Source: Aquimarina sp. BL5
GTDB taxonomy: Bacteria > Bacteroidota > Bacteroidia > Flavobacteriales > Flavobacteriaceae
Direction of reading: 5' to 3'
NCBI RefSeq assembly: GCF_003443675.1
Contig: NZ_CP031963.1
Coordinates: 4,624,501-4,688,500 of the forward strand
Length of the DNA stretch: 64,000 nt
The notes under the pieces are model-generated. The model saw only the letters and a list, made by a program, of their open reading frames with translations, had not been told where the DNA came from and ran no database searches. Below, piece by piece: positions 1 through 64,000 of this stretch; position 1 is the stretch's first letter; every line of letters begins with the position of its first letter. Made by a program: the position numbers and the translations under genes.

Positions 1-53
1 GATCAAGAGAATATAGCAACTATACATTTTATCGGATTGCAACTATGGGTATT

Positions 54-82
54 AAAAAACAGGTAATAGTACCTGTTTTTTT
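54..82 (+). terminator. Rho-independent terminator, possibly ending an upstream gene
   Basis: Bases 54-65 pair perfectly with 70-81 (12 bp, loop ATAG) and the right arm is a T-run, so it can stop transcription from the left. Two frames are open from base 1 into it: one stops at 64-66, another at 88-90. Either could be the 3' end of a gene cut by the window edge, but too little is present to identify it. Confidence 0.75.
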
Positions 83-116
83 CGTGTAGAGGAAGCAGTA
101 CTTTGCAAAAATAAAA

Positions 117-124
117 TACATTTG
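117..124 (+). promoter_or_regulatory. Possible -7 box (TACATTTG)
   Basis: TACATTTG fits the Bacteroidota -7 consensus TAnnTTTG and lies 22 bases before the ATG at 147. I see no convincing -33 TTG at the usual distance, so this is only a partial promoter match. Confidence 0.4.
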
Positions 125-146
125 TAACGAGAGAAATTTCCCCTAT

Positions 147-548
147 ATGTCAGCCACATTTTCTGCGATAATACAACAGATTGTAAGAGAGAGTAATAGC
201 GGGGCAATTCCTGATCCTGCTCGCTCTGGGTATTTATGTGTACCCACTGATTTTTTATCAGGATTGATCCGATTTGTATCTATGATGCAAGTAATCAAGA
301 TCGGTGTTGGTAGTGAAATCGCAGCGATAAAAAACGATTTAGAAATAGCCAATCAATCACCATTTATCTCCAAATCCGATGATAGATTGTATAAGCTAAT
401 GGTCGGTGCGATAAAGCATATAGTTGTGATCTGTACGGCAGAAGGAGAACGTGCCGAAACAGCAGGAGAGAGAACGTTAGCAGAAACCTATGCCTGGTGC
501 ATAGCAGGATGCCAATTGTTTTTAGAATATTCGGAATCAATAGAGTAA
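147..548 (+). CDS. Hypothetical protein, 133 aa
   Basis: Unrecognised protein of 133 residues without signal peptide or clear membrane segment. It has a hydrophobic central stretch around residues 40-60 and a Cys- and Ala-rich C-terminal half that looks helical. It stands alone after a strong terminator and is preceded by a possible -7 box. No function can be given. A shorter opposite-strand frame covers part of it and is considered a shadow. That it is a real gene is inferred from its length and the terminator/promoter context. Confidence 0.55.
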   Translation: MSATFSAIIQQIVRESNSGAIPDPARSGYLCVPTDFLSGLIRFVSMMQVIKIGVGSEIAAIKNDLEIANQSPFISKSDDRLYKLMVGAIKHIVVICTAEGERAETAGERTLAETYAWCIAGCQLFLEYSESIE

Positions 549-1120
549 CCGCTACACTTCGACTCCGTTCAGTGTATACGCTCAGGGGGCAACTCAAAAA
601 AACCTGGTTTGCATGCCTGTGGAAGCCTAAAGCAGAATCCAGAGTCTCTAAAAAAAAGTAAAGAACCCGTCATTCCAGCGGAGGCTGGAATCCCGGATAA
701 AACGACAATTATAAATAAGCAAAACAATGACCTGTCATCCCGCTGTATAGCGGAATCCAGAATAATAATAAGAAGGACAATCATCAAAACAACAACAGTT
801 AATTTATTTTTATATATTTAAAAACCAAAATGAGTTATTATTTCCTCATTTTATCTACTAAAATATCCCCATTGTGGATTTCCGTAAGGAATTGGTTGGT
901 GGTTGTGGTAATTTGGTGGGGAGAATTTAATAGAAATTGGTGATTATATGTCTTTTATATTAGGGATATGGTTACTAGGGTAACTATATGCAGTTGTTAT
1001 CTACAATCCCTTCTATTTCCTAAAAAATTAATTACTTGATGGAAAAGTTTTACGGAAGAGATTGAATTACAAAAACTGACTTTAAAATAATTGAAAAAAC
1101 ATTACTCAGAATAAGAATGA
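549..1120. other. Non-coding stretch with dispersed repeats
   Basis: No convincing gene. A frame open on the plus strand at 609-821 runs through the repeats described separately and is not believed. The stretch 549-590 contains a CTTCGACTCCGTTCAG-type sequence, a common dispersed repeat of flavobacterial genomes. From about 830 to 1120 it is AT-rich with no structure that I recognise. Confidence 0.5.
668..760 (+). repeat. Two short hairpin repeats of the GTCATTCC...GGAATCC type
   Basis: Two similar units in the same orientation, at 669-692 and 734-758, each begin GTCAT and contain an inverted repeat: ATTCCAGC/GCTGGAAT (672-679 and 684-691) and CCGCT/AGCGG (740-744 and 749-753). They resemble the small dispersed repeats of the form CATTCC-hairpin-GGAATCC known in many bacterial genomes. 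No coding role is likely. Confidence 0.7.
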
Positions 1121-1624
1121 ATGGAAAAAGGTGATTGCTTAATATTAAAAAATAACGATGTATATTTTGCAATAATACTTCATCACTCAACCTTTGATGA
1201 TGGAGAATTATTTCATGCATTTGTAGTTATTGGAGACCAGTACTCGAACACACCAACACTTAAAGAAATCGAATTTGGAAAAATTTTGGGATATAAGTTC
1301 GTTGATAAAACTTCTGACCTAATGAATAGTCTTGCTTGGACAAGTAAAGAACACAACCCATCCGAATTATACAACGGAGTTAAATATGATGTATTTACCA
1401 TACCAGATGATCTATTTAATGAAGAAACAAATAGAATTCAAAGAATTGGAAGAGTGAATTTACACGAAAAATTTTTCCCTCGACCTGAATTTCATTCTAT
1501 AGTTTCAAACTATGAAAAATTAGTTAAAGTCATTTCTGAACGAATTTCAAAAAGAGATCCTTCAAAGGTAGAATGGAACAGGTTTTATGATGCATTTAAA
1601 CTTAATGAGGTATTAAAAAAGTAG
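1121..1624 (+). CDS. Hypothetical protein, 167 aa (cassette-like)
   Basis: Soluble, charged 167-residue protein of unknown function, no signal peptide. It resembles many orphan proteins found between mobile repeats. Its stop codon is directly followed by the attC-like repeat at 1623-1799, so it sits where a cassette gene would sit. The upstream 570 bases hold no gene. I recognise no domain; a role cannot be assigned. Confidence 0.65.
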   Translation: MEKGDCLILKNNDVYFAIILHHSTFDDGELFHAFVVIGDQYSNTPTLKEIEFGKILGYKFVDKTSDLMNSLAWTSKEHNPSELYNGVKYDVFTIPDDLFNEETNRIQRIGRVNLHEKFFPRPEFHSIVSNYEKLVKVISERISKRDPSKVEWNRFYDAFKLNEVLKK

Positions 1625-1799
1625 ATAACACCATATATGTGATCATAACAGGTTTTGGTGATCAATAGAATGGTTTGTGTGTTTTTGGTATGGCGCAATG
1701 CTTGCTGAAAGAGAAAATATAGCAACCAATGCGCAGAAAAGTCGAAAAGCTCGGTAACGTTTTGCCCTGTTACGACACATATATTAAACGTTGTGCAAC
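1623..1799 (+). repeat. attC-like imperfect palindrome (site A)
   Basis: About 177 bp between two small genes. It starts AGATAAC and ends with GTTGTGCAAC. Outer arms ATATATGTG (1633-1641) and TAACAGG (1646-1652) pair exactly with CACATATAT (1776-1784) and CCTGTTA (1766-1772), separated by a 4/3-base internal loop. An inner imperfect hairpin runs GCGCAATGC...GCATTGG-like (1693-1735). It aligns along most of its length with the spacers at 57.6-60.4 kb taken on the minus strand. These features match integron attC sites; naming it attC is an inference. Confidence 0.6.
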
Positions 1800-1809
1800 A
1801 TTAAGACAA

Positions 1810-2319
1810 ATGAAAGTAATATTATTAGTTTTAATATCAATCGCTTTAGTTAGTTGTAATATAAGTGAAAGTAGAGAAGAATATTTTACTAGACTAACTG
1901 GACTGGAAATTTTAGAATCTATTGATTTAACTAGTAAATCTGAGAATTATCTTTTTAACGGAGATGGCCATACTTCTCTCATTTTTCAAACTAGTGAAAA
2001 ACAGATGAAAAGATGGATTTCAAATTCACCTCCTTGGTCACTCTCAGAATGGAAAAGAGGAATTGTTGATTTTGAAATAGGATTACATACTAATTTTGGA
2101 ATTTCTCAGGGTAATATTTCTGTTACAACGGTGAATGATAGTACATTTTACAGTGGAAGCGAAAAAATGATATCAATTCTTACTGACAAAGATAACTACT
2201 ATTCATATGAAGAAAGATGCTGTTCGGAAAGATATAATGATTTAAGATTTCACAACGGTACCCTATTGATAATTAACCCAAATTCAAAAACTGTTTATTT
2301 ATCGATTTGGGACAACTAA
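1810..2319 (+). CDS. Small lipoprotein, unknown function (cassette-like)
   Basis: The 169-residue protein begins MKVILLVLISIALVSC, a lipoprotein signal with lipobox VSC, so the mature protein is probably membrane-anchored. The frame is open back to an ATG at 1729, but that part lies within the attC-like repeat and has no signal sequence, so 1810 is chosen. The rest has no recognised domain. The gene is flanked by an attC-like site upstream and a related repeat downstream, then an IS110 element, so it looks like a mobile cassette gene. Confidence 0.65.
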   Translation: MKVILLVLISIALVSCNISESREEYFTRLTGLEILESIDLTSKSENYLFNGDGHTSLIFQTSEKQMKRWISNSPPWSLSEWKRGIVDFEIGLHTNFGISQGNISVTTVNDSTFYSGSEKMISILTDKDNYYSYEERCCSERYNDLRFHNGTLLIINPNSKTVYLSIWDN

Positions 2320-2324
2320 AAAAA

Positions 2325-2388
2325 CGCTTGCCAACAATAGATATAATTAATACGGGTTGGTTGCTTAAGATATAAAGCGGCATATCAG
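2325..2388 (+). repeat. Start of a second attC-like repeat (family 2), probably incomplete
   Basis: Just after the stop codon at 2319 the sequence reads CTTGCCAACAATAG..TATAATTAATACGGGTTGG..TGCTTAAGATA..GCGG. It aligns with the minus-strand repeat ending near 61320 (AACAA..TATAATT..TAC..GT..TGCTTA..ATA..GCGG). Its 5' box TTGCCAAC is nearly complementary to the GTTGTGCAAC at the start of the preceding gene unit. The right half is not found, possibly because the IS110 element interrupts it. Confidence 0.4.
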
Positions 2389-2394
2389 CTAACC

Positions 2395-2600
2395 CCGATC
2401 GCCTTTAGATTCGTATCAAGATAATTTTATGATTAAATTTAAAAAGAACGGAGTGAACTTTCCCGATCGCTAGATTTATAAGATCCAGTCCGCGTATTAG
2501 TCTCCGTCCTTTTTTCAAGTTACTTAGAACCATATAGAATTTTAGTTTGTCCTTATTAAAGGTCTTAGTTAAAGTAACTCAATTATTATCTTAAAATTAA
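2395..2600 (+). ncRNA. Candidate bridge RNA region of the IS110 element
   Basis: The left flank of the transposase contains a strong long-range stem: AAAAAGAACGGAG (2441-2453) with CTCCGTCCTTTTT (2502-2514), 13 positions with one mismatch, enclosing a 48-base loop. The loop repeats CCCGATCGC found about 67 bases earlier. IS110-group elements are known to express a bridge RNA from the left non-coding end whose loops pair with donor and target DNA. Assigning this region to such an RNA is an inference from position and structure. Confidence 0.4.
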
Positions 2601-2604
2601 AGTT

Positions 2605-3594
2605 ATGAATTTTAAAAATGTAATTGGTATTGATATTAGTAAAAATACCATTGATGTATGTAATCATTTAGATCAGAAAAATGCTCAATTTAGTAATAGC
2701 AAGAAGGGTTTACAGAACTTTTATTTGTGGGTCAAAAGTTCAAAAAATGAAATCGAAGATGTGCTTTTTGTGTATGAACATACAGGTATGTATTCGCATT
2801 TAATAACCGAGTTTTTAACAGATAAAGAATGCCATTATCACATTGCACCTGCTTTAGATATAAAGCGTTCAATGGGAATCACAAGAGGCAAAGACGATGT
2901 AATTGATTCTAAAAGAATTGCTTTATACGGTTATCGATTAAAAGATGAAATAACTCCAACAAAAAGCTACTCAAAATCCATTACTCAATTGAAATCATTG
3001 ATGAGTCTTAAAGCTAAGCTAATAAAACAACGAGCCGCTTATAAGGGTACTCTAAGTGAGCAAAAAAACATATATAAAACAAAAGACTTTAAAATCATTT
3101 TTGAAGTCCAGGAAAAGATGATTCGTTACATAACAAAACAAATCAAGACTCTTGAATATCAAATTTTGGAAGTTATAAAAAGTCAAGAGGCATTGAAACA
3201 AAGTTTAAAGTTAATTTTAAGTATTAAAGGTGTTGGAATGCAAATGGCTACAACGATGATTATTGCTACAGAAAACTTTACCAAATTTAAGAACTGGCGA
3301 AAATTTGCATCATATTGTGGTGTAGCTCCTTTCCCTTATCAATCAGGAACAAGTGTAAAAGGACGTAATAAAGTCTCACAACTCGCTAATAAAAAAATAA
3401 AAGTATTGATTCATATGTGTTCAATGGTAGCAATTCAACATAATCCAGAGATGAAAAAATACTATGAAAGAAGAATTGAAATAGGTAAAAATAAAATGAG
3501 CACAATTAACATTATTAGAAACAAGTTAATAGCTCGCATTTTTGCAGTAATTGATAGACAAACTCCATATGTGGATACAATGAAATTCGCTTAA
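2605..3594 (+). CDS. IS110-family transposase (DEDD recombinase)
   Basis: The 329-residue protein has the two IS110 domains. The N-terminal RuvC-like DEDD domain starts VIGIDISKNTIDVC with further acidic residues in YEHTG and GKDDVIDSKR. The C-terminal transposase domain has LILSIKGVGMQMA, FASYCGVAPFP and QSGTSVKG, where the serine of the SGTS segment is the likely nucleophile. Length is normal for the family and the frame is intact, so the element may be active. It performs RNA-guided excision and insertion in characterised relatives. It lies downstream of cassette-like genes. Confidence 0.93.
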   Translation: MNFKNVIGIDISKNTIDVCNHLDQKNAQFSNSKKGLQNFYLWVKSSKNEIEDVLFVYEHTGMYSHLITEFLTDKECHYHIAPALDIKRSMGITRGKDDVIDSKRIALYGYRLKDEITPTKSYSKSITQLKSLMSLKAKLIKQRAAYKGTLSEQKNIYKTKDFKIIFEVQEKMIRYITKQIKTLEYQILEVIKSQEALKQSLKLILSIKGVGMQMATTMIIATENFTKFKNWRKFASYCGVAPFPYQSGTSVKGRNKVSQLANKKIKVLIHMCSMVAIQHNPEMKKYYERRIEIGKNKMSTINIIRNKLIARIFAVIDRQTPYVDTMKFA

Positions 3595-3924
3595 AAAATA
3601 ATTTGAAAAAAGCTTGTTTTAATCATAGAATACTCGGATAGGATAGTGCGGAAATGCTTTCCGTGCCGAGTATGAGTAAGACTTCCGCTCTACAAAGCTT
3701 ATAACTTCATAGCATCAAAGATTAGAGAACATTATAAACCTGATCTCTCAGAAATATTTTCCCGTCGCATTGGTATACAAACCAAGGATCGCATAAAAAA
3801 AATCCAAAAACCCATAGTAACAATTTTAATACTTCATACACATGCTAATAGTATCCTCTTAAGAGTGTCATGTCTTTAGAGAGATATTAGGAAAAATTGT
3901 AATAACTATTAAAAATTAAAAAGT
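3595..3924 (+). other. Right flank of IS110 with a bulged hairpin; otherwise no gene
   Basis: Close to the transposase stop, ATACTCGG (3630-3637) pairs with CCGAGTAT (3666-3673), and inside it CGGAAA (3649-3654) pairs with TTTCCG (3658-3663), leaving an asymmetric 11/2-base internal loop. This shape is what guide loops of bridge RNAs look like, so the RNA could also reside in this end, as in the IS1111 subgroup. From 3740 to 3924 I see no gene; the last bases are the leader of the next one. Confidence 0.5.
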
Positions 3925-4404
3925 ATGGCATTAGAGAATTTAATTAGTATAAGCTTTACAGAAGAAGAGTTAACCACCTTAGACGGGCATCTGGATGGGA
4001 TCAAACAAATCCTTACGGGTAAAACAATAAACCTAACTGCAGATCAGCGTAGGCAGTATGGGCGTATTGCCAATCAAAACAAATTGGTGGTAGATAAATC
4101 CAAAAATTATATGGAGCAACATCCGGATTGGATGCCTAGGTTTTTAGATAAAGAAGAGTTTGATAAGGATTATCTGGCACGTATACAGGTGGAGAGCAGA
4201 GCGCAGATGCTAGAAAACCTGAGTCAGCAATTGATCGATACCAAAACATTGCTTGATCACGATAATTATAACAATGCATTAAGTTTTTATCGTATGGTAC
4301 GGTATCTGGCTGGTGAGAATGAACCAGGTGCAAAAACAGTGTATAACGATATGAAAGTATTGTTTAATAAAACCACAACGACTACTAGTAGCACTGAAGA
4401 ATAA
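3925..4404 (+). CDS. Hypothetical protein, 159 aa
   Basis: Soluble, mostly helical 159-residue protein that ends in a Thr/Ser/Glu tail (TTTTTSSTEE). No signal peptide or membrane segment. It looks like a conserved flavobacterial hypothetical but I cannot name a family. It is a single-gene unit: an IS flank upstream, a strong terminator downstream. An opposite frame at 4136-4333 is a shadow. Confidence 0.7.
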   Translation: MALENLISISFTEEELTTLDGHLDGIKQILTGKTINLTADQRRQYGRIANQNKLVVDKSKNYMEQHPDWMPRFLDKEEFDKDYLARIQVESRAQMLENLSQQLIDTKTLLDHDNYNNALSFYRMVRYLAGENEPGAKTVYNDMKVLFNKTTTTTSSTEE

Positions 4405-4462
4405 TAGCTACATAGTACCTCTGTAACGTCCTACACAAGCGTTACCAGAATTGATATAAGAG

Positions 4463-4496
4463 AAAAAGGCAGCAAATCGAATTTGCTGCCTTTTTT
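4463..4496. terminator. Bidirectional terminator
   Basis: Arms 4463-4477 and 4481-4495 pair over 15 bp with a 3-base loop, with A-run and T-run at the outer ends. It separates the convergent genes ending at 4404 (plus) and 4550 (minus) and can serve both. Confidence 0.9.
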
Positions 4497-4549
4497 GTAT
4501 ACATATCTCTTATTTGATATTGTAAATCCCACGGATATAGCCAATACCT

Positions 4550-5287
4550 TTACTGAATAAATGTTACTCTATCGATCAGTCCATTTTTTACTTCATAAAC
4601 AGCAACGGCCCGTATAGTAATTCCTGCATTAAGCTGAACCAATTCTTGATCAATCACAATGGTAACCATCACTAAGCGTTTTTTTATTATACAATGTAAA
4701 CTGGGTGTGTTTTTAAATAACATACCATAGATTCGTCTAAGTTCACTATGCCCTGATGTTTTAAATCTATCCGGAAAGTCGTATATCTTTATGTCTTCTG
4801 AGTATGTGTTTACAAAAGCATCGATATTTCTTCCATTATAGGCCATCAGTTGTTTGTCAACTATAAACCGAGGGTCAGGATTGGTGATGGCTTCTCCCAA
4901 AAGAATGGTCATTGATTTGATCTTATCTTTTTTGAATTTATAAAAAACAATACGCTCCAGATTTTTGGTTGGAGTTTTTACAAGTTCCTTATCAATAATG
5001 ATCCCTCTAAAGATAATACGGTCTAAAAGTTCTATGGCATCAGTTTTATTTTCAGAAAAGGTGTTTTGATAATAGCCACTGATTTCCTGAGTACCTTTTG
5101 CTATTTTTTGTTTTGGAAAAAGCGAAATTGTAGCTTTTTCGTGAAACAAACTATTCATAGAGGTCAACGCTTTCGTATTAAATGCGATTTGCTTTTTTTC
5201 TAAGGTAGTAAGTGTTTTTTCTTTTTGAGCAGATAACTAATTAGTATGAAAAGACAGTAATAATGATAGACAAACAATTTTTTTCAT
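4550..5287 (-). pseudogene. NTF2-like/SnoaL-type secreted protein, interrupted by an in-frame TAG
   Basis: The intact frame (4550-5167) holds about 205 residues with an NTF2-like C-terminal half (DKQLMAYNGRNIDAFVNTYS) and probably a second degenerate NTF2-like half before it. The same frame continues upstream to an ATG at 5287 that encodes a good signal peptide, MKKIVCLSLLLSFHTN-stop-LSAQ, with TAG at 5237-5239 at codon 17. Without that stop the gene would be a normal 245-residue exported protein. So it is either a nonsense pseudogene or a sequencing error; internal initiation at 5167 would give a protein without export signal. Confidence 0.7.
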
Positions 5288-5449
5288 TTTGTAGTAATAA
5301 TTTGTGTGCAGAAATACAGAATAGCACTTAAAGTTACGATATTAAAACGGAAATTTGTATTCTTAAGGTTGTTCCCTGTAAGCTAAAAAAAAGTATGGAT
5401 GAGGTTGTTTTATAAATATATATACCGTTTTTATCTCCCTGTAAAACTA

Positions 5450-5848
5450 ATGGAAGACATTACTACGATACACAATGAAATCGCAAAAGAGGGAATCCTT
5501 TCTTATTTTTCTTCTAAGGGATTTTCCTTTTCAAAAAGAAAGTTTAAGATACAGGAAATAGGAACTTCTCTGATATATGTGGAGCTTGCTTTTAAAACTG
5601 AGCGAGAATTAGAACGCTTCAGACAATTTGTGAGTAATTATAAAGAGCTTATTCCTCCTTGGGTAGTACTTCCGCATTCATTTCAGGGAGCGCCAAGATG
5701 GAATCAAGGGTATGAAGAAGACTACTGCGTAGGACATTGGATTCCTTTTTGGAAGAGCCTGAATCAACATCAAAAAGAAGTGTATCAAACAAAATATGAT
5801 TGTCCAAAGGTTTGGCAAGAATGGTTGTTGTTACGCGATAAAACGTAG
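5450..5848 (+). CDS. Hypothetical protein, about 132 aa
   Basis: The frame is open from 5399 (149 residues), but the second ATG at 5450 (MEDITTIHNEI) gives a start typical of a soluble protein, while the first 17 residues are an unlikely aromatic-rich lead; the choice is uncertain. The C-terminal part is rich in Trp and Tyr (CVGHWIPFWKSL). No family is recognised. It stands alone between the NTF2-like gene and a lipoprotein gene. Confidence 0.6.
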   Translation: MEDITTIHNEIAKEGILSYFSSKGFSFSKRKFKIQEIGTSLIYVELAFKTERELERFRQFVSNYKELIPPWVVLPHSFQGAPRWNQGYEEDYCVGHWIPFWKSLNQHQKEVYQTKYDCPKVWQEWLLLRDKT

Positions 5849-5969
5849 TGATTATTTGTATGTAAAGGACCTGATCAAATTCGTTTTGAAAACAATACAG
5901 AGGATAAACACAAAGGTTTTAAACAGTTTTTTTATATTCGCGCCTTAAATTTTTTAGATAAAACAAAAA

Positions 5970-6572
5970 ATGATGATGAAAACTATTAAAATTCTTTTTA
6001 TTCTTATCAGTAGTGCTGCTATTGTATCTTGTAGCTCTGATGATTCCGACGCTTCTGGAACTACCTATCCTATCACTCTTAATTTTGCTAATGTTAGTGA
6101 GGACTTTACGTTCTTTCAAAATGGAGCTGAAACAGCCATTACGGATGAAGCTTTGAATAGCTATAATAGTGATACTAATATTTCACTAAGTAAAGAAGAG
6201 TTCGAAGTTGAATCTGCTAACGATTATTTTAAATTTTTAAGTGATACTGAAGTTGAAGTTTCTGAAGGTGGAGAAGTATTTACTGTGGATTATGTGTTCG
6301 AAGAAGGTTTCTTGTATTTACTAGAGGATAACGACAAATTCTTATATGGTCAAGGTGATAAAACAGCATTGGCTTATAGGTTATCCGCGTTGGTTTCGGT
6401 TAGAGAAAATGGTTCATCAGGAGCTTCTGGAGGTTATGAAGATGCGGATGATGTTGATTTTTTTCCTGCAACTTTCGAAAACTCAGTAGATTTTCATAAT
6501 TACAGTACTGTAGATGAAATCCAAGGAGATAATTATTTATTGATTCACAACCTTTCAATTAACTTTCAATAA
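5970..6572 (+). CDS. Hypothetical lipoprotein, 200 aa
   Basis: Begins MMMKTIKILFILISSAAIVSC followed by SSDDSD: a clear lipoprotein signal (lipobox IVSC) with an acidic Ser/Asp stretch after the cysteine, as in surface-exposed Bacteroidota lipoproteins. The 180-residue mature part is acidic and predicted mostly beta, with no recognised domain. The start could also be the third ATG (5976). It is followed by a good terminator, so it is probably transcribed alone. Confidence 0.8.
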   Translation: MMMKTIKILFILISSAAIVSCSSDDSDASGTTYPITLNFANVSEDFTFFQNGAETAITDEALNSYNSDTNISLSKEEFEVESANDYFKFLSDTEVEVSEGGEVFTVDYVFEEGFLYLLEDNDKFLYGQGDKTALAYRLSALVSVRENGSSGASGGYEDADDVDFFPATFENSVDFHNYSTVDEIQGDNYLLIHNLSINFQ

Positions 6573-6623
6573 TTTGATAGGAGTATAAGATCAAATAACG
6601 CGAAAGTGATTTTTTGCAAATAT

Positions 6624-6664
6624 AAAAAGCCTCGAATTTATATGAATTCAAGGCTTTTTTTTTA
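6624..6664 (+). terminator. Rho-independent terminator
   Basis: AAAAAGCCT/AGGCTTTTT plus GAATT/AATTC with one mismatch between the two helices, followed by an extended T-run. It terminates the lipoprotein gene ending at 6572. Confidence 0.88.
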
Positions 6665-6782
6665 CGCTCATTGTAAATATTAAAAACCAGAACTACATCT
6701 AAATATATCCGAACGTATCTAATCAAGGTATACATTAAGCAAGCAATGTCGTTAAGTTTATAAAATTGAATAAAAATGTCAC

Positions 6783-6825
6783 ATTGAGCCCTTCGACAAG
6801 CCTGTCCTGAGCTTGTCGAAGCGTA
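6783..6825. repeat. Dispersed TTCGACAAGC inverted repeat
   Basis: CTTCGACAAGC and GCTTGTCGAAG are exact inverted copies separated by nine bases. Similar, less perfect copies lie near 549-590 and 31533-31575 in this window. It could fold as a hairpin in RNA but lacks a T-run, so it is not a terminator. Confidence 0.7.
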
Positions 6826-6952
6826 GTTGGAAGATAGGTGCTTATTAGTCTTTACTTAACGAGATTGATAAAGAGGGATAAAAAAATACATGTCTAATTT
6901 TCGGTTGCTGATCGAATAGGATGATCGGTTCTTTGTATAAAAACAAAGAACC

Positions 6953-7708
6953 ATGAATTTTAAAGACTTACATCATCAGAAAACACCTTTGCTATTAGGA
7001 AATGTTTGGGATGTGCCTAGTGCCAAAGCAGCCGAGAAACTAGGATTTCGAGCAATAGGAACTTCCAGCGCAGCTATCGCAAGTCTTTTGGGGTACCAAG
7101 ATGGAGAAGAAATGGATTTCTCTGAACTTCTGTATTTTGTAAAACGAATTGCTGCAAATACTCAGCTACCATTATCTGTGGATCTGGAATCTGGTTATAG
7201 TCGTGATCCAAAAATTATTACAAAACATATCAAAGCACTTGTAGATATAGGCGTGGTAGGCATCAATATAGAAGATAGTATTGTTGATAATAAAAGAATA
7301 CTACTAGATGCAGCAGAGTTTACCAATACACTCACGGCAGTAAACAACTTACTATCAAAAGGAAGCATCGATGTTTTTATAAATGTACGAACGGATGTTT
7401 TTTTATTGGGAGATCCAAACCCAATAGCAGCCACCAAAAAAAGAATCCACTTATATGAACAAGCAGGTGCTGATGGAATTTTCACTCCAGGCATAGAAAA
7501 CGAATCGGATATCAGAGAAATTGTAACTTGTACGCAGTTACCGATCAATGTGATGTGTATGCCCGATCTTCTGGATTTTAATACCTTATCAAAGCTTGGA
7601 GTACAACGAATTAGTATGGGCAATTTTCTGTTTGATAAGATGTATAGTCAGTTAGAAAGCATTACCAAAAAGATCGTAGACCAACAATCATTTCAATCTA
7701 TTTTTTAA
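6953..7708 (+). CDS. Isocitrate lyase/PEP mutase family protein
   Basis: The 251-residue protein has the (beta/alpha)8 layout of the PEP mutase/isocitrate lyase superfamily: LLLGNVWDVPSAKAAEKLGF at the start, VDLESGYSRDP (acidic metal ligands) near residue 80, GINIEDS near 105 and INVRTD near 143. Such short members include oxaloacetate decarboxylases, 2,3-dimethylmalate lyases and carboxyPEP mutases, so the substrate is open. One base separates its stop from the start of the ada-like gene, so the two are co-transcribed and probably translationally coupled. Confidence 0.85.
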   Translation: MNFKDLHHQKTPLLLGNVWDVPSAKAAEKLGFRAIGTSSAAIASLLGYQDGEEMDFSELLYFVKRIAANTQLPLSVDLESGYSRDPKIITKHIKALVDIGVVGINIEDSIVDNKRILLDAAEFTNTLTAVNNLLSKGSIDVFINVRTDVFLLGDPNPIAATKKRIHLYEQAGADGIFTPGIENESDIREIVTCTQLPINVMCMPDLLDFNTLSKLGVQRISMGNFLFDKMYSQLESITKKIVDQQSFQSIF

Positions 7709-7709
7709 G

Positions 7710-8762
7710 ATGTTGATTACAGAAAACAAAACAATAGAAAGATATTACAAGGCATTGCTGGAACGCAAAGAAAACTTTGTAGGGATCTTTTTTGTGGGTG
7801 TAAAAACAACTTCTGTTTTTTGTATCGCTACATGCAGAGCCAGAAAACCAAAATTAAAGAACGTAGAGTTCTACACTACGTTTAAAGAAGCGCTGGATAA
7901 TGGATACCGACCATGTAAGATTTGTAAGCCCACCGAAAATGCTAATGAAGCACCAGAATCCGTAGAAAAAGCAATTACGCTGGTCAAGCAAAATCCAAAG
8001 GAGAAAATCACAGATGATCAATTACGAAAACTAGCAATTAGTCCAGAAGTAGTTAGAAGATGGTTTAAGAAAAACTACGGAATGACGTTTCAGGCGTATC
8101 AGCGGATGTACCGAATTAATAATGCTTTTCAGGAATTAAAAAAAGGAAAAAATGCTACACATACTGCCTTTGATTCGGGGTATGAATCCTTAAGTGGTTT
8201 TGGGTATACTTTTAAGAAAGTTATAGGAGCATCTCCTCAGAAAAGTACGGGAGGGAATGTGATTTTAATTAGTCGATTGACAACGCCTTTAGGTCCAATG
8301 TTTGTATGTGCCACCGAAAAAGGGATTTGTCTGTTAGAATTTGTGGATAGGCGCATGCTAGAAACAGAATTTAAAGATTTACAAACACGATTACAAGCAC
8401 AGATCATAGCAGGAGAAAATGAACACATCAAGCAAACTAAAAAGGAGATCACCGAATATTTTGAAGGGAAAAGAAAGGTTTTTGAGGTTGCTTTAGAAAC
8501 ACCGGGAACAGATTTTCAGAATACCGTTTGGCGTAGTTTACAACAAATCCAATATGGGCAGGTAACTACCTATCAACAGCAGGCAGAAAAAATAAAGAAT
8601 CCAAAAGCAATCAGGGCAGTAGCTTCTGCAAATGGCTATAATAGAATTTCGATTATAATTCCCTGTCACAGAGTCATAGGAAAAGATGGAAGTATGACCG
8701 GATATGGCGGTGGTATCGAACGAAAGCAATGGTTGTTAACACACGAACGTGAGAATATGTAA
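7710..8762 (+). CDS. ada: Ada-type bifunctional regulator/O6-methylguanine-DNA methyltransferase
   Basis: The order is the full Ada architecture in 350 residues: N-terminal zinc domain with Cys38, Cys42, Cys69 and Cys72 (methylphosphotriester acceptor site), AraC-type helix-turn-helix around residues 85-175 (WFKKNYGMTFQAYQR), and a C-terminal methyltransferase with the acceptor motif PCHRV (Cys319) and TGYGGG. Members repair alkylated DNA and, once methylated, activate their own regulon. It follows the PEP-mutase-family gene with a 1-base gap, an unexpected operon partner. Start at 7710 fits the family. Confidence 0.95.
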   Translation: MLITENKTIERYYKALLERKENFVGIFFVGVKTTSVFCIATCRARKPKLKNVEFYTTFKEALDNGYRPCKICKPTENANEAPESVEKAITLVKQNPKEKITDDQLRKLAISPEVVRRWFKKNYGMTFQAYQRMYRINNAFQELKKGKNATHTAFDSGYESLSGFGYTFKKVIGASPQKSTGGNVILISRLTTPLGPMFVCATEKGICLLEFVDRRMLETEFKDLQTRLQAQIIAGENEHIKQTKKEITEYFEGKRKVFEVALETPGTDFQNTVWRSLQQIQYGQVTTYQQQAEKIKNPKAIRAVASANGYNRISIIIPCHRVIGKDGSMTGYGGGIERKQWLLTHERENM

Positions 8763-8838
8763 TTGTTTAGTTAAAACCTTCTTTATTTTTAAGTGTATCA
8801 TCGGTATCTTTCTTATTTTGTGAGCAAAGACATTTTAG

Positions 8839-10114
8839 ATGAATCGCAAAAGTATCATTATGAAATATTATATATTTTTCCTGTTATCGATTGTTGTCAA
8901 TAGTGCATTTAGTCAAGTTGGAAATAATGCATTGATATCTCTAGAGCGTCATTCCTTTTCTTCGAAGATTTTAAAAGAAGAGCGAAGTTTTCAGGTGTAT
9001 TTGCCACCTAGTTATTTTTATAGTGATGAAGGTAACTTTCCGGTATTGTATCTTATGGACGGAGATTATAATTTTTATCACGATACTGGACTCATTGAAT
9101 TTTTGTCTTCCGTAGCAGGTAAAATTCCAGAAATTATTGTCGTAGGGATTTCAGATAAAGGCAGTACTAAGTATAGGGAATATTGTCGGCCTAATGCAGA
9201 AGGATCAGAAGGAGGAAGTGCAAATATATTTATGTCTTTTTTAGAAGAAGAATTAAAACCATTGGTTAATAAAAAATACAGAACATCGGCTTATGATATT
9301 TTAATAGGTCATTCTATGGGCGGTTTATTTGTAACGAATCATTATCTAGAAAAACCAACTGCATTTGATAGTTTTATTGCAATTGATCCTTCGCTATGGT
9401 GGAAAGACTATGCGCTTACCAAAAAAGCGGACACGATTTTTAAAGATCAAAAAGAGCTAAGTGCTAATTTGTTTATATCATTGGCTAATACACAAGGTAT
9501 GGGCGTTAGAGGATTTGTTGGTGTGTTAGACACGTATTTTCCATATGATCCTAAGTGGAGTTTTACACATTATAAGGGTGAGAATCATGGATCTGTGCAT
9601 ATGATCGCGATTAAAGAAGCTTTATTAGAATTATTTGAAGATTGGGAAGTGAGTCGAGAGAAGTTCTACACTTTTGCATCTTCAAAAGATTTGATAGATC
9701 ATTACAAGAAACTAAATACTAAGTTTGCTACTCAGTTTTCGTTACCTGCGTATAATTTTGGACTATTATAGCAAAAACTTAACAGAAGATATTGCCTTGC
9801 TGGAATCTGAAATAGCAACTCATTTTCCTAATTCTGTGGATGAGTTTTATAATGTTTTAGGACGTTATCATCTCGATGCTAAAAAGTATGAGGAAGCAGA
9901 AAAGACTTATAAGAAGTGCTTAGTAAAACGACCGAATTCATTTCGTGCTCATGATGGTTTATCAAAAGTACATACCGCCAGAAAAGAATTTAAAAAAGCA
10001 GCCGAGTCAAGTCGCCAAGCTATAGTGTATGCTAAAGAGGTAAAGGCAAGACAATGGCAATTAAATGAACTACAATCTAATCTAGACCATATTCTTGAGC
10101 TTTCTAAAAAGTAA
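8839..10114 (+). pseudogene. Secreted esterase (alpha/beta hydrolase) with C-terminal TPR, frameshifted
   Basis: Frame 1 (8839-9771) encodes a signal peptide, an esterase-D/IroE-like alpha/beta hydrolase with nucleophile motif GHSMGG and a C-terminal GENHGSVHM with the catalytic His. It then runs out of frame at LPAYNFGLL. Frame 2 (from about 9760 to 10114) continues with the tail such enzymes have: DYYSKNLTEDI and a TPR-like helical repeat. Removing one T from the TTTT run at 9755-9762 would join them (AYN-LDYYSK). So this is one gene with a +1 frameshift, natural or a sequencing error. The signal peptide may start at the second ATG (8860). Confidence 0.75.
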
Positions 10115-10200
10115 AAGTGGACAAGGGTTTAGTACTATAACTGGCATTCGTTTATTAAAGTTTTTAAACTAGCTTGGTACGACGCTATGTTTAAACTAAA

Positions 10201-11271
10201 TTATGGTATTCGGGCTGTAGCTTTAAAGAAAGTATAGCAAAAAGTTCCTGCTTGTGCTGTTTTATAAAGATCACGGATACCGTCTTCTATTTCTGACTTA
10301 GATATTATTTTTTTAAGTAGTGCTTCTTCTTTTATTCCTTGGATCATTGCGGTAAAGGTGTTTTTGATAAAACCTTCTACCATCTCGGGCTTTGATGCGT
10401 CTACATAAACTTGTCTGGGATTAACATGTATATCAATAAATTCAGAATCAGATAGTAACGGAAAAAGCTGCCGTCCTATATTGGCGTTTCCTTCATTTTG
10501 TTTTTGTAAATCGACCTGCGCCTGAATGGCTTTTTTTGCTGCATTACTATCAGGATAAAAGAAAGTAGAACCGTGATCACCTTCAATTATGGTAATAGTC
10601 CCCTGTTTTTTAAGGACTCGTTTTAACTCTTGTAGTGCCAGATGAGGTTCTGCTATATGTTCTAAAACAAAGCACACAAAGACGTGATCAAATGATTCGT
10701 CGTCAAATGGTAAATCAAAAATATTTTCTTGTTGAAATACAACATTTTCAATTCCCAAAGAGGTAATTGTTTCTTGCGCTTGTTTTAATGATTTTTCGGA
10801 TAAATCAATAGAAACAAAATTACAAGTAGCGTTTTTGGAACTAATGATCTTGGTTTGTGCGCCTACTCCGCATCCCGCTTCCAGAATCAAGGATCCATCT
10901 TCCCAGATTGTATCCCAATGTAATAAATCAGAAATTGTCCTTGCTTGATTATTCAATCGTATCGATTCTTCATCAGAATATCCGTGAACATATGTTTTTA
11001 ATTGTTGTTGATTGATTTGTGAAATACGATTTTCAAGATGATCAAATTGCTCTAAAATTTCTCTTCCGGCATCTCTAAATTCTTTTCCAGCTGGTGTAAA
11101 ATGTAATTTATTATTAATACGATGAAAAATCTGAACACCGAGATTAGACTCTAGTTCTTTTAGCTGGTGGCTCAATGCAGATTGCGTTAAACACAACTCA
11201 TCTGCTGCTTTACTCAGAGAACCAACCTTGGCAACCATATCTACTAATTTCAAATGTCGTACTTCAATCAT
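10201..11271 (-). CDS. LysR-type HTH fused to a SAM-dependent methyltransferase
   Basis: Residues 1-95 (counted from the upstream ATG at 11292) are a LysR-type winged helix with linker helix (SLSKAADELCLTQSALSHQL, GVQIFHR, FTPAGKEF). In place of the LysR effector domain, residues 100-360 form a class I methyltransferase: motif I LEAGCGVGAQ (137-146), VSIDLS, and the post-I region DHVFVCFVLEHI. Methyltransferases of this YVHGYS subgroup are usually stand-alone. Start 11271 (MIEVRHLKL) fits LysR proteins better than 11292. The protein could be a transcription factor sensing or using SAM or its substrate; that is inference. No obvious divergently transcribed target lies next to it. Confidence 0.88.
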   Translation of the reverse strand: MIEVRHLKLVDMVAKVGSLSKAADELCLTQSALSHQLKELESNLGVQIFHRINNKLHFTPAGKEFRDAGREILEQFDHLENRISQINQQQLKTYVHGYSDEESIRLNNQARTISDLLHWDTIWEDGSLILEAGCGVGAQTKIISSKNATCNFVSIDLSEKSLKQAQETITSLGIENVVFQQENIFDLPFDDESFDHVFVCFVLEHIAEPHLALQELKRVLKKQGTITIIEGDHGSTFFYPDSNAAKKAIQAQVDLQKQNEGNANIGRQLFPLLSDSEFIDIHVNPRQVYVDASKPEMVEGFIKNTFTAMIQGIKEEALLKKIISKSEIEDGIRDLYKTAQAGTFCYTFFKATARIP

Positions 11272-11418
11272 ATCATATACCTTTACTATCAAAAGTAGGT
11301 GATATCTAGGCTAATCAACAAACTGTTAGTGTGAAAAAAAGTAATACCTATGTTGAATTTAATTGATAGCCTTTATTCTTTTCCAAAGCTTACTTACATT
11401 TTCTTATGGTATCAATAG

Positions 11419-11454
11419 AAAGACAGGAATATAAACTGTTATATTCCTGTCTTT
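11419..11454 (-). terminator. Rho-independent terminator
   Basis: A perfect 16-bp stem (11419-11434 with 11439-11454, loop ACTG). On the minus strand it follows the PL6 lyase gene ending at 11469; on the plus strand it also ends in a short T-run. It therefore stops the lyase transcript. Confidence 0.88.
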
Positions 11455-11468
11455 TCGGATAATTTATC

Positions 11469-14400
11469 CTAATTACTAATCACTTTTTCTGTTTTAATTA
11501 GTCTATTGTTTGAGTTCAATAACCTAAGAAAATAAACACCTTTAGGCAAGCTCGTAGAAAAATGTATACTGTTAGAGGAGTTATCTATGAGTTGATTAGA
11601 AACTTCTCTACCATACATATCTATAAGTTGTACGCTGGTGATTTCTGTATTGTTTTTTGATAATTGAACTGTAAGACTAGTGGTAAAAGGGTTCGGATAT
11701 ATTGAGATATTAGGATCCTCTTGATATCCAATTCTATTAGATAAACTCTGGCTACTGCCAGCACAAATTACCCTAAATTCATTTATTGACGACCAATTTC
11801 CGGAATATCCAGATGCACCTGTAACGGTTAGTTTTACATACCTAACGGTTTGTGTAGAAAAACTTCTGGTAATTACGGAACCGCCAGATGTATTATTAGA
11901 GGCATCGGTTAGTATAGAGAATCCCGAAGTGGCAGAAGTACTGGAGCCTTCTACAACAAACTGATAGGCTCTATTGTTATATGGGTATACTTCGATCTCG
12001 CTGATAGCATATTCTTCTCCCAGGTCTATTACAGCGTTTTGAGGGAACCCTTCTGCGGACCATCTGTTATCGGTATTGTCGTCGATAATATTGCTCGCCG
12101 GATTTGCTGTTTGTTGATTACTATAAGAAGAAATATTCGCATTTAATGATAGATTACTTCCTGCGGTACAATTAGGAATATCAATAGCGTTACCAAAGAC
12201 TCTAAATTCGAGGATGCTAATCCAAGGTCCAGAATAGCCAAATGCACCTGATACTGTTACTCTAACATAACGAGCATTTACCGAAGAAAAAGAATCAGTT
12301 ACAGGAGCCGAAACTGTTCCTGGAGTTGAGCTATTGCTTCTATCAACTATTTCTGTATAGGTTCCGTTAGCGCTAGTAGCAGTTTCAATAATATATTGGT
12401 ATGCTCTGTCTTGGTGAAAAACAAATTCGGTTTTATTAATACTAAAACTTTCTCCAAGATCTACAGTAAATGACTGAGGAAAACCATTTACCGACCAGCG
12501 AGAATTAGTGGATCCATCGACTAAATTGTCTGCAATATTGTTGCCATCTGGTGTTCCTGTAGCGGTTACCGGTTTGTTTAAAGCAAGATTATCACCAGTA
12601 GTAGGAGTGATTACAGTTATAGTGGCGGTATCAGTGAATCCTCCATCTTCTGCGGTTACTGTAATAATGGCTTCACCCGTACTGATGGCGTTGATAACTC
12701 CGTTAGAATTGATAGTCGCAACAGAAGGGTTATTACTATTGTATGTGGTGTTTTGATTGGTTGCATTGTTAGGCGATATCGTGGCTGTCAATTGTTGTGT
12801 GTTTCCGATTTCTATAATAGAACTACTCGGAGAAATAGCTACCCCGGTTACAGATACTGTTCCTGCAACACCTAACTGAGTTATGGTAATTGTTCTGGTT
12901 AAATTTCCACCGCTAACCGTTACAGTGCCCGTTCTGGTACTACTTTCTGAATTGGTAGTAACTGATATAGTAGCATTTCCATTATTTACTCCAGATGTAG
13001 GACTTACAGTAATCCAAGAACTATTATCGGATATTGTCCAATTTACATTGGATGCTATAGTAAGTGTCTGACTTCCGGCAGTAGCTGCAAAATCATTGAT
13101 TGCAGATAGTGTTAGTACATCTGTTGGAGGAGTATTACTACAAGAATTCAAAGAATTTCCGGTAGAATTAACAAAACAAGCGCCAACGCTTACCGCTACA
13201 TCGCTATCGGTGAAAGGAGGTTGAGATATGTTTGATCCCGCATTGGTTCCAGAAATACTAAAAATTTCACCATTGTTACTCGCTGATAAACTTGTAGAAG
13301 AGAACCCATTTACTGATGCTCCTAAGTTTGTGTTATTATATACATTTCCTGAATAGGATAAGGTGGAGCCAATAGATGAAAAATCACCATTATCATCTTC
13401 TGTAATAACATCTGTAATATTAGATGAATTACTCGAGAAGAAAATAACATTGTTATTAACGTCACCGGTGTTTCTGTTAGTACCTTTATCTCCATTAAAA
13501 AATAAAGGGGCATTGGTATTTACAATAGTGTTGTTAGCAACAGTAATATCTTCAGATTTTTGATAACCATTAGATACATTTGTAGCGTTACAATCATCCT
13601 GTGAATTGGTAGAACCTCCCATAAATGTAATTCCGTTATTCCATTTTGCTTGATCAATAACGGTAATACAATCCTGAATGTAATTGTTAGTTATCGTATG
13701 GTCACTATCTACTATTCGGATTCCTCCGGTTCCATCAACATTTTCTCCTAAGAAGTAATTGCCCTGTACAGTAGCACCAGAACCGTGACGCAAGGTTAGT
13801 GATCCTCTACATCTTCTAAAAGTGTTATTTTGATAGGTGTTGTTATCACTTTTGTTTGTTATAATCTCATTTTCACCGTCTGCCTCGACAAAATAGTTGT
13901 TGCTTACTGTTGTTCTGCAATCTACATTTTGGAATTCACTAGTTCCTACACGAATCGTTTCACTATCGCCAGAGTTTGATAATGAAGGATCCATTTTTTC
14001 ATATTTATAAAAATAATTATTGCTTATGGTATGGCCGACAATGTCGCAGCGATTAACTTCTGCATTGTATTCTAATTCTACTAATACTAGGGCTCCTGCT
14101 GTAGATTTATTTAGAAAAGAACAATTTAAAACACTGTTATTATTCCCATATAATACGATCCATCTATGCTTAACGATAGCTCCATCTTGTTCAGCTTCTG
14201 CAGCATCACCAGGTTCAACACCTAAACCATCAATTACACAATTTCGAATTGTAGAATTTTGGGCATACGTAGTTCCATTTCTGAATTGGATAAAATTACT
14301 AGCTCCATAGCCGCCTTTCCAGTGAAAACCTTCGACTATAAGATAGTTTCCGGCAATATTCATTTGTAGTCCATTATTAAAAATAACTCCACCAGGTGTT

Positions 14401-14699
14401 TCAGCTTTTAAAGTAATAGGGTTGGATGCAGTTCCATTAGCTCTGAATGTAAGTCTTTCATCACTATTATACGTTCCATTTTCCCAAATGACAACATCCC
14501 CCGGAGATAGGTTTAAGTTGTTAAATTCATTTATTGAATTAATTGTGTAGTCAGTAGCAAAAACCTGACTAGAAAAGAGAAAAATAAAGAAGAATAGTGC
14601 TTTTAGACCTCTTTTTTTTAGAAGATTTTTGAGTGGCAAATCATCGGGATCGTGTTCTTTTTGTTTTTTTACAGACCAAAATGTGTGAAGATTTTTCAT
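11469..14699 (-). CDS. PL6-type polysaccharide lyase with BACON, Big2, two F5/8C domains and T9SS tail
   Basis: 1076 residues. A long charged N-region precedes the signal helix (residues 33-48). Residues 50-510 form the parallel beta-helix of PL6/chondroitinase B enzymes, with NKSDNN (Lys283) and LRHG (Arg304, His305) at the catalytic positions. Then follow a BACON-like domain (about 525-615), a Big2 domain (620-705), two F5/8C/CBM32-type domains (710-835, 850-985) and a T9SS sorting domain (YPNPF to the C-terminus). PL6 members cleave alginate or chondroitin/dermatan; alginate is likelier for a marine bacterium. Secreted to the surface. A perfect palindrome lies 130 bases upstream. Confidence 0.9.
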   Translation of the reverse strand: MKNLHTFWSVKKQKEHDPDDLPLKNLLKKRGLKALFFFIFLFSSQVFATDYTINSINEFNNLNLSPGDVVIWENGTYNSDERLTFRANGTASNPITLKAETPGGVIFNNGLQMNIAGNYLIVEGFHWKGGYGASNFIQFRNGTTYAQNSTIRNCVIDGLGVEPGDAAEAEQDGAIVKHRWIVLYGNNNSVLNCSFLNKSTAGALVLVELEYNAEVNRCDIVGHTISNNYFYKYEKMDPSLSNSGDSETIRVGTSEFQNVDCRTTVSNNYFVEADGENEIITNKSDNNTYQNNTFRRCRGSLTLRHGSGATVQGNYFLGENVDGTGGIRIVDSDHTITNNYIQDCITVIDQAKWNNGITFMGGSTNSQDDCNATNVSNGYQKSEDITVANNTIVNTNAPLFFNGDKGTNRNTGDVNNNVIFFSSNSSNITDVITEDDNGDFSSIGSTLSYSGNVYNNTNLGASVNGFSSTSLSASNNGEIFSISGTNAGSNISQPPFTDSDVAVSVGACFVNSTGNSLNSCSNTPPTDVLTLSAINDFAATAGSQTLTIASNVNWTISDNSSWITVSPTSGVNNGNATISVTTNSESSTRTGTVTVSGGNLTRTITITQLGVAGTVSVTGVAISPSSSIIEIGNTQQLTATISPNNATNQNTTYNSNNPSVATINSNGVINAISTGEAIITVTAEDGGFTDTATITVITPTTGDNLALNKPVTATGTPDGNNIADNLVDGSTNSRWSVNGFPQSFTVDLGESFSINKTEFVFHQDRAYQYIIETATSANGTYTEIVDRSNSSTPGTVSAPVTDSFSSVNARYVRVTVSGAFGYSGPWISILEFRVFGNAIDIPNCTAGSNLSLNANISSYSNQQTANPASNIIDDNTDNRWSAEGFPQNAVIDLGEEYAISEIEVYPYNNRAYQFVVEGSSTSATSGFSILTDASNNTSGGSVITRSFSTQTVRYVKLTVTGASGYSGNWSSINEFRVICAGSSQSLSNRIGYQEDPNISIYPNPFTTSLTVQLSKNNTEITSVQLIDMYGREVSNQLIDNSSNSIHFSTSLPKGVYFLRLLNSNNRLIKTEKVISN

Positions 14700-15491
14700 A
14701 TAAAATGTGTTAAATAGTTTAGTTACAAAATGAGTTAGCCCTAGTGTTGGTTTGATTCTGATGTTTAGGTTCTAAAAACTAGTATGATTTTTTATTAGAT
14801 ACGTAAATATGTTAGTTTCTAGTAATGATAAATTAAATTGGTTGACCAATTTAATGTTTTTTGATGATATACAAATATTTTATGTTTATAAATGTTATCA
14901 TTACATTGATTTTGTTAATTAATTATGAAAATATTAACTATATGTTTGTGGGTATATATTTTTAAAGAGTTTGAGGATTTGTGTAACACTATATGGATCT
15001 TTATAATCTACACTTCACTAGTAAGATTATATAGATAATAAGTTAGCTATCTAACAAATTGATTTTTTTTATAACATTATATTTCATTCACCAATTTAAA
15101 TAACCAATTTATATGAAAAATCTAATTAACTCCTCCGTCTTCTTAGTACATAATACGTATTGCTATTTTAATCTCCATTGAAATTATTTTAGATAGTTAA
15201 GTGCGCCATTTTTTTATCTTTTTATGGAATCCTCTAAAAAAGTGATTTAGAATTATATTTAGTTTAACCTGAACTCAGTATAGTTTTAGTCATCTATTGG
15301 ACCAATGTCATGGCATAGAATATATACCGTTCCTTTTTTATTCTTTTTTTCAAATTGCAGTCAATCTTTTATTCGTCTGATATTGAAAATACGAAGCGTG
15401 AAAAAAATCAACGTGATATACAAACACTTAATCAATTCTATACAGTACCGTTAACCACGTTTATTTTTTATTAATTCATAACACAAATATC
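14700..15491. other. Long AT-rich intergenic region between divergent genes
   Basis: About 790 bases hold the promoters of the divergent PL6 lyase and beta-barrel genes. Apart from the palindrome at 14832-14855 I see no gene or RNA. An A-rich leader precedes the ATG at 15492. Confidence 0.6.
14832..14855. promoter_or_regulatory. Perfect palindrome, operator candidate for the PL6 lyase gene
   Basis: ATTAAATTGGT-TG-ACCAATTTAAT: two 11-base arms with a 2-base centre, 133 bases before the lyase start. The core TTGGT-NN-ACCAA has the form of operators of dimeric repressors such as GntR/FadR- or LacI-type proteins. Neither regulator gene is in the window. Control of the lyase is inferred from position. 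Confidence 0.55.
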
Positions 15492-16004
15492 ATGACTCTA
15501 AAAAAAACCATTTTTATTGCAAGTATTCTATTCGCGTCTTTAAGTATTTATAGTGTAAAAGGACAAAATACTATCGGAGGACACTTTGGCTTTGTACAAC
15601 CTATAATAACTATTCAGGATGGAGAGGTCTCTGATGGATTTGATCCATACACCATCGGATTTCCAATAGGGGTAACAATCCGGAAAAGTGAAAAATTTGC
15701 TTTTGATGTAGAACTCGTACCATTTATAAGTTCTAATAAGAATGCTAACGGAGATAATGTTAGTTCTGTAAGTGAGTTGCTAATACATCCGGGTTTACTC
15801 TGGGGTATCGGTAATAAACTTACGTTTGGAAATAGGATTGCTTATGAAACCAGGAGCGGGAGGTATGGTATCACTCCATTATTAAATAGAGGATTCCTTA
15901 TAGGAAAAACCAATGTTTTTGCAGAACTAGTATTACCTGTAAGAGTAGGGAATGATCAGGAAATATCATTTACTGCCGCATTGCATTTTGGAATAGGTTT
16001 CTAA
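15492..16004 (+). CDS. Putative outer-membrane beta-barrel protein
   Basis: 170 residues with an N-terminal signal peptide (MTLKKTIFIASILFASLS..VKGQ) and alternating hydrophobic/polar strands ending in Phe (AALHFGIGF), as in small outer-membrane barrels. No specific family recognised. It is a single gene upstream of katG on the same strand, 180 bases apart, and need not be co-transcribed. Confidence 0.75.
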   Translation: MTLKKTIFIASILFASLSIYSVKGQNTIGGHFGFVQPIITIQDGEVSDGFDPYTIGFPIGVTIRKSEKFAFDVELVPFISSNKNANGDNVSSVSELLIHPGLLWGIGNKLTFGNRIAYETRSGRYGITPLLNRGFLIGKTNVFAELVLPVRVGNDQEISFTAALHFGIGF

Positions 16005-16117
16005 ATAATTTAATAAAAAATGGCTATTTCCTTTATATGATTTTTATATAGGGATTTACCGTAATTATAGATAATATCTATTTGCTTATAATTTTATAAA
16101 TAATATTCCCTTTTTAG

Positions 16118-18469
<2,352 letters not shown>

Positions 18470-18500
18470 TAAACTGGATATAACATAAAATTTTACCGAT

Positions 18501-18541
18501 GAACCCCGCTTAATTATTAAAACTAAGCGGGGTTCTTTTTA
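18501..18541 (+). terminator. Rho-independent terminator of katG
   Basis: GAACCCCGCTTA (18501-18512) pairs perfectly with TAAGCGGGGTTC (18524-18535), followed by TTTTT. It lies 30 bases after the katG stop. Confidence 0.92.
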
Positions 18542-18864
18542 TAGAATTCATTTAGAGTTTTTTAACCTTAGTACAGATGCTCTATTGTAAAGATTTGGGC
18601 GTGACCTCAAGGGTATATTTTGTAGTTTATCGTGAGCGAAGTCATAGAACTATAATTCCTCGTGCTTTTTGGCCTCGGTGGAAAAGGCTATGAGATTTTC
18701 ACTGCAATCCATCATGCAAAAAAGGAAATTTTTCGTAGACTTTTTCTTTGAATTTTAGATAATCAATGTTTCACTGCTTTTTACTTTGTTGTAAATTAAT
18801 AATCTTAAAAAAAAAGGTATCCCTAATTCTATGATAGTGTTACGTGAAATAATATCATTAACTA
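18542..18864. other. Non-coding stretch, nothing recognised
   Basis: No open frame with coding character and no strong hairpin. It separates the katG terminator from the promoter of the FKBP lipoprotein gene. Confidence 0.5.
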
Positions 18865-18895
18865 TTGAATTAGAAAGTGTATAGTATTAGATTTG
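18865..18895 (+). promoter_or_regulatory. Promoter of the FKBP lipoprotein gene
   Basis: TTG (18865-18867), 20 bases, then TAGATTTG (18888-18895): a full match to the Bacteroidota consensus TTG-N17..23-TAnnTTTG. The expected transcription start is near 18902, 22 bases before the ATG at 18924. Confidence 0.75.
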
Positions 18896-18923
18896 TGGTT
18901 AATAAAAAAAAATAATAGTATAG

Positions 18924-19376
18924 ATGAAATACGCCGTATTCACTTTTATAATCGTTCTTTTTGTTTCTTGTAATGCAGGTCAAGTAAAAGCGGATCTTAG
19001 AGCAGAGAACGAGAAAGAGATTATAAAATATATAGAGGATAATGGTCTGATCGCAGGAAAAAGTGATACAGGTTTACATTTTGTTATTCGTGAGCCAGGA
19101 ACCGGAATCAGGCCCAGAAGATCAGATAAGGTTACTGTGGCATATAAAGGATATTTTACAAACGGTGCGGTGTTTGATAAAAGTGATGCAAACGGTATTT
19201 CTTTTGATTTACAAGAGGTAATAAAAGGCTGGAGAGAAGGGATTAGATATTTGAAAGAAGGTGGTAGCGGTACACTATTGATACCTGCACATTTGGGATA
19301 TGGTCGCAGATCTGTAGGGCCGATTCCGGCAGGTTCTGTATTACTATTTGATATTACATTGATTTCGGTGAATTAA
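18924..19376 (+). CDS. FKBP-type peptidyl-prolyl isomerase lipoprotein
   Basis: 150 residues with signal MKYAVFTFIIVLFVSC (lipobox FVSC, Cys16) and one FKBP domain (residues 45-150): VTVAYKGYFTNGAVFD, VIKGWREGIRYLKEGG, IPAHLGYG and VLLFDITL. It should catalyse proline isomerisation during folding in the periplasm or at the outer membrane. Acts as a monomeric small FKBP of the kind common in Bacteroidota. A consensus promoter precedes it and the DUF3010 gene follows 30 bases later, so they may share a transcript. Confidence 0.93.
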   Translation: MKYAVFTFIIVLFVSCNAGQVKADLRAENEKEIIKYIEDNGLIAGKSDTGLHFVIREPGTGIRPRRSDKVTVAYKGYFTNGAVFDKSDANGISFDLQEVIKGWREGIRYLKEGGSGTLLIPAHLGYGRRSVGPIPAGSVLLFDITLISVN

Positions 19377-19405
19377 GAATCTTTAAATAGAACTAATGTA
19401 AAATT

Positions 19406-19819
19406 ATGAAAGTAATCGGAATAGAAATAGATAAAAAAAGAGCAATATGCGTGGTATTATCTAAAGATCCGCAAGGTGAATATATCAACCTTACTGGTAA
19501 GATCAAGTATATTGAAATTAAAGATGATCAGAGCAATCAGGATATTCAAGCTTTTCTAAAAGAGATTCGTGCTTTTTTTGATGCTATAGAGCCAGCGCAT
19601 GTTGCTATTATTAGTAGACAAACTAAAGGGAAGTTTGCAGCGGCAGCTGTTTCCTTTAAATTAGAAGCATTGATACAATGTTATTCAAATACAGAAATGA
19701 GTTTTGTCTCTAAACAAACTTTGACTGCTTATTATAAAAAGAATGTACTCCCTGTAACATTTGATAATGCTTATCAGGAAAATGCTACTAGATTGGCGGC
19801 TTATTTATTAAAGGGATAG
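19406..19819 (+). CDS. DUF3010-family protein
   Basis: 137 residues resembling DUF3010: an RNase H-like opening strand (KVIGIEIDKKRAICVVL), then a helical middle and ALIQCYSNTEM. The family has no assigned role. The start resembles the N-terminus of IS110 transposases but the acidic catalytic residues and the C-terminal domain are absent, so it is not a transposase. It follows the FKBP gene by 30 bases on the same strand. Confidence 0.75.
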   Translation: MKVIGIEIDKKRAICVVLSKDPQGEYINLTGKIKYIEIKDDQSNQDIQAFLKEIRAFFDAIEPAHVAIISRQTKGKFAAAAVSFKLEALIQCYSNTEMSFVSKQTLTAYYKKNVLPVTFDNAYQENATRLAAYLLKG

Positions 19820-19839
19820 TTTTTAGATGTTCTGAAATA

Positions 19840-19897
19840 GGAAAAATTCCATTATAGAAGGAAAAATTCCAAATATCAATTATTTCTTTTAAATTTG
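19840..19897 (+). promoter_or_regulatory. Two palindromic GGAAAAATTCC sites and a -7 box
   Basis: GGAAAAATTCCA occurs exactly twice, at 19840-19851 and 19860-19871, 20 bases apart (about two helical turns). Each is a near-palindrome (GGAA..TTCC). The second copy covers the place of the -33 element for TAAATTTG at 19890-19897, a -7 match. This arrangement suggests binding of a repressor or activator controlling the nuclease gene at 19916. Confidence 0.55.
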
Positions 19898-19915
19898 TAC
19901 CTCAAAAAAAATGTA

Positions 19916-21295
19916 ATGTCAGAAAAATTATATGCTGTTATTGATGTAGAAACCACCGGTAAAGGCATTAAAGGGAATCGCATTACGGAAATTTGTATTG
20001 TATTGTTACAAGGCAGTACGGTTATAGATAAATTCACTTCTCTGGTAAATCCCGAATGTCATATTCCACCTTTTATTACGGGTCTTACAGGGATTGATAA
20101 TGATATGGTACGAAATGCACCTAGGTTTCACGAAATAGCAGAACGTGTTGTACAGATGACTACAGGAGCCATCTTTGTGGCGCATAATGTAACTTTTGAT
20201 TATAATGTGGTTAGAGGAGAGTTTAAAAACCTCGGGTATTCATTTGTTCGAAAGAAACTTTGTACCGTTCGCTTATCCAGAAAATTAATACCGGGTATGT
20301 TTTCATATAGCTTAGGAAAATTATGCTCTTCTCTTAATATTCCTTTAGAAGATCGACATAGAGCAGAAGGCGATACGGATGCGACTGTGATTCTTTTTCA
20401 ACGAATTCTAAGTCTTGATCCTGAGTTTTTGGTCATTAATAAATTCTTAAATGCACGCTCTAAGGAAGCTACATTACCACCACATCTTAAAGCTGAAAAT
20501 ATAGATACACTCCCAGAAGAAACTGGTATTTACTTATTTAAAGATCAAAAGGGAAAAGTAATATATGCCGGTAAAGCGAAAAACATTAAACAGCGGGTGA
20601 TTAGTCATTTTTATGATAAAAAGAATAAAGAATATGCACTGGGTCAGGCTACATATACGATAGATTATGAGGTAACGGGTAATGAATTAGTTGCTCTATT
20701 ACTAGAATCAGAAAAAATCCAAAAACATTATCCGAAGTTTAACAAAGCTCAGAAAAGACCAGTAGCTCCTTATTGTATTATGTTTTACACGAATAGAAAA
20801 GGAGTGGTCCAATTGGCAATTGATAGATCGCATTCTATAGATCATTCGGTAGAAATATTTTATAGCAGGGCAGAAGCAGTAGAAAAACTTGAACAACTTT
20901 GTGAAGATCATCAATTATGCCCACGATATTGTAGTTTACAGAGTACGACAGAAAAATGTTCTCATTATAAGATTAAGAATTGCAAAGGTATTTGCATAGG
21001 AGAAGAATCTGTTGCCTTGTATAATATGAGAGTCCAAAAAGCTTTATCTTCTTTACGAAGAGATCAAAAGAGTTATTTTATCAAAGAAAAAGGTAGAACA
21101 TTTAATGAGCAAAGCTTCGTAATGATCCAAGATGGTGTTTATAAAGGTTTTGGATATATACAGGAAGATGAACAAATTACTAAGATAGAAGACTTCGATA
21201 ATTTCTTGAATCTTCAGAAACACACCTATCACACTACCAAAATAATCAAAAGCTATCTACGTAAAAATGGAGATAGGAATATCGTTGCAATATAA
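19916..21295 (+). CDS. DnaQ-like 3'-5' exonuclease fused to a UvrC-type GIY-YIG domain
   Basis: Residues 1-175 form a DEDDh exonuclease (AVIDVETTG, then FVAHNVTFD, and HRAEGDTDAT). Residues 195-290 form a GIY-YIG nuclease domain (TGIYLFKDQKGKVIYAGKAK) as in UvrC/Cho. A Cys-rich stretch follows (CPRYCSLQ..CSHYKIKNCKGIC). Such fusions are known and probably act in DNA repair or DNA end processing, with Cho-like incision as the closest analogy. The frame extends to a TTG at 19895, but ATG 19916 is preferred because the -7 box ends at 19897. Upstream lie two palindromic sites. Confidence 0.88.
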   Translation: MSEKLYAVIDVETTGKGIKGNRITEICIVLLQGSTVIDKFTSLVNPECHIPPFITGLTGIDNDMVRNAPRFHEIAERVVQMTTGAIFVAHNVTFDYNVVRGEFKNLGYSFVRKKLCTVRLSRKLIPGMFSYSLGKLCSSLNIPLEDRHRAEGDTDATVILFQRILSLDPEFLVINKFLNARSKEATLPPHLKAENIDTLPEETGIYLFKDQKGKVIYAGKAKNIKQRVISHFYDKKNKEYALGQATYTIDYEVTGNELVALLLESEKIQKHYPKFNKAQKRPVAPYCIMFYTNRKGVVQLAIDRSHSIDHSVEIFYSRAEAVEKLEQLCEDHQLCPRYCSLQSTTEKCSHYKIKNCKGICIGEESVALYNMRVQKALSSLRRDQKSYFIKEKGRTFNEQSFVMIQDGVYKGFGYIQEDEQITKIEDFDNFLNLQKHTYHTTKIIKSYLRKNGDRNIVAI

Positions 21296-21401
21296 ATACT
21301 CTTAATACCTTTTTAGAAACTATAACAAAACAATAAGACCAATGGAGTAAGTAATTTAGTATTTTAACGACACCATGGTTTTAACTAATTATTTGTTTTT
21401 T

Positions 21402-22124
21402 ATGAAAAGTATTATTACCTCAGTAATTGTATTTCTGACTGTATCTATATATGGTCAAAAAACTATTGATTTTACTTCCGAAGATGGATTGACGATAACG
21501 GCCGATGTGTATGAAGCTAAAGACAGTAATCAGTTTATCATTCTTTTTCATCAGGCGGGATGGAGTCGTGGAGAATATCTAGAGATTGCTCCAAAACTTA
21601 CCGAATTAGGATATCATTGTATGGCAGTTGATCAGCGATCTGGAGGTTCCGTAAATGATATAACAAATAAAACGAATGCTGCGGCTAAAACAGAAGGCAA
21701 GCAAACTGAATTTAAAGATGCTTATCAAGATGTGGAATCTGCTATTGCATATGTGAAAAAGACATATAAGCCTGAGAAAATTATTATTTGGGGAAGCTCT
21801 TATTCCTCTTCGTTAGTCTTAAAATATGCAGGAGATCATCCAGATGTTGTGAACGGAGTATTGTCGTTTTCTCCTGGGGAATATTTTGGCGAAAAGAATT
21901 ATATTACTAGCAGTGCTGCTAACATTAAGATTCCGGTATTTATTACTTCTGCACAAAACGAAAAAAAGAGTTGGTCGGGAATCTATGACGCAATTACGTC
22001 GGATAAAAAGCAATTTTTTCTTCCGGAAACAAAAGGAAATCATGGATCAAGAGCGCTTTGGGAGAAATTCTCTGATAATGAAAGTTATTGGGAAGCAGTA
22101 AAGAGTTTTTTAATTAAAATATAA
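21402..22124 (+). CDS. Secreted alpha/beta hydrolase
   Basis: About 240 residues from the preferred start MKSIITSVIVFLTVSIYGQ, a signal peptide; an upstream ATG at 21375 would prefix nine residues. The fold is an alpha/beta hydrolase of the dienelactone hydrolase type: oxyanion region FHQAGWSRGEY, nucleophile elbow GSSYSSS, and a C-terminal GNHGSRALW with the catalytic His. Substrate unknown; periplasmic esterase or thioesterase activity is likely. Single gene. Confidence 0.82.
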   Translation: MKSIITSVIVFLTVSIYGQKTIDFTSEDGLTITADVYEAKDSNQFIILFHQAGWSRGEYLEIAPKLTELGYHCMAVDQRSGGSVNDITNKTNAAAKTEGKQTEFKDAYQDVESAIAYVKKTYKPEKIIIWGSSYSSSLVLKYAGDHPDVVNGVLSFSPGEYFGEKNYITSSAANIKIPVFITSAQNEKKSWSGIYDAITSDKKQFFLPETKGNHGSRALWEKFSDNESYWEAVKSFLIKI

Positions 22125-22531
22125 GTTTATTATTTACTTATATTTAATTGAAGCGTTGAACTAAGCAGTTGAATGTGATTTACGATCATCTAAATAAAGA
22201 TTATAAAATATTTTTCAGCTGTGTTTTAATTCTTTCTTAATGATTTTACGTGAAAAATGAAAAATTAAATCTAGGCATTTCATGGAATCAAGCTAAGATT
22301 TAGTGCGAACCCATACCTTTTTATAAACATAGAAATAAACAAGATTATAAAAGAGGTGATGTATTAAAGGGAGATAAAAATACGAGGTGGGTTATAAAAA
22401 ATGAGGTGTAAAAGGAGGATCCTTACTAATTTTTGTAAGTTTCGTAAATTTTTTAATTGTGTCGTATACTAAATTACGGATTAAAGAGTTGGTTTTAAAA
22501 AACTAACTAACGCAACACACACAAATGTATT
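22125..22531. other. Non-coding leader region upstream of the GH16 gene
   Basis: About 400 bases without a gene. The hexamer GAGGTG occurs three times in the same orientation (22353-22358, 22384-22389, 22403-22408), each in an A-rich context. I see no clear TAnnTTTG box. The region probably contains the promoter and control sites of the GH16 gene. Confidence 0.45.
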
Positions 22532-24463
22532 ATGAAAACCAAGATTTTATTTTTTCTGCTGTTTATAGCCACAGCGTACAATTACGCGCAACCACCTGCC
22601 CCAGCAACAGGATACCGATGGGTTCTCTGGGATCAGTATTCTGATGAGTTTGATGGAAACTCTTTGGATCGATCTAAATGGAGGGATTATTTTCAGGGAT
22701 GGAATGGTAGAGCACCTGCAAAATTCGATCCGTCTACAATTTCGGTTCGAAATGGTGATTTACAAATTAGAAACAAGAAATTAGAAGTACCAGAAGGACA
22801 GTATACCATGGCAGGAGGAGCAGTTCAATCTATAGAGAAAACCGCTCATTTTGGATATTATGAATGTAAATTTAAAGCATCTAGAATAGCCATGTCTACC
22901 ACTTTTTGGATGTCTAATCCTAAGAAACCTATTTTAGGACCCACAAACTTAACAGGTGATTGTGCAAATGATAAATGGAGTCAGGAACTTGATATCTGCG
23001 AAAGTATTGGTGGAGTTTTTAATGGGGGTTCTAAGTTTAGAACACAGATGAATTTTAACACGCATTATCGATACATAGACTGTAATGGTGCTCCAGAAGT
23101 TTTTTATTCTGCAGGGAATAATGCGGTAGAAGGCAACGGGCAGGATGCAGATGCGGATTTAATTGGTAGTGAGTCTTGGGAGGATTATCATACGTATGGA
23201 TGCTATTGGAAAGACAATAAAACTTTTGACTTTTATGTAGACGATAAATTCGCAGGAACAGTTATAGGAAGAACAGATGTTGTAGATGAGCCATTTACGG
23301 AACCTATGGGAATTAATATGGTAACCGAGACTTACAATTGGGCAACACCATATCCTAATGATGATCAATTGGCTGATAATGCAATTAATACTTCTTATTA
23401 TGATTGGATACGTTCGTATAGATTACTGCCCATCTTAGAACCAGAATTTTCAGGAAATGGAGACGTGCAGATTCCTAATGGTGATTTTGAAACAGGAAAC
23501 CTGAGTGGTTGGACTGGCTGGGGTGGTACTATAAGAGATATAACAGCTACAAATGCGTATGAAGGAGGTTTTGCAGGTCATATCAAAGGAGCCGGAGCAC
23601 ACGAAAAAGAGGTTTCTCTTAGGCCAAATACACAATACGTGTTATCCGCTTATATAAAAGTAGCCAGCGGGAATATCATATTTGGAATTAAAGAAAATAC
23701 TGCAAATGCGCAGGCTATAGCAAGTACTACATTAAATAATACTGAGTATCAGAAAGTAGAACTAAGTTTTACGACAGGTTCAGAAACAAATCTGAAACTC
23801 TTCCTGTTTGCGCAACAAGCTACAGATGAGGGTTTTGGGGATAATTTCGAAATTACCAGCTTAGGTGGTGATAATAGACCAACAAAGCCGGCAATCTTTA
23901 CAGAAGAGTTTAGCTTTGTAAATGATCCAGTTTTAAATGCTCAAGGAAATCAATTAAACTTATCCTATACATATAAAGCAAATATAGATCGAGAACTACA
24001 AATTCATATATATAATAGTGCCAGTGTAGAAGTGTTTACCCAAAAAATGGATGCTCTAGAAGGATATGGTGTTAATGATTTAAATATTGATATTGGTAGT
24101 GATTTGCCAGCAGATAATTATGCAATTGTTGTGGATTTGAGACCTATTGACGGTGCTGATTCAGAAATTATTGATTCAGATGCTACTGATAATGCAGTAT
24201 TGTCGGTAACTGATTTAGAAGAAGATGTGTTTTCTGTGGAATTATACCCAAATCCAGCTAGCTCTGTGGTGTATTTTAACACAGAAAAGAGTGCTGAGGT
24301 TACTTCTGTAGATATCTATGATATGTTAGGTAAAAAGCAATTGAGCACAAGTATAAAAGAAAATGAAAAAGAGTTAGATATTAGTACATTAACTAAGGGA
24401 GTGTATTTTGTTACTTTCCGAATAGGTAAAACGAAATCCACTGTTAAGATGCTTGTAGAGTAA
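22532..24463 (+). CDS. GH16 glycoside hydrolase (agarase/porphyranase/carrageenase group) with CBM and T9SS tail
   Basis: 643 residues. Signal peptide 1-19; GH16 domain about 25-300 with catalytic ELDICES (Glu152, Asp154, Glu157) and SDEFDGNSLD and YHTYGCYW motifs; CBM4/9-like jelly-roll module about 315-450 (IPNGDFETGNLSGW); a linker Ig-like region; and a T9SS sorting domain at the end (YPNPASSVVYF). GH16 enzymes of this layout hydrolyse agar, porphyran or carrageenan from red algae; the exact substrate cannot be read from sequence by eye. Exported to the cell surface or medium. Confidence 0.9.
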   Translation: MKTKILFFLLFIATAYNYAQPPAPATGYRWVLWDQYSDEFDGNSLDRSKWRDYFQGWNGRAPAKFDPSTISVRNGDLQIRNKKLEVPEGQYTMAGGAVQSIEKTAHFGYYECKFKASRIAMSTTFWMSNPKKPILGPTNLTGDCANDKWSQELDICESIGGVFNGGSKFRTQMNFNTHYRYIDCNGAPEVFYSAGNNAVEGNGQDADADLIGSESWEDYHTYGCYWKDNKTFDFYVDDKFAGTVIGRTDVVDEPFTEPMGINMVTETYNWATPYPNDDQLADNAINTSYYDWIRSYRLLPILEPEFSGNGDVQIPNGDFETGNLSGWTGWGGTIRDITATNAYEGGFAGHIKGAGAHEKEVSLRPNTQYVLSAYIKVASGNIIFGIKENTANAQAIASTTLNNTEYQKVELSFTTGSETNLKLFLFAQQATDEGFGDNFEITSLGGDNRPTKPAIFTEEFSFVNDPVLNAQGNQLNLSYTYKANIDRELQIHIYNSASVEVFTQKMDALEGYGVNDLNIDIGSDLPADNYAIVVDLRPIDGADSEIIDSDATDNAVLSVTDLEEDVFSVELYPNPASSVVYFNTEKSAEVTSVDIYDMLGKKQLSTSIKENEKELDISTLTKGVYFVTFRIGKTKSTVKMLVE

Positions 24464-24496
24464 TGAAAGCATATCTTTTTAATGTATAGATATTAG

Positions 24497-24530
24497 AAAA
24501 GGCTGATGTTATAAAACACCAGCCTTTTTT
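24497..24530. terminator. Bidirectional terminator between GH16 and gcvP
   Basis: AAAAGGCTG pairs with CAGCCTTTT, extended by TGTT/AACA after one mismatch, with T-runs on both strands. It lies between the convergent ends at 24463 and 24560. Confidence 0.85.
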
Positions 24531-24559
24531 AGTATGTATTTGATTTGTAATAAGAAAAA

Positions 24560-27412
24560 CTATACCTCTTCCATATATTCCTCAATAGGAGCACAGGTAC
24601 AAATAAGATTTCTATCTCCATAAGCATCATCTACACGTCTTACTGTTGGCCAGAATTTGTTATCTGCTACATATGATAATGGATACGCAGCTTGTTCTCT
24701 GCTATAAGGAAAATCCCAAGAGTTTGCTGTTAACATAGCCAAGGTGTGTGGCGCATTTTTCATTACATTATCAGGGTTATCGGCCGTCGCTTCTGCAATT
24801 TCCTGACGGATACTAATCATAGCATCACAAAAACGATCTAGTTCTGCTTTACTTTCACTTTCTGTTGGTTCAATCATAATTGTTCCTGCAACAGGGAAAG
24901 AAACCGTAGGCGCGTGAAATCCGTAGTCCATTAATCGCTTAGCGATATCTGTTACTTCGATTCCATTTGCTTTAAACGGGCGACAATCTATAATCATTTC
25001 GTGAGCAGCACGATCGCGTTCTCCAGAATATAAGGTACTGTAATGTCCATCTAGTCGCTCCTTGATATAATTAGCGTTCAGGATAGCATATTCTGTAGAT
25101 TCTCTAAGACCTTCTTCGCCTAACATGGTAATGTATCCATAAGATATCAAGCACGCTAATGCTGATCCCCAAGGTGCCGCAGAAATAGCAGTAATTGCTT
25201 GATCTCCTCCTGTAGTAATAACAGGGTTGCCAGGTAAAAAAGGCACCAGTTGTTTTGCAACACAGATAGGTCCTACACCTGGTCCTCCACCTCCGTGAGG
25301 AATAGCAAATGTTTTATGAAGATTTAAGTGACATACATCTGCGCCAATAGCTCCCGGATGTGTTAATCCTACTTGAGCGTTCATATTAGCGCCATCCATA
25401 TATACTTGTCCACCGTTATCGTGGATGATTTTAGTAATCTCTTTAATTGCGGATTCGTAAACTCCGTGAGTAGAAGGGTACGTTACCATTAATGCAGAAA
25501 GATTGTCTTTGTATTTTTCTGCTTTTTCTTTTAGATCTTCTACATCTATATTTCCTTCTTCGGTAGCTTTTGTTACTACTACTTTCATTCCAGCCATCAC
25601 TGCTGATGCAGGGTTGGTACCATGAGCAGAAGAAGGGATTAGACAAATGTTTCTGTGATGATCTCCTCTAGATTCGTGATATGCACGAATGACCATTAAG
25701 CCAGCAAATTCTCCCTGCGCTCCTGAGTTAGGTTGTAGAGAAGTTCCCGAGAAACCTGTGATTTCCGTTAGTTGATCTTCTAGCTTGTTTAGTACTTCCT
25801 GATATCCTTGTGCCTGTTCTATAGGAACTAATGGATGAATATTTCCCCATTGTGGATTACTTAAGGGTAGCATTTCTGATGCAGCATTAAGCTTCATTGT
25901 ACAAGAACCTAACGGAATCATGGAATGATTTAAAGAAAGGTCTTTGCGTTCCAGCTTTTTGATATAACGCATCAATTCTGTTTCAGAATGATAGGTGTTA
26001 AATACTTCATTCGTTAAGAATTCAGTATTTCGTTTTATTGTATCCGGAATAGTTACCGAATTATTATTTATACTTATTTCTATACTTTCTTTTCCGGCTG
26101 CTTTTGCAAAAATCGATACAATAGTATTTAAATCTTTAATTGTTGTAGCTTCATTTAAAGAGATAGATACTGTTTCAGTATCTGGATAGTAGAAATTTAC
26201 CTGTTGCGCTTCAGCTATTTCTTTAATTTTGCTTGAATCAGCTTTAATTCGAATCGTGTCAAAGAACACTGTATTTAATTGTTGGTATCCTAATGATTCG
26301 ATAGCATTGGCTAGCTCAGTTGCTGAGGTATTTACTTTATTCGCGATGTATTGTAACCCATCCTTACCGTGATATACAGCATACATTCCTGCCATAACCG
26401 CCAGTAATACCTGAGCCGTACAGATGTTAGAAGTTGCTTTATCTCTTTTAATATGTTGCTCACGGGTTTGTAGTGCCATACGTAAGGCACGATTCCCATT
26501 CATATCTTGAGTAACTCCAATGATTCTACCAGGAATATTTCTTTTGTATTCCTCTCTGGTTGCAAAATATGCTGCGTGAGGTCCTCCATATCCTAATGGA
26601 ATTCCAAATCGTTGTGTAGTACCTACTACTACATCTGCATCAAAACTACCAGGAGACTTAAGTGATACAAGACTAAGAATATCAGCAGCGACTGCTACCT
26701 TAATTTCTGACTGATGTGCATTTTCTACAAAAGCTGCATAATCAAATACTTGACCGGATACACCTGGATATTGTAAAATTGCACCATAAAAGCCTGTCGA
26801 AAAATCAAATTTTGTATGATCACCTATTACCAGTTCAATACCTAATGGAATTGCTCGGGTTTTTAATAAAGAAAGTGTTTGCGGTAGTATTTCTTCCGAA
26901 ACGAAAAACTTATGAATATTTTCTTTTTTCTGCGCTCTGGATCTAACTGCAAATAGCATGGTCATTGCTTCTGCGGCTGCAGTGCTTTCATCAAGCAAAG
27001 AGGCATTGGCTAATTCCATTCCAGTAAGATCACAAACCATAGTTTGATAATTTAACAATGCTTCTAATCTACCTTGAGCAATTTCAGCCTGATATGGTGT
27101 GTAGGCGGTATACCATCCTGGATTTTCTAAGATGTTACGTTGTATTACTGCTGGCAAACTTGCTTCGTGATATCCTAAACCAATGTAGGTTTTAAACACT
27201 TTATTTTTAGCAGCTAACTGCTGGATATGAGCAGAATACTCTTGCTCGCTCATGGCCTCGTCAAGTTTTAGCGGGGCTTTTAGTAGAATGTCATCAGGGA
27301 CAGTTTCGTGGATAAGTTGATCCATAGAATCAGCCTTGATTGTATTCAGCATATTATCTAGGTCCTTTTCTGAAGGACCAATATGACGCAGTTTAAATGA
27401 GTCAGTTTTCAT
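24560..27412 (-). CDS. gcvP: Glycine dehydrogenase (decarboxylating), P-protein
   Basis: About 950 residues, the length of the full-size single-chain P-protein of the glycine cleavage system, which decarboxylates glycine and passes the aminomethyl group to the H-protein lipoyl arm. N- and C-terminal halves are both present; the PLP-binding lysine lies in [14 protein letters not shown] and the Gly-rich loop [11 protein letters not shown] follows. The frame extends to 27451, but a -7 box at 27441-27448 lies in that stretch and [13 protein letters not shown] at 27412 matches family starts. Partners gcvT and gcvH are not in the window. Confidence 0.97.
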
Positions 27413-27440
27413 AGCAAAAAAACAGTTGAGATTGAAAGCG

Positions 27441-27448
27441 CAAAAGTA
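27441..27448 (-). promoter_or_regulatory. -7 box of the gcvP promoter (TACTTTTG)
   Basis: On the minus strand TACTTTTG fits TAnnTTTG, placing the transcription start near 27434 and a leader of about 20 bases before ATG 27412. A TTG 24 bases upstream is a slightly distant -33 candidate. It supports the shorter gcvP start. Confidence 0.6.
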
Positions 27449-27547
27449 CATATTTAATCCCTAAAATTTTCACAATAAATTAACCTAACCCTACCAAGTT
27501 TTTAACCAATTTACACTGTTATTAACAGATTCCCCTAAATTAGCAGT

Positions 27548-28375
27548 GTGAAAACCCTAAAAAGTATATTTAGTTTTTATGTAAATAGTAGTATCCATGT
27601 GGCACTAGCTGTGACATCCTTAGTTAAACTTACTTTTTTAAAGTTCGAAATTTTAGGTGGAGACGCGTATATATATTTCAGTTTTGTTGGTGCTATTGTA
27701 GCGTATAATTTTGTGAAGTATGCTAATATCTCGGAATTATATCACCGGCGATTGACAAAATCAATGAATGGCATCAAAATATTAACTGCTGTTTGTGCTA
27801 TAATTTTCTTGTATTTTGGGTATCAGCTGTCGATAGATACGTTGATCTGGATGTTGCCTTTTGTGTTACTAACAATTCTTTATACGGTTCCTATTTTTCC
27901 AAATAAAAAGAACTTAAGAAGTGTAGCGGGAATTAAGATTTTTATTATCGGTGTTACTTGGACTGGAATTACCGTATTGATACCTATTATATATGCCGAA
28001 GGGGGTTTAGAGTTTAATATGATTATAGAGATCATACAGCGTTTTTTATTTGTTGTAGTGATCATGCTCCCCTTTGAAATCAGAGATTTGGAATATGACG
28101 GAAAAGAATTAGAAACGATCCCTCAGAAAATAGGTATTACAAGAACTAAGGTTTTTGGGAGTATTTTGTTGGTGGTTTTTTTACTAGTTACTGTGTTTAA
28201 AGGCGAGCTTTTTTCTACAGAAATTCTAAGTACTGTATCTATTACTATTATTAGTTTATTATTTTTATGGGGTACCGATAAAAAACAATCGGAATACTTT
28301 TGTTCCTTTTGGGTCGAAAGTATTCCGATTATGTGGTTGTTTATATGGGTTTTGATGCAAAATTTATTCGGCTAA
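27548..28375 (+). CDS. UbiA-like membrane protein
   Basis: 275 residues with about eight hydrophobic segments. The cytoplasmic loop IRDLEYDGKELETIPQKIG resembles the second Asp-rich motif of UbiA prenyltransferases (DxxxD followed by TxPxxxG), while the first Asp-rich motif is weak (NFVKYANISELYHRR). It may therefore be a divergent prenyltransferase or a relative without activity. The start codon is GTG at 27548. It is divergent from gcvP and converges with the small gene ending at 28364, overlapping by 12 bases. Confidence 0.75.
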   Translation: MKTLKSIFSFYVNSSIHVALAVTSLVKLTFLKFEILGGDAYIYFSFVGAIVAYNFVKYANISELYHRRLTKSMNGIKILTAVCAIIFLYFGYQLSIDTLIWMLPFVLLTILYTVPIFPNKKNLRSVAGIKIFIIGVTWTGITVLIPIIYAEGGLEFNMIIEIIQRFLFVVVIMLPFEIRDLEYDGKELETIPQKIGITRTKVFGSILLVVFLLVTVFKGELFSTEILSTVSITIISLLFLWGTDKKQSEYFCSFWVESIPIMWLFIWVLMQNLFG

Positions 28376-28618
28376 TTCTTTTCGTAGTTGTTCCTTCATT
28401 TGTTCTTTTTTAGAGGGTTCGATAATTTGTAGTTTAGATTTTTTAATTGCTTTAGTAAGCTTATTATTCCTTTTAGAATATGCTCTTGTTACTGTGCAAT
28501 ACATTAACCTGATATTCAATTTAATGAGGTCCATAATGGATGCCTCACCATATTGATTTTTATCACAGATAAACTTTGCTTCCTCACAGGAAACTAATAA
28601 ATTATTACTTGTTTTCAT
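28364..28618 (-). CDS. Degenerate paralogue of the ZAS-like sigma partner
   Basis: 84 residues, clearly paralogous to the neighbour at 28660-28920 (shared SCxxAxxICDKNQYxEAS and LTK/LTN segments). Cys11 and Cys41 are kept, but the positions of the zinc-binding His37 and Cys44 are Arg37 and Thr44, so it probably no longer binds zinc. It lies 41 bases after its paralogue in the sigma factor operon. It may act as a decoy, a redox-insensitive anti-sigma or be decaying; function unknown. Confidence 0.7.
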   Translation of the reverse strand: MKTSNNLLVSCEEAKFICDKNQYGEASIMDLIKLNIRLMYCTVTRAYSKRNNKLTKAIKKSKLQIIEPSKKEQMKEQLRKELAE

Positions 28619-28659
28619 TACAATTTTAAAATACTTTTATTTTGGGGTTACTAACTTAT

Positions 28660-28920
28660 TTATTCATGCTCTGCCATTTTTTTCTTTAATTGTTCTTTCA
28701 TTGCATCCTTAGCCGATTGGTTGATACTTATGACTTTAGGATCTTTGACCAAATTAGTTAGTTTCGTATTCTTTGACGAATATTTTCTACAAGCCTTACA
28801 ATAAATTAAATGAATATTTAATTTTACTTTCTCCCAAAAAGAGGCTTCCTTATATTGATTTTTATCGCAAATGTGATTGGCATTATCACAGCTTACAAAT
28901 ATTTTGTTTTCTTTACTCAT
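28660..28920 (-). CDS. Small ZAS-like putative anti-sigma factor
   Basis: 86 residues, no membrane segment. It has Cys11 and then, 25 residues on, His37-x3-Cys41-x2-Cys44 (HLIYCKAC). That spacing matches the zinc-binding anti-sigma (ZAS) signature H/C-x25-H-x3-C-x2-C of RsrA/ChrR-type proteins. The gene starts 4 bases after the ECF sigma gene, the usual position of a cognate anti-sigma. A soluble redox- or stress-responsive anti-sigma role is inferred. Confidence 0.75.
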   Translation of the reverse strand: MSKENKIFVSCDNANHICDKNQYKEASFWEKVKLNIHLIYCKACRKYSSKNTKLTNLVKDPKVISINQSAKDAMKEQLKKKMAEHE

Positions 28921-28924
28921 TTTA

Positions 28925-29479
28925 TTAAAACCAGTTTTTTTCCAAGCACCCTGCCATCGCTGTACGTGCTCGATGTATGATTACCCATAAGTTAGACGCA
29001 GTAATATCGAATTCATTACAGATCGCTTCTGTATCAAATCCTTGAATCGTTTTCATAGAGAAAATACGAGCTTGTTTCTCTGGTAATTTATCAAGACAAT
29101 CATGGATGGCAATTCCTAATTCTTTATTCTCAATTTTACCTTCGGCGTTTTGATCAAAGGGATCCGCTACTCTTTCTTCTAGCCAATCTCCTTCGGTCTC
29201 ACCGTCGTTAGCGTAATTGATACGCACTTCTGCTTTACCTTTATTACTATTTATTTTCCTGTAATGATCAATGATTTTTCTTTTGAGGATCGAAATAAGC
29301 CAAGTACGTTCACTGGCTTCTCCTTTAAAGTTTTTCATTGATTTAAGACCTGCAAAAAAGGTCTCCTGCACTAAATCTTGTGCAATTTCCCTATCATCAA
29401 CCCTGACTATCGTATAGTTAAACAAGTAGTCACTGTATTTATCTATCCACGAATTGGGGTCTATTGTGTTTGTCGACAT
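28925..29479 (-). CDS. ECF-type RNA polymerase sigma factor
   Basis: 184 residues with sigma region 2 (SDYLFNYTIVRV..AQDLVQETFFAGLKSM..FKGEASERTWLISILKRKIID) and region 4 (LPEKQARIFSMKTIQGFDTEAICNEF..ASNLWVIIHRART). This is a normal two-domain ECF sigma. It is preceded by a -7 box at 29501-29508 and heads an operon with two small ZAS-like proteins. Its regulon is not evident from the window. Confidence 0.92.
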   Translation of the reverse strand: MSTNTIDPNSWIDKYSDYLFNYTIVRVDDREIAQDLVQETFFAGLKSMKNFKGEASERTWLISILKRKIIDHYRKINSNKGKAEVRINYANDGETEGDWLEERVADPFDQNAEGKIENKELGIAIHDCLDKLPEKQARIFSMKTIQGFDTEAICNEFDITASNLWVIIHRARTAMAGCLEKNWF

Positions 29480-29500
29480 AGTGTATTAGCTCTTTTCCTC

Positions 29501-29508
29501 AAAAATAG
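29501..29508 (-). promoter_or_regulatory. -7 box of the sigma operon (TATTTTTG)
   Basis: Minus-strand TATTTTTG fits the housekeeping consensus TAnnTTTG, 22 bases before the ATG at 29479. No clear TTG is seen at -33. It implies at least partial transcription by the main sigma factor. Confidence 0.5.
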
Positions 29509-29674
29509 GATAAAAAGTTGAATCTTAAATAAGTTTAAACCATTGAATTGTAGAAGAATTTGCAAAAGAAACCATACGATATATAGGTGTAGGCATTTTT
29601 CTTTGAATGTATTTGTGATTTATGACTACTGTTATGATTCGATAAAAACAGCTGTATGCAATAGTTAAAGATAA

Positions 29675-30142
29675 TTATCCAATTGTTGATCGTTCTACTT
29701 CAGTTTTTATGAATTGGTTTCTCGTGGAAAGAAATTTGGTTAAGTGTCTCTTTAAAAATAATTTATCAAAAAATCTTCCAAAAGAGCCATAAGGCGTTTT
29801 GTACTCCAAAAAGTCGATCATTTCAGTTCCGCTTATTGTTTCTTTAAAAATATGTTGATGTTTAAAACTTTTAAAATGACCTTGAACCATTTCATCAATA
29901 AAGTAGGTTGGATATCTTAAAGAAGTAATTTTGCTTTGGTGAGTCAGATATAGTCCAAAATGTTTTCCTCTCCAAGTCACGGTTTCATATAAATCTATCA
30001 ATCCAGAGGTTCTTCCTGCGATAGCTTTTTCTTTTGTCTTCTTTGCGGAATTCATATGAAGATCAATATTTCTTGCTGCGTCAAAAACACTTTCTAAAGG
30101 AGCTTGAATAATGGTGCATAATTGAATTGTAGTCATAATCAT
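29675..30142 (-). CDS. SRPBCC-family (START/Bet v1-like) protein
   Basis: 155 residues with the SRPBCC pattern: an opening beta strand TTIQLCTIIQAPLESVFDAA, ligand-pocket strands and a long C-terminal helix (FDKLFLKRHLTKFLSTRNQFIKTE). Proteins of this superfamily bind hydrophobic ligands. Its start overlaps the end of the epimerase gene (ATGA-type overlap at 30139-30142), so the two are translationally coupled. This pair (TIGR01777 epimerase with SRPBCC protein) is commonly linked in bacteria. Confidence 0.85.
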   Translation of the reverse strand: MIMTTIQLCTIIQAPLESVFDAARNIDLHMNSAKKTKEKAIAGRTSGLIDLYETVTWRGKHFGLYLTHQSKITSLRYPTYFIDEMVQGHFKSFKHQHIFKETISGTEMIDFLEYKTPYGSFGRFFDKLFLKRHLTKFLSTRNQFIKTEVERSTIG

Positions 30143-31050
30143 GAAGTTAAATCTATTAACGCTTGGGTCAGGTTAGGCTGTTTAAACTTAAAACCTGCAT
30201 CTTGTAGTTTTTTTGGAATAACATTTCTGCTTTTCAGAATCAATTCAGTTTCGGTTTTAATAATCCAAGCTCCGATCTCTAAAAGGAGTTTTGGTAATGG
30301 AATTCCGAAGGGAGTTTTGGTAACATTTCGCAGTGTTTTCATTAGACCATTATTATCTGTTGGTTTAGGAGCTACTATATTTACAGGACCTTGTATGGCA
30401 GAGTTTTCAATAATAAACTCCAAACTTCTCGTAAAATCAAGTTCATGAATCCAACTAAATTTTTGGTTTCCCTTCCCTTGTTTTCCACCAAAACCAATTT
30501 TCACTAAATTGAGAATAGGCTGCAAAGCTCCACCATTTTTTCCTAAAACAATGGATGTTCTCAATGCTACTTTTCTGGTTTTTGGGGTTTGCTGGGAGAA
30601 GAAAACACTTTCCCAATTGGTAGCTACATTTACAGAAAACCCTGTTCCGATCTCACCATCGGTTTCATCCATTTCTTTGTCCAAAGAATGTCTATAGATG
30701 GTAGCTGTAGAAGAGTTTAACCAGGCTTTAGGAGGGTTTTTACAGGCTAAAATAGCTTCGCCTAAAATAGCCGTAGAGTCTACTCTAGAGGAAAGAATGA
30801 GATCCTTATTCTTTTGATGATATCTGCAATCGACCGATTTTCCTGTCATATTGATAAGAACATCTGCATCATCAAGTTCTTGTTTCCATTCTCCTAGCGT
30901 TTTGGCATCCCAATGTACATATTTGATATTTCCGATGGATTTTTTTTTACTACGAGTAAGTATTACAATAGTTTCTGCTTTGTTTTTAAAGTGCTCAACT
31001 AATACATTTCCTAAGAAACCTGTTCCTGCTGCTATAATTAGTTTTTTCAT
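30139..31050 (-). CDS. TIGR01777-type NAD(P)-dependent epimerase/SDR
   Basis: About 303 residues from the preferred start MKKLIIAAGTGFLGNVL, with Rossmann dinucleotide motif AAGTGFLG, WLNSSTATIYRH and the C-terminal domain typical of the TIGR01777/SDR39U1 family (RNVIPKKLQDAGFKFKQP). The frame extends to 31086, but the second ATG starts exactly at the Rossmann strand. Substrate unknown. Lies inside the GbsR-regulated cluster, coupled to the SRPBCC gene. Confidence 0.9.
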   Translation of the reverse strand: MKKLIIAAGTGFLGNVLVEHFKNKAETIVILTRSKKKSIGNIKYVHWDAKTLGEWKQELDDADVLINMTGKSVDCRYHQKNKDLILSSRVDSTAILGEAILACKNPPKAWLNSSTATIYRHSLDKEMDETDGEIGTGFSVNVATNWESVFFSQQTPKTRKVALRTSIVLGKNGGALQPILNLVKIGFGGKQGKGNQKFSWIHELDFTRSLEFIIENSAIQGPVNIVAPKPTDNNGLMKTLRNVTKTPFGIPLPKLLLEIGAWIIKTETELILKSRNVIPKKLQDAGFKFKQPNLTQALIDLTS

Positions 31051-31061
31051 ATTCTTTAAAA

Positions 31062-31502
31062 TTAAAATAATAATATTGGTAACCATAGGATTCTGTATGT
31101 TATCCAGGTTATGGTCAAATAAGATGGTAATGCTAGTTTTTTAACTCTTCTTGCGTGTTCAATAATCATTAGTAGAACAACTAGTAAGAATAAAATGATC
31201 CGGATTTCTATTGATATCGACTCTTTTTGAAACAAAAATATCATCGGAATTAAGGCTAACGAACCAAACAAAGAGACCGTAATCATATTATATAAGTAAG
31301 TATGAAGTTTCCTCTTTATAAAAATCAATATGATACTTCCTTGCCATAAAAGTTGACCAGAACACATGATCATTTCCTTGGTTAGATTATCATTAGGAAT
31401 CAATTCCGGAAGTGCTTTTGCGTAATAAAACAAAACAACGGTTGATATTACGGTGGCGATAATGATATACATCCATTGATATGTGATCTGAGCTAGATTC
31501 AT
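31062..31502 (-). CDS. Four-helix membrane protein, unknown
   Basis: 146 residues with about four transmembrane segments (residues 8-28, 45-62, 72-92, 97-112, weaker at the C-terminus). No known family recognised. It lies 11 bases upstream of the epimerase gene on the same strand, so it belongs to the same transcript. Its overall length and helical layout resemble those of the other small membrane proteins in this cluster. Confidence 0.7.
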   Translation of the reverse strand: MNLAQITYQWMYIIIATVISTVVLFYYAKALPELIPNDNLTKEMIMCSGQLLWQGSIILIFIKRKLHTYLYNMITVSLFGSLALIPMIFLFQKESISIEIRIILFLLVVLLMIIEHARRVKKLALPSYLTITWITYRILWLPILLF

Positions 31503-31532
31503 GGCTTACGTTACATTTTATATAATTTATTA

Positions 31533-31582
31533 TTGTCACACTGAGCTTCCTCCATAGGCGCACAAGTATCGAAGTGGACGGG
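31533..31582. repeat. Dispersed repeat copy (TGTCACACTGAGC..TCGAAGTGG)
   Basis: The sequence between the membrane protein and methyltransferase genes contains GTCACACTGAGC and ATCGAAGTGG, parts of the TTCGACAAGCTCAG-type repeat also seen near 549 and 6783, but with a different centre. It lies inside an apparent operon. Confidence 0.5.
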
Positions 31583-31634
31583 TTTCTAAGTTTGAAATGT
31601 CTCTGATAGGCTTAGACAGACAAAAATGGTAAAT

Positions 31635-32516
31635 TTATTTTTCTGCTGTTATGATATAATATCCAAAGCTTTTCATATGCAAGCCTGATAGCAGTGCAAA
31701 GAGAGAGCCCTTAAGGTTTTTCCAACTTTGAGTTTTCAGTGTTTCTTTTTTAAATAGTTTTTTAAAAATAAAACCAGTTATTGCAAAAGGCACGTGCAAT
31801 ACAGAAGGTGCTACTCTAAAAGAGATATCTTCTATAAGAACGTTTTTGAAACCAATTTCCTCTAAAGATTTTTTAACCCGCTGTACACTGCCTAACCCTT
31901 CTAGACTCCATCCTTTGCACAATTGATCATAACAATAATGACTTCCTGGGCATAATTGATCTTCATCTTTTTTTAGAAAAGCATCAGCTATAACCAGTTT
32001 TCCACCAGGTTTAACTATTCTGTAAGCTTCTTTTAAGGCAGTTTCGCTATGACCAGAATGACAATAACTTTCTATAGCATATGCACTATCAATACTATTA
32101 GATGCAAAAGATGTGCGACAATAATTTTCTTCCAGAATCAATCCGTTCATATTTTGGAGTCTTTTATTACCTTCCTGAATCTGAAAACGAGAAAGTGTAA
32201 CTCCAATAATACTAAGACGCGGATATTTACGTAAACCATGTCTCATAGTACCACCAATCCCACAACCCAAATCTGCAATCAGTCCATTCTTTTTGTTGAA
32301 ATGTAGTCGATTAAATACCTGGTTATTCATTTCATTTAGCATAGTATCTCTTTTAAGAAGTGTTGTTTTAAAAGGGATGTAGTATCCAAAATGCATATTG
32401 AAATCCTTGCTCCAGAATTCATAGTCTTCTGTAGCTTCATCATAGAGTTCTATAAGATTTTCTCTATTAGATTTTTGAAATCTGATTTTACGTAAGAGTG
32501 GGAGTGTAGTATTCAT
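31635..32516 (-). CDS. Class I SAM-dependent methyltransferase
   Basis: 293 residues. Motif I is IADLGCGIGGTMRHG; further motifs are VTLSRFQIQEG, SAYAIESYCHS and KPGGKLVIADAF. The layout resembles sterol, tocopherol and cyclopropane-fatty-acid type methyltransferases (small-molecule or lipid substrates). Located in the GbsR cluster between small membrane protein genes and the epimerase gene. The substrate cannot be fixed. Confidence 0.85.
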   Translation of the reverse strand: MNTTLPLLRKIRFQKSNRENLIELYDEATEDYEFWSKDFNMHFGYYIPFKTTLLKRDTMLNEMNNQVFNRLHFNKKNGLIADLGCGIGGTMRHGLRKYPRLSIIGVTLSRFQIQEGNKRLQNMNGLILEENYCRTSFASNSIDSAYAIESYCHSGHSETALKEAYRIVKPGGKLVIADAFLKKDEDQLCPGSHYCYDQLCKGWSLEGLGSVQRVKKSLEEIGFKNVLIEDISFRVAPSVLHVPFAITGFIFKKLFKKETLKTQSWKNLKGSLFALLSGLHMKSFGYYIITAEK

Positions 32517-32556
32517 AACTGGATGCTTTTATTAATGATTAAAAAACATAATATAT

Positions 32557-32967
32557 TTATTGAACCTGAGGCCCTTTTGGTCTTATTGTTTGAGTAACAA
32601 CTGGTGGTCTTTGTTTAGATTTTTTTCTTCCTCTAAAAAATAGATACATGTTAAGGAATAGCATTAACCCTAGGTAAATTGAAAATCCACCAATTTTAAA
32701 GCTTAATATTTCTATTAAATTTTGATAGGTATCATTAAAGTGATAGTTATCAATCTTTAGGATTAATAATGCCCAACCAATATTTAGTAAGTAAAAACCT
32801 ACTTCGAATAGACGATTTGTTGCGATTGCAATATCATCTTTGCCTTTAAAAATATCGATCATAAAAGTTTTCCCATTCTTAAAAAGCGTTTTAGATACAA
32901 AATAGGTAAGGGCAATTGCTATGGGTAAGTAGATAATATATCCTATAAAAATTTTAGAAGTTTCCAT
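32557..32967 (-). CDS. Small membrane protein (paralogue of its neighbour)
   Basis: 136 residues with three hydrophobic segments and a basic C-terminal tail (FFRGRKKSKQRPP). It is similar in layout to the next protein upstream: both have a phrase like LFKNGKTFM/CYKNGNIFV near residue 25 and GFYLLNIGWA/GYYLINIGYT in the middle, suggesting duplication. Function unknown. Confidence 0.7.
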   Translation of the reverse strand: METSKIFIGYIIYLPIAIALTYFVSKTLFKNGKTFMIDIFKGKDDIAIATNRLFEVGFYLLNIGWALLILKIDNYHFNDTYQNLIEILSFKIGGFSIYLGLMLFLNMYLFFRGRKKSKQRPPVVTQTIRPKGPQVQ

Positions 32968-32984
32968 AAAGTTTGTATTTATAA

Positions 32985-33365
32985 TTATTTAATGTTTTTA
33001 ATAAATTTTGTAATCCAGAACAGATTGAAATAATGTAAAATTGCCAGTATACAGATTATAATTGCTGTATGTTTAGACAGGCTTTCGACCATTTGCGAAA
33101 TGGAATTAATTGTTGTCCATCCGGATAATGTTATTACTGTGTATCCGATATTGATGAGATAATATCCTATTAAAAGCATATTGTTTATTCGTAAACAGAA
33201 ATCTTTGTCATCAGGAACAAGATGTGCCACAAATATGTTTCCGTTTTTATAACAAATCAATCCTACTTTTATAATGATAAAGACAGTTATCAATATGTAT
33301 ATACTATATGTAATCAAGTTTAAGTTCATGGGCGCTTTTTTTGATTTGGTAAGTGACATAAACAA
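32985..33365 (-). CDS. Small membrane protein (paralogue of its neighbour)
   Basis: 126 residues with about three transmembrane segments; shares KNGN-IFV and GYYLINIGY segments with the gene product at 32557-32967. Translation may begin at the internal ATG at 33329 (MNLNLITYSIYI), because the first 12 residues overlap the end of the upstream gene at 33304. Part of the same operon. Confidence 0.65.
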   Translation of the reverse strand: MFMSLTKSKKAPMNLNLITYSIYILITVFIIIKVGLICYKNGNIFVAHLVPDDKDFCLRINNMLLIGYYLINIGYTVITLSGWTTINSISQMVESLSKHTAIIICILAILHYFNLFWITKFIKNIK

Positions 33366-33678
33366 AATATGCGGCGATAGACATTGGTATAATGCACAGA
33401 TATAATATGCTAGGATCCATAACCATTGAATTTGTATTGAATGTTTCTGCGATTCTTAATAACCAAAAAACTCCATATAGAGCGACTATACTAAAATAGA
33501 TAATTAGGTATTTTCTAATTCTATATGTATGTTGTTTCCATTTTGAAAAAATAATTATAGCAATAATTACCTGAATGAAGCCTAAGAGAATCTGAGATAA
33601 TAACCCCAAAATTACAGTCATATATAGTAATAAGGTTATGATAAAACTCCATTTGTTAATGTTATGTATTGTTTTCAT
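33304..33678 (-). CDS. Small membrane protein, four segments
   Basis: 124 residues, about four hydrophobic helices, no recognised domain. It is the first gene after the regulator gene in the operon and is preceded by the inverted repeat at 33697-33716, which matches the one in front of the regulator. That makes direct control by the GbsR/MarR protein likely. Confidence 0.7.
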   Translation of the reverse strand: MKTIHNINKWSFIITLLLYMTVILGLLSQILLGFIQVIIAIIIFSKWKQHTYRIRKYLIIYFSIVALYGVFWLLRIAETFNTNSMVMDPSILYLCIIPMSIAAYFVYVTYQIKKSAHELKLDYI

Positions 33679-33696
33679 AATTCTAATAATTTAAAA

Positions 33697-33716
33697 GTTT
33701 CAATAATTTTTGAAAC
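33697..33716. promoter_or_regulatory. Second operator candidate of the GbsR/MarR cluster
   Basis: GTTTCA-ATAATTTT-TGAAAC: the same TTTCA-N8-TGAAA form as the repeat at 34301-34330. It lies 19 bases upstream of the ATG of the small membrane protein gene at 33678. Confidence 0.6.
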
Positions 33717-33775
33717 ATAATTTGAAAAAGAAAAGGAATTTCTTCCTTGTATCTTATTGATTACGTTTTAGGTTA

Positions 33776-34279
33776 TTATTTAATAAGTTTCATTAGCGTT
33801 TTTGTAATCCAATTAGATTCTTGATTTACGATTTTATTCATCATCGTATCTGCATTATCCGCTAATTCATATAAAGCCTTAGTTTGTTTAATCAATTCTT
33901 CTGTCTTTTTTGACCCATCTTCTTCTATCCCGGATACTTCTCTTAAGACCTTTATAACAGGCTTTATTTCTCTTCTGCTTCTTTCTTTGGCTACTTGTCT
34001 TGCTAACTCTTGCACATCCTTTTCAGAAACAAAATATTCTTTACGCTCTCCTGGTTTACTTTCTTTAAAAACAATACCCCAATCCATTAATTGACGAAGA
34101 TTCATACTAGTATTTCCTCTAGAAATATGTAACTCTTCCATAATGTCTTCCATAGAAAGTGGTTCTGGTGAGATCCATAACAATGCATGGATCTGTGCCA
34201 TTGCCTTATTAATTCCCCACAAAGTGCCTAGGGCTCCCCAAGTGGATATAAACTTTTCTTTTGCTTCTGTGTAATTCAT
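33776..34279 (-). CDS. GbsR/MarR-family transcriptional regulator
   Basis: 167 residues from the preferred start MNYTEAKEKFI; the frame extends to 34294 (five more residues) but a -7 box lies in that stretch. Winged-helix domain with SMEDIMEELHISRGNTSMNL and a wing KPGERKEYF, matching the GbsR/MarR group common in Bacteroidota, followed by a helical C-terminal part. It is the first gene of the cluster 29675-34279 and has a palindrome at its promoter, so autoregulation is likely. Effector unknown. Confidence 0.9.
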   Translation of the reverse strand: MNYTEAKEKFISTWGALGTLWGINKAMAQIHALLWISPEPLSMEDIMEELHISRGNTSMNLRQLMDWGIVFKESKPGERKEYFVSEKDVQELARQVAKERSRREIKPVIKVLREVSGIEEDGSKKTEELIKQTKALYELADNADTMMNKIVNQESNWITKTLMKLIK

Positions 34280-34283
34280 AGGA

Positions 34284-34330
34284 CAAATATACAATAAATT
34301 TTAAACTTTCAGTAATTATTGAAAGTTTAA
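34284..34330 (-). promoter_or_regulatory. gbsR-type promoter with overlapping operator
   Basis: Inverted repeat TTAAACTTTCA-N8-TGAAAGTTTAA at 34301-34330 with 11-base arms, directly upstream (minus strand) of TATATTTG at 34284-34291. The repeat covers the spacer and -33 region, the classical place for a repressor. The expected transcription start almost coincides with the ATG at 34279, so the transcript may be leaderless or nearly so. Confidence 0.7.
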
Positions 34331-34454
34331 TTTGTTTATTATGTTAAAACCATAAACTAACAGGTGTTAGTGCAGTTGTTTTTTTGTGGATTAGCCACTT
34401 TGGTAATAGTTTGGTTTTGTGTAAGTTATTAGTCTAACACAAACTCATTTAAAA

Positions 34455-36968
34455 ATGCAAAAGTTTAACTTAATTATTTCAACAATTTTGCTTTGTCTAT
34501 TTATGTATAATAGTCATGCACAGGAACCATCAGATATGTTTTATGCCACGATGGAAACAAAAGATGCCTTGGGGCTTCAAAAGAACCATCCTGAAGATAT
34601 ACAAATTATCGAATCAAAAAATGGTTATAGTGCAGTGATGCTTAGTGACGAAGCCGCTCATGAATTACACCATAAGGTATTAGTTCATGGTCCTGGTTTT
34701 ATCTACCAAAACTCAAAGAAGAGTGCAGTTTCGGCGATACAACAGAGAAGATTATTTCAGAAACTTGCTGGAGGATTTTCTATTACCCAGGATCAATTGG
34801 TACGCCAAAGTCTTGATTTAGTGAATAACCTAAATATTGCAAATCAAATTCAAGAATTAGAAAATTATGGGACTCGCTATCATACAAAAAGTAATGCTAC
34901 CCAAGCTGTTTTAGATCTAAAAACAAAATGGGAAAACTTGGCTAGTGGTAGAAGTGATGTGTCGGTTCGTATTGTAGATCATACGAGCACCAATATGCCT
35001 TCTGTGGTTATGACGATTACGGGAACTGAAGCTCCTGAAGAATTCGTAATCATTGGTGGTCACATAGATTCTACTTCTGGAGGCAATAATAATGATGCTC
35101 CTGGAGCTGATGATAATGCATCAGGGATTGCTACAATTACTGAAGCAGCAAGAGTTTTGTTCGATATGAATTTTAGACCTAAAAGAACCATAGAATTTAT
35201 GGCTTTTGCAGCAGAAGAAGTTGGGCTTAGAGGTTCCAGAGAAATAGCCGAAGATTATCGAAATAGAAATGTAAATGTAGTTAGTTATATGCAATTAGAT
35301 ATGACAAACTATAAAGGCTCCACCAATGACGTCTATGTTTCTACAGATTCATATAATGATGATACATTAAATGACTTTTTGGTAGAGTTGATGGATTATT
35401 ATAATGCCTCGGGGACTCATAGGATTACTTACGGGACTTCTCAATGTAATTATGGGTGCTCTGATCACTATAGTTGGGCGCAAGAAGGATACGCGGTGGC
35501 TTTTCCTTTTGAAGCAACATTTAATCAAAGTAATCCAAATATTCATACAACAAGAGATACTTTTGATAGGTCTCCAACGCCTAATGCAACTCACGCAGCT
35601 AAATTTTGTAAACTAGCATTAGAATATTTAATAGAAATTTCCAACGGAGTAAACACAGGTGGAGGTGGAGGAGAATGTAATATTAGTATTACGAGTTTTC
35701 CTAACGCGGAAAGTTTTGAAGGATCAGTCGGCGCTTGGACGCAATCCACAAATGATGATGTTAATTGGACAGTGGATGCTAATGGTACACCATCTAATGG
35801 CACTGGTCCGGTAAGTGCGGCAGATGGATCTTCTTATATTTATGTAGAAGCTTCTGGAAATGGAACAGGATTTCCAAACAAAAGAGCAATATTGAATTCT
35901 CCGTGTTTTGATTTAAATGGATTGACCAATCCTAGTATTGGTTTTAAATATCATATGGAAGGAAGTGCAATCGGTAGCCTATCAATTGATATAACTACTG
36001 ATGATGGAGCTAATTGGACAAGTCTTTTTAGTAAATCAGGTGCACAAGGAAGTGATTGGAATGCAGCCGATATAGATTTGGCATCTTATAACGGAACAAG
36101 TATTCAGCTTAGATTCAATACCGTAACAGGATCTAGCTGGCAAGGAGATGTTGCAATAGATGATTTTAGAATAGGAGAGTCTTCTGTAGATCCAGATCCA
36201 GATTCGTGTGTTGCTTTAGATTTTAATGATTACACGATTTCAGCTTTTTCTAATCAGGATTCGGTAGGTGATTTCTCTGTCCTAAGTAATGGGTCAGGAG
36301 TTTCTTTACAAAATAACACTTGGAAATACATCTCACTTAACTATACCGTGACATCCTCTACAGTCTTAGAGTTTGATTTTAGTAGTACTACGCAAGGAGA
36401 AATTCATGGAATAGGTTTCGAGAATGATAACACCTTAACCTCTAATAGATATTTTAAAGTTCACGGTTCTCAAAACTACGGCTTAACTAACTATGACAAT
36501 TATTCAAGTGGTACAACATCATATGTAATACCAGTTGGGGATTTTTATACTGGCGCTATGGATAGATTGGTATTTGTAAATGATAATGATGCAGGAAATG
36601 GTAATAATTCTGTTTTTTCTAATGTGAAAATCTATGAAAGTTCTTGTACAAGATCTTCGACAGCTGCAGTAGCTTTCGGAACTAAAACCCCAATACTGGG
36701 AGATGAAGATGAGTTAGGCGCGTCTATAATTACCATAGCTCCTAATCCTACTAAAGATAGTTTTGTGCTAAATGTTAACGGAGCCACTAAAAAGGGTATT
36801 GTAGCGACGATTTATACGATTTTAGGGAAAAAAGCATCTAGAATTCAGTTAAATTCTGGAGCTAACAATATTTCGGCTAGTAATCTATCATTAGGATCAG
36901 GAATATATCTTATACGAATAGAAAGTGAAGGAGAAAAATTAGCTGTACGCAAATTGATAATTCAATAA
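34455..36968 (+). CDS. Secreted M28 aminopeptidase with MAM-like domain and T9SS tail
   Basis: 837 residues. Signal peptide 1-22; M28 zinc peptidase domain about 120-395 with ligands His203 (GGHIDS), Asp219 (GADDNASG), Glu254/255 (AEEVGL), Asp in MQLDM and a C-terminal His in NIHTTRDT. Then a Gly-rich linker (GGGGGE), a MAM/jelly-roll-like domain (about 410-575), another beta domain and a T9SS sorting domain (IAPNPTKDSF to the end). It should remove N-terminal residues from peptides outside the cell. Divergent from the GbsR gene, followed by a terminator. Confidence 0.9.
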   Translation: MQKFNLIISTILLCLFMYNSHAQEPSDMFYATMETKDALGLQKNHPEDIQIIESKNGYSAVMLSDEAAHELHHKVLVHGPGFIYQNSKKSAVSAIQQRRLFQKLAGGFSITQDQLVRQSLDLVNNLNIANQIQELENYGTRYHTKSNATQAVLDLKTKWENLASGRSDVSVRIVDHTSTNMPSVVMTITGTEAPEEFVIIGGHIDSTSGGNNNDAPGADDNASGIATITEAARVLFDMNFRPKRTIEFMAFAAEEVGLRGSREIAEDYRNRNVNVVSYMQLDMTNYKGSTNDVYVSTDSYNDDTLNDFLVELMDYYNASGTHRITYGTSQCNYGCSDHYSWAQEGYAVAFPFEATFNQSNPNIHTTRDTFDRSPTPNATHAAKFCKLALEYLIEISNGVNTGGGGGECNISITSFPNAESFEGSVGAWTQSTNDDVNWTVDANGTPSNGTGPVSAADGSSYIYVEASGNGTGFPNKRAILNSPCFDLNGLTNPSIGFKYHMEGSAIGSLSIDITTDDGANWTSLFSKSGAQGSDWNAADIDLASYNGTSIQLRFNTVTGSSWQGDVAIDDFRIGESSVDPDPDSCVALDFNDYTISAFSNQDSVGDFSVLSNGSGVSLQNNTWKYISLNYTVTSSTVLEFDFSSTTQGEIHGIGFENDNTLTSNRYFKVHGSQNYGLTNYDNYSSGTTSYVIPVGDFYTGAMDRLVFVNDNDAGNGNNSVFSNVKIYESSCTRSSTAAVAFGTKTPILGDEDELGASIITIAPNPTKDSFVLNVNGATKKGIVATIYTILGKKASRIQLNSGANNISASNLSLGSGIYLIRIESEGEKLAVRKLIIQ

Positions 36969-37008
36969 TCCCAAAATAAATCGAAACAATAACTTAAAAC
37001 CGTAATCT

Positions 37009-37042
37009 AAAAAAGGTGCTTCAATTTGAAGCACCTTTTTTA
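37009..37042. terminator. Bidirectional terminator
   Basis: AAAAAAGGTGCTTCA (37009-37023) pairs with TGAAGCACCTTTTTT (37027-37041). It separates the convergent M28 and M3 peptidase genes. Confidence 0.92.
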
Positions 37043-37061
37043 TTTGTTTATTTCTTAGAAG

Positions 37062-39086
37062 TTATTCCTTTATCAATCCAGCACGTTTTAATAGTGCTTC
37101 TGGTTTTGGTTCTTGACCACGGAAACGCTTGTATAGGATCATAGGGTTTTCTGTTCCTCCTTGGGATAGTACATTGTCCTTAAATTTAGTGGCTACTTCT
37201 TTATTAAAGATCCCATTTTCTTTAAAATACTCAAAAGCATCTGCGTCCAATACTTCAGCCCATTTATAGGAGTAATATCCAGCAGAATAACCTCCCTGAA
37301 AAATATGAGAAAAAGAGGTGCTCATACAGTTCTCAGCAACATCAGGATATAAAGAAGTACCAGAAAATGCTTTCTTTTCGTGGGTTTTTACATCCTTAAT
37401 ATTGGCAGGATTTTGTGAATGCCAAGACATATCCAATAATCCGAAACTCAATTGACGCATTGTTGTCATTCCTTCCATAAAGGTAGATGACTCTTTTATT
37501 TTTTGTACCAATTCCATAGGAATCACTTCGCTGGTCTCATAGTGTTTAGCAAATAATTCTAATGCTTCTTTCTCATAACACCAGTTCTCTAATACCTGAC
37601 TTGGTAGTTCTACAAAATCCCAATATACACTCGTTCCTGATAGTCCAGGATACGTAGTGTTAGCTAACATCCCATGTAATGCGTGACCAAATTCATGAAA
37701 CAAGGTGGTTACTTCGTTAAAAGTTAAAAGTGAAGGTTTGCTTGGTGTAGGCTTGGTAAAATTACACACTATGGAGATGTGTGGTCTTACATTTATATCA
37801 TCCTTTCTCATCTGAGGTTTATACGATGTCATCCAGGCACCATTTCGTTTTCCAGGTCTTGGATGGAAATCCGCATAAAATTCGGCAATAAAATTTCCTT
37901 GAGTATCCGTAACATGATAGGTTTTTACCTCTTCATGATATTTGTCTACTTGATCGGTTTCTTCAAATTGTAACCCAAATAAATTAGTAGCTATTTGAAA
38001 AACACCTTCAATAACATTCTCTAGTTTAAAATATGGTTTTAATTTTTCATCATCCAGATCAAAAAGTTTTTGCTTCAATTTTTCTGAATAGTAAGCTCCA
38101 TCCCATTTTTGCAGTTGATCGATTCCGTCTAATTCTTTAGCAAAATTTTCTAGTTGTTTAAATTCTCTTTCTGCAGCAGGTTTTGCTTTTTCCAGTATTT
38201 CATTAAGAAAGGAGAACACTTTTTCGGGAGTTTCTGCCATGCGCTCTTCTAGTACGTAATCGGCGTGAGACTTATATCCCAAAACTTTAGCACGTTCGTG
38301 ACGTAAATTAGCTATTTTAAGTACAATTTCTTGATTGTCCAGATCATCCTTATAAAATCCTTTCGCTCCAAAAGCAAGTGCTAATTTTTTTCGTAATTCT
38401 CTATTGTTTGCATAGGTCATAAAAGGAATATAACTTGGGTAATCCAAGGTGATCAACCATCCCTTTTTTTCTTTAGATTCTGCAAGTGCTTTAGCTGCTT
38501 CTTTAGCTCCGTCCGGTAGACCAGAAAGATCGGCTTCATCTGTTAATAACATCTCGAACTTATTGGTTTCGGCAAGTACATTTTCGCCAAACTTAAGACT
38601 CAATTGAGAAAGTTCCTTATCGATTTCCCTGAGCTGTTCTTTTTTATCCGCTGGAAGATTTGCCCCATTTCTAGAAAATGATTTGTATCTTTTTTCTAAT
38701 AATGTAGATTGTTCTGTAGAAAGATCTAGTGAATTCTTATTCTTATAAACAGTTTCTATTCTTTTGAATAAGTCCGAGTTTAAAGCAATATCGTTACTAA
38801 ATTCAGATAGTAATGGAGAAGCCTCTTGTGCAATCTTCTGAATTTCTTCGTTAGTTTCGGCACTATTAAGATTAAAAAAGATGCTGGTTACTCTATCCAG
38901 TAATTCTCCACTGTATTCCAGTTTTTCTATGGTATTAGAAAAAGAAGGGTTTTCTGCATTCGATACGATAGCATCTACCTCTTGTTTTGCAATAGTTATT
39001 GCGTTTTTTATAGCAGGTAAAAAATGCTCCGATTGTATTTGAGAAAAAGGAGCAAGGTCAAATAATTCTAATAATGGGTTTTTCAT
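37062..39086 (-). CDS. M3-family oligopeptidase (peptidyl-dipeptidase Dcp/oligopeptidase A type)
   Basis: 674 residues without signal peptide, the normal length of cytosolic M3A peptidases. The zinc motif HEFGH is at residues 464-468 (TLFHEFGHALHG), with the following Glu in WDFVELPSQ, and the C-terminal FSHIFQGGYSAGYYSYKW substrate-binding segment is intact. It degrades short peptides in the cytoplasm, perhaps those produced by the secreted peptidase next door. Dcp versus OpdA specificity cannot be settled. Confidence 0.93.
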   Translation of the reverse strand: MKNPLLELFDLAPFSQIQSEHFLPAIKNAITIAKQEVDAIVSNAENPSFSNTIEKLEYSGELLDRVTSIFFNLNSAETNEEIQKIAQEASPLLSEFSNDIALNSDLFKRIETVYKNKNSLDLSTEQSTLLEKRYKSFSRNGANLPADKKEQLREIDKELSQLSLKFGENVLAETNKFEMLLTDEADLSGLPDGAKEAAKALAESKEKKGWLITLDYPSYIPFMTYANNRELRKKLALAFGAKGFYKDDLDNQEIVLKIANLRHERAKVLGYKSHADYVLEERMAETPEKVFSFLNEILEKAKPAAEREFKQLENFAKELDGIDQLQKWDGAYYSEKLKQKLFDLDDEKLKPYFKLENVIEGVFQIATNLFGLQFEETDQVDKYHEEVKTYHVTDTQGNFIAEFYADFHPRPGKRNGAWMTSYKPQMRKDDINVRPHISIVCNFTKPTPSKPSLLTFNEVTTLFHEFGHALHGMLANTTYPGLSGTSVYWDFVELPSQVLENWCYEKEALELFAKHYETSEVIPMELVQKIKESSTFMEGMTTMRQLSFGLLDMSWHSQNPANIKDVKTHEKKAFSGTSLYPDVAENCMSTSFSHIFQGGYSAGYYSYKWAEVLDADAFEYFKENGIFNKEVATKFKDNVLSQGGTENPMILYKRFRGQEPKPEALLKRAGLIKE

Positions 39087-39495
39087 TATCTAAAAATGTT
39101 TTCTTTATGTTTTATGTTCACTTGTCGAAAAAGTGTGTTTTTTATCGATGATTGCCTTTTTAATAATATTATATTTTGTTTAATCTAAAGGCGATACGCA
39201 TACATTTGTCTAGGTTTATTAGTAATGATCTAAACAAAGAATCAAATTACATTATTGCTGTAGGGGTATGGCAACAATAAGTAATCTTTGTAAAGATCAA
39301 ATATATTGAAAGAGCTACAATAATTGTAGCTCTTTTCTTTTCTATTTTGATTAAAAATCTACAATTTTAATAGAGAAATGTGTAAAATGTATGTTTTTCT
39401 ATGGGAAAAAAAATGAAATAAAAGTAATTTTTGAACTTATTAACGATAAAAATCGCATTTTATCGAAAATGTTAATAAGTTTTGACAGATAATTA
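39087..39495. other. Intergenic region with a strong hairpin
   Basis: No gene. A 12-bp perfect hairpin AAAGAGCTACAA/TTGTAGCTCTTT (39309-39320 and 39324-39335, loop TAA) is followed by TTCTTT on the plus strand and looks like a terminator, though no plus-strand gene precedes it; it could end a very short transcript from about 39240. The rest is AT-rich. Confidence 0.5.
39309..39340 (+). terminator. Terminator-like hairpin without an annotated gene
   Basis: Perfect 12-bp stem and 3-base loop followed by a T-rich stretch on the plus strand. The nearest genes on both sides are on the minus strand, so it does not end either of them. It could stop an unannotated small RNA or serve to insulate. Confidence 0.65.
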
Positions 39496-39525
39496 TTGCG
39501 TAATTAAAGTAAGGGATTACCTTTG
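39496..39525 (+). promoter_or_regulatory. Consensus promoter of a candidate small RNA
   Basis: TTG (39496-39498), 19 bases, then TACCTTTG (39518-39525): a full Bacteroidota promoter match on the plus strand, with no ORF downstream but a strong terminator 100 bases later. Confidence 0.7.
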
Positions 39526-39531
39526 TACCAG

Positions 39532-39660
39532 GTTTTAAGAGTATGGTCTTACGATGAATTTTTTGTGTAATATATTTAAGTTGGTTAATAAATATTGTTA
39601 TATTCTATTGTAAGACCTGATATTGGAAAGAGTCGCTGAGGAGCGACTCTTTTTTTTTTA
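39532..39660 (+). ncRNA. Candidate small RNA of about 125 nt upstream of purE (opposite strand)
   Basis: Between the promoter at 39496-39525 and the terminator AAAGAGTCGCT/AGCGACTCTTT (39627-39652, loop GAGG, then nine T), there is no ORF. GGTCTTAC (39545-39552) pairs with GTAAGACC (39610-39617), giving a closed long-hairpin RNA with a large AU-rich middle. The shape, one long hairpin with an open centre, loosely recalls 6S RNA, but I cannot claim homology. The existence of the RNA is inferred from promoter, stem and terminator. Confidence 0.55.
39627..39660 (+). terminator. Terminator of the candidate small RNA
   Basis: Perfect 11-bp stem with tetraloop GAGG followed by a run of T on the plus strand. 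The A-run side is weaker, so the main direction is plus, away from the minus-strand purE gene end at 39675. Confidence 0.9.
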
Positions 39661-39674
39661 CTAATTTTTAGAAG

Positions 39675-40160
39675 TTATTTTTTTATCTGTTTAGCTCCCT
39701 CGATCACTTTTTGTTTTAACCCTTCTTTGTATATTAGAATTTTGTCCAATACACATTTGTCTGACGCGCCAATGATTTGAGCAGCAAGAATTCCAGCATT
39801 CAATGCGCCATCTAGTGCTACAGTAGCTACAGGCACACCGCCTGGCATTTGTAATATAGAAAGAACAGAATCCCAACCATCAATTGAGTTTCTCGATTTA
39901 ACAGGAACTCCTATTACTGGTAAAGGTGATAAAGAAGCCACCATCCCAGGAAGATGAGCAGCTCCACCAGCTCCGGCGATAACTACCGATATTCCTCTGG
40001 TATGGGCATTCTTTCCGTAATCGAATAATTTTTCTGGCGTGCGATGTGCAGATACAATGTCAACATCAACTTCTATATCAAAGCCTTTTAGTATCTCAAT
40101 TGCCTTTTCCATAACGGGCATATCGCTTGTACTACCCATGATAATTCCTACTTTACTCAT
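39675..40160 (-). CDS. purE: N5-carboxyaminoimidazole ribonucleotide mutase
   Basis: 161 residues, the length of class I PurE. Motifs MGSTSDMPVM, SAHRTPE and AGAGGAAHLPGMVA are intact (nucleotide and active-site loops). It rearranges N5-CAIR to CAIR in purine synthesis, the step after PurK. It follows purK by about 80 bases on the same strand and forms an operon with it. Confidence 0.97.
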   Translation of the reverse strand: MSKVGIIMGSTSDMPVMEKAIEILKGFDIEVDVDIVSAHRTPEKLFDYGKNAHTRGISVVIAGAGGAAHLPGMVASLSPLPVIGVPVKSRNSIDGWDSVLSILQMPGGVPVATVALDGALNAGILAAQIIGASDKCVLDKILIYKEGLKQKVIEGAKQIKK

Positions 40161-40239
40161 TTGTCTGCTATTTCTTATTGTTAAAAGCTAGTTTTATATT
40201 TTAATCAGAGATATCGTAATACTTGATTTCTATTAGGTA

Positions 40240-41397
40240 CTAACCAGTGATTACTTTAATAGTTTTCTTTACTTTTTCTGCAATTTTTCTTGCTTCAGCA
40301 ATATCTTCGTGAACAATAGTTACATGTCCCATTTTTCTGAAAGGTCGAGTTTGCTTCTTGCCATAGATATGAGGAGTAACACCTTTCAGTTTCATAATAG
40401 TTTCCATGTTTTCATAAACAACATTTCCTGTATGTCCTTCAGCTCCTACAAGATTTACCATAATTCCGACAACTTTATTCTCAGTAGCACCAAGCGGTAA
40501 ATCCAGTATGGCTCTTATATGTTGCTCGAATTGATTGGTGTAACTAGCCTCGATACTGTAATGACCACTGTTATGAGGTCTTGGAGCTACTTCGTTCACC
40601 AGAATATTATCATCTTTCGTTTGAAACATTTCTACAGCTAATATACCAACATGCGAAAAGGCTTTGGATACTCGTTCTGCAATTTCTCTTGCCCTTTCTG
40701 CAATTTTATCGTCAATTCTAGCCGGACAAATTACGTACTCTACCTGATTGGCTTCTGGATGAAACTCCATTTCTACCACAGGATACGTTTTTATCTCATT
40801 TGAGGGGTTACGAACAACGATTACTGCAAGTTCATTTTTAAAATCGACTAAGGTTTCCGCTATACATTCTGTATCAGGAAGTTTAGCGATATCCGCTCCG
40901 GTTCGTATAATAGAAACTCCTTTGCCGTCATACCCACCTTGGGTACTCTTCCATACAAAAGGAGGTTTTACTTTACCACTGGTAATACCTTCTGCCAAAT
41001 GAGCTTTATTAGAAAACTGCATAAAATCGGCTGTTGGTATTTCTTGTTCTTTGTAGAAAAGTTTCTGTCTTCCTTTATTCTGAATTTTCTCTAAAGTTTT
41101 AGAATCAGGATATACTTTTTTCCCTTCTCGCTCTAATCGAGCTAAAGCCTTTATGTTAACGGTTTCAATTTCGAAAGTAAGTATATCTACTTTTTTTCCG
41201 AAGTTGTAAACGGTTTCATAATCCATGAGATCACCTTGTTGAAAGTGATCACAAGCTATTCTACAAGGGGCATCGGGGTTGGGATCTAGAACATAGGTTT
41301 GGATATCATATTTTCGGGTTTCGTAGAGCATCATTTTGCCTAATTGACCGCCACCCAGGATACCTAACTTAAAGTCTGACGAAAAATAGTTTGTCAT
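40240..41397 (-). CDS. purK: 5-(carboxyamino)imidazole ribonucleotide synthase
   Basis: 385 residues with ATP-grasp organisation: N-terminal GILGGGQLGKMM, the ATP-binding region KSTQGGYDGKGVS and the catalytic NEVAPRPHNSGHYSIEA. It makes N5-CAIR from AIR, bicarbonate and ATP in de novo purine synthesis. First gene of the purKE pair; a consensus promoter lies 30 bases upstream and is divergent from hpt-adk. Confidence 0.97.
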   Translation of the reverse strand: MTNYFSSDFKLGILGGGQLGKMMLYETRKYDIQTYVLDPNPDAPCRIACDHFQQGDLMDYETVYNFGKKVDILTFEIETVNIKALARLEREGKKVYPDSKTLEKIQNKGRQKLFYKEQEIPTADFMQFSNKAHLAEGITSGKVKPPFVWKSTQGGYDGKGVSIIRTGADIAKLPDTECIAETLVDFKNELAVIVVRNPSNEIKTYPVVEMEFHPEANQVEYVICPARIDDKIAERAREIAERVSKAFSHVGILAVEMFQTKDDNILVNEVAPRPHNSGHYSIEASYTNQFEQHIRAILDLPLGATENKVVGIMVNLVGAEGHTGNVVYENMETIMKLKGVTPHIYGKKQTRPFRKMGHVTIVHEDIAEARKIAEKVKKTIKVITG

Positions 41398-41427
41398 TTT
41401 TTGGAGTATCTAATTTACCTTAGGCAA

Positions 41428-41460
41428 CAAAAATAAATTTTTAATAAGTAAAAACCGCAA
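41428..41460 (-). promoter_or_regulatory. purK promoter
   Basis: On the minus strand TTG (41460-41458), 22 bases, then TATTTTTG (41435-41428). This fits TTG-N17..23-TAnnTTTG and gives a leader of about 24 bases before the purK ATG. Confidence 0.65.
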
Positions 41461-41512
41461 TATTGGACAGTAAATGCAGTAGAGATCTATCATAAGTCTT
41501 GTTTGTAATCAC

Positions 41513-41520
41513 TATCTTTG
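41513..41520 (+). promoter_or_regulatory. -7 box of the hpt-adk promoter (TATCTTTG)
   Basis: TATCTTTG fits TAnnTTTG, 44 bases upstream of the ATG at 41565. The -33 element is not clear. It is divergent from the purK promoter about 90 bases away. Confidence 0.55.
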
Positions 41521-41564
41521 CCGCTTTAAAAACGAAACGGATACTGTGATAATCTTATAATACA

Positions 41565-42671
41565 ATGATTACACTACACGACTTACAATTTAAACCCTTT
41601 ATTGCTGAGGAAAAAATATCTAAAGCAATAGACAGACTATCTGACAATCTTAATGAAGATTTATCAGCTAAAAAACCTCTTTTTATCGGGGTGCTAAATG
41701 GTGCTTTTATGTTTGTATCCGAAGTACTGAAGCGGTTCAATCACGATTGCGAAGTAAGTTTTGTGAAACTAGCTTCTTACGAAGGGACAGAAACGACTGC
41801 TAAAGTCCAAGAGCTTATAGGACTAAAAGAAGATATATCAGGTAGAACTGTTGTTGTTCTTGAAGACATTGTGGACACCGGTAATACGATTGTGGAGTTG
41901 ACAAAAATGCTTCAGAATAAAGGATGTAAAGAGGTAAGAATTGCAACTTTATTTTTTAAACCAGAAGCATATACCAAAGAAATTACTTTAGATTACATAG
42001 GGATAGAAATCCCAAATAGATTTATTGTAGGATACGGACTAGACTATGATGGCTTAGGTCGAAATCTTACAGATGTTTACCAATTAAAACAAAACAACAT
42101 GACAAATTTAGTGTTATTCGGACCTCCAGGAGCAGGAAAAGGAACACAAGCAGAAGTTTTAAAACAAAAATATGATCTTGTACATATTTCCACAGGAGAT
42201 GTATTTAGATATAACATAAAAAATGCGACTGAATTAGGAACATTAGCTAAATCATATATTGATAAAGGGCAATTGGTACCTGATGAGGTAACTATTAATA
42301 TGCTAAACGCTGAGGTAGATAAAAATCCTGATGCTAAAGGTTTTATATTTGATGGTTTCCCAAGAACTGAAGCACAAGCAGAATCATTAGCAGAATTCTT
42401 ATCTTCTAAAGGAACAGAAGTAAGTGCTATGGTTGCTCTAGAAGTAGATGATGAGGTATTGGTAGGACGTTTATTGGAGAGAGGTAAAACATCTGGTCGT
42501 CCTGATGACGCAGATGAAGGAGTGATTCGCAATCGAATCAAAGTATATTACGATGAAACTGCAATTCTAAAAAACTATTATCAGAAGCAAGATAAGTACT
42601 TTGGAGTTGATGGAGTAGGTGATATCGCAGAGATTACTGAACGTTTAAGTACGGTAATAGATAAATTATAG
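41565..42671 (+). CDS. adk: Hypoxanthine phosphoribosyltransferase-adenylate kinase fusion
   Basis: 368 residues in one uninterrupted frame. Residues 1-175 are a phosphoribosyltransferase with the PRPP motif VVVLEDIVDTGNT (residues 96-108) and GYGLDYDGLGRNL. Residues 179-368 are a complete adenylate kinase: P-loop GPPGAGKGT (186-194), DGFPRTEAQA, and a short lid without zinc cysteines (RGKTSGRPDD). The internal ATG at 42099 could also start a free Adk. Fusions of this kind occur in flavobacteria; the protein joins purine salvage (IMP/GMP) to AMP-ADP balance, opposite the purine synthesis genes purKE. Confidence 0.93.
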   Translation: MITLHDLQFKPFIAEEKISKAIDRLSDNLNEDLSAKKPLFIGVLNGAFMFVSEVLKRFNHDCEVSFVKLASYEGTETTAKVQELIGLKEDISGRTVVVLEDIVDTGNTIVELTKMLQNKGCKEVRIATLFFKPEAYTKEITLDYIGIEIPNRFIVGYGLDYDGLGRNLTDVYQLKQNNMTNLVLFGPPGAGKGTQAEVLKQKYDLVHISTGDVFRYNIKNATELGTLAKSYIDKGQLVPDEVTINMLNAEVDKNPDAKGFIFDGFPRTEAQAESLAEFLSSKGTEVSAMVALEVDDEVLVGRLLERGKTSGRPDDADEGVIRNRIKVYYDETAILKNYYQKQDKYFGVDGVGDIAEITERLSTVIDKL

Positions 42672-42765
42672 TTACTATTCGGGTGGTATGAAAACTTCAC
42701 TCGAGATTGTAAAAGGATTAAATTGAAAAGATTCTGGTTTAAGCCTGAATAAGATGTAAAGTATT

Positions 42766-43764
42766 ATGACAGAAGGGAATTTTGTAGATTATGTAAAGTT
42801 GCACGTTACCTCAGGAAATGGTGGTAAAGGATCTGTACATTTACATAGAGAAAAATATATTACCAAAGGAGGTCCTGATGGAGGTGATGGTGGTCGTGGA
42901 GGTCACGTTATTGTTAGAGGTAATCCAAATATGTGGACATTACTACATCTTAAGTTCAAACGTCACTTTAGAGCAGAACATGGAGGGCACGGAAGTAAAA
43001 GTAGAAGTAGTGGTGCAGATGGAGCAGATGTATATGTGGATGTTCCTTTAGGAACTGTAATTCGAGATACTGAAACTCAGGAAATTCTTCATGAAATTAC
43101 AGAAGAAGGACAACAAATCGTACTTGCAGAAGGTGGAAAAGGTGGACGTGGAAACTGGCATTTTAAAAATTCAGTAAACCAAACACCACGATATGCACAA
43201 CCAGGGATAGAAGGTCAGGAATTTGATATCACACTGGAACTTAAAATATTGGCAGATGTAGGTTTGGTAGGTTTTCCTAATGCCGGAAAATCTACCTTAC
43301 TATCTGTAATTACTTCTGCAAAACCAAAAATTGCAGACTATGAGTTTACAACGCTTAAACCTAATTTAGGGATTGTAGAGTATAGAGATTTTCAAACTTT
43401 TGTGATGGCAGATATCCCTGGTATTATTGAGGGAGCTGCAGAAGGTAAGGGTATTGGTCATCGTTTCCTTAGACATATAGAACGTAACTCTACATTACTC
43501 TTTTTAATTCCTGCAGATGCTCCGGATATTAAGGAGCAATACGAGATATTATTAGACGAATTACGAAGATACAATCCGGATTTATTGGATAAAGAGCGAT
43601 TGATAGCGATTTCTAAATGTGATATGCTCGATGATGAATTAAAAGAGGAGTTAAAGTCAGAGTTGGATACACAACTAAATGCCCCTTATTTATTCATCTC
43701 GTCTGTCGCACAACAGGGGTTACAAGAATTAAAGGATAAACTTTGGAAAATGCTTAATGATTAG
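42766..43764 (+). CDS. obgE: Obg-family GTPase
   Basis: 332 residues with the glycine-rich Obg N-terminal fold (residues 1-158, [14 protein letters not shown]) and a GTPase domain with G1 [12 protein letters not shown]3 DIPGIIEGA and G4-type SKCD. It acts in late 50S ribosome assembly and stress control. There is no long C-terminal extension, as usual in Bacteroidota. It follows hpt-adk on the same strand by 94 bases and probably shares its transcript. Confidence 0.97.
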
Positions 43765-43769
43765 AGCTA

Positions 43770-44093
43770 TCATTTAACAGAGTACCCTTCTTTTAGTATT
43801 CCATCTGCTGCTTCTGGATGTTTTTTTAGATAAGCTGCTACAAAGGGACAAAGCGGAATCATTTTATATCCTTTTTCCTGAATGTATTTTAATACTTTCT
43901 TTACGATCGTACTACCTAATCCTTTTCCTTCCATAGATGTCGGAACCTCTGTATGAGTTAAGTATATGGAATTGTCGTTAGTAAGTATATACTCTATAAA
44001 TATAATTTCATTTTCTACCTGAAGTTCAAATCTCTTTTTAGGACGATCTGTGTTATTTATTAATTCCAGTTGTGACCAGTCATTCTTTGCCAT
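43770..44093 (-). CDS. Small GNAT-type N-acetyltransferase (YjdJ/NATD1-like)
   Basis: 107 residues with the compact acetyl-CoA fold: IYLTHTEVPTSMEGKGLGSTIVKKVL (acetyl-CoA loop) and the family ending CPFVAAYLKKHPEA. Such single-domain GNATs are widespread, with unknown substrates. It converges on obgE with only 5 bases between the stops. Confidence 0.9.
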   Translation of the reverse strand: MAKNDWSQLELINNTDRPKKRFELQVENEIIFIEYILTNDNSIYLTHTEVPTSMEGKGLGSTIVKKVLKYIQEKGYKMIPLCPFVAAYLKKHPEAADGILKEGYSVK

Positions 44094-44180
44094 AAGTGAT
44101 TTTTGAAGTTATATCTCAAAATTATGATATAAATGATTATCAATGACTTAACGAATGGTTAAAAACTCGATGTAATTGTT

Positions 44181-44611
44181 TTAATTTATCTCTTTGCCAA
44201 ATAACAGGTCGATTTCTAGATATTGTTCTTTTATAAGACTTAGACCAAATGCTGCAGCGGAAGCAGAGAATACAGAATAATCCAAAGGAACTTTTATACC
44301 TAATGTTGTTGTCATCGCAACACCAAAAATCAATAATAAAAATCCACTTGCTTTTGCTGATGATGAGGTTTTAAAACCAACAAGTAAAAAACTGCTAATA
44401 GTATTTCTAAAAATGTTGCTGCTATTCCAAGGTTATCGATCATAAACTCTGGTGCCCAAGGATTCAGTAGTCCTGTATATTCTAAAAAACTATCCCAAGT
44501 ACCCCAGGTTGCTTTTTCTTTTGGCCAAAAGCCTAATCTGTCTGCAACTGCTGATATAAATCCGACAGCGATACTAACTCTCAAGAAGAGTTTGATATAG
44601 ATTATTTTCAT
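44181..44611 (-). pseudogene. DoxX-family membrane protein, frameshifted
   Basis: The first frame (44611-44330) gives 93 residues of a DoxX-like protein (VAVGF-like start, GFWPKEKATWGTWDSF, LNPWAPEFMIDNLGIAATFLEILL), then becomes a hydrophilic tail. After a T6 run at about 44387-44392 the -1 frame continues as a typical membrane protein (VGFKTSSSAKASGFLLLIFG, VPLDYSVFSASAAAFGLSL) to a stop at 44181-44183. Adding one T restores 143 residues, normal for DoxX. So it is one gene with a one-base deletion or sequencing error. It belongs to the operon with the AhpD-like and Crp genes. Confidence 0.75.
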
Positions 44612-44631
44612 AATAAAATAGTTTCTGAAAT

Positions 44632-45084
44632 TTATTCTTGTGAAGGTGCAGGTACAAGTAAAGTTGCTATTCCAATTCTATTCCAGGAATTGATTCCACA
44701 AATAGCCATAATAATATCTGCTACTTTTCTTTCTCCGAATGTTTCAATAGCTTTTTGATATACATTCTCTGATAAACCATAATCCGAAATATTAGTGATT
44801 TCTTCAGTCATTGCTAAAATGATCTGTTCTTCTTTAGTAAAAAAGGGAGAGTCTTTCCATATGGACAGTGCATGGATTCGATATTGTTTTTCACCTTTTT
44901 CAATAGCTTCTTTAATATGCATTTGTATGCAATATGCACAACCATTAATTTGCGAAGCTCTAATTTCTATTAGTAAAAATTCTTGGTCAGTTAATGTACT
45001 TTTTTTACAATTATTGTATAAATCAAATAACGGTTGATACGCGTTTGGATTTACTTTACTAATATCTATTCTCTCGGTTTTCAT
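44632..45084 (-). CDS. Carboxymuconolactone decarboxylase/AhpD-like protein
   Basis: 150 residues with the AhpD redox motif CAYCIQMH (Cys-x-x-Cys-x3-His) and the helical fold of the family (RASQINGCAYC, EEQIILAMTEEIT, INSWNRIGIATLL). It probably acts as a peroxide- or thiol-linked oxidoreductase. It lies between a Crp-type regulator and the DoxX gene on the same strand (77 and 20 bases), a common redox cluster in flavobacteria. Confidence 0.9.
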   Translation of the reverse strand: MKTERIDISKVNPNAYQPLFDLYNNCKKSTLTDQEFLLIEIRASQINGCAYCIQMHIKEAIEKGEKQYRIHALSIWKDSPFFTKEEQIILAMTEEITNISDYGLSENVYQKAIETFGERKVADIIMAICGINSWNRIGIATLLVPAPSQE

Positions 45085-45160
45085 ATGTGTAAGATTATTT
45101 GTTCAAGACAAAATTCAACATATGAAATGATGAAAAACTTAATCTAGATTAAGAAATACA

Positions 45161-45736
45161 TTAAGAGTGTTTTTTTGCTCTTATTTTACTTAGAAATTCG
45201 GGTGTAAAACCAAGATAAGATGCTAACATATATTGTGGGATTCGTTGTACAAATTCTGGGTTATATTCGTAAAAGGTGTTATAAAGTTCTTCTCCAGAAA
45301 GATTGAACATGTACTGAATTCTCCTTTGATCCGCTATCCGTACACGTTCCAGAATAATCCTGAAGTACTTATTGATTTCTAAAGAGTCTTGTAAAATAGT
45401 GTCTAATTTCGTTTTACTAATTTTTAGAACTGTAGCATCTTCAGTAGCCTGTATATTAAGTTGTGTTTGGGTTTGATTCATAAAACTGTCAAAATCTGTA
45501 AGCCACCAATCTTCAATCCCAAAATTGATGGTTTTTTCAACTCCTTTTTTATTGATAAAAAATGATCTGAAACAACCTTTTACAATGAAATGATTGTAAT
45601 TACAATAGTGCCCTTCTTTTAATATATAATGCTTGGCAGGAATATTCTCTAACTCAATAATGTTTAGGAAATCCTCTATCTCTTTTTTAGAAGGACTTAC
45701 GAATCTTAGGATATGCTTTTTTAAGGAGGCTGTCAT
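45161..45736 (-). CDS. Crp/Fnr-family transcriptional regulator
   Basis: 191 residues with an N-terminal cyclic-nucleotide-binding-like beta roll (HYILKEGHYCNYNHFIVKGCFR, then FGIEDWWLTDF) and a C-terminal winged helix (YMLASYLGFTPEFLSKIR). No Cys cluster for an iron-sulfur centre as in FNR. It likely regulates the downstream AhpD-like and DoxX genes. The window-edge gene at 63565-64000 is a related regulator. Confidence 0.9.
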   Translation of the reverse strand: MTASLKKHILRFVSPSKKEIEDFLNIIELENIPAKHYILKEGHYCNYNHFIVKGCFRSFFINKKGVEKTINFGIEDWWLTDFDSFMNQTQTQLNIQATEDATVLKISKTKLDTILQDSLEINKYFRIILERVRIADQRRIQYMFNLSGEELYNTFYEYNPEFVQRIPQYMLASYLGFTPEFLSKIRAKKHS

Positions 45737-45778
45737 TGCTAAGTAAAAAATTACGCGCTGTTCAAAGCTACTAATCTA

Positions 45779-46834
45779 TCAATTTTTTGTTTTTAGTATT
45801 AAAAAATGATCATCCATAACATTTCCTGATATAATGAGGTCTTTAAAAGGAGTTGCAACGGTTGATCCGGACATTACAGTTCCATCATTTGTATATACCT
45901 GCTCTATATTATAATCATTTTTCCCTCTATACGTAATCTTAATAATTTCTGAAGGAGAAGTCTCTTTTTTCCCTTTGGCATAGGATCCAAATCGTAATAA
46001 ATTAGGATGCGCTCCTATCCAGAGGTTGCCATTGACATCTATTTCAATATTATCTACTCCTGTACTACAAGGGATATCTTCTATAAATTCCAAAGAACCA
46101 TCTACATTTCTCGAATATACTTTAACCAAAAAAGCTCTGGGAGATGCTACAAATAATAAGTTTCGTTTGGGGTCATAATTAATTCCATTTGCATAGGCAA
46201 TTCCGTTGGCAACTTCCGTATAGTTTTTACCATCATAATACAAGACATTGGATATAGAAAGTCCTAAATACTCTTCTAGTATTTTGCCAAATCCGTCTGT
46301 ATATTTATGATCATTTGTTATATAAAAACGGTTTTCATCAATTAGCACAAGATCATTAGGACTAACTAAAGAAGTATGTTTCAGTGTTTTTTCGTGAACT
46401 AGGTTTTTATCTTGCAAAGTGAAAACTTCGATTGAATGTCCATTAAGAGTATGATTAATTGCCATCACTTTATAAACACTATCCTTATTTTTTTTGATCA
46501 TTGAAATTCCGTGAGGAGCAAAAGATTGGCTAAAAGAAGCGGTTAGATGAGTAAGGTTAAAATTCTCATTTTCTAAATCCATCAGGTATAATCCACCTTT
46601 TTCTTCTTTTACAGGAGGATAGATTTCTCTATTTGTAGAGGAAATTAAAGCAAAACCATTCGATTGACTTATAGTAATATCCTCGGCACCAGGAATAGAT
46701 ATTTTCTTTACTATTGTTCCTTCAAATTTATTTTCGACAGTTCTGAAAAAACCGGTAGATATTAAAATATGAGCAACAAAGGCAATGATTACTATTAAAA
46801 GAACAAGTGCTATTCTCTGTATAATACGCTTCAT
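45779..46834 (-). CDS. Paraoxonase/SMP-30-like beta-propeller hydrolase, membrane-anchored
   Basis: 351 residues. An N-terminal hydrophobic helix (residues 8-30) anchors or exports it. The rest is a six-bladed propeller of the arylesterase/paraoxonase type, with SPNDLVLIDENRFYITND, ANGINYDP and VDNIEIDVNGNLWIGAHPN carrying the usual calcium-site Asn and Asp positions. Lactonase or arylesterase activity is likely. It starts 12 bases after the M20 hydrolase stop on the same strand, so they form an operon. Confidence 0.85.
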   Translation of the reverse strand: MKRIIQRIALVLLIVIIAFVAHILISTGFFRTVENKFEGTIVKKISIPGAEDITISQSNGFALISSTNREIYPPVKEEKGGLYLMDLENENFNLTHLTASFSQSFAPHGISMIKKNKDSVYKVMAINHTLNGHSIEVFTLQDKNLVHEKTLKHTSLVSPNDLVLIDENRFYITNDHKYTDGFGKILEEYLGLSISNVLYYDGKNYTEVANGIAYANGINYDPKRNLLFVASPRAFLVKVYSRNVDGSLEFIEDIPCSTGVDNIEIDVNGNLWIGAHPNLLRFGSYAKGKKETSPSEIIKITYRGKNDYNIEQVYTNDGTVMSGSTVATPFKDLIISGNVMDDHFLILKTKN

Positions 46835-46846
46835 AAATGCTCGTTT

Positions 46847-48298
46847 TTACTGCTTTTTAGTATCGCTAGGAATTGGAGGTGGCCCTTCTGGCACGATTGC
46901 CTCATATACTTGATCTCCTTTACGCTCTTTATATTCGGCTTTTACTTTTTTTAAAGCTTCTGGATTTTCATAAAGATCTGTCATTGTCATTGCCATTGCT
47001 TTCGATGCATATAACATTCCTTTATGACCAATACTCATCCCTCCACAGGCTACTACGGCCCATGAATGCCAAGGTGTGTCTTTTGGCGCGGTCGTTACAC
47101 CTAAATTAATGTTCGGAACGTTCCAGCTTACATCTCCTACATCTGTAGAACCACCTCCAGGATGTTCTTTGGTTTCTTCAAGTGGATTAATAGCACTATC
47201 CATGCCTACTTGTTCTTTTTTGGTGATCTCCTGAATTTTTTTTCCAAAAGCAATTTCCTCATCGGTATAGGTAATCGGCCCAAGAAGTTCCAGATTGTTC
47301 TGCATTAGTTTACCTCCTTCACGGTTTACAAGTACTTCATAAATTCCGGATATTAATGAAATTTTGTAATCTACATTTGCCATAATAGCCGCTCCTTCTG
47401 CCATTTTCTGTACACGCTCATATACTGGCATCATACCGGATCTTTTTGTATCTCGAACACGCATCCATAGTCTTGAGTAATCAGGAACTACATTAACCAC
47501 CTGTCCACCATCCTGAATGTGGTAGTGCATACGAACGGTTGGTTTTACGTGCTCACGATAATAGTTAATTCCTGTTGTATATAATTCTAATGCATCGGAG
47601 GCACTTCTACCATTCCATGGATCTGCAGAGGCGTGTGCCGCTTGTCCAAAAAATTCAACTTTAAAATCCACTAGTGCTAGAGAGCTTTGTACATCTGCTT
47701 TGGTAGATGCCGATGGATGCCAGCTAATATTAGCATCTACATCATTCCATAAACCTTCTCTAACCATCCATATTTTACCAAAATATTTTTCTTCACTTGG
47801 TGTACCAAAAAACTTTACTGTGCCTTTTATTTTACCACTTTGGATAAGTTCTTTTATGGCGATGGCAGCCCCTAAACTTCCTGCTCCAAATAGGTTGTGT
47901 CCACAACCGTGTCCTGCGGCACCTTCTGTGAGAGGAGATTTTGTGGGTTGCGCTTTTTGTGAGATTCCGGGTAATGCATCAAATTCTCCTAATACACTGA
48001 TTACGGGTTTTCCAGATCCGTAGATGGCTACAAAAGCTGTTGGCATCCCAGCAACACCTCGTTCTACAGTAAATCCTTGTTTCTCCGCATAATCTGCTAA
48101 TAATTTTGAAGATTGGTTTTCTTCAAAAGCAGTTTCTGCTAATGCCCAAATTTGATCACTGATACTGATAAGTTCTTGTTGATGTTTTTCTATCGATTTT
48201 ATGATTGCTTGTTTACTTTCAGATGGTTTTTTTTGACCATAAATTGGAATGATCAACATAGAACACAGTAGTAAGTAAATAAAGTTGTTTGATTTCAT
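46847..48298 (-). CDS. M20-family amidohydrolase (AbgB-like)
   Basis: 483 residues with signal peptide MKSNNFIYLLLCSMLIIPIYGQ. M20 metal ligands appear in HGCGHNLFGAG, the Glu pair in GTPSEEKYFGK, and HPGGGSTDVGDVSW; the dimerisation domain AAHASADPWNGRSASDAL is intact. AbgB-like members cleave p-aminobenzoyl-glutamate and similar amides; here the enzyme is probably periplasmic. Operon with the paraoxonase-like gene. Confidence 0.9.
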   Translation of the reverse strand: MKSNNFIYLLLCSMLIIPIYGQKKPSESKQAIIKSIEKHQQELISISDQIWALAETAFEENQSSKLLADYAEKQGFTVERGVAGMPTAFVAIYGSGKPVISVLGEFDALPGISQKAQPTKSPLTEGAAGHGCGHNLFGAGSLGAAIAIKELIQSGKIKGTVKFFGTPSEEKYFGKIWMVREGLWNDVDANISWHPSASTKADVQSSLALVDFKVEFFGQAAHASADPWNGRSASDALELYTTGINYYREHVKPTVRMHYHIQDGGQVVNVVPDYSRLWMRVRDTKRSGMMPVYERVQKMAEGAAIMANVDYKISLISGIYEVLVNREGGKLMQNNLELLGPITYTDEEIAFGKKIQEITKKEQVGMDSAINPLEETKEHPGGGSTDVGDVSWNVPNINLGVTTAPKDTPWHSWAVVACGGMSIGHKGMLYASKAMAMTMTDLYENPEALKKVKAEYKERKGDQVYEAIVPEGPPPIPSDTKKQ

Positions 48299-48604
48299 AA
48301 TAGCCCGGTGTTTAATGAGTTTGATTAAGATGATTACCTTAAAAATAATGTTTTTATGTTGATAATTGCATTTTAAAACATTCTTATAAGCGTTTACTTT
48401 TCGATTTTTAATATTCGTAATTAGGTCTTTTACGGCACAACCACATGTATTAAAAAACGTTTACTAATTGAGTTCTTACGAATACTCATTTGTTAACATT
48501 TGTTAACGTTAATTACAATAGTTTTAACCCATATTCAAGTAATACATTGATTATATAACTGTTATAAATAACATAAGAATTACTCCATAAAAATCAATTT
48601 TAAA
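48299..48604. other. Divergent promoter region with a tandem repeat
   Basis: About 300 bases between the M20 and fasciclin genes. The sequence ATTTGTTAAC occurs twice in direct tandem (48488-48507), about 110 bases before the fasciclin ATG. The rest is AT-rich and shows no gene. Confidence 0.55.
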
Positions 48605-49204
48605 ATGAAGATTAATAGTTTATTTAACGTTTTTGCATTTATTCTGATTATTACATTTGTTTCTTGCCAAAATCTTGTTGTTAAGAAAGAAGATAGAACT
48701 TTAGAAAATGACAAGCTGATAGCTCAAGCTAATGTTGGTTCTAAAGAAACTAATGTTTCTACAATTAATGAGTTGATATCTTATGATATTGCATTTACAG
48801 AGTTGAATAAAATTGTTCAATCTTCAGAATATGCCGAAAAGTTTAGTGGTCAAAAATCATATACTGTATTTGCTCCGTTAAATGGTGCATTTAAGAAATT
48901 ACCAAAAGAAACTAAAGATAAATTGATGTCCTCAGAAAACAAGGATGATATGACTTCTATTATGAATTATCATATTATTCCGGGAACTATCAATGAACAA
49001 GATATTATTAAAGCTATTAATGAAGGAGGAGGAAGTGTAAAGCTAAGAACCTTGGGCGGTACTAAACTAATAGCAAGTAGAAAAAGAGGTAAAATCTATT
49101 TAATCGATAAGAATGGTAATTCTGGTCGTTTGATGACAACTGATATTGAAGCAACTAACGGAATGATCCATACGCTAGAAACCGTAATGATGCCCAGAAA
49201 ATAG
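48605..49204 (+). CDS. Fasciclin-domain lipoprotein
   Basis: 199 residues beginning with a lipoprotein signal (FILIITFVSC, Cys21 or so) and one fasciclin (FAS1) domain, residues 55-196: YTVFAPLNGAFKKLP, MNYHIIPG and TNGMIHTLETVMMP, the family hallmarks. Such proteins mediate adhesion. Followed by a strong terminator, so it is a single gene. Confidence 0.92.
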   Translation: MKINSLFNVFAFILIITFVSCQNLVVKKEDRTLENDKLIAQANVGSKETNVSTINELISYDIAFTELNKIVQSSEYAEKFSGQKSYTVFAPLNGAFKKLPKETKDKLMSSENKDDMTSIMNYHIIPGTINEQDIIKAINEGGGSVKLRTLGGTKLIASRKRGKIYLIDKNGNSGRLMTTDIEATNGMIHTLETVMMPRK

Positions 49205-49240
49205 AAAGACATAATTTAATGTGTTTGTTTAAAACCGGAG

Positions 49241-49279
49241 AACCTCACAATTAGATAGAGTTGTGAGGTTTTTTTTATG
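49241..49279 (+). terminator. Rho-independent terminator
   Basis: AACCTCACAA pairs exactly with TTGTGAGGTT (49261-49270), loop of ten bases, followed by a run of T. It ends the fasciclin gene. Confidence 0.9.
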
Positions 49280-49405
49280 GGTTAAGGTAAAATAGGAATG
49301 GAATAATTTTCTACATTCTAGTCAATATTGGTAACTTCAAAATACGATAGTGAGTTGTTCAAGAACTGGGTTTAATGCATTTTTATTTGAATATTTAAGA
49401 ATAAA

Positions 49406-49810
49406 CTAAGATTTAGTAGTTCCAAGTTCTAAAGCTACTATTGCGAATATGATGAGGATTTCTAAGATGAAGTAGAGTAATCCTAAAGTGGTTAAACTTT
49501 CATAGAATAGATACATATATCTAATGGTTAACAAGCAATATCCTAAATTAGCAAAAGCAATAATTCTAAGTAAAGACTGCCAATTTTTTGGATTTAGGAA
49601 ATAACATAAGATGGAATATGTAGCAAATATTAGACCTACTATAGACAAAAAGTAAAGCATTCTTTGAGGCATTCCAATATATTCCTGAAATGTAGTTAAC
49701 ACCACAGCCAGAGAAAACGAGGTAAGCAATGCACCCAATCCATCGACAAGGAAAAGTTGTCTTGGTTTCTTTCTGAAGGTGTCAATTAATTGCTGAATTT
49801 TGTGAATCAT
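49406..49810 (-). CDS. Four-helix membrane protein, unknown
   Basis: 134 residues with four hydrophobic segments and a basic N-terminus (DTFRKKPRQLFLVDGLGALL). Proteins with a FLVDGLGALLT start are found in flavobacteria as uncharacterised integral membrane proteins. It follows the DUF2459-like gene by 18 bases on the same strand and likely shares its transcript. Confidence 0.75.
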   Translation of the reverse strand: MIHKIQQLIDTFRKKPRQLFLVDGLGALLTSFSLAVVLTTFQEYIGMPQRMLYFLSIVGLIFATYSILCYFLNPKNWQSLLRIIAFANLGYCLLTIRYMYLFYESLTTLGLLYFILEILIIFAIVALELGTTKS

Positions 49811-49828
49811 ACTTCAAAACGGTGTTGT

Positions 49829-50479
49829 TTAGTTTTTATGAATCTTTAATAATCCAAAATCAAAAGGAGTCCAAAGACAAGATTTTAGATCACTTTGTTT
49901 GAAACCTGTATTTACCCATGTATTACAGGTGTTTAGGCAATTATAACTTCCATTAGCTTTATAAAAATTATCCATACTACCATAACTTATTTCGGGAACT
50001 ATGGCTTTAGTGTTTTTAGTATTGGTTTTGAATGATTCTTTAATATAGGTTTGTAGTTTTATAAGTTGTGTAGCTGTTATTTTGATTTCTATCCAATGAC
50101 ATTGCGCTCTGGTATATCTCGTCACATGGATTAAAGAAGGAGAATTTAGTAGTGCAGCCTGAAATCTGTTCAGATTGTTGAAATCCATTGATTTCGCAGT
50201 CTTTGTATAATAAGTCTTGTCTCCCCAACCGAAGGATAAGAATTGCGTTTGCTCGCTATCTCTTAAACCATTATGAAGTAAAGAACCTATTTCCGTTTTC
50301 GGGATGATGATTTCTAGATGAATACCGTTGGTGGCTAAATAAATACTTTTACTTTGTTCCTCGCTATTCGTTTTTGGAGTTACGGGAATATAAGAACAAA
50401 CTAAGGCAACAATTAAATATGTGATCGGAATTAGGAGTACCACTCCTAAGCATTTCAGTATCTTTTTTACCAGTTGCAT
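49829..50479 (-). CDS. DUF2459/TIGR02117-family membrane-anchored protein
   Basis: 216 residues: N-terminal membrane anchor (residues 8-30), then the family pattern NGIHLEIIIP, LSFGWGDKTYY and ALLNSPSLIHVTRY, and a C-terminal SYNCLNTCNTWVN segment with Cys and Asn at the possible active site. Function unknown; cysteine-peptidase-like folding has been suggested for such families, which I treat as inference. Confidence 0.85.
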   Translation of the reverse strand: MQLVKKILKCLGVVLLIPITYLIVALVCSYIPVTPKTNSEEQSKSIYLATNGIHLEIIIPKTEIGSLLHNGLRDSEQTQFLSFGWGDKTYYTKTAKSMDFNNLNRFQAALLNSPSLIHVTRYTRAQCHWIEIKITATQLIKLQTYIKESFKTNTKNTKAIVPEISYGSMDNFYKANGSYNCLNTCNTWVNTGFKQSDLKSCLWTPFDFGLLKIHKN

Positions 50480-50566
50480 AGTACTAGTTACAAAAAATCA
50501 ATGAATTCTTTTGGATGATCCAGGAACTAATATCAGTTTGCTACGACCTAGCTATGCAAATTATAC

Positions 50567-51577
50567 CTAACCTTTAGTAACTGTAATCGTATAAGTAGCC
50601 ACGATATTACCGTTAACTTTTAGATGCATGTCATAGAAGCCTTTTCGGGTAAACGCGTGAGTAAAGGATATGATATTATCAACATTTTCAGTATTGTAAA
50701 TCTTTAAATTCTTTTCTTTGGACCCTACATAATGGACTAAGGCGATATTTTTATCCATAACTGGGTTAGCTGATTTAAAACTAAATATAATTTCATCATT
50801 CTTATTGATAGAAACATCCATGTTCTGCGGATACATAGGAGTAATGTTGTTTCGGAAAGTTTCTGCGTAAACTAACGGAGCTTTTATAAAATCTGTAGAT
50901 GTTATATTGTCGTCGAGTAGCCATTTTTTTTCTAAAGGAAAGTGGTTTTTCCCGAATAAAACTGGATCTGTCAAAAAGTACCCATCATTATATGCTGTTA
51001 CAAAAGTATTATATTCGTTTAGGTATCCGCTTGCCCAGGTAGCATCGCATAAATACCATTTGCCATCTAAGCGCACAGCATTCCAGGAATGATTGGCCAT
51101 TTCCAGTTCTTTTATATTCGACGTTACAGATCTTCCGTATCCATCTACAATTTCGCATTGTATGTTTGCTAGAAAACACAGTTCTTTAATCAAATAGGCA
51201 TAGCCAGTACACATTGTTTTTTTGTGTTTCAGTAACTTTTTAAAAACAGTTTTCTTGTATTCGTGATTCCATCTCATAAATGAAATGGAATCATATTGAA
51301 GCTTTTTTCGTTTCTTAGTTACTGCAGTGAACTGTGTATTATCTCCTTTAATATTTTGGCACACCCACTTGTAGATAGCTCTAAATTTTTCTACATCATT
51401 GGGTAATGTATTTGTTAGTTGATGTGCTAAAACAGGAAGATTTTCTAAAGAAGCTCCTTTATTCAATTGGACAATGTTGTCCGCTCTTGTAAAATCTACA
51501 GATGCAAAATCAGAGATTTGAGCATATAGACAATTGGTGAAAACGGCAAGAAAAAAAATATAAAGGCTGGTTCTCAT
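50567..51577 (-). CDS. Secreted transglutaminase-like protein
   Basis: 336 residues with signal peptide MRTSLYIFFLAVFTNCLYAQ. The transglutaminase-like core has the Cys-His-Asp triad in KKTMCTGYAYL, MANHSWNAV and YLCDATWASG, as in the kyphoscoliosis-peptidase-like group. The C-terminal 110 residues form an Ig-like beta domain. It probably acts as a periplasmic or surface cysteine protease/transferase. It is preceded by the carboxypeptidase-regulatory-domain gene with 11 bases between. Confidence 0.9.
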   Translation of the reverse strand: MRTSLYIFFLAVFTNCLYAQISDFASVDFTRADNIVQLNKGASLENLPVLAHQLTNTLPNDVEKFRAIYKWVCQNIKGDNTQFTAVTKKRKKLQYDSISFMRWNHEYKKTVFKKLLKHKKTMCTGYAYLIKELCFLANIQCEIVDGYGRSVTSNIKELEMANHSWNAVRLDGKWYLCDATWASGYLNEYNTFVTAYNDGYFLTDPVLFGKNHFPLEKKWLLDDNITSTDFIKAPLVYAETFRNNITPMYPQNMDVSINKNDEIIFSFKSANPVMDKNIALVHYVGSKEKNLKIYNTENVDNIISFTHAFTRKGFYDMHLKVNGNIVATYTITVTKG

Positions 51578-51588
51578 AACGATGCTAA

Positions 51589-52269
51589 TTAATTCTTTTT
51601 TGAACTATATACTTTTTTTACCGCTATTTTTCCCATCAGGACACAACCAGATGTTTTTAGGTTTACATTTAAGGCGATATCATTAGCAGAGTTTTTATCC
51701 TGAATTACTACTTTTTTAGAAGTAAAACCTATATAACTAAACACTAAAACATCACCTTTTTTAAGTTGTACAGGAAACTCAAAATTACCATCAAAATCAG
51801 TAGATGTTCCTACCGCAGTACCTTCTAAAACTACATTGGCACCTGGCAACGGAATGTCGTTTTCAGAAACGATACCCTTTACTGTAATGTTATTTTCATT
51901 GATATCTTTCTGAAATTTTGAAGAGTTGTCGTCTGAAGTTTTTATTTGATTTTTGATGTGTTGTGCCTGTGTTTTAGTAAAAGAAAGTAATGCTATAAAG
52001 GCAAAGGCAATTCCACTAATGAAACTAATGTTCTTTCTTTTATGAGCAGTGTGAGTATAGGTTGTTAATTGCTCATTGTTAAATCTTCCACAGGTGTTTT
52101 TAGTGGTATTTGTTTCGAAGTAATGTATTATTTGCTTAGAACTCATGGTAGAGAAATCGATAACTTCTTTTGTGCAAGAATTACAAAATCCACCTTTTTT
52201 TGTTGGAGAAAAGCTATTGAAATTCTCAGTACAAGGACTTTTGATGTTTAAACTAAATTGATCATTCAT
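51589..52269 (-). CDS. Membrane protein with Cys motif and CarboxypepD_reg-like domain
   Basis: About 226 residues from MNDQFSLNIKSPC; the longer frame to 52344 has an unlikely lead. Part 1 (residues 1-60) is a small Cys-containing domain (CTENFNSF..GGFCNSCTKEVIDF..CGRF), part 2 a single transmembrane helix, part 3 a carboxypeptidase-regulatory-like beta sandwich (VKGIVSENDIPLPGANVVLEG). This architecture is common in flavobacterial membrane proteins. Cytoplasmic zinc-like domain and outside sandwich are inferred. Confidence 0.8.
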   Translation of the reverse strand: MNDQFSLNIKSPCTENFNSFSPTKKGGFCNSCTKEVIDFSTMSSKQIIHYFETNTTKNTCGRFNNEQLTTYTHTAHKRKNISFISGIAFAFIALLSFTKTQAQHIKNQIKTSDDNSSKFQKDINENNITVKGIVSENDIPLPGANVVLEGTAVGTSTDFDGNFEFPVQLKKGDVLVFSYIGFTSKKVVIQDKNSANDIALNVNLKTSGCVLMGKIAVKKVYSSKKN

Positions 52270-52437
52270 AGTATTATTCTTTATAGTTAATACTTCAAAC
52301 CTACTGTTACAGTAGATGATATGAAATGTGGAATTAGCGAACACCTCTTTTTGATTCGTAAAGCATTCTTTTTGGTGAGTGTGGAAATATTAAAACAATA
52401 AAATAACGAAGGTTATGAAGAGAGATAGGATCAAAAG

Positions 52438-52968
52438 TTATTGTATTTTAAACTTTAAAAGTTCTTCATACGGATCTCCGGTTAACCCTAATAGCTTAGC
52501 AAAAGCAGGTTCTGTTTTTAATCCTTGTTTTTTTAGTTTTAGTATCTCTTCTTTAAATCTTAGTCCCTTTGCCTGTAGGATTTTATACTCTTTAATCATA
52601 TGCCTGTATGCATATTGTTTTTGAGTTGGCTGATTTTGCCCAAAAATTTCTATCACATATCTTTCTGATTGGAACTTAGCGATAACAGATGTTAGACCAT
52701 TCCAAAAACTGGTTCTAATCTCAAAATCATTTTGATCAGCATACAATTTGGTTAAAGTCGTCTGAAACTCTTGGTGATTAGGACAATGACAGATGATATC
52801 CAAATCACTTTTTGGTGTATCAATCTCAATTGGTATAGTTCCGGTAAGGATAGGGTTATATGTATTTAACTTATCAAAAATTTCGAGCTCAGACAATTGT
52901 ATATAGGCTTGCTGCTGTCTTTTATTTCCAGTTTTTAGGTATTCGATATTAGTGAAATCCTTGATCAA
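52438..52968 (-). CDS. DUF4269-family nucleotidyltransferase-like protein
   Basis: 176 residues. LTGTIPIEIDTPKSDLDIIC resembles the nucleotidyltransferase fold signature with a DLD metal pair, as in DUF4269 proteins. Cytosolic, substrate unknown. Single gene. Confidence 0.8.
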   Translation of the reverse strand: MIKDFTNIEYLKTGNKRQQQAYIQLSELEIFDKLNTYNPILTGTIPIEIDTPKSDLDIICHCPNHQEFQTTLTKLYADQNDFEIRTSFWNGLTSVIAKFQSERYVIEIFGQNQPTQKQYAYRHMIKEYKILQAKGLRFKEEILKLKKQGLKTEPAFAKLLGLTGDPYEELLKFKIQ

Positions 52969-53049
52969 CGGTTTTTATTTTTTTGCTTTTTAGAATAATC
53001 ACAAACTTTTTGATTTAGTATTCTTTAGCTATGCTTTTTATTTACTAAA

Positions 53050-54258
53050 TCAATCAACATTTTCTTTTAAGTATCGTTCTATTTTACTCATCGCCTTTGT
53101 TTTTTCAGGCGCATTATAATTTAACCAAAATTCGGGATTATAAGGTTTTGCTTGATTTTCAAGACTTACTCCAATTTGCATATTTTCTGCAAAAGGATAG
53201 TTTTCAATATCTTCAATTACTATTTTGTTAATGAAAAGTTCTTTTTTAGGATTCTTAGTAAATAAAAGCTTTGAAGGATTTTTAACATCATATATTTCCC
53301 AAGTATCCTCTTCTTTTTGATACTTCAAATACATTTTTCCATTAAATTCCTGATATTCAAAAACAACGTTGTAGTATACTACCTGCTGTCCGTTTGTTAA
53401 TCGCCTTTTCCAAGGTTTTCCTTTATTTGTTGTTCTTGTAAGTTCCATTTTAACGAAAGCAAAAGATTCTGTATCTATATATAATATCGCTTTTTGGAAA
53501 GGTTTATCGGTTGCTATAATTTTATAAACGTATTTATTATTGTAAAGTAATACATCTTCTAATTCATATTTCCATCCTTTTTTACTTTTGATAGGTCCAT
53601 AGTCAAACCTAATGAAGTCATCTTCTATTAAATCAACAATTGAGTTTTTCCTATCCCATTTTTCATTCCAAGGATTTTTTTGGGCAATGTAATTACTCTT
53701 TACTTCAACTAATTCTACTTTTGGTTCCTTGTCAATATTGTGTGCTTCGTTATAAAATCTAGCTGCGCACTCTAGATATTCTACATATGTACCATCTTCA
53801 TTTTGGACATCACGAATAAAACCTTCAGATATATAAGGTTTTGTAGGATAGTTATTTTCAATTTCCAGATATGCTTTTTTTACAATATCCTTTGCCGTTA
53901 GTTTCTTCTTTTTGGTTGCGATGATTGTTACTTCACTTAATTCATCAATTTTGGAACTAAGAAATATTTTCTGATTAGAAACAAAGTCATCAACATTTAT
54001 TTGAACCGATTCGTAACCTATACTTGATATTACTACCATATTCGGATCTTCAATCGATGAGAAATGAAAGGTGAAATTTCCTTCTTCATTAGAGGTTGTT
54101 CCGATTGTTTGTCCTTTAAGATAGATGGAAGCGAATACGATAGGTGTCCTCGTTTCTTTATCTAGTAATTGACCCGAAATTCTTTTGGTATTTTTTTGTG
54201 CTGTGATTGTTAAAGAAAAAAACAATAGGATAAAAGAGTAGATATAAGTTTTGCTCAT
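53050..54258 (-). CDS. CarboxypepD_reg-like domain outer-membrane-associated protein
   Basis: 402 residues. Signal peptide MSKTYIYSFILLFFSLTITAQ, then a carboxypeptidase-regulatory-like domain (ISGQLLDKETRTPIVFASIY, residues 25-110), then a 280-residue region with beta-rich character (VEVKSNYIAQKNPWNE, KAILYIDTESFAFVKMELTR) typical of flavobacterial DUF5686-like or lipoprotein-carrier-like proteins. Role in the envelope unclear. Single gene. Confidence 0.8.
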   Translation of the reverse strand: MSKTYIYSFILLFFSLTITAQKNTKRISGQLLDKETRTPIVFASIYLKGQTIGTTSNEEGNFTFHFSSIEDPNMVVISSIGYESVQINVDDFVSNQKIFLSSKIDELSEVTIIATKKKKLTAKDIVKKAYLEIENNYPTKPYISEGFIRDVQNEDGTYVEYLECAARFYNEAHNIDKEPKVELVEVKSNYIAQKNPWNEKWDRKNSIVDLIEDDFIRFDYGPIKSKKGWKYELEDVLLYNNKYVYKIIATDKPFQKAILYIDTESFAFVKMELTRTTNKGKPWKRRLTNGQQVVYYNVVFEYQEFNGKMYLKYQKEEDTWEIYDVKNPSKLLFTKNPKKELFINKIVIEDIENYPFAENMQIGVSLENQAKPYNPEFWLNYNAPEKTKAMSKIERYLKENVD

Positions 54259-54553
54259 ATTTTGAAGACGAATCAGTTATGGTTTTGATACAATTTTAAA
54301 AATAATTCTGCTATTATCTTTAGTGAATATGGTTCTTTTTCGGAGAATTCTAGCACTAAATATATGACTTGAAACAGGGTACGTATACCTGAATCAATTT
54401 ATTTATCCGAATATTTTTATTTCATTATTGATTTATAAAAGCTTTACTTGGCCTAAATTGGTATCTAGCACTACTGAAAAGAAAAAAGACTTTTTCGATT
54501 TGGGATCAAACTTTGCTTTAATTTTATATATGAAATTGTGTGTTCGTACTTTT

Positions 54554-55072
54554 TTAGTTCAATACTTTATTCATTACCAAATTTTCATAAGTATTAGATT
54601 CCATTGGAAAATCCACATTGCCTATTGAAACATAACCTTGTCTTTTATAAAAAGCAATTGCTCTGTCGTTCTTAATATAAACCTCCAGATTAAATTCGTT
54701 AAATCCGCTTTCGCGAACTTCTTTTTCAGCCTGATTCATTAATCCGTAACCAATTCCGTTTCCGTAAAATCGTTCCAAAACATACAATTTGTTTAGCTCG
54801 GGAATAGCTATTTTTCTAATTGGACAATTACTATTATAAATTATTTCGGCTACTCCAATAGGATTTCCATTATGATAAGCTATAATTAGCCGACTTGGAT
54901 TTTCTTTTATTATTGTTTCAATAAGTTCTGGAGAGAATCTCTTGGTTATAAAATTTGCAAACTCGAATGTTACTCCATCTACCGCATAAGTTTGGATATA
55001 AACTGTTTTTAATAGAACGGATATCCTCAATGAATCTGGGAGTTTAGCTTTTCCGTATGATATTTCTGTCAT
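54554..55072 (-). CDS. GNAT-family N-acetyltransferase
   Basis: 172 residues with the acetyl-CoA-binding motif LERFYGNGIGYGLMNQAEKE and the ending NLEVYIKNDRAIAFYKRQGY typical of RimI-like GNATs. Substrate unknown. The 295 bases before it (54259-54553) hold only a short plus-strand frame that is not believed. Lies just before the small-gene array on the minus strand. Confidence 0.9.
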   Translation of the reverse strand: MTEISYGKAKLPDSLRISVLLKTVYIQTYAVDGVTFEFANFITKRFSPELIETIIKENPSRLIIAYHNGNPIGVAEIIYNSNCPIRKIAIPELNKLYVLERFYGNGIGYGLMNQAEKEVRESGFNEFNLEVYIKNDRAIAFYKRQGYVSIGNVDFPMESNTYENLVMNKVLN

Positions 55073-55208
55073 TTTACAATTAGATTTTTATTTAATTCGG
55101 TTCTAAAGGTATGACGTAGAACATTAATTATAAGGAGCGTAGCACCTCTGAAGTATGCTGTACTTATAGATACAGTAGTATTGGTTCGAACTTATGAACT
55201 TTCTCTTT

Positions 55209-55769
55209 TTAATCATTATCGATAATAGTATCATCTTTTAATATTTTTTCGATTTGAGATAGTAAGCTTTTTTCTGCACCAACTATATCTAAAATTGTCA
55301 TTTTAAGAACTTTCTTTTTTTCTTTATCAGTCTTTTCAATGTTTTGAAACATAAAATCCATTTGTTTTTCAATTCTCCAACTAAGATTTTCTTTTCTTTC
55401 TTGAATATCGGCTAATGCGGATAGTTTTTCATATTCTATTAATTCAATTTTAGAATTGGCAATAGCATTCCACGAATTAGTTTTTATCCTTGGAGCATGA
55501 ACACCATTTGCTCTTATAATTATATCGTATATAGATACTTCTTCATTATTCATGTAAACTTCTATGCTGTCGGCAGATGCCAATTGCTTAGGAATTACTT
55601 TTTTTAGATCTATCAGGCTTTCTTCTAATTCTTTTTCGATAGAGGAAAATATTTGATTCAAATACTCTTTGTCCTTTCTATCCTCATTCCAATTGTTGAT
55701 AAATAAAGCAATCAAAATTCCAATTATTACAGTAATAGTTTCTCTGATGAATTGACTTAATTGTTTCAT
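55209..55769 (-). CDS. DUF6090-family membrane protein
   Basis: 186 residues: an N-terminal transmembrane helix with the family phrase RETITVIIGILIALFINNWN, followed by a long helical extracytoplasmic part. Function unknown. Such genes frequently occur in groups in flavobacteria. Isolated here. Confidence 0.85.
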   Translation of the reverse strand: MKQLSQFIRETITVIIGILIALFINNWNEDRKDKEYLNQIFSSIEKELEESLIDLKKVIPKQLASADSIEVYMNNEEVSIYDIIIRANGVHAPRIKTNSWNAIANSKIELIEYEKLSALADIQERKENLSWRIEKQMDFMFQNIEKTDKEKKKVLKMTILDIVGAEKSLLSQIEKILKDDTIIDND

Positions 55770-55959
55770 TCGTAATTATTATTCATCCTATTATTGTTTG
55801 ATGCTATGTTAATATAGCATTTTTTCTTGCTGACCGATAGTGTTCGGTAGAAGAAATATTAGAGTGTAATAAGCTTTTTCGCTTTAGTTCGTTACTTAGC
55901 AGGCTTAATTAAGGTCTACTGAATTTTTGGGTCAAGTAGAAATGCTCCTTAGGTAGTTG

Positions 55960-56337
55960 TTACTTTTTTTCTTCTCGCAAGATTTTATCCATTTTACGAC
56001 CTCTTGCCAATTCATCAATCAACTTTTCCATGCGTCTACATTGTTTATATAATTCAAATTCATCTTCTATTTCTTCAATTCGATACCCACAAACGACTCC
56101 CTTAATCAAGTGTGCGTTTGGATGTATTTTAGCTTTTTGAAAAAATGTTCTAAAGGTTACTTTTTCATCAATAAGTGTTTGTAGAGCATCTTTATCAAAA
56201 CCAGTAAACCATTTAATTACTTGATTGAGTTCTTCTTTTGTTCTTCTGTTTTTTTCCAGTCTATTGAGGTAAAGTGGATAAATGGATGCAAATATCATAT
56301 TGGCAACCTTTTCATTTTTTTCGGCTGTAACTTCCAT
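55960..56337 (-). CDS. DUF2200-family protein
   Basis: 125 residues matching DUF2200: VANMIFASIYPLYLNRLEKNRRTKEEL, VIKWFTGFD and VCGYRIEEIED. Cytosolic and helical; function unknown. It follows an attC-like family-2 repeat and could be the next unit of the array, though its own downstream box is not clear. Confidence 0.85.
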   Translation of the reverse strand: MEVTAEKNEKVANMIFASIYPLYLNRLEKNRRTKEELNQVIKWFTGFDKDALQTLIDEKVTFRTFFQKAKIHPNAHLIKGVVCGYRIEEIEDEFELYKQCRRMEKLIDELARGRKMDKILREEKK

Positions 56338-56344
56338 TTTTATT

Positions 56345-56470
56345 TTCTTTTGAATTGATTGGTGCTAACATGTTTGTAAATAGATTGTTGGGTGTTTTTA
56401 ATCACCTAATTTAGCAAATAGAAATTGAATAGAAAATCCGTGAGAATTTTCGTAAACAGTCTAGAACTAG
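56345..56470 (-). repeat. attC-like repeat, family 2 (after the MORN/TPR gene)
   Basis: On the minus strand: ACTAGTTCTAGACTGTTTAC, CACGGATTTTCTATT, TTGCTAAATTAGGTG, CACCCAACAATC and GTTAGCACC. It aligns with the repeat near 61230-61320 (ACTAGT..CTG.TTAC..CGGA.TTT.TAT) and ends with GTTAGCA, a GTTRRR-type box. It sits between the MORN/TPR gene and the DUF2200 gene. Confidence 0.45.
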
Positions 56471-56475
56471 TTTTA

Positions 56476-57630
56476 CTATTTGCAATGTTTTTCTAATGCT
56501 TCTAAAACCATCCAATTATTATCTCCAAGTGACACAGCTTTTTTTAGATCTGCACAAATTTTGTCCGATTCTGATTCTGGAATTTTAGCTTTTTTTGTTG
56601 CGATTATTTGGATGTCTTTTGATTTTGATAAGGTTCTTCCATTTCCAAGTTCGTGCTTTCTAATTAATGCAAAAGCTCGATTCGAATATGCATTCGTAAA
56701 ATAGGGCTCAATCTCCAAAGTTTTGTCAAAATCTTTGATTGCCTCATCAAATTTAAAATTGTTAAGTTTTGCAGTAGCTCGTGCAAAATATCCGTCAGCC
56801 CAATTTTCGTTAAGCTCAATACACTTTGAATATTTTTTTATGGCTGATTTAAAGTTTCCTTGTTTATAATATGTTTGAGCTTGATTATAAATTTCAAAAA
56901 TCTTATCATTTATCTTATCTTTTTGATAAACTCCTTTAATATAAACGGTTTTACCTTTTTCTTTTCCAGTTGAGTAATATGAAACAGATTCGCCATCCAT
57001 TTTTCCATTATCGTTAAATGTAGTCCGCTGTTTTAATTGTTGATTTGGATGATACATTTCCCAAATTCCAATTTCTTTACCATTCTTAAAACTCCCTTTT
57101 TGCATTAAAGTTCCATCTTTGTAAAATCTTTTTTCCAGTCCGTTTGAAATTCCGTTCTCGTATTCAATTTCATTAGACACATTTCCATTTATGTAGTAGA
57201 GTAGGCGCTTCCCTTTTAATTTACCATTAAACAAAAATCCTTCACCTTCTTTTTTCCCGGTTAGATAATAGTCAATAAATTTTCCCGAATAAGGTGTTGA
57301 ATTATTTTTTAAATACCAACTCCCATTTTTTTTGGTCATTAATTTAGTTGTGGGAATTGCTTTAATGCTATCTGGTCTTTTGATATATTCTTTTGTGAAA
57401 ACATAAATAATTCCATCGAAATCTTTGTAGCCTAAAGATTCCATAGCTTTTTTGTCTTTTACGATAACTACATTATCAATTTCATTTTCTGTTAATGTCG
57501 CAAATTCTTCCTTTGGTTCTTCGATAACTGGAATTGAATCGACAACGTATAAGACGTTCTCATTTTGATTCTGACTGAAGGAAATTATAGGTGATAAAGT
57601 CAGTAGTAAAATCAGTATTTTGTTTTTCAT
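56476..57630 (-). CDS. MORN-variant (YwqK-like) and TPR protein
   Basis: 384 residues. Signal peptide (MKNKILILLLTLSPIISFSQ), then repeats of the MORN-variant type (GKKEGEGFLFNGKLKGKR, NGISNGLEKRFYKDGTLMQKG), and at 265-345 two TPR repeats (AIKKYSKCIELNENWADGYF, AIKDFDKTLEIEPYFTNAY). Such toxin-antitoxin-like YwqK/TPR proteins are common orphans in flavobacteria; function unknown. It is the last gene before the family-2 repeat. Confidence 0.8.
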   Translation of the reverse strand: MKNKILILLLTLSPIISFSQNQNENVLYVVDSIPVIEEPKEEFATLTENEIDNVVIVKDKKAMESLGYKDFDGIIYVFTKEYIKRPDSIKAIPTTKLMTKKNGSWYLKNNSTPYSGKFIDYYLTGKKEGEGFLFNGKLKGKRLLYYINGNVSNEIEYENGISNGLEKRFYKDGTLMQKGSFKNGKEIGIWEMYHPNQQLKQRTTFNDNGKMDGESVSYYSTGKEKGKTVYIKGVYQKDKINDKIFEIYNQAQTYYKQGNFKSAIKKYSKCIELNENWADGYFARATAKLNNFKFDEAIKDFDKTLEIEPYFTNAYSNRAFALIRKHELGNGRTLSKSKDIQIIATKKAKIPESESDKICADLKKAVSLGDNNWMVLEALEKHCK

Positions 57631-57648
57631 TCTTAATTTTTTCAGCTT

Positions 57649-57820
57649 GTTGCCAAGGTTTAATATATGTGTCGTAGCGAGGTAAAATGTTACCTAGTCT
57701 TGGACATTATCTACGCATTGATTGCTATATTTTCTTTTTACAAGCATTACGCTTTCTTAAATATACAAAGACCATTCGATTTAGCAAGAAACAGCTATGA
57801 TCATACATATAGTGTTAAGT
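57649..57820 (-). repeat. attC-like site B
   Basis: Minus strand, begins TACTTAAC right after the stop of the 57826 gene and ends CCTTGGCAAC. Outer arms TATATGT (near 57810) and TAGC pair with ACATATA and GCTA near 57660-57680; inner arms include GGTCTT with AAGAC. The same length and order as sites A, C, D and E. Its start box ACTTAAC matches the consensus RYYYAAC. Confidence 0.6.
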
Positions 57821-57825
57821 ATTTT

Positions 57826-58224
57826 TTATTTTTTCATCGATTTTAGTCTCTTTAACCTCAAAGCTATTTCAATAGATACATAGAGAAGAACTACAAAAAT
57901 TAAACACATTATCGTAATAAAAATTAATTCAGGTTTGGTTTGAAGTTCGGTATATATTTCTAGAATTATAAATATTTTGGTTATTGTCAATATAAAAAGT
58001 GTCGTATAGATAATCCAATTATTTTTTGTTTTATCATTTAAGATTTTATTTATTTTCAGGAGGCTATAACCTACAAACACACAACAGGAAATAATTAATA
58101 ATAGTTGAGAAGTGCTTCCCGGATTATGACTAGAGGAAGCAACAAGAAAAAATACAATTGGAAAAAGTATCGATAATCCAACACAGAATATGCCTAAAAC
58201 TATTCTAACAATATTAAAAAGCAT
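57826..58224 (-). CDS. Three- to four-helix membrane protein (cassette-like)
   Basis: 132 residues with about four hydrophobic segments (LFNIVRIVLGIFCVGLSILF, LLLIISCCVFVGYSLL, YTTLFILTITKIFII, IFITIMCLIFVVLL) and a basic C-terminal tail. No known family. The unit from 58259 to 57814 is bounded by GTTAAGTA and TACTTAAC, exact complements, so it is the clearest cassette-like unit. Flanked by attC-like sites C and B. Confidence 0.7.
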   Translation of the reverse strand: MLFNIVRIVLGIFCVGLSILFPIVFFLVASSSHNPGSTSQLLLIISCCVFVGYSLLKINKILNDKTKNNWIIYTTLFILTITKIFIILEIYTELQTKPELIFITIMCLIFVVLLYVSIEIALRLKRLKSMKK

Positions 58225-58252
58225 TTCTCCTAGTGGGTTTATAAGTAATTGT

Positions 58253-58424
58253 ACTTAACGTTTAATATATGTCTCATTATAGCAAGGCACAATGTTATCT
58301 AATTATGGACAAGTCTTCACTTATTTTATACATTATTTTACTTTATAAAACAGTAGACCATTATAAATATACAAAGACCATTCGATTTAGCAAGAAACAG
58401 CTATAATCACATACTTGATGTTAC
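58253..58424 (-). repeat. attC-like site C
   Basis: Minus strand, starts GGTAACATC, ends ACGTTAAGTAC with the GTTAAGT box fitting GTTRRRY. Arm ATTATAGC (58407-58400) pairs exactly with GCTATAAT (58283-58276) and TATGT with ACATA. The middle (TGGTCTTTGTATATTT) is shared with site B. It separates the small membrane ORFs from the 57826 gene. Confidence 0.65.
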
Positions 58425-58476
58425 CATAAGTGTTTTATTATTTATTTTCATTACTCATATACGTTATGAGCGGGTT

Positions 58477-58551
58477 TTAAATTCTATCATTATTCATAAA
58501 ACTTGCTGCAAAAACTCCTATTACAATGTACATAAGTAAATTCCGAATCAT
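58477..58551 (-). CDS. Tiny membrane protein, 24 aa
   Basis: Too short for ordinary gene finding. ATG at 58551 reads MIRNLLMYIVIGVFAASFMN and ends ..NDRI before TAA. Single hydrophobic helix. Its ATG overlaps the stop of the preceding ORF (ATGA at 58551-58548). Likely translated by coupling if real. Function unknown. Confidence 0.4.
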   Translation of the reverse strand: MIRNLLMYIVIGVFAASFMNNDRI

Positions 58552-58655
58552 ATTAATTTTAATTTGAGATTGGATTCTTTGAAGATGAGTATAATTACAA
58601 AAATTACAAGTCCTTGGATGATTGTTTTTAGAGCTATGTCTATAATCGTATTCAT
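58548..58655 (-). CDS. Tiny membrane protein, 35 aa
   Basis: Starts MNTIIDIALKTIIQGLVIFV and ends with a short basic tail (NLKLKLI). One transmembrane helix. Both its start and its stop overlap neighbouring tiny ORFs by ATGA, suggesting a chain of translationally coupled small membrane proteins. Not a known family. Confidence 0.4.
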   Translation of the reverse strand: MNTIIDIALKTIIQGLVIFVIILIFKESNLKLKLI

Positions 58656-58747
58656 ACCAAAAAATATCGCAAACGGAGTCCGATGTAAAGTCCGATAATT
58701 AGAGAAATCAAAACGATTTTTGTTATTTCAGATTCCGTTCTTTCAAT
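58652..58747 (-). CDS. Possible tiny membrane ORF with non-ATG start
   Basis: A frame overlapping the end of the gene at 58723 reads ..ESEITKIVLISLIIGLYIGL and ends TGA inside the ATG of the next ORF. It has no ATG; ATT 58747 or TTG 58711 are possible starts. Hydrophobic pattern supports a real membrane segment. Low certainty. Confidence 0.25.
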   Translation of the reverse strand: MERTESEITKIVLISLIIGLYIGLRLRYFLV

Positions 58748-58998
58748 ACGTTTTCCAACTCTTTATCTTTTTTTGAATTTTTTATTATTCGATAAATAAG
58801 GTACATCGGAAATAACATTGGTATAAGAAACGCTATTAAGTTTTTTCTAACACCTAAACTCCAAGATACAATTCCAACCGCAACGATTCCGGCTAGAAAC
58901 CCAATTATTAAAGCATTTACAATTTTTCTCTTTTTTAATTTCTTTTTTTCAATCAAAAGTTCTTCATCAGTTAATTCGGATAGCTTGTTTTTTTCCAT
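58723..58998 (-). CDS. Small two-helix membrane protein (cassette-like)
   Basis: 91 residues from MEKNKLSELTDEELL, with a charged helical N-terminus (IEKKKLKKRK) and two transmembrane segments (VNALIIGFLAGIVAVGIV, LIAFLIPMLFPMYLIYRI) and a basic end. The frame opens earlier at 59070, but those 24 residues lie in the attC-like remnant, so 58998 is preferred. Proteins with this K-rich lead and two helices are frequent uncharacterised genes in flavobacteria. Confidence 0.65.
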   Translation of the reverse strand: MEKNKLSELTDEELLIEKKKLKKRKIVNALIIGFLAGIVAVGIVSWSLGVRKNLIAFLIPMLFPMYLIYRIIKNSKKDKELENVLKERNLK

Positions 58999-59059
58999 TA
59001 ATATTTTTTTATAAATTTCTAGCTTAGCATTAAAGTTTAGTGTAAGAAGCGTTTTAATG

Positions 59060-59082
59060 CTTTGTTGCACAGTGTTGTACTT
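59060..59082 (-). repeat. Truncated attC-like junction (site F)
   Basis: Minus strand: AAGTACAACACTGTGCAACA, just after the stop of the 59093 gene. The first box AAGTACAAC is partly complementary to the GATCGTGCTT that follows site D, and TGTGCAAC matches the end box of site A. The whole inner part seen in sites A-E is missing, so it looks like a site deleted down to its two ends. Confidence 0.35.
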
Positions 59083-59092
59083 GGTTTTTTTC

Positions 59093-59572
59093 TTATTTGT
59101 CTTTCATTGATTTTTTTTTCAAAATTTCAATGATTTCATTTTCTCTTGCTTTGGATATATAAAATTCATTAGATGCTAATATAGCTTTGTGAGTAGAATG
59201 ATTTTCAATAAATGGTATTACTTCAGATTTCACATGCTTTAGCCATGAATCAGCAGATGAGTTGAGTTCTTCAGCATTACATCCTTCTATGGTTTGAATT
59301 TTAATTTTTGCCATCACTAGATATTGATCATTGTAAACATCGCCAATATCGGAATCGTAGTACACTATAGTAGTATCATAAAACCCATATCCGAAAGTTT
59401 TGTATTCAAAGATTATAAAAACTGACAATTCATGCCCTAAGTTTTTGAATAAGCGCTTTGATGTTTTCGTATGTCTTTTAAAATTTACTGTTTTAAAAAA
59501 GGGAACAATTATTTCTTTAAAGATTTTATCAAATTCTCTTTTTCTATTCTTTATGGTAAATTCTTCAGACAT
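59093..59572 (-). CDS. Hypothetical protein, 159 aa (cassette-like)
   Basis: Soluble 159-residue protein without signal peptide, with a mixed alpha/beta pattern (FDKIFKEIIVPFFKTVNFKR). It resembles DUF4304-like orphans but I cannot confirm. Lies between sites D and F in the array. Start at ATG 59572 is 17 bases after the end of the repeat. Confidence 0.65.
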   Translation of the reverse strand: MSEEFTIKNRKREFDKIFKEIIVPFFKTVNFKRHTKTSKRLFKNLGHELSVFIIFEYKTFGYGFYDTTIVYYDSDIGDVYNDQYLVMAKIKIQTIEGCNAEELNSSADSWLKHVKSEVIPFIENHSTHKAILASNEFYISKARENEIIEILKKKSMKDK

Positions 59573-59588
59573 TCGTTTCGTTAATTAA

Positions 59589-59762
59589 GCACGATCTTTA
59601 ATATATGTATTGGAGTAGTGCGAAATGTTACCTTTTTTTCGATATTTCTAGTACATTGGTTGTTAACTTTTCTTTTTTGAGACCATTGCGTCAATGCAAA
59701 AATACTCAGACTTTTCAAATAGTCCCATAACCGCTATGATCAAATATATAGGGTTGTGATAC
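59589..59762 (-). repeat. attC-like site D
   Basis: Minus strand, starts GTATCACAACCC after the stop of the 59764 gene and ends TTAAAGATCGTGC. It shares TTTGATCATAGCGG, GACGCAATGG, AACCAATG and GGTAACATTTCGCACTAC with site E and others, plus ATACATATATTAAA. Start box GTATCACAAC pairs 8 of 10 with the GTTCCGATAC that ends site E. Confidence 0.55.
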
Positions 59763-59763
59763 G

Positions 59764-60252
59764 TTACTTTTTTAATTTCATAAATTCAATCAATTCATAG
59801 GTGTAATCCAAACACTTCTCACAAAAAAGCAATTCGGTTTTTGGTGTAAGAAATCCAATATTCTTGAACTTACAAAATTCCGTCATTGAGGAAAATATAA
59901 TTCCATTAATTGATTTATCAAGTTCTTTTCTCTTTCTTCCGATAATTTTAATAGCTGATTTACGAAATGTTTCTATTTTTAGTTCCAATTTTTGAATCGA
60001 GTCTTGCATTTTTTTTAATTCCGTTGGGGAATAATCTAAGTGCGGAGCATCTGAAATCCTTTTTTGAAAAGGGCGAACTATTAATAAAAGAGAATCATTA
60101 TACTTTTCCTCTAATTCTCTTATAAAATTTTTGTTAGTTTCATATTGCGGTAAAGAGCTTTTTATTTTTTCGTAATCAAAGTATCCTCCCGCATTCTGTC
60201 CAAATCCGAAATTAGAGAATGATAATGATATTATTAAAACAATCGATTTCAT
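59764..60252 (-). CDS. Exported coiled-coil protein, OmpH/Skp-like (cassette-like)
   Basis: 162 residues. Signal peptide MKSIVLIISLSFSNFGFGQ, then a helical, charged coiled-coil region (FIRELEEKYNDSLLLIV..LKKMQDSIQKLELKIETF) with a C-terminal Cys pair (FCEKC). It resembles OmpH/Skp chaperones in size and helix pattern; identity is uncertain. Bounded by attC-like sites E and D with nearly complementary end boxes, so a clear cassette-like unit. Confidence 0.65.
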   Translation of the reverse strand: MKSIVLIISLSFSNFGFGQNAGGYFDYEKIKSSLPQYETNKNFIRELEEKYNDSLLLIVRPFQKRISDAPHLDYSPTELKKMQDSIQKLELKIETFRKSAIKIIGRKRKELDKSINGIIFSSMTEFCKFKNIGFLTPKTELLFCEKCLDYTYELIEFMKLKK

Positions 60253-60256
60253 AAAT

Positions 60257-60397
60257 GTATCGGAACATTTTATATATGTATCGTAGTAGTGCGAAATGTT
60301 ACCTTCCCTTTTGATTTTTCCATTTTTTAAGCATTGCGTTTTACTAAAAATACAATAACTATTATATTGATAATTTAACTTTCAATGTTAGTGTTAC
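60257..60397 (-). repeat. attC-like site E
   Basis: Minus strand, starts CGTAACACTAACATT and ends AAATGTTCCGATAC. It shares AAAACGCAATGCTT and GGTAACATTTCGCACTAC..ATACATATAT with sites A and D but is shorter (about 140 bp) and its left arm is less regular. Confidence 0.5.
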
Positions 60398-60404
60398 GAT
60401 TTCA

Positions 60405-61130
60405 TTACTTTTTAACAAGCCATTGCTCAAAATATAATTTTTCAATCAATTTTCTGTCTGTTGTTTTGATAATTTCTTTAAGAGAATTTGTAATTGATAA
60501 ATCAACCTGATACCATATTAGCTCATCTTCATTATCAAAATCAAAATCGGAGTCAATATCTCTAATGGTTCTAAAAATTATTTTGTCAGTATTTGGAACT
60601 ATTTGATAGGTTTGTAAATTTTCGTTTAATGGAGAAAGTCTAGTTAGTTGACTTCCGTCAATATTGGAAACAAATAGATGAAGAGGATCTTTGAAATTGT
60701 ATTTCTTATCTTTATTATAGTCTGTATCACCGATTTTATATAATATTCTGTCTTTCAAAATTGGACCTGAGTTTTTAATATTACATCTGAAATCTGAAAT
60801 ACGAACTTTAGAATTTGTAAGTAAGCTAGTTTTGTTACTAATGTTGTTGTAAAATAGAATATTCCAATACCTGGGGTAGTTTTCTACTTCGTATTCAGAA
60901 CTACTATATCTTTTCCTGTTGTAACTTTTTTGAGTTGTTATCGGGAATAGTACCTGATTCGTGCTATCTATAAAAGTTAAATCATCATATATAAAGTTAT
61001 ACTCATTCAAAATCGAATCTATTTGGGTTTGAGTAAGGTCTTTTTCCTCAACAATCCCTATTCTAGGTTTGGATTGATTACAAGAAGATAATACTAATAT
61101 AAAAGCAATAAAATTGAATATTTTTTTCAT
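60405..61130 (-). CDS. Lipoprotein, TolB/beta-propeller-like (cassette-like)
   Basis: 241 residues with lipoprotein signal (FIAFILVLSSC) and segments like LFVSNIDGSQLTRLSP and YQIVPNTDKIIFRTIR, which recall TolB/WD40-type propeller blades. No complete propeller is present in this length. Located between the family-2 repeat near 61.3 kb and site E. Unknown function. Confidence 0.7.
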   Translation of the reverse strand: MKKIFNFIAFILVLSSCNQSKPRIGIVEEKDLTQTQIDSILNEYNFIYDDLTFIDSTNQVLFPITTQKSYNRKRYSSSEYEVENYPRYWNILFYNNISNKTSLLTNSKVRISDFRCNIKNSGPILKDRILYKIGDTDYNKDKKYNFKDPLHLFVSNIDGSQLTRLSPLNENLQTYQIVPNTDKIIFRTIRDIDSDFDFDNEDELIWYQVDLSITNSLKEIIKTTDRKLIEKLYFEQWLVKK

Positions 61131-61199
61131 GGTGTATGGTAAGGTAGATAGTTTACACTATTGGTTTTGATAAATGTATGTATTGTTCCTTTCTTTCGA

Positions 61200-61323
61200 A
61201 AGTACGAATATCAAAATATCCTAACAATACATTTCTATAAAATAAATTATATATAAAAAGTCCGCAATATCCATAGTAAGCAGGTAATTACTAGTAAAGA
61301 ATTATAGCGTTGTTAGCTACTGG
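61200..61323 (-). repeat. attC-like repeat, family 2 (after the DoxX gene)
   Basis: Minus strand: AGTAGCTAACAACGCTATAA, ACTAGTAATTACCTGCTTAC, GCGGAC..TTTTTATA and GTATTGTTAGGATATTTTG. TAGCTAAC begins directly after the DoxX stop and GTTAGGA ends it, both of the box type expected. It aligns with the repeats at 56345-56470 and 2325-2388. Confidence 0.45.
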
Positions 61324-61332
61324 ATTTCTTCT

Positions 61333-61788
61333 TTAATGAATTCGGATTGTGCTTAAATAAGTCCAGATTACAAATAGAATTTGTAGAGGAACCCTAAACC
61401 ATAAATAGGCAAGACCATGTCCGTCAAACGTTCCTTTTTGATAGTTCACATTATGTATTGAAGCATAAATATTAGCAGGTAACATCAGAACAAGAAAAAT
61501 AATGAGTGTCCAACCAGATATATATATCAATCGAGGAATAAGAAGGCTTATTGCAAGTAAAATTTCAAATATTCCTGTTAGATGAACGAATGTCTCTTTA
61601 TAGGGAATAAATTTAGGTATCATCATAGACATACCTTTTGTAAATGCAAAATGCCCAATCGCTGTAAATAGGAGCATTATTGACATTGCAATTCGAGCCG
61701 ATAACGCAAAATCATAATCCTTGTTGATAATCTTGATAATAAACAAAGAAATTACAAAACTTGATAAAAGTATAATTAAAGATTTCAT
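61333..61788 (-). CDS. DoxX-family membrane protein
   Basis: 151 residues from MKSLIILLSSFVISLF; the longer start at 61821 adds an unlikely lead. Four membrane segments in the DoxX pattern, with FTAIGHFAFTKGMSMMIPKF and HLTGIFEILLAISLLIPR and the NVNYQKGTFDGHG loop. DoxX-type proteins are associated with redox or envelope stress. It marks the edge of the array. Confidence 0.85.
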   Translation of the reverse strand: MKSLIILLSSFVISLFIIKIINKDYDFALSARIAMSIMLLFTAIGHFAFTKGMSMMIPKFIPYKETFVHLTGIFEILLAISLLIPRLIYISGWTLIIFLVLMLPANIYASIHNVNYQKGTFDGHGLAYLWFRVPLQILFVIWTYLSTIRIH

Positions 61789-61906
61789 ATAATTAGATTT
61801 TTGAAATACAAAGGTCAACAATGCATTTATAACAGTAATTGACTTAAGTTAAATAATACGTTTTCTCTTCTTAACCAAAGTCAATTTATAACTCTCTAAA
61901 TGAAAG

Positions 61907-61914
61907 TAGTTTTG
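61907..61914 (+). promoter_or_regulatory. -7 box (TAGTTTTG) of the DUF4386 operon
   Basis: TAGTTTTG fits TAnnTTTG, 26 bases before the ATG at 61940, giving a short leader. The -33 element is not clear. Confidence 0.5.
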
Positions 61915-61939
61915 TAGTATGATTTAAAAATACGACACT

Positions 61940-62611
61940 ATGAAAACATTGTCTAAAGCTTCAGGGATTGCGTACTTATTAATTTTCATTTCTGGTTTTT
62001 ATGCAAATTTTACAATTCTAACATCTCTTGTAGATTTGAATAATAGTGAACAAACAACCTTGAATATTATTAATAATTCTATCCAGTTTAGACAAGGATT
62101 GATTGGGTTTTTGGTAATGCTAACTTCAGATGTGTTTTTGATTTGGTCATTATTTAAAATCACTGAGCCAACTCATAAAACAGTATCATATATAGCATCC
62201 TTATTCAGAGGTTTACACGCTTCGTTTTTTTTAATTGCTTTAGTCAAATTAATTAAGGTCTATACTATTACTTCTGAAGAAACAAATTCTGTAGAGTTGC
62301 AAACTAGTATAATTGATTTACTATCTAATTTCGATAAGCTTTGGACGATTGGTCTCCTATTTTTTGGTGTACATTTATTGTTACTTGGTTTTTTAGCCTT
62401 AAAATCAAATTATATACCTAGAATCATTGGTTTTCTATTGATTCTAGGTGCTTTAGGTTACGCTATTGATGGATCTTCAAAATTATATTTAGCTAGTTAT
62501 AGTGAATATCAGTCTTATTTTGAGGCTATTGTAATTTTTACTGGTGTAATTGGTGAGTTGTCTTTTACAATTTGGTTATTGGTGAAAGACTTTTCTCAAA
62601 AAAAACTTTAG
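61940..62611 (+). CDS. DUF4386-family membrane protein
   Basis: 223 residues with about six membrane segments; segments SGIAYLLIFISGFYANF, TSDVFLIWSLFKI, LFFGVHLLLLGFLALKSNYI and PRIIGFLLILGALGY fit DUF4386. Function unknown. Operon with the MBOAT-like gene 3 bases downstream. Confidence 0.9.
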   Translation: MKTLSKASGIAYLLIFISGFYANFTILTSLVDLNNSEQTTLNIINNSIQFRQGLIGFLVMLTSDVFLIWSLFKITEPTHKTVSYIASLFRGLHASFFLIALVKLIKVYTITSEETNSVELQTSIIDLLSNFDKLWTIGLLFFGVHLLLLGFLALKSNYIPRIIGFLLILGALGYAIDGSSKLYLASYSEYQSYFEAIVIFTGVIGELSFTIWLLVKDFSQKKL

Positions 62612-62614
62612 TAT

Positions 62615-63067
62615 ATGATTTCTTTAAAGGACTATGTAAAAAGACGAAATGGTGTTCCGCTTGGACATTCGAATTCTTTAGGTAATATGCTAAAAAGGTC
62701 TTTGGGAGCAAAATCTTTTGATTTGTTTTGGATACACTGTAATCCTATATGGAATTACTACCTCAATAAATATATTTACAAACCATTAAAAAGGATAGGT
62801 CATTCGTATGCGGCCATAGTCTTAACCTTTGGTTTTTCAGGTTTTGTACACGATTTAATAGGTCTCTTAATCTACGGAAAATTGTCTTTCCTATTTACTA
62901 TTTGGTTTATGATTATGGGAATTATAGTAGCAATTTTTAAAAGAAATGGGCTTGCATACAAAGTACAAAAAGAAGAATTAAACTATGGTTTTAATTCTAT
63001 ATTGATTCTTGTTAGCTTTTTACTTGCAAAGTGCGTACTCAATGGAATTCATTTTTTTAAAACCTAA
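62615..63067 (+). CDS. Short MBOAT-like membrane protein
   Basis: 150 residues with three membrane segments. The start FWIHCNPIWNYYLNKYIYKPLKR and FGFSGFVHDLIGL resemble the conserved region around the catalytic His of membrane-bound O-acyltransferases (xxWNxxxxxYLxxYVYxPL, SGxxHD). MBOAT proteins normally have 350-500 residues and around ten helices, so this would be a minimal version or a fragment. It begins 3 bases after the DUF4386 gene, so both are co-transcribed. Confidence 0.65.
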   Translation: MISLKDYVKRRNGVPLGHSNSLGNMLKRSLGAKSFDLFWIHCNPIWNYYLNKYIYKPLKRIGHSYAAIVLTFGFSGFVHDLIGLLIYGKLSFLFTIWFMIMGIIVAIFKRNGLAYKVQKEELNYGFNSILILVSFLLAKCVLNGIHFFKT

Positions 63068-63079
63068 CTAATATTAATT

Positions 63080-63547
63080 ATGAAAACACTTATTAAAATA
63101 GTAATAGCTTTAATATTAATGTTTTTCACAATGTTTAAAACAGTAGCACAAGATGTTACTCAATCTTATAAAGATTCATTAGAAATTGTTGTTAGAAAGT
63201 ATTACGATTTAAACCTTAAAACATTTCGACCTACATCAACAATTAGTGATATTGATAGCATATTTGAATATTTTACTGAGGACTTTACCTATATCCACCC
63301 AAAATATGGTGGTATTTATTCTCGGAAAGATTTATATAATGGTTATGTTCGAAATCAAAAAAATGGAGACTATATAGGGAGGATTTCAGCTATTAAAATA
63401 CAGAATATAATTGTCGGACTCAATGTTGTTGTGGTACAAAGAATCTACGTGTTAAACGATAATGGAAGCATTACAGAAGGAGAGCCACAAGTAACTCTTT
63501 TTGAATTTAAAAAAAGTAGAATATCTAAAATATTTGAGTACTGGTAG
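63080..63547 (+). CDS. Exported SnoaL/NTF2-like protein
   Basis: 155 residues: signal peptide MKTLIKIVIALILMFFTMFK, then an NTF2-like fold (IDSIFEYFTEDFTYIHPKYG, YGGIYSRKDLYNGYVRNQ, EPQVTLFEFKKSRISKIFEYW). Third gene of the DUF4386 operon, 12 bases after the MBOAT-like gene. It converges on the Crp/Fnr gene. Ligand unknown. Confidence 0.8.
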   Translation: MKTLIKIVIALILMFFTMFKTVAQDVTQSYKDSLEIVVRKYYDLNLKTFRPTSTISDIDSIFEYFTEDFTYIHPKYGGIYSRKDLYNGYVRNQKNGDYIGRISAIKIQNIIVGLNVVVVQRIYVLNDNGSITEGEPQVTLFEFKKSRISKIFEYW

Positions 63548-63564
63548 TAAAGAAAAAACAAATA

Positions 63565-64000
63565 TTATGATCTGTTTTTCATAATCCTTTTTCTGATTCT
63601 ACTTAAAGATTCTGGTTTTACACCAATATAACTGGCTAAATAATAGAGTGGAACTCTGTTTAATAGCTTTGGCTTTTCATTTAGTAAGCTTAAATAACGT
63701 TGTTCTGGTGAAGAAATTAAATATGCAGCCAAAGAATCTTGTTGCTTACCTAAATCTTCTTCAACTGAAGTTCTACATAAGGTTTCGTACTGTGGAACTT
63801 TTTCTATAAGTTCTAGTTCTTTATCCTTATTTAGAATGGCAAGTTTACAATCTTCTATGCATTCAAAATAGTGTTTTGCAGGTGTTTTTTGATGTAGACT
63901 TGTAAATGAAGCAATTGATGAGTCTTCCTCATAAAAATTAGTTGTTACCTCATTGCCATTAATGATATAATATTTACGAACTAATCCAGATAAATTTTGA
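63565..64000 (-). CDS. Crp/Fnr-family regulator (5' end outside the window)
   Basis: Reading the minus strand from the window edge gives an open frame of about 144 residues, ending PLYYLASYIGVKPESLSRIR..MKNRS. It contains the second half of a cyclic-nucleotide-binding-like roll (KYYIINGNEVTTNFYEED) and the winged helix, as in small flavobacterial Crp/Fnr proteins. The N-terminus lies beyond 64000. It converges on the DUF4386 operon, which it could regulate. Confidence 0.85.
   Translation of the reverse strand, partial: QNLSGLVRKYYIINGNEVTTNFYEEDSSIASFTSLHQKTPAKHYFECIEDCKLAILNKDKELELIEKVPQYETLCRTSVEEDLGKQQDSLAAYLISSPEQRYLSLLNEKPKLLNRVPLYYLASYIGVKPESLSRIRKRIMKNRS

Follow-up and report, generated by a model that had tools for sequence, protein, structure and literature searches.

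A partly decayed satellite cassette cluster in Aquimarina sp. BL5, probably part of an integron-like system with a recombinase other than IntI

The locus analysed in Aquimarina sp. BL5 is a partly decayed satellite cluster of gene cassettes, devoid of its own recombinase gene. It lies within a stretch of 64,000 nucleotides, hereafter called the window. It very likely belongs to an integron-like system, in which a recombinase would act on attC-like and attI-like sites, probably taken as folded bottom strand. Comparison of sequences between genomes, on which this reading rests, brings out the layout, the limits of the cassettes, their sharing as wholes, their co-orientation and the covarying arms of the sites. 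The system appears to work like an integron, and it falls outside the strict definition because its recombinase has no I2 domain and stands outside the IntI clade.

A preliminary description of the window had reported small genes on the minus strand with related imperfect palindromes between them, all in one orientation, and this was confirmed by BLAST copies and by R1, a covariance model trained on 17 genomic sites, of which three lie in the window array. Features are listed in Table 1. Four sites (S3, S4, S6 and S7) are homologous to one another. As S3, S4 and S6 are training members of R1, their independent support comes from BLAST and from the genus-wide occurrence of R1 sites; S7 is outside the training set. 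The claim that a related palindrome follows each gene stood for these four sites and needs correction elsewhere. S2, whose DNA recurs in relatives, partly within array regions (among the matches listed), is for this reason taken as a decayed short-type site, of a subtype other than R1. A candidate site S8 (61131-61332) was rejected, having no R1 match, no adjacent-pair match and no counterpart among the relatives' matches listed. No R1 match was found at 59000-59092 either, between the 91-aa and 159-aa genes, so that these two seem to form one cassette. Known Rfam families were absent at gathering score from the window and from loci L048 and L049.

Table 1. Features of the cassette cluster and a solitary site, in window coordinates
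Feature	Position	Strand	Evidence and remarks
Solitary attC-like site	1621-1801	+	BLAST family; R1 178.7 bits, training member
DUF2200 gene	55960-56337	-	Pfam search
S2, putative decayed short-type site	~56363-56470	-	DNA recurs in G017, G013 and G025 (among the matches listed)
Cassette gene, 384-aa TPR/MORN protein	56476-57630	-	Pfam search, relative's DNA
S3, attC-like site	57646-57823	-	Genome BLAST family; R1 167.7 bits, E 2.1e-27, training member
Left end of S3	57814-57821	-	TACTTAAC; inverted copy of S4 end
Cassette gene, 132 aa, product membrane-like by eye	57826-58224	-	ORF; flanked by 8-nt inverted copies
S4, attC-like site	58248-58429	-	BLAST family; R1 119.9 bits, training member
End of S4	58252-58259		GTTAAGTA
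Orphan gene, 91 aa	58723-58998	-	ORF
Orphan gene, 159 aa	59093-59572	-	ORF
S6, attC-like site, GTT end decayed	59584-59763	-	BLAST family; R1 142.2 bits over 59584-59762, training member
Cassette gene, 162 aa	59764-60252	-	ORF; weak OmpH-like match under cut-off
S7, attC-like site, shortened/decayed, right half conserved	60255-60402	-	R1 46.7 bits, E 1.5e-5
Probable first gene of satellite array, 241 aa, lipoprotein-like start	60405-61130	-	ORF; LPAM_1 below cut-off

The 132-aa protein matched no Pfam family above cut-off. The TPR/MORN gene has a relative elsewhere in genome G017, with 80% DNA identity, and no site was found beside that copy; the DNA adjoining the 91-aa gene (58431-58721) recurs near an array of G017 (among the matches listed). 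In G056, a stretch flanked by two sites contains DNA 93% identical to the DUF2200 gene, and the array may accordingly continue on that side beyond the limit given earlier. CALINs are defined by at least two attC sites less than 4 kb apart and no integrase (PMC9668308). The site model built here places four sites within 57646-60402, and the window gave no integrase-family match, in agreement with the absence of an integrase gene noted before. The proposal of a CALIN-like, integron-like array gains support from the inverted copies at cassette ends, the attI-like junction, the recombinase-headed arrays and the cassettes shared as units, all described below.

By BLAST, spacer DNA of the window recurs elsewhere in the genome at about 20 places at E<=1e-3 (13 in another search), and R1 detects 36 sites there at E<=1e-3; such sites are in excess outside the window, against one of the refuting conditions set earlier. 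R1 sites were detected in 36 of the 37 genus genomes. Among the best 150 of 208 R1 hits, AAC bounds 146 and GTT 134, and the sites, like attC, are imperfect palindromes with strand asymmetry. The canonical integron core consensus is GTTRRRY / RYYYAAC. Here, unlike in integrons, the core is GTTRNNNNNMAT: GTTRRRY fits only 18 of 222 sites and GTTRN5(A/C)A fits 203 (duplicate sites were excluded from this count, as from those of pairing and strand stability below). A TAnnTTTG motif, which we take to be the Bacteroidetes -7 box, occurs in 75 of the 150 sites, 71 times at one place, the sites being homologous so that a shuffle control proves little.

It is a signature of integrons that the bases following the GTT of one site are an inverted copy of those preceding the AAC of the next. 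Such copies, reaching at least 5 bases beyond GTT, were found in 44 of 94 adjacent pairs drawn from the same 150 hits (pairs 250-2500 bp apart), and genus-wide in 66 of 125 (150-2500 bp apart; shuffles at most 8). For the named genomes the yield was 14 of 19 pairs, and 11 of 11 when the gap was under 900 bp. Shuffle maxima were 7, 8 and 7, and same-site controls gave 5 of 178 and 0 of 28. In the window, the S4-S3 pair carries an exact 8-nt inverted copy. The BL5 genome as a whole kept a match of at least 5 bases in only 2 of 10 adjacent pairs (the matrix saw one minus-strand site of the window), and its site ends are partly decayed.

Cassettes are shared as units. When whole-cassette matches between genomes were examined, 21 of 23 ended within 40 bp of the predicted limits, and none ran more than 100 bp past them. 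This is also an indirect test of whether the spacers lie inside longer transposable elements, as the shared units stop at cassette limits. Each cassette has outermost bases of its own, which match between its two ends, unlike the fixed terminal repeats of a transposable element. The longest ORF is on the strand of the site in 105 of 108 cassettes, as in integrons, whose cassettes usually hold one gene in the orientation of attC. The 105 proteins fall into 98 families, and pieces of the window are scattered in relatives (among the matches listed), in line with the earlier expectation that gene order would not be conserved. A reading as defence islands was rejected, as the 98 cassette proteins included only 6 PADLOC families, each represented once. 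Homologous palindromes are dispersed and some are solitary, like the one at 1621-1801, as would be the case for MITE-like or REP-like repeats falling between small genes by chance. We nevertheless give this explanation the least credence of all: inverted-copy ends are common to neighbouring elements and not to the two ends of one (66/125 vs 5/178), homology ends at cassette limits, and sites lie downstream of one recombinase.

This recombinase, a 380-aa tyrosine recombinase, is encoded at 1,265,673-1,266,815 of the same chromosome, about 3.4 Mb from the window, where the main platform of the system is located. An attI-like GTT junction is found 40 nt past its stop codon, followed by an array, all co-oriented, and relatives repeat this layout. 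A two-arm matrix applied to 29 recombinase loci detected sites in 20 of them, 67 in total, every one downstream and on the recombinase strand, with none upstream or opposite; 9 loci were siteless and shuffled sequence gave 0, the matrix having been trained partly on loci later scanned and the shuffles keeping base composition only. R1 was positive in 16 of 24 genus loci (16 of the 18 with at least 2 kb downstream), with 50 sites downstream, none upstream on the same strand and 1 opposite. L263 and L271, genus loci with enough sequence downstream, had no R1 site there, the matrix finding one in L263. As a class-wide detector R1 was dropped, 80 named loci having yielded 7 weak matches, and the matrix, then a matrix-free junction test, were used. 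The Flavobacteriia-trained matrix found only 12 sites downstream, 0 upstream and 1 opposite in 40 class-wide loci, and sites elsewhere in the class are therefore known mainly from junctions.

In the junction test, 25 of 56 loci contained, in the 3 kb downstream, an exact inverted copy, 10 nt long, of the motif GTTRNNNNNM that follows the stop codon; about 0.2 such loci were expected, and the upstream control gave 1. With one mismatch allowed the count rose to 38 (expected 3.1, upstream 8). Fifteen of 71 loci, with less than 1.2 kb downstream, were left out; loci with several candidate junctions were scored on any of them, the shuffled expectation being computed likewise. The motif was absent after the stop codon in 7 of 56 loci, including L161 and Algibacter onchidii L195. 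A putative attI-like site thus stands next to the recombinase gene, where the first cassette begins. At E<=1e-60 the recombinase was absent from 10 of 33 genus genomes, 9 of which have R1 sites; in G004, only a remnant of 24 residues was found upstream of the array.

The preliminary description had called for a search for an IntI-type recombinase. The enzyme found with these arrays is of another type. Its catalytic part scored 226.4 bits against NF040815 (XerA-type), above the cut-off of 220. TIGR02249 gave 202.9 bits, under its cut-off of 265, in two pieces omitting profile positions 181 to 241; the residues between the two aligned parts number 26, vs 69 in VchIntIA (2a3v). A stretch ALxxKYPxAGKEWxWFWxFP, presumably part of the IntI additional domain, is present in 12 IntI proteins and absent from the recombinase, which by its sequence lacks the I2 domain specific to IntI. 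The R, K, H-x-x-R, H and Y residues are invariant across 12 aligned recombinase proteins, and the N-terminal ~110 residues have no Pfam match. The protein fell outside the IntI clade in a quick tree (SH-aLRT only, with a long XerC branch). Relatives occur in 107 of the 197 class genomes and true IntI in 1 of 197, and no canonical IntI was found above the family cut-off in the BL5 genome. These counts speak against a canonical, I2-bearing IntI having made the arrays and then been lost, leaving CALINs beside an unrelated recombinase. The resemblance of the sites to attC in layout and ends would fit such a history, which we hold to be most improbable, given also that the I2-less recombinase heads arrays in several genera, and that in the 25 loci above a downstream site begins with the counterpart of the junction following its stop codon.

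The arms of the sites covary, with a pairing of 9.19 vs 6.14 with swapped arms (highest swapped 6.50). Stem mismatches are A.C in 259 cases and G.T in 10, few homologous positions being counted in many sites; A.C on the top strand is T.G on the bottom strand. The bottom strand had the greater stability in 190 of the 231 sites, vs 81 of 231 random segments. As in integrons, these mismatches most likely favour folding of the bottom strand. The same cassettes could also be moved by Xer-like recombination on double-stranded DNA, the palindromes being duplex binding sites that need no folding. The XerA-like, I2-less recombinase is in keeping with this. So is the finding that 18 of 32 loci have, in the 75 nt following the stop codon, a perfect palindrome whose arms measure 9-14 nt; shuffling gave means of 4.5-5.3, with up to 11 in a single shuffle. 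The strand bias counts against it, because recombination on a duplex would not explain such a bias, and we regard the duplex alternative as possible, though unlikely.

In the folded-strand reading that we prefer, the recombinase would join attC-like sites with one another and with the attI-like site. A cassette would consist of one, sometimes two, small genes and a single site. We put the crossover at the GTTR junction, its exact base being tentative, so that the cassette would leave as a circle with site ends that are inverted copies, GTTRNNNNNN / NNNNNNYAAC. The site would most likely be active as a folded bottom strand, hence presumably as a single-stranded substrate, and new cassettes would enter at the attI-like site. 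Stray cassettes may reach remote places such as the window, and then decay.

Several points weigh against this explanation. The BL5 genome keeps few matching pairs, some genus genomes have sites and no recombinase, and some loci lack sites or the junction motif, as given above. The I2 helix, absent here, is moreover held necessary for cassette capture. In the part of PMC7790495 available to us, it is described as necessary and present in no other protein, an I2-less ancestor being only postulated. The available portion of PMC9024848 names Salinibacter ruber as the Bacteroidetes complete integron of IntegronFinder 2.0, the first version having found only In0 elements. Surveys based on IntI and canonical attC models, as far as their accessible text goes, contain no report of an I2-less Bacteroidia lineage. 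On balance, we lean towards a second integron lineage in Bacteroidia, which either arose apart from IntI or predates its I2 helix, with an I2-less XerA-like recombinase bearing its own N-terminal region, capture through folded bottom-strand sites, and a zinc-ribbon partner in one branch. A working I2-less cassette system, if real, would overturn the necessity of I2 and make the I2-less ancestor testable. Cassette exchange would then be widespread in a large class whose members live in the environment or with hosts and where surveys report few integrons, and orphan genes between unexplained repeats of flavobacterial genomes might gain a mechanism.

The closest known systems are sedentary chromosomal integrons and CALINs, which share the order of recombinase, attI and array, small and varied genes that all point the same way, palindromic sites bounded by AAC and GTT, inverted copies at cassette ends, predicted bottom-strand folding and satellite clusters without recombinase. 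The intI gene is usually divergent from its cassettes, whereas the recombinase gene here is co-oriented with them. XerA-type recombinases share the catalytic part, and differ by the N-terminal region and the linkage to cassette arrays. Acinetobacter pdif modules moved by XerC/XerD are likewise gene modules bounded by Xer-type recombinase sites, according to the part of that literature at hand. Those sites are short, duplex and dif-like, and use the host XerC/D; we know of no long palindromic site or attI-headed array among them. Finally, unlike in integrons, a conserved divergent zinc-ribbon gene adjoins the recombinase in one branch, where it may have a role in the system.

The array of small minus-strand cassettes in the window is a satellite, in part decayed, of an integron-like system that is widespread and whose recombinase lacks I2, the additional domain specific to IntI. 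Two queries of spacer DNA matched 26 and 28 places of the genome of origin (6.01 Mb, one contig) by BLAST at E≤1. This genome is assigned to Aquimarina, class Bacteroidia, and the window covers its positions 4,624,501-4,688,500. Once aligned, full copies of the site shared the left end YAAC-A and a conserved body, and mostly ended in ATATATTAAACGTTR. The spacers had been described beforehand as related to one another, and they are. R1, a covariance model built from 17 sites, found 36 copies genome-wide at E≤1e-3 and 43 at E≤1, one of the latter (1,286,606, minus, E 0.076) being the echo of a palindromic site on the opposite strand. Besides solitary sites, R1 revealed clusters, each on one strand (see the table), and R1 sites were present in 36 of 37 Aquimarina genomes. 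No Rfam family reached its gathering score, whether in the window or in the stretches L048 and L049.

Coordinates of the recombinase, its neighbours, site clusters and related features (own-genome coordinates unless a stretch or another genome is named)
Feature	Location	Remarks
Site cluster	about 179-182 kb	one strand; R1
Site cluster, densest	1275-1306 kb	downstream of recombinase, on its strand; R1
Site cluster	1645-1666 kb	one strand; R1
Site cluster	4682-4735 kb	includes the window's minus-strand array; R1
Site cluster	4995-4998 kb	one strand; R1
Recombinase gene	1,265,673-1,266,815	380 aa
Zinc-ribbon gene	L001:655-1032 (minus); G000 (own genome) about 1,265,172-1,265,549	
AT-rich inverted repeats	upstream of recombinase, e.g. 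L048 about 9590-9640	own-genome type AATTAAACGTTTA...TAAACGTTTAATT
Sole above-cut-off IntI of the class set	G190, L307 / L355	421.9 bits
Recombinase C-terminus remnant	L166:11486-11557 (minus), G004	24 residues
Lone cassette and site	L054 about 9401-10017 (G000 about 4,485,401-4,486,017)	

The lone cassette has no clear array beside it and is 83% identical to an array cassette of another genome (G013); it is likely an insertion at a secondary place. The sequence TAnnTTTG, which resembles the Bacteroidetes -7 promoter box, was seen at about nt 58 of the site, on the top strand in 75 of 150 sites and on the bottom strand in 3. The sites might carry a promoter serving the next cassette.

Cassettes would leave as circles, cut at GTTR, in which case the bases after GTT of one site and those before AAC of the next would come from a single cassette and should be inverted copies. 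Counting at least 5 further bases as a match, the ends of 44 of the 94 adjacent pairs of the first set agreed (29 at 7 bases), against a mean of 1.8 and a maximum of 7 in 2000 shuffles of partners, 5/147 within the same site and 1/94 in reversed order. In a larger set from the genus, matches were found in 66 of 125 pairs, and in 59 of the 74 with a gap below 900 bp (shuffles ≤8; reversed order 4). The own genome gave 2 of 10 pairs, or 2 of 5 with such a gap (shuffles ≤3). Where gaps are long, in whichever set, further sites have probably gone unseen. Pairs were also available from Winogradskyella ursingii (L177), Flavobacteriaceae S0862 (L179), Seonamhaeicola aphaedonensis (L182), Aequorivita sinensis (L189), Algibacter onchidii (L195) and a Sphingobacteriales MAG (L216), whose sites diverge strongly in sequence from those of Aquimarina. 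Here 14 of 19 pairs matched, and 11/11 with a gap below 900 bp (shuffles ≤7; reversed order 0); the single pair of S0862 did not.

Among the Aquimarina arrays fetched, 17 of 102 cassettes had whole relatives in another genome at 80% DNA identity or more. Both ends lay at most 40 bp from the predicted limits in 21 of these 23 matches, and none reached more than 100 bp into a neighbour. For instance, homology between a cassette of G024 and one of G008 (94.5% over 1000 bp) overshoots the predicted start by 1 bp and stops at the predicted end. Of 108 cassettes with an ORF of at least 50 aa, 105 have their longest ORF on the same strand as the site; 2 further cassettes had no ORF of that length. 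The 105 proteins (median 183 aa) form 98 families; with one member tested per family, matches to 39 Pfam families were obtained at E≤1e-5, and each of the 25 Pfam families listed was seen in a single member (NADAR, GrpB, superoxide dismutase, SUKH, ASCH and others).

The two arms of the site covary: over 214 sites the pairing score was 9.19, compared to 6.14 for swapped arms (20 swaps, maximum 6.50). On the top strand, isolated mismatches within the stem were A.C in 259 cases and G.T in 10, and top-strand A.C mismatches become T.G wobbles on the bottom strand. With DNA parameters, predicted stability favoured the bottom strand in 190 of 231 sites and the top strand in 40; for random segments the counts were 81 and 146. 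Integron attC recombination proceeds via the bottom strand only, as reported in PMC2727003. Together with this use of the bottom strand, the covariation and the predicted stability make single-strand recombination, itself a prediction, our preferred mechanism for these attC-like sites.

The best match of the own genome to the integron-integrase model is a XerA-like tyrosine recombinase, encoded separately from the host XerD and XerC-like genes. It was found in 23 of 33 Aquimarina genomes (E≤1e-60), and 9 of the 10 genomes without it still have R1 sites. Around 24 recombinase loci of the genus, R1 detected 50 downstream sites on the recombinase strand, spread over 16 loci; none lay upstream on that strand, and a single site was on the other strand (E 0.0063). 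Where at least 2 kb of downstream sequence was available, 16 of 18 loci had a site. A second detector trained partly on the same loci, the two-arm matrix, placed 67 sites in 20 of 29 loci (genus and beyond), all downstream and on the recombinase's strand. It found no site in L262, L268, L271, L273, L275, L276, L178, L180 and L181, some of which have short downstream sequence. Several draft-genome contigs stop right downstream of the recombinase, the expected effect of repeats. The recombinase remnant of G004 lies upstream of an array, which is probably one whose recombinase was lost.

In many loci the recombinase stop codon is followed by a short palindrome of variable sequence and then by ..GTTRNNNNNMA, located in most loci of one set 40-64 nt after the stop; the motif was absent from 7 of the 56 loci of the junction test. 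Inverted recurrence of this 10-nt attI-like junction within the next 3 kb was scored without a site model. Exact inverted copies were present in 25 of 56 loci (genus 7/19, named genomes 4/5, other class loci 14/32); shuffling the junctions gave an expectation of about 0.2, and the 3 kb upstream contained a copy in 1/56. When one mismatch was allowed, 38 of 56 loci had a copy (expected 3.1; upstream 8). The own-genome junction reads GTTGTGCACA, and a site at about 1,267,464 starts with its copy.

Aligned with VchIntIA (2a3v), the recombinase matches on either side of the I2 stretch, and between the two parts it has 26 residues versus 69 in IntI. It thus differs from the IntI of integrons by the lack of I2, and its TIGR02249 score, 202.9 bits, is below the cut-off of 265. 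In a quick tree of 56 rows, IntI came out as a single clade (SH-aLRT 100) that excludes the recombinases of Bacteroidia, which grouped (96%) with proteins of other phyla. An IntI above the cut-off occurs in 1 of 197 genomes of the class; of the 120 best relatives of that protein, those that carry names are integron integrases from other phyla and from archaea. The integron-like reading of the preliminary description is borne out by the comparative tests, but the integrase is not of the IntI type: judged from sequence comparisons, the system would function like an integron, and it stands outside integrons by its integrase. The finding was also understated, since the array belongs to a system with recombinase relatives in 107 of 197 class genomes (E≤1e-70), some aligned only from about residue 100, past the N-terminal region. 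No such system was described in the titles and abstract openings searched, a collection with few subscription papers and no preprints. Bacteroidota do have some integrons, detected via IntI genes or canonical attC clusters, according to PMC9024848, PMC9668308, PMC8618304, PMC2426708 and PMC7790495.

Directly upstream of the recombinase, a divergent gene of about 125 aa was found in 35 of 72 loci: 31 of the 32 first-set loci (23 genus, G038 and 8 named; missing in L195) and 4 of the 40 class-set loci. The protein has the motifs C-x2-C ... C-x3-C and, in most cases, FTHYWKN. It matched no Pfam family (best E 0.12), and source annotations call it hypothetical or a DUF2116-family Zn-ribbon; a regulator or a recombination directionality factor would be guesses as to its role. 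The AT-rich inverted repeats between the two genes vary between loci and are a possible operator.
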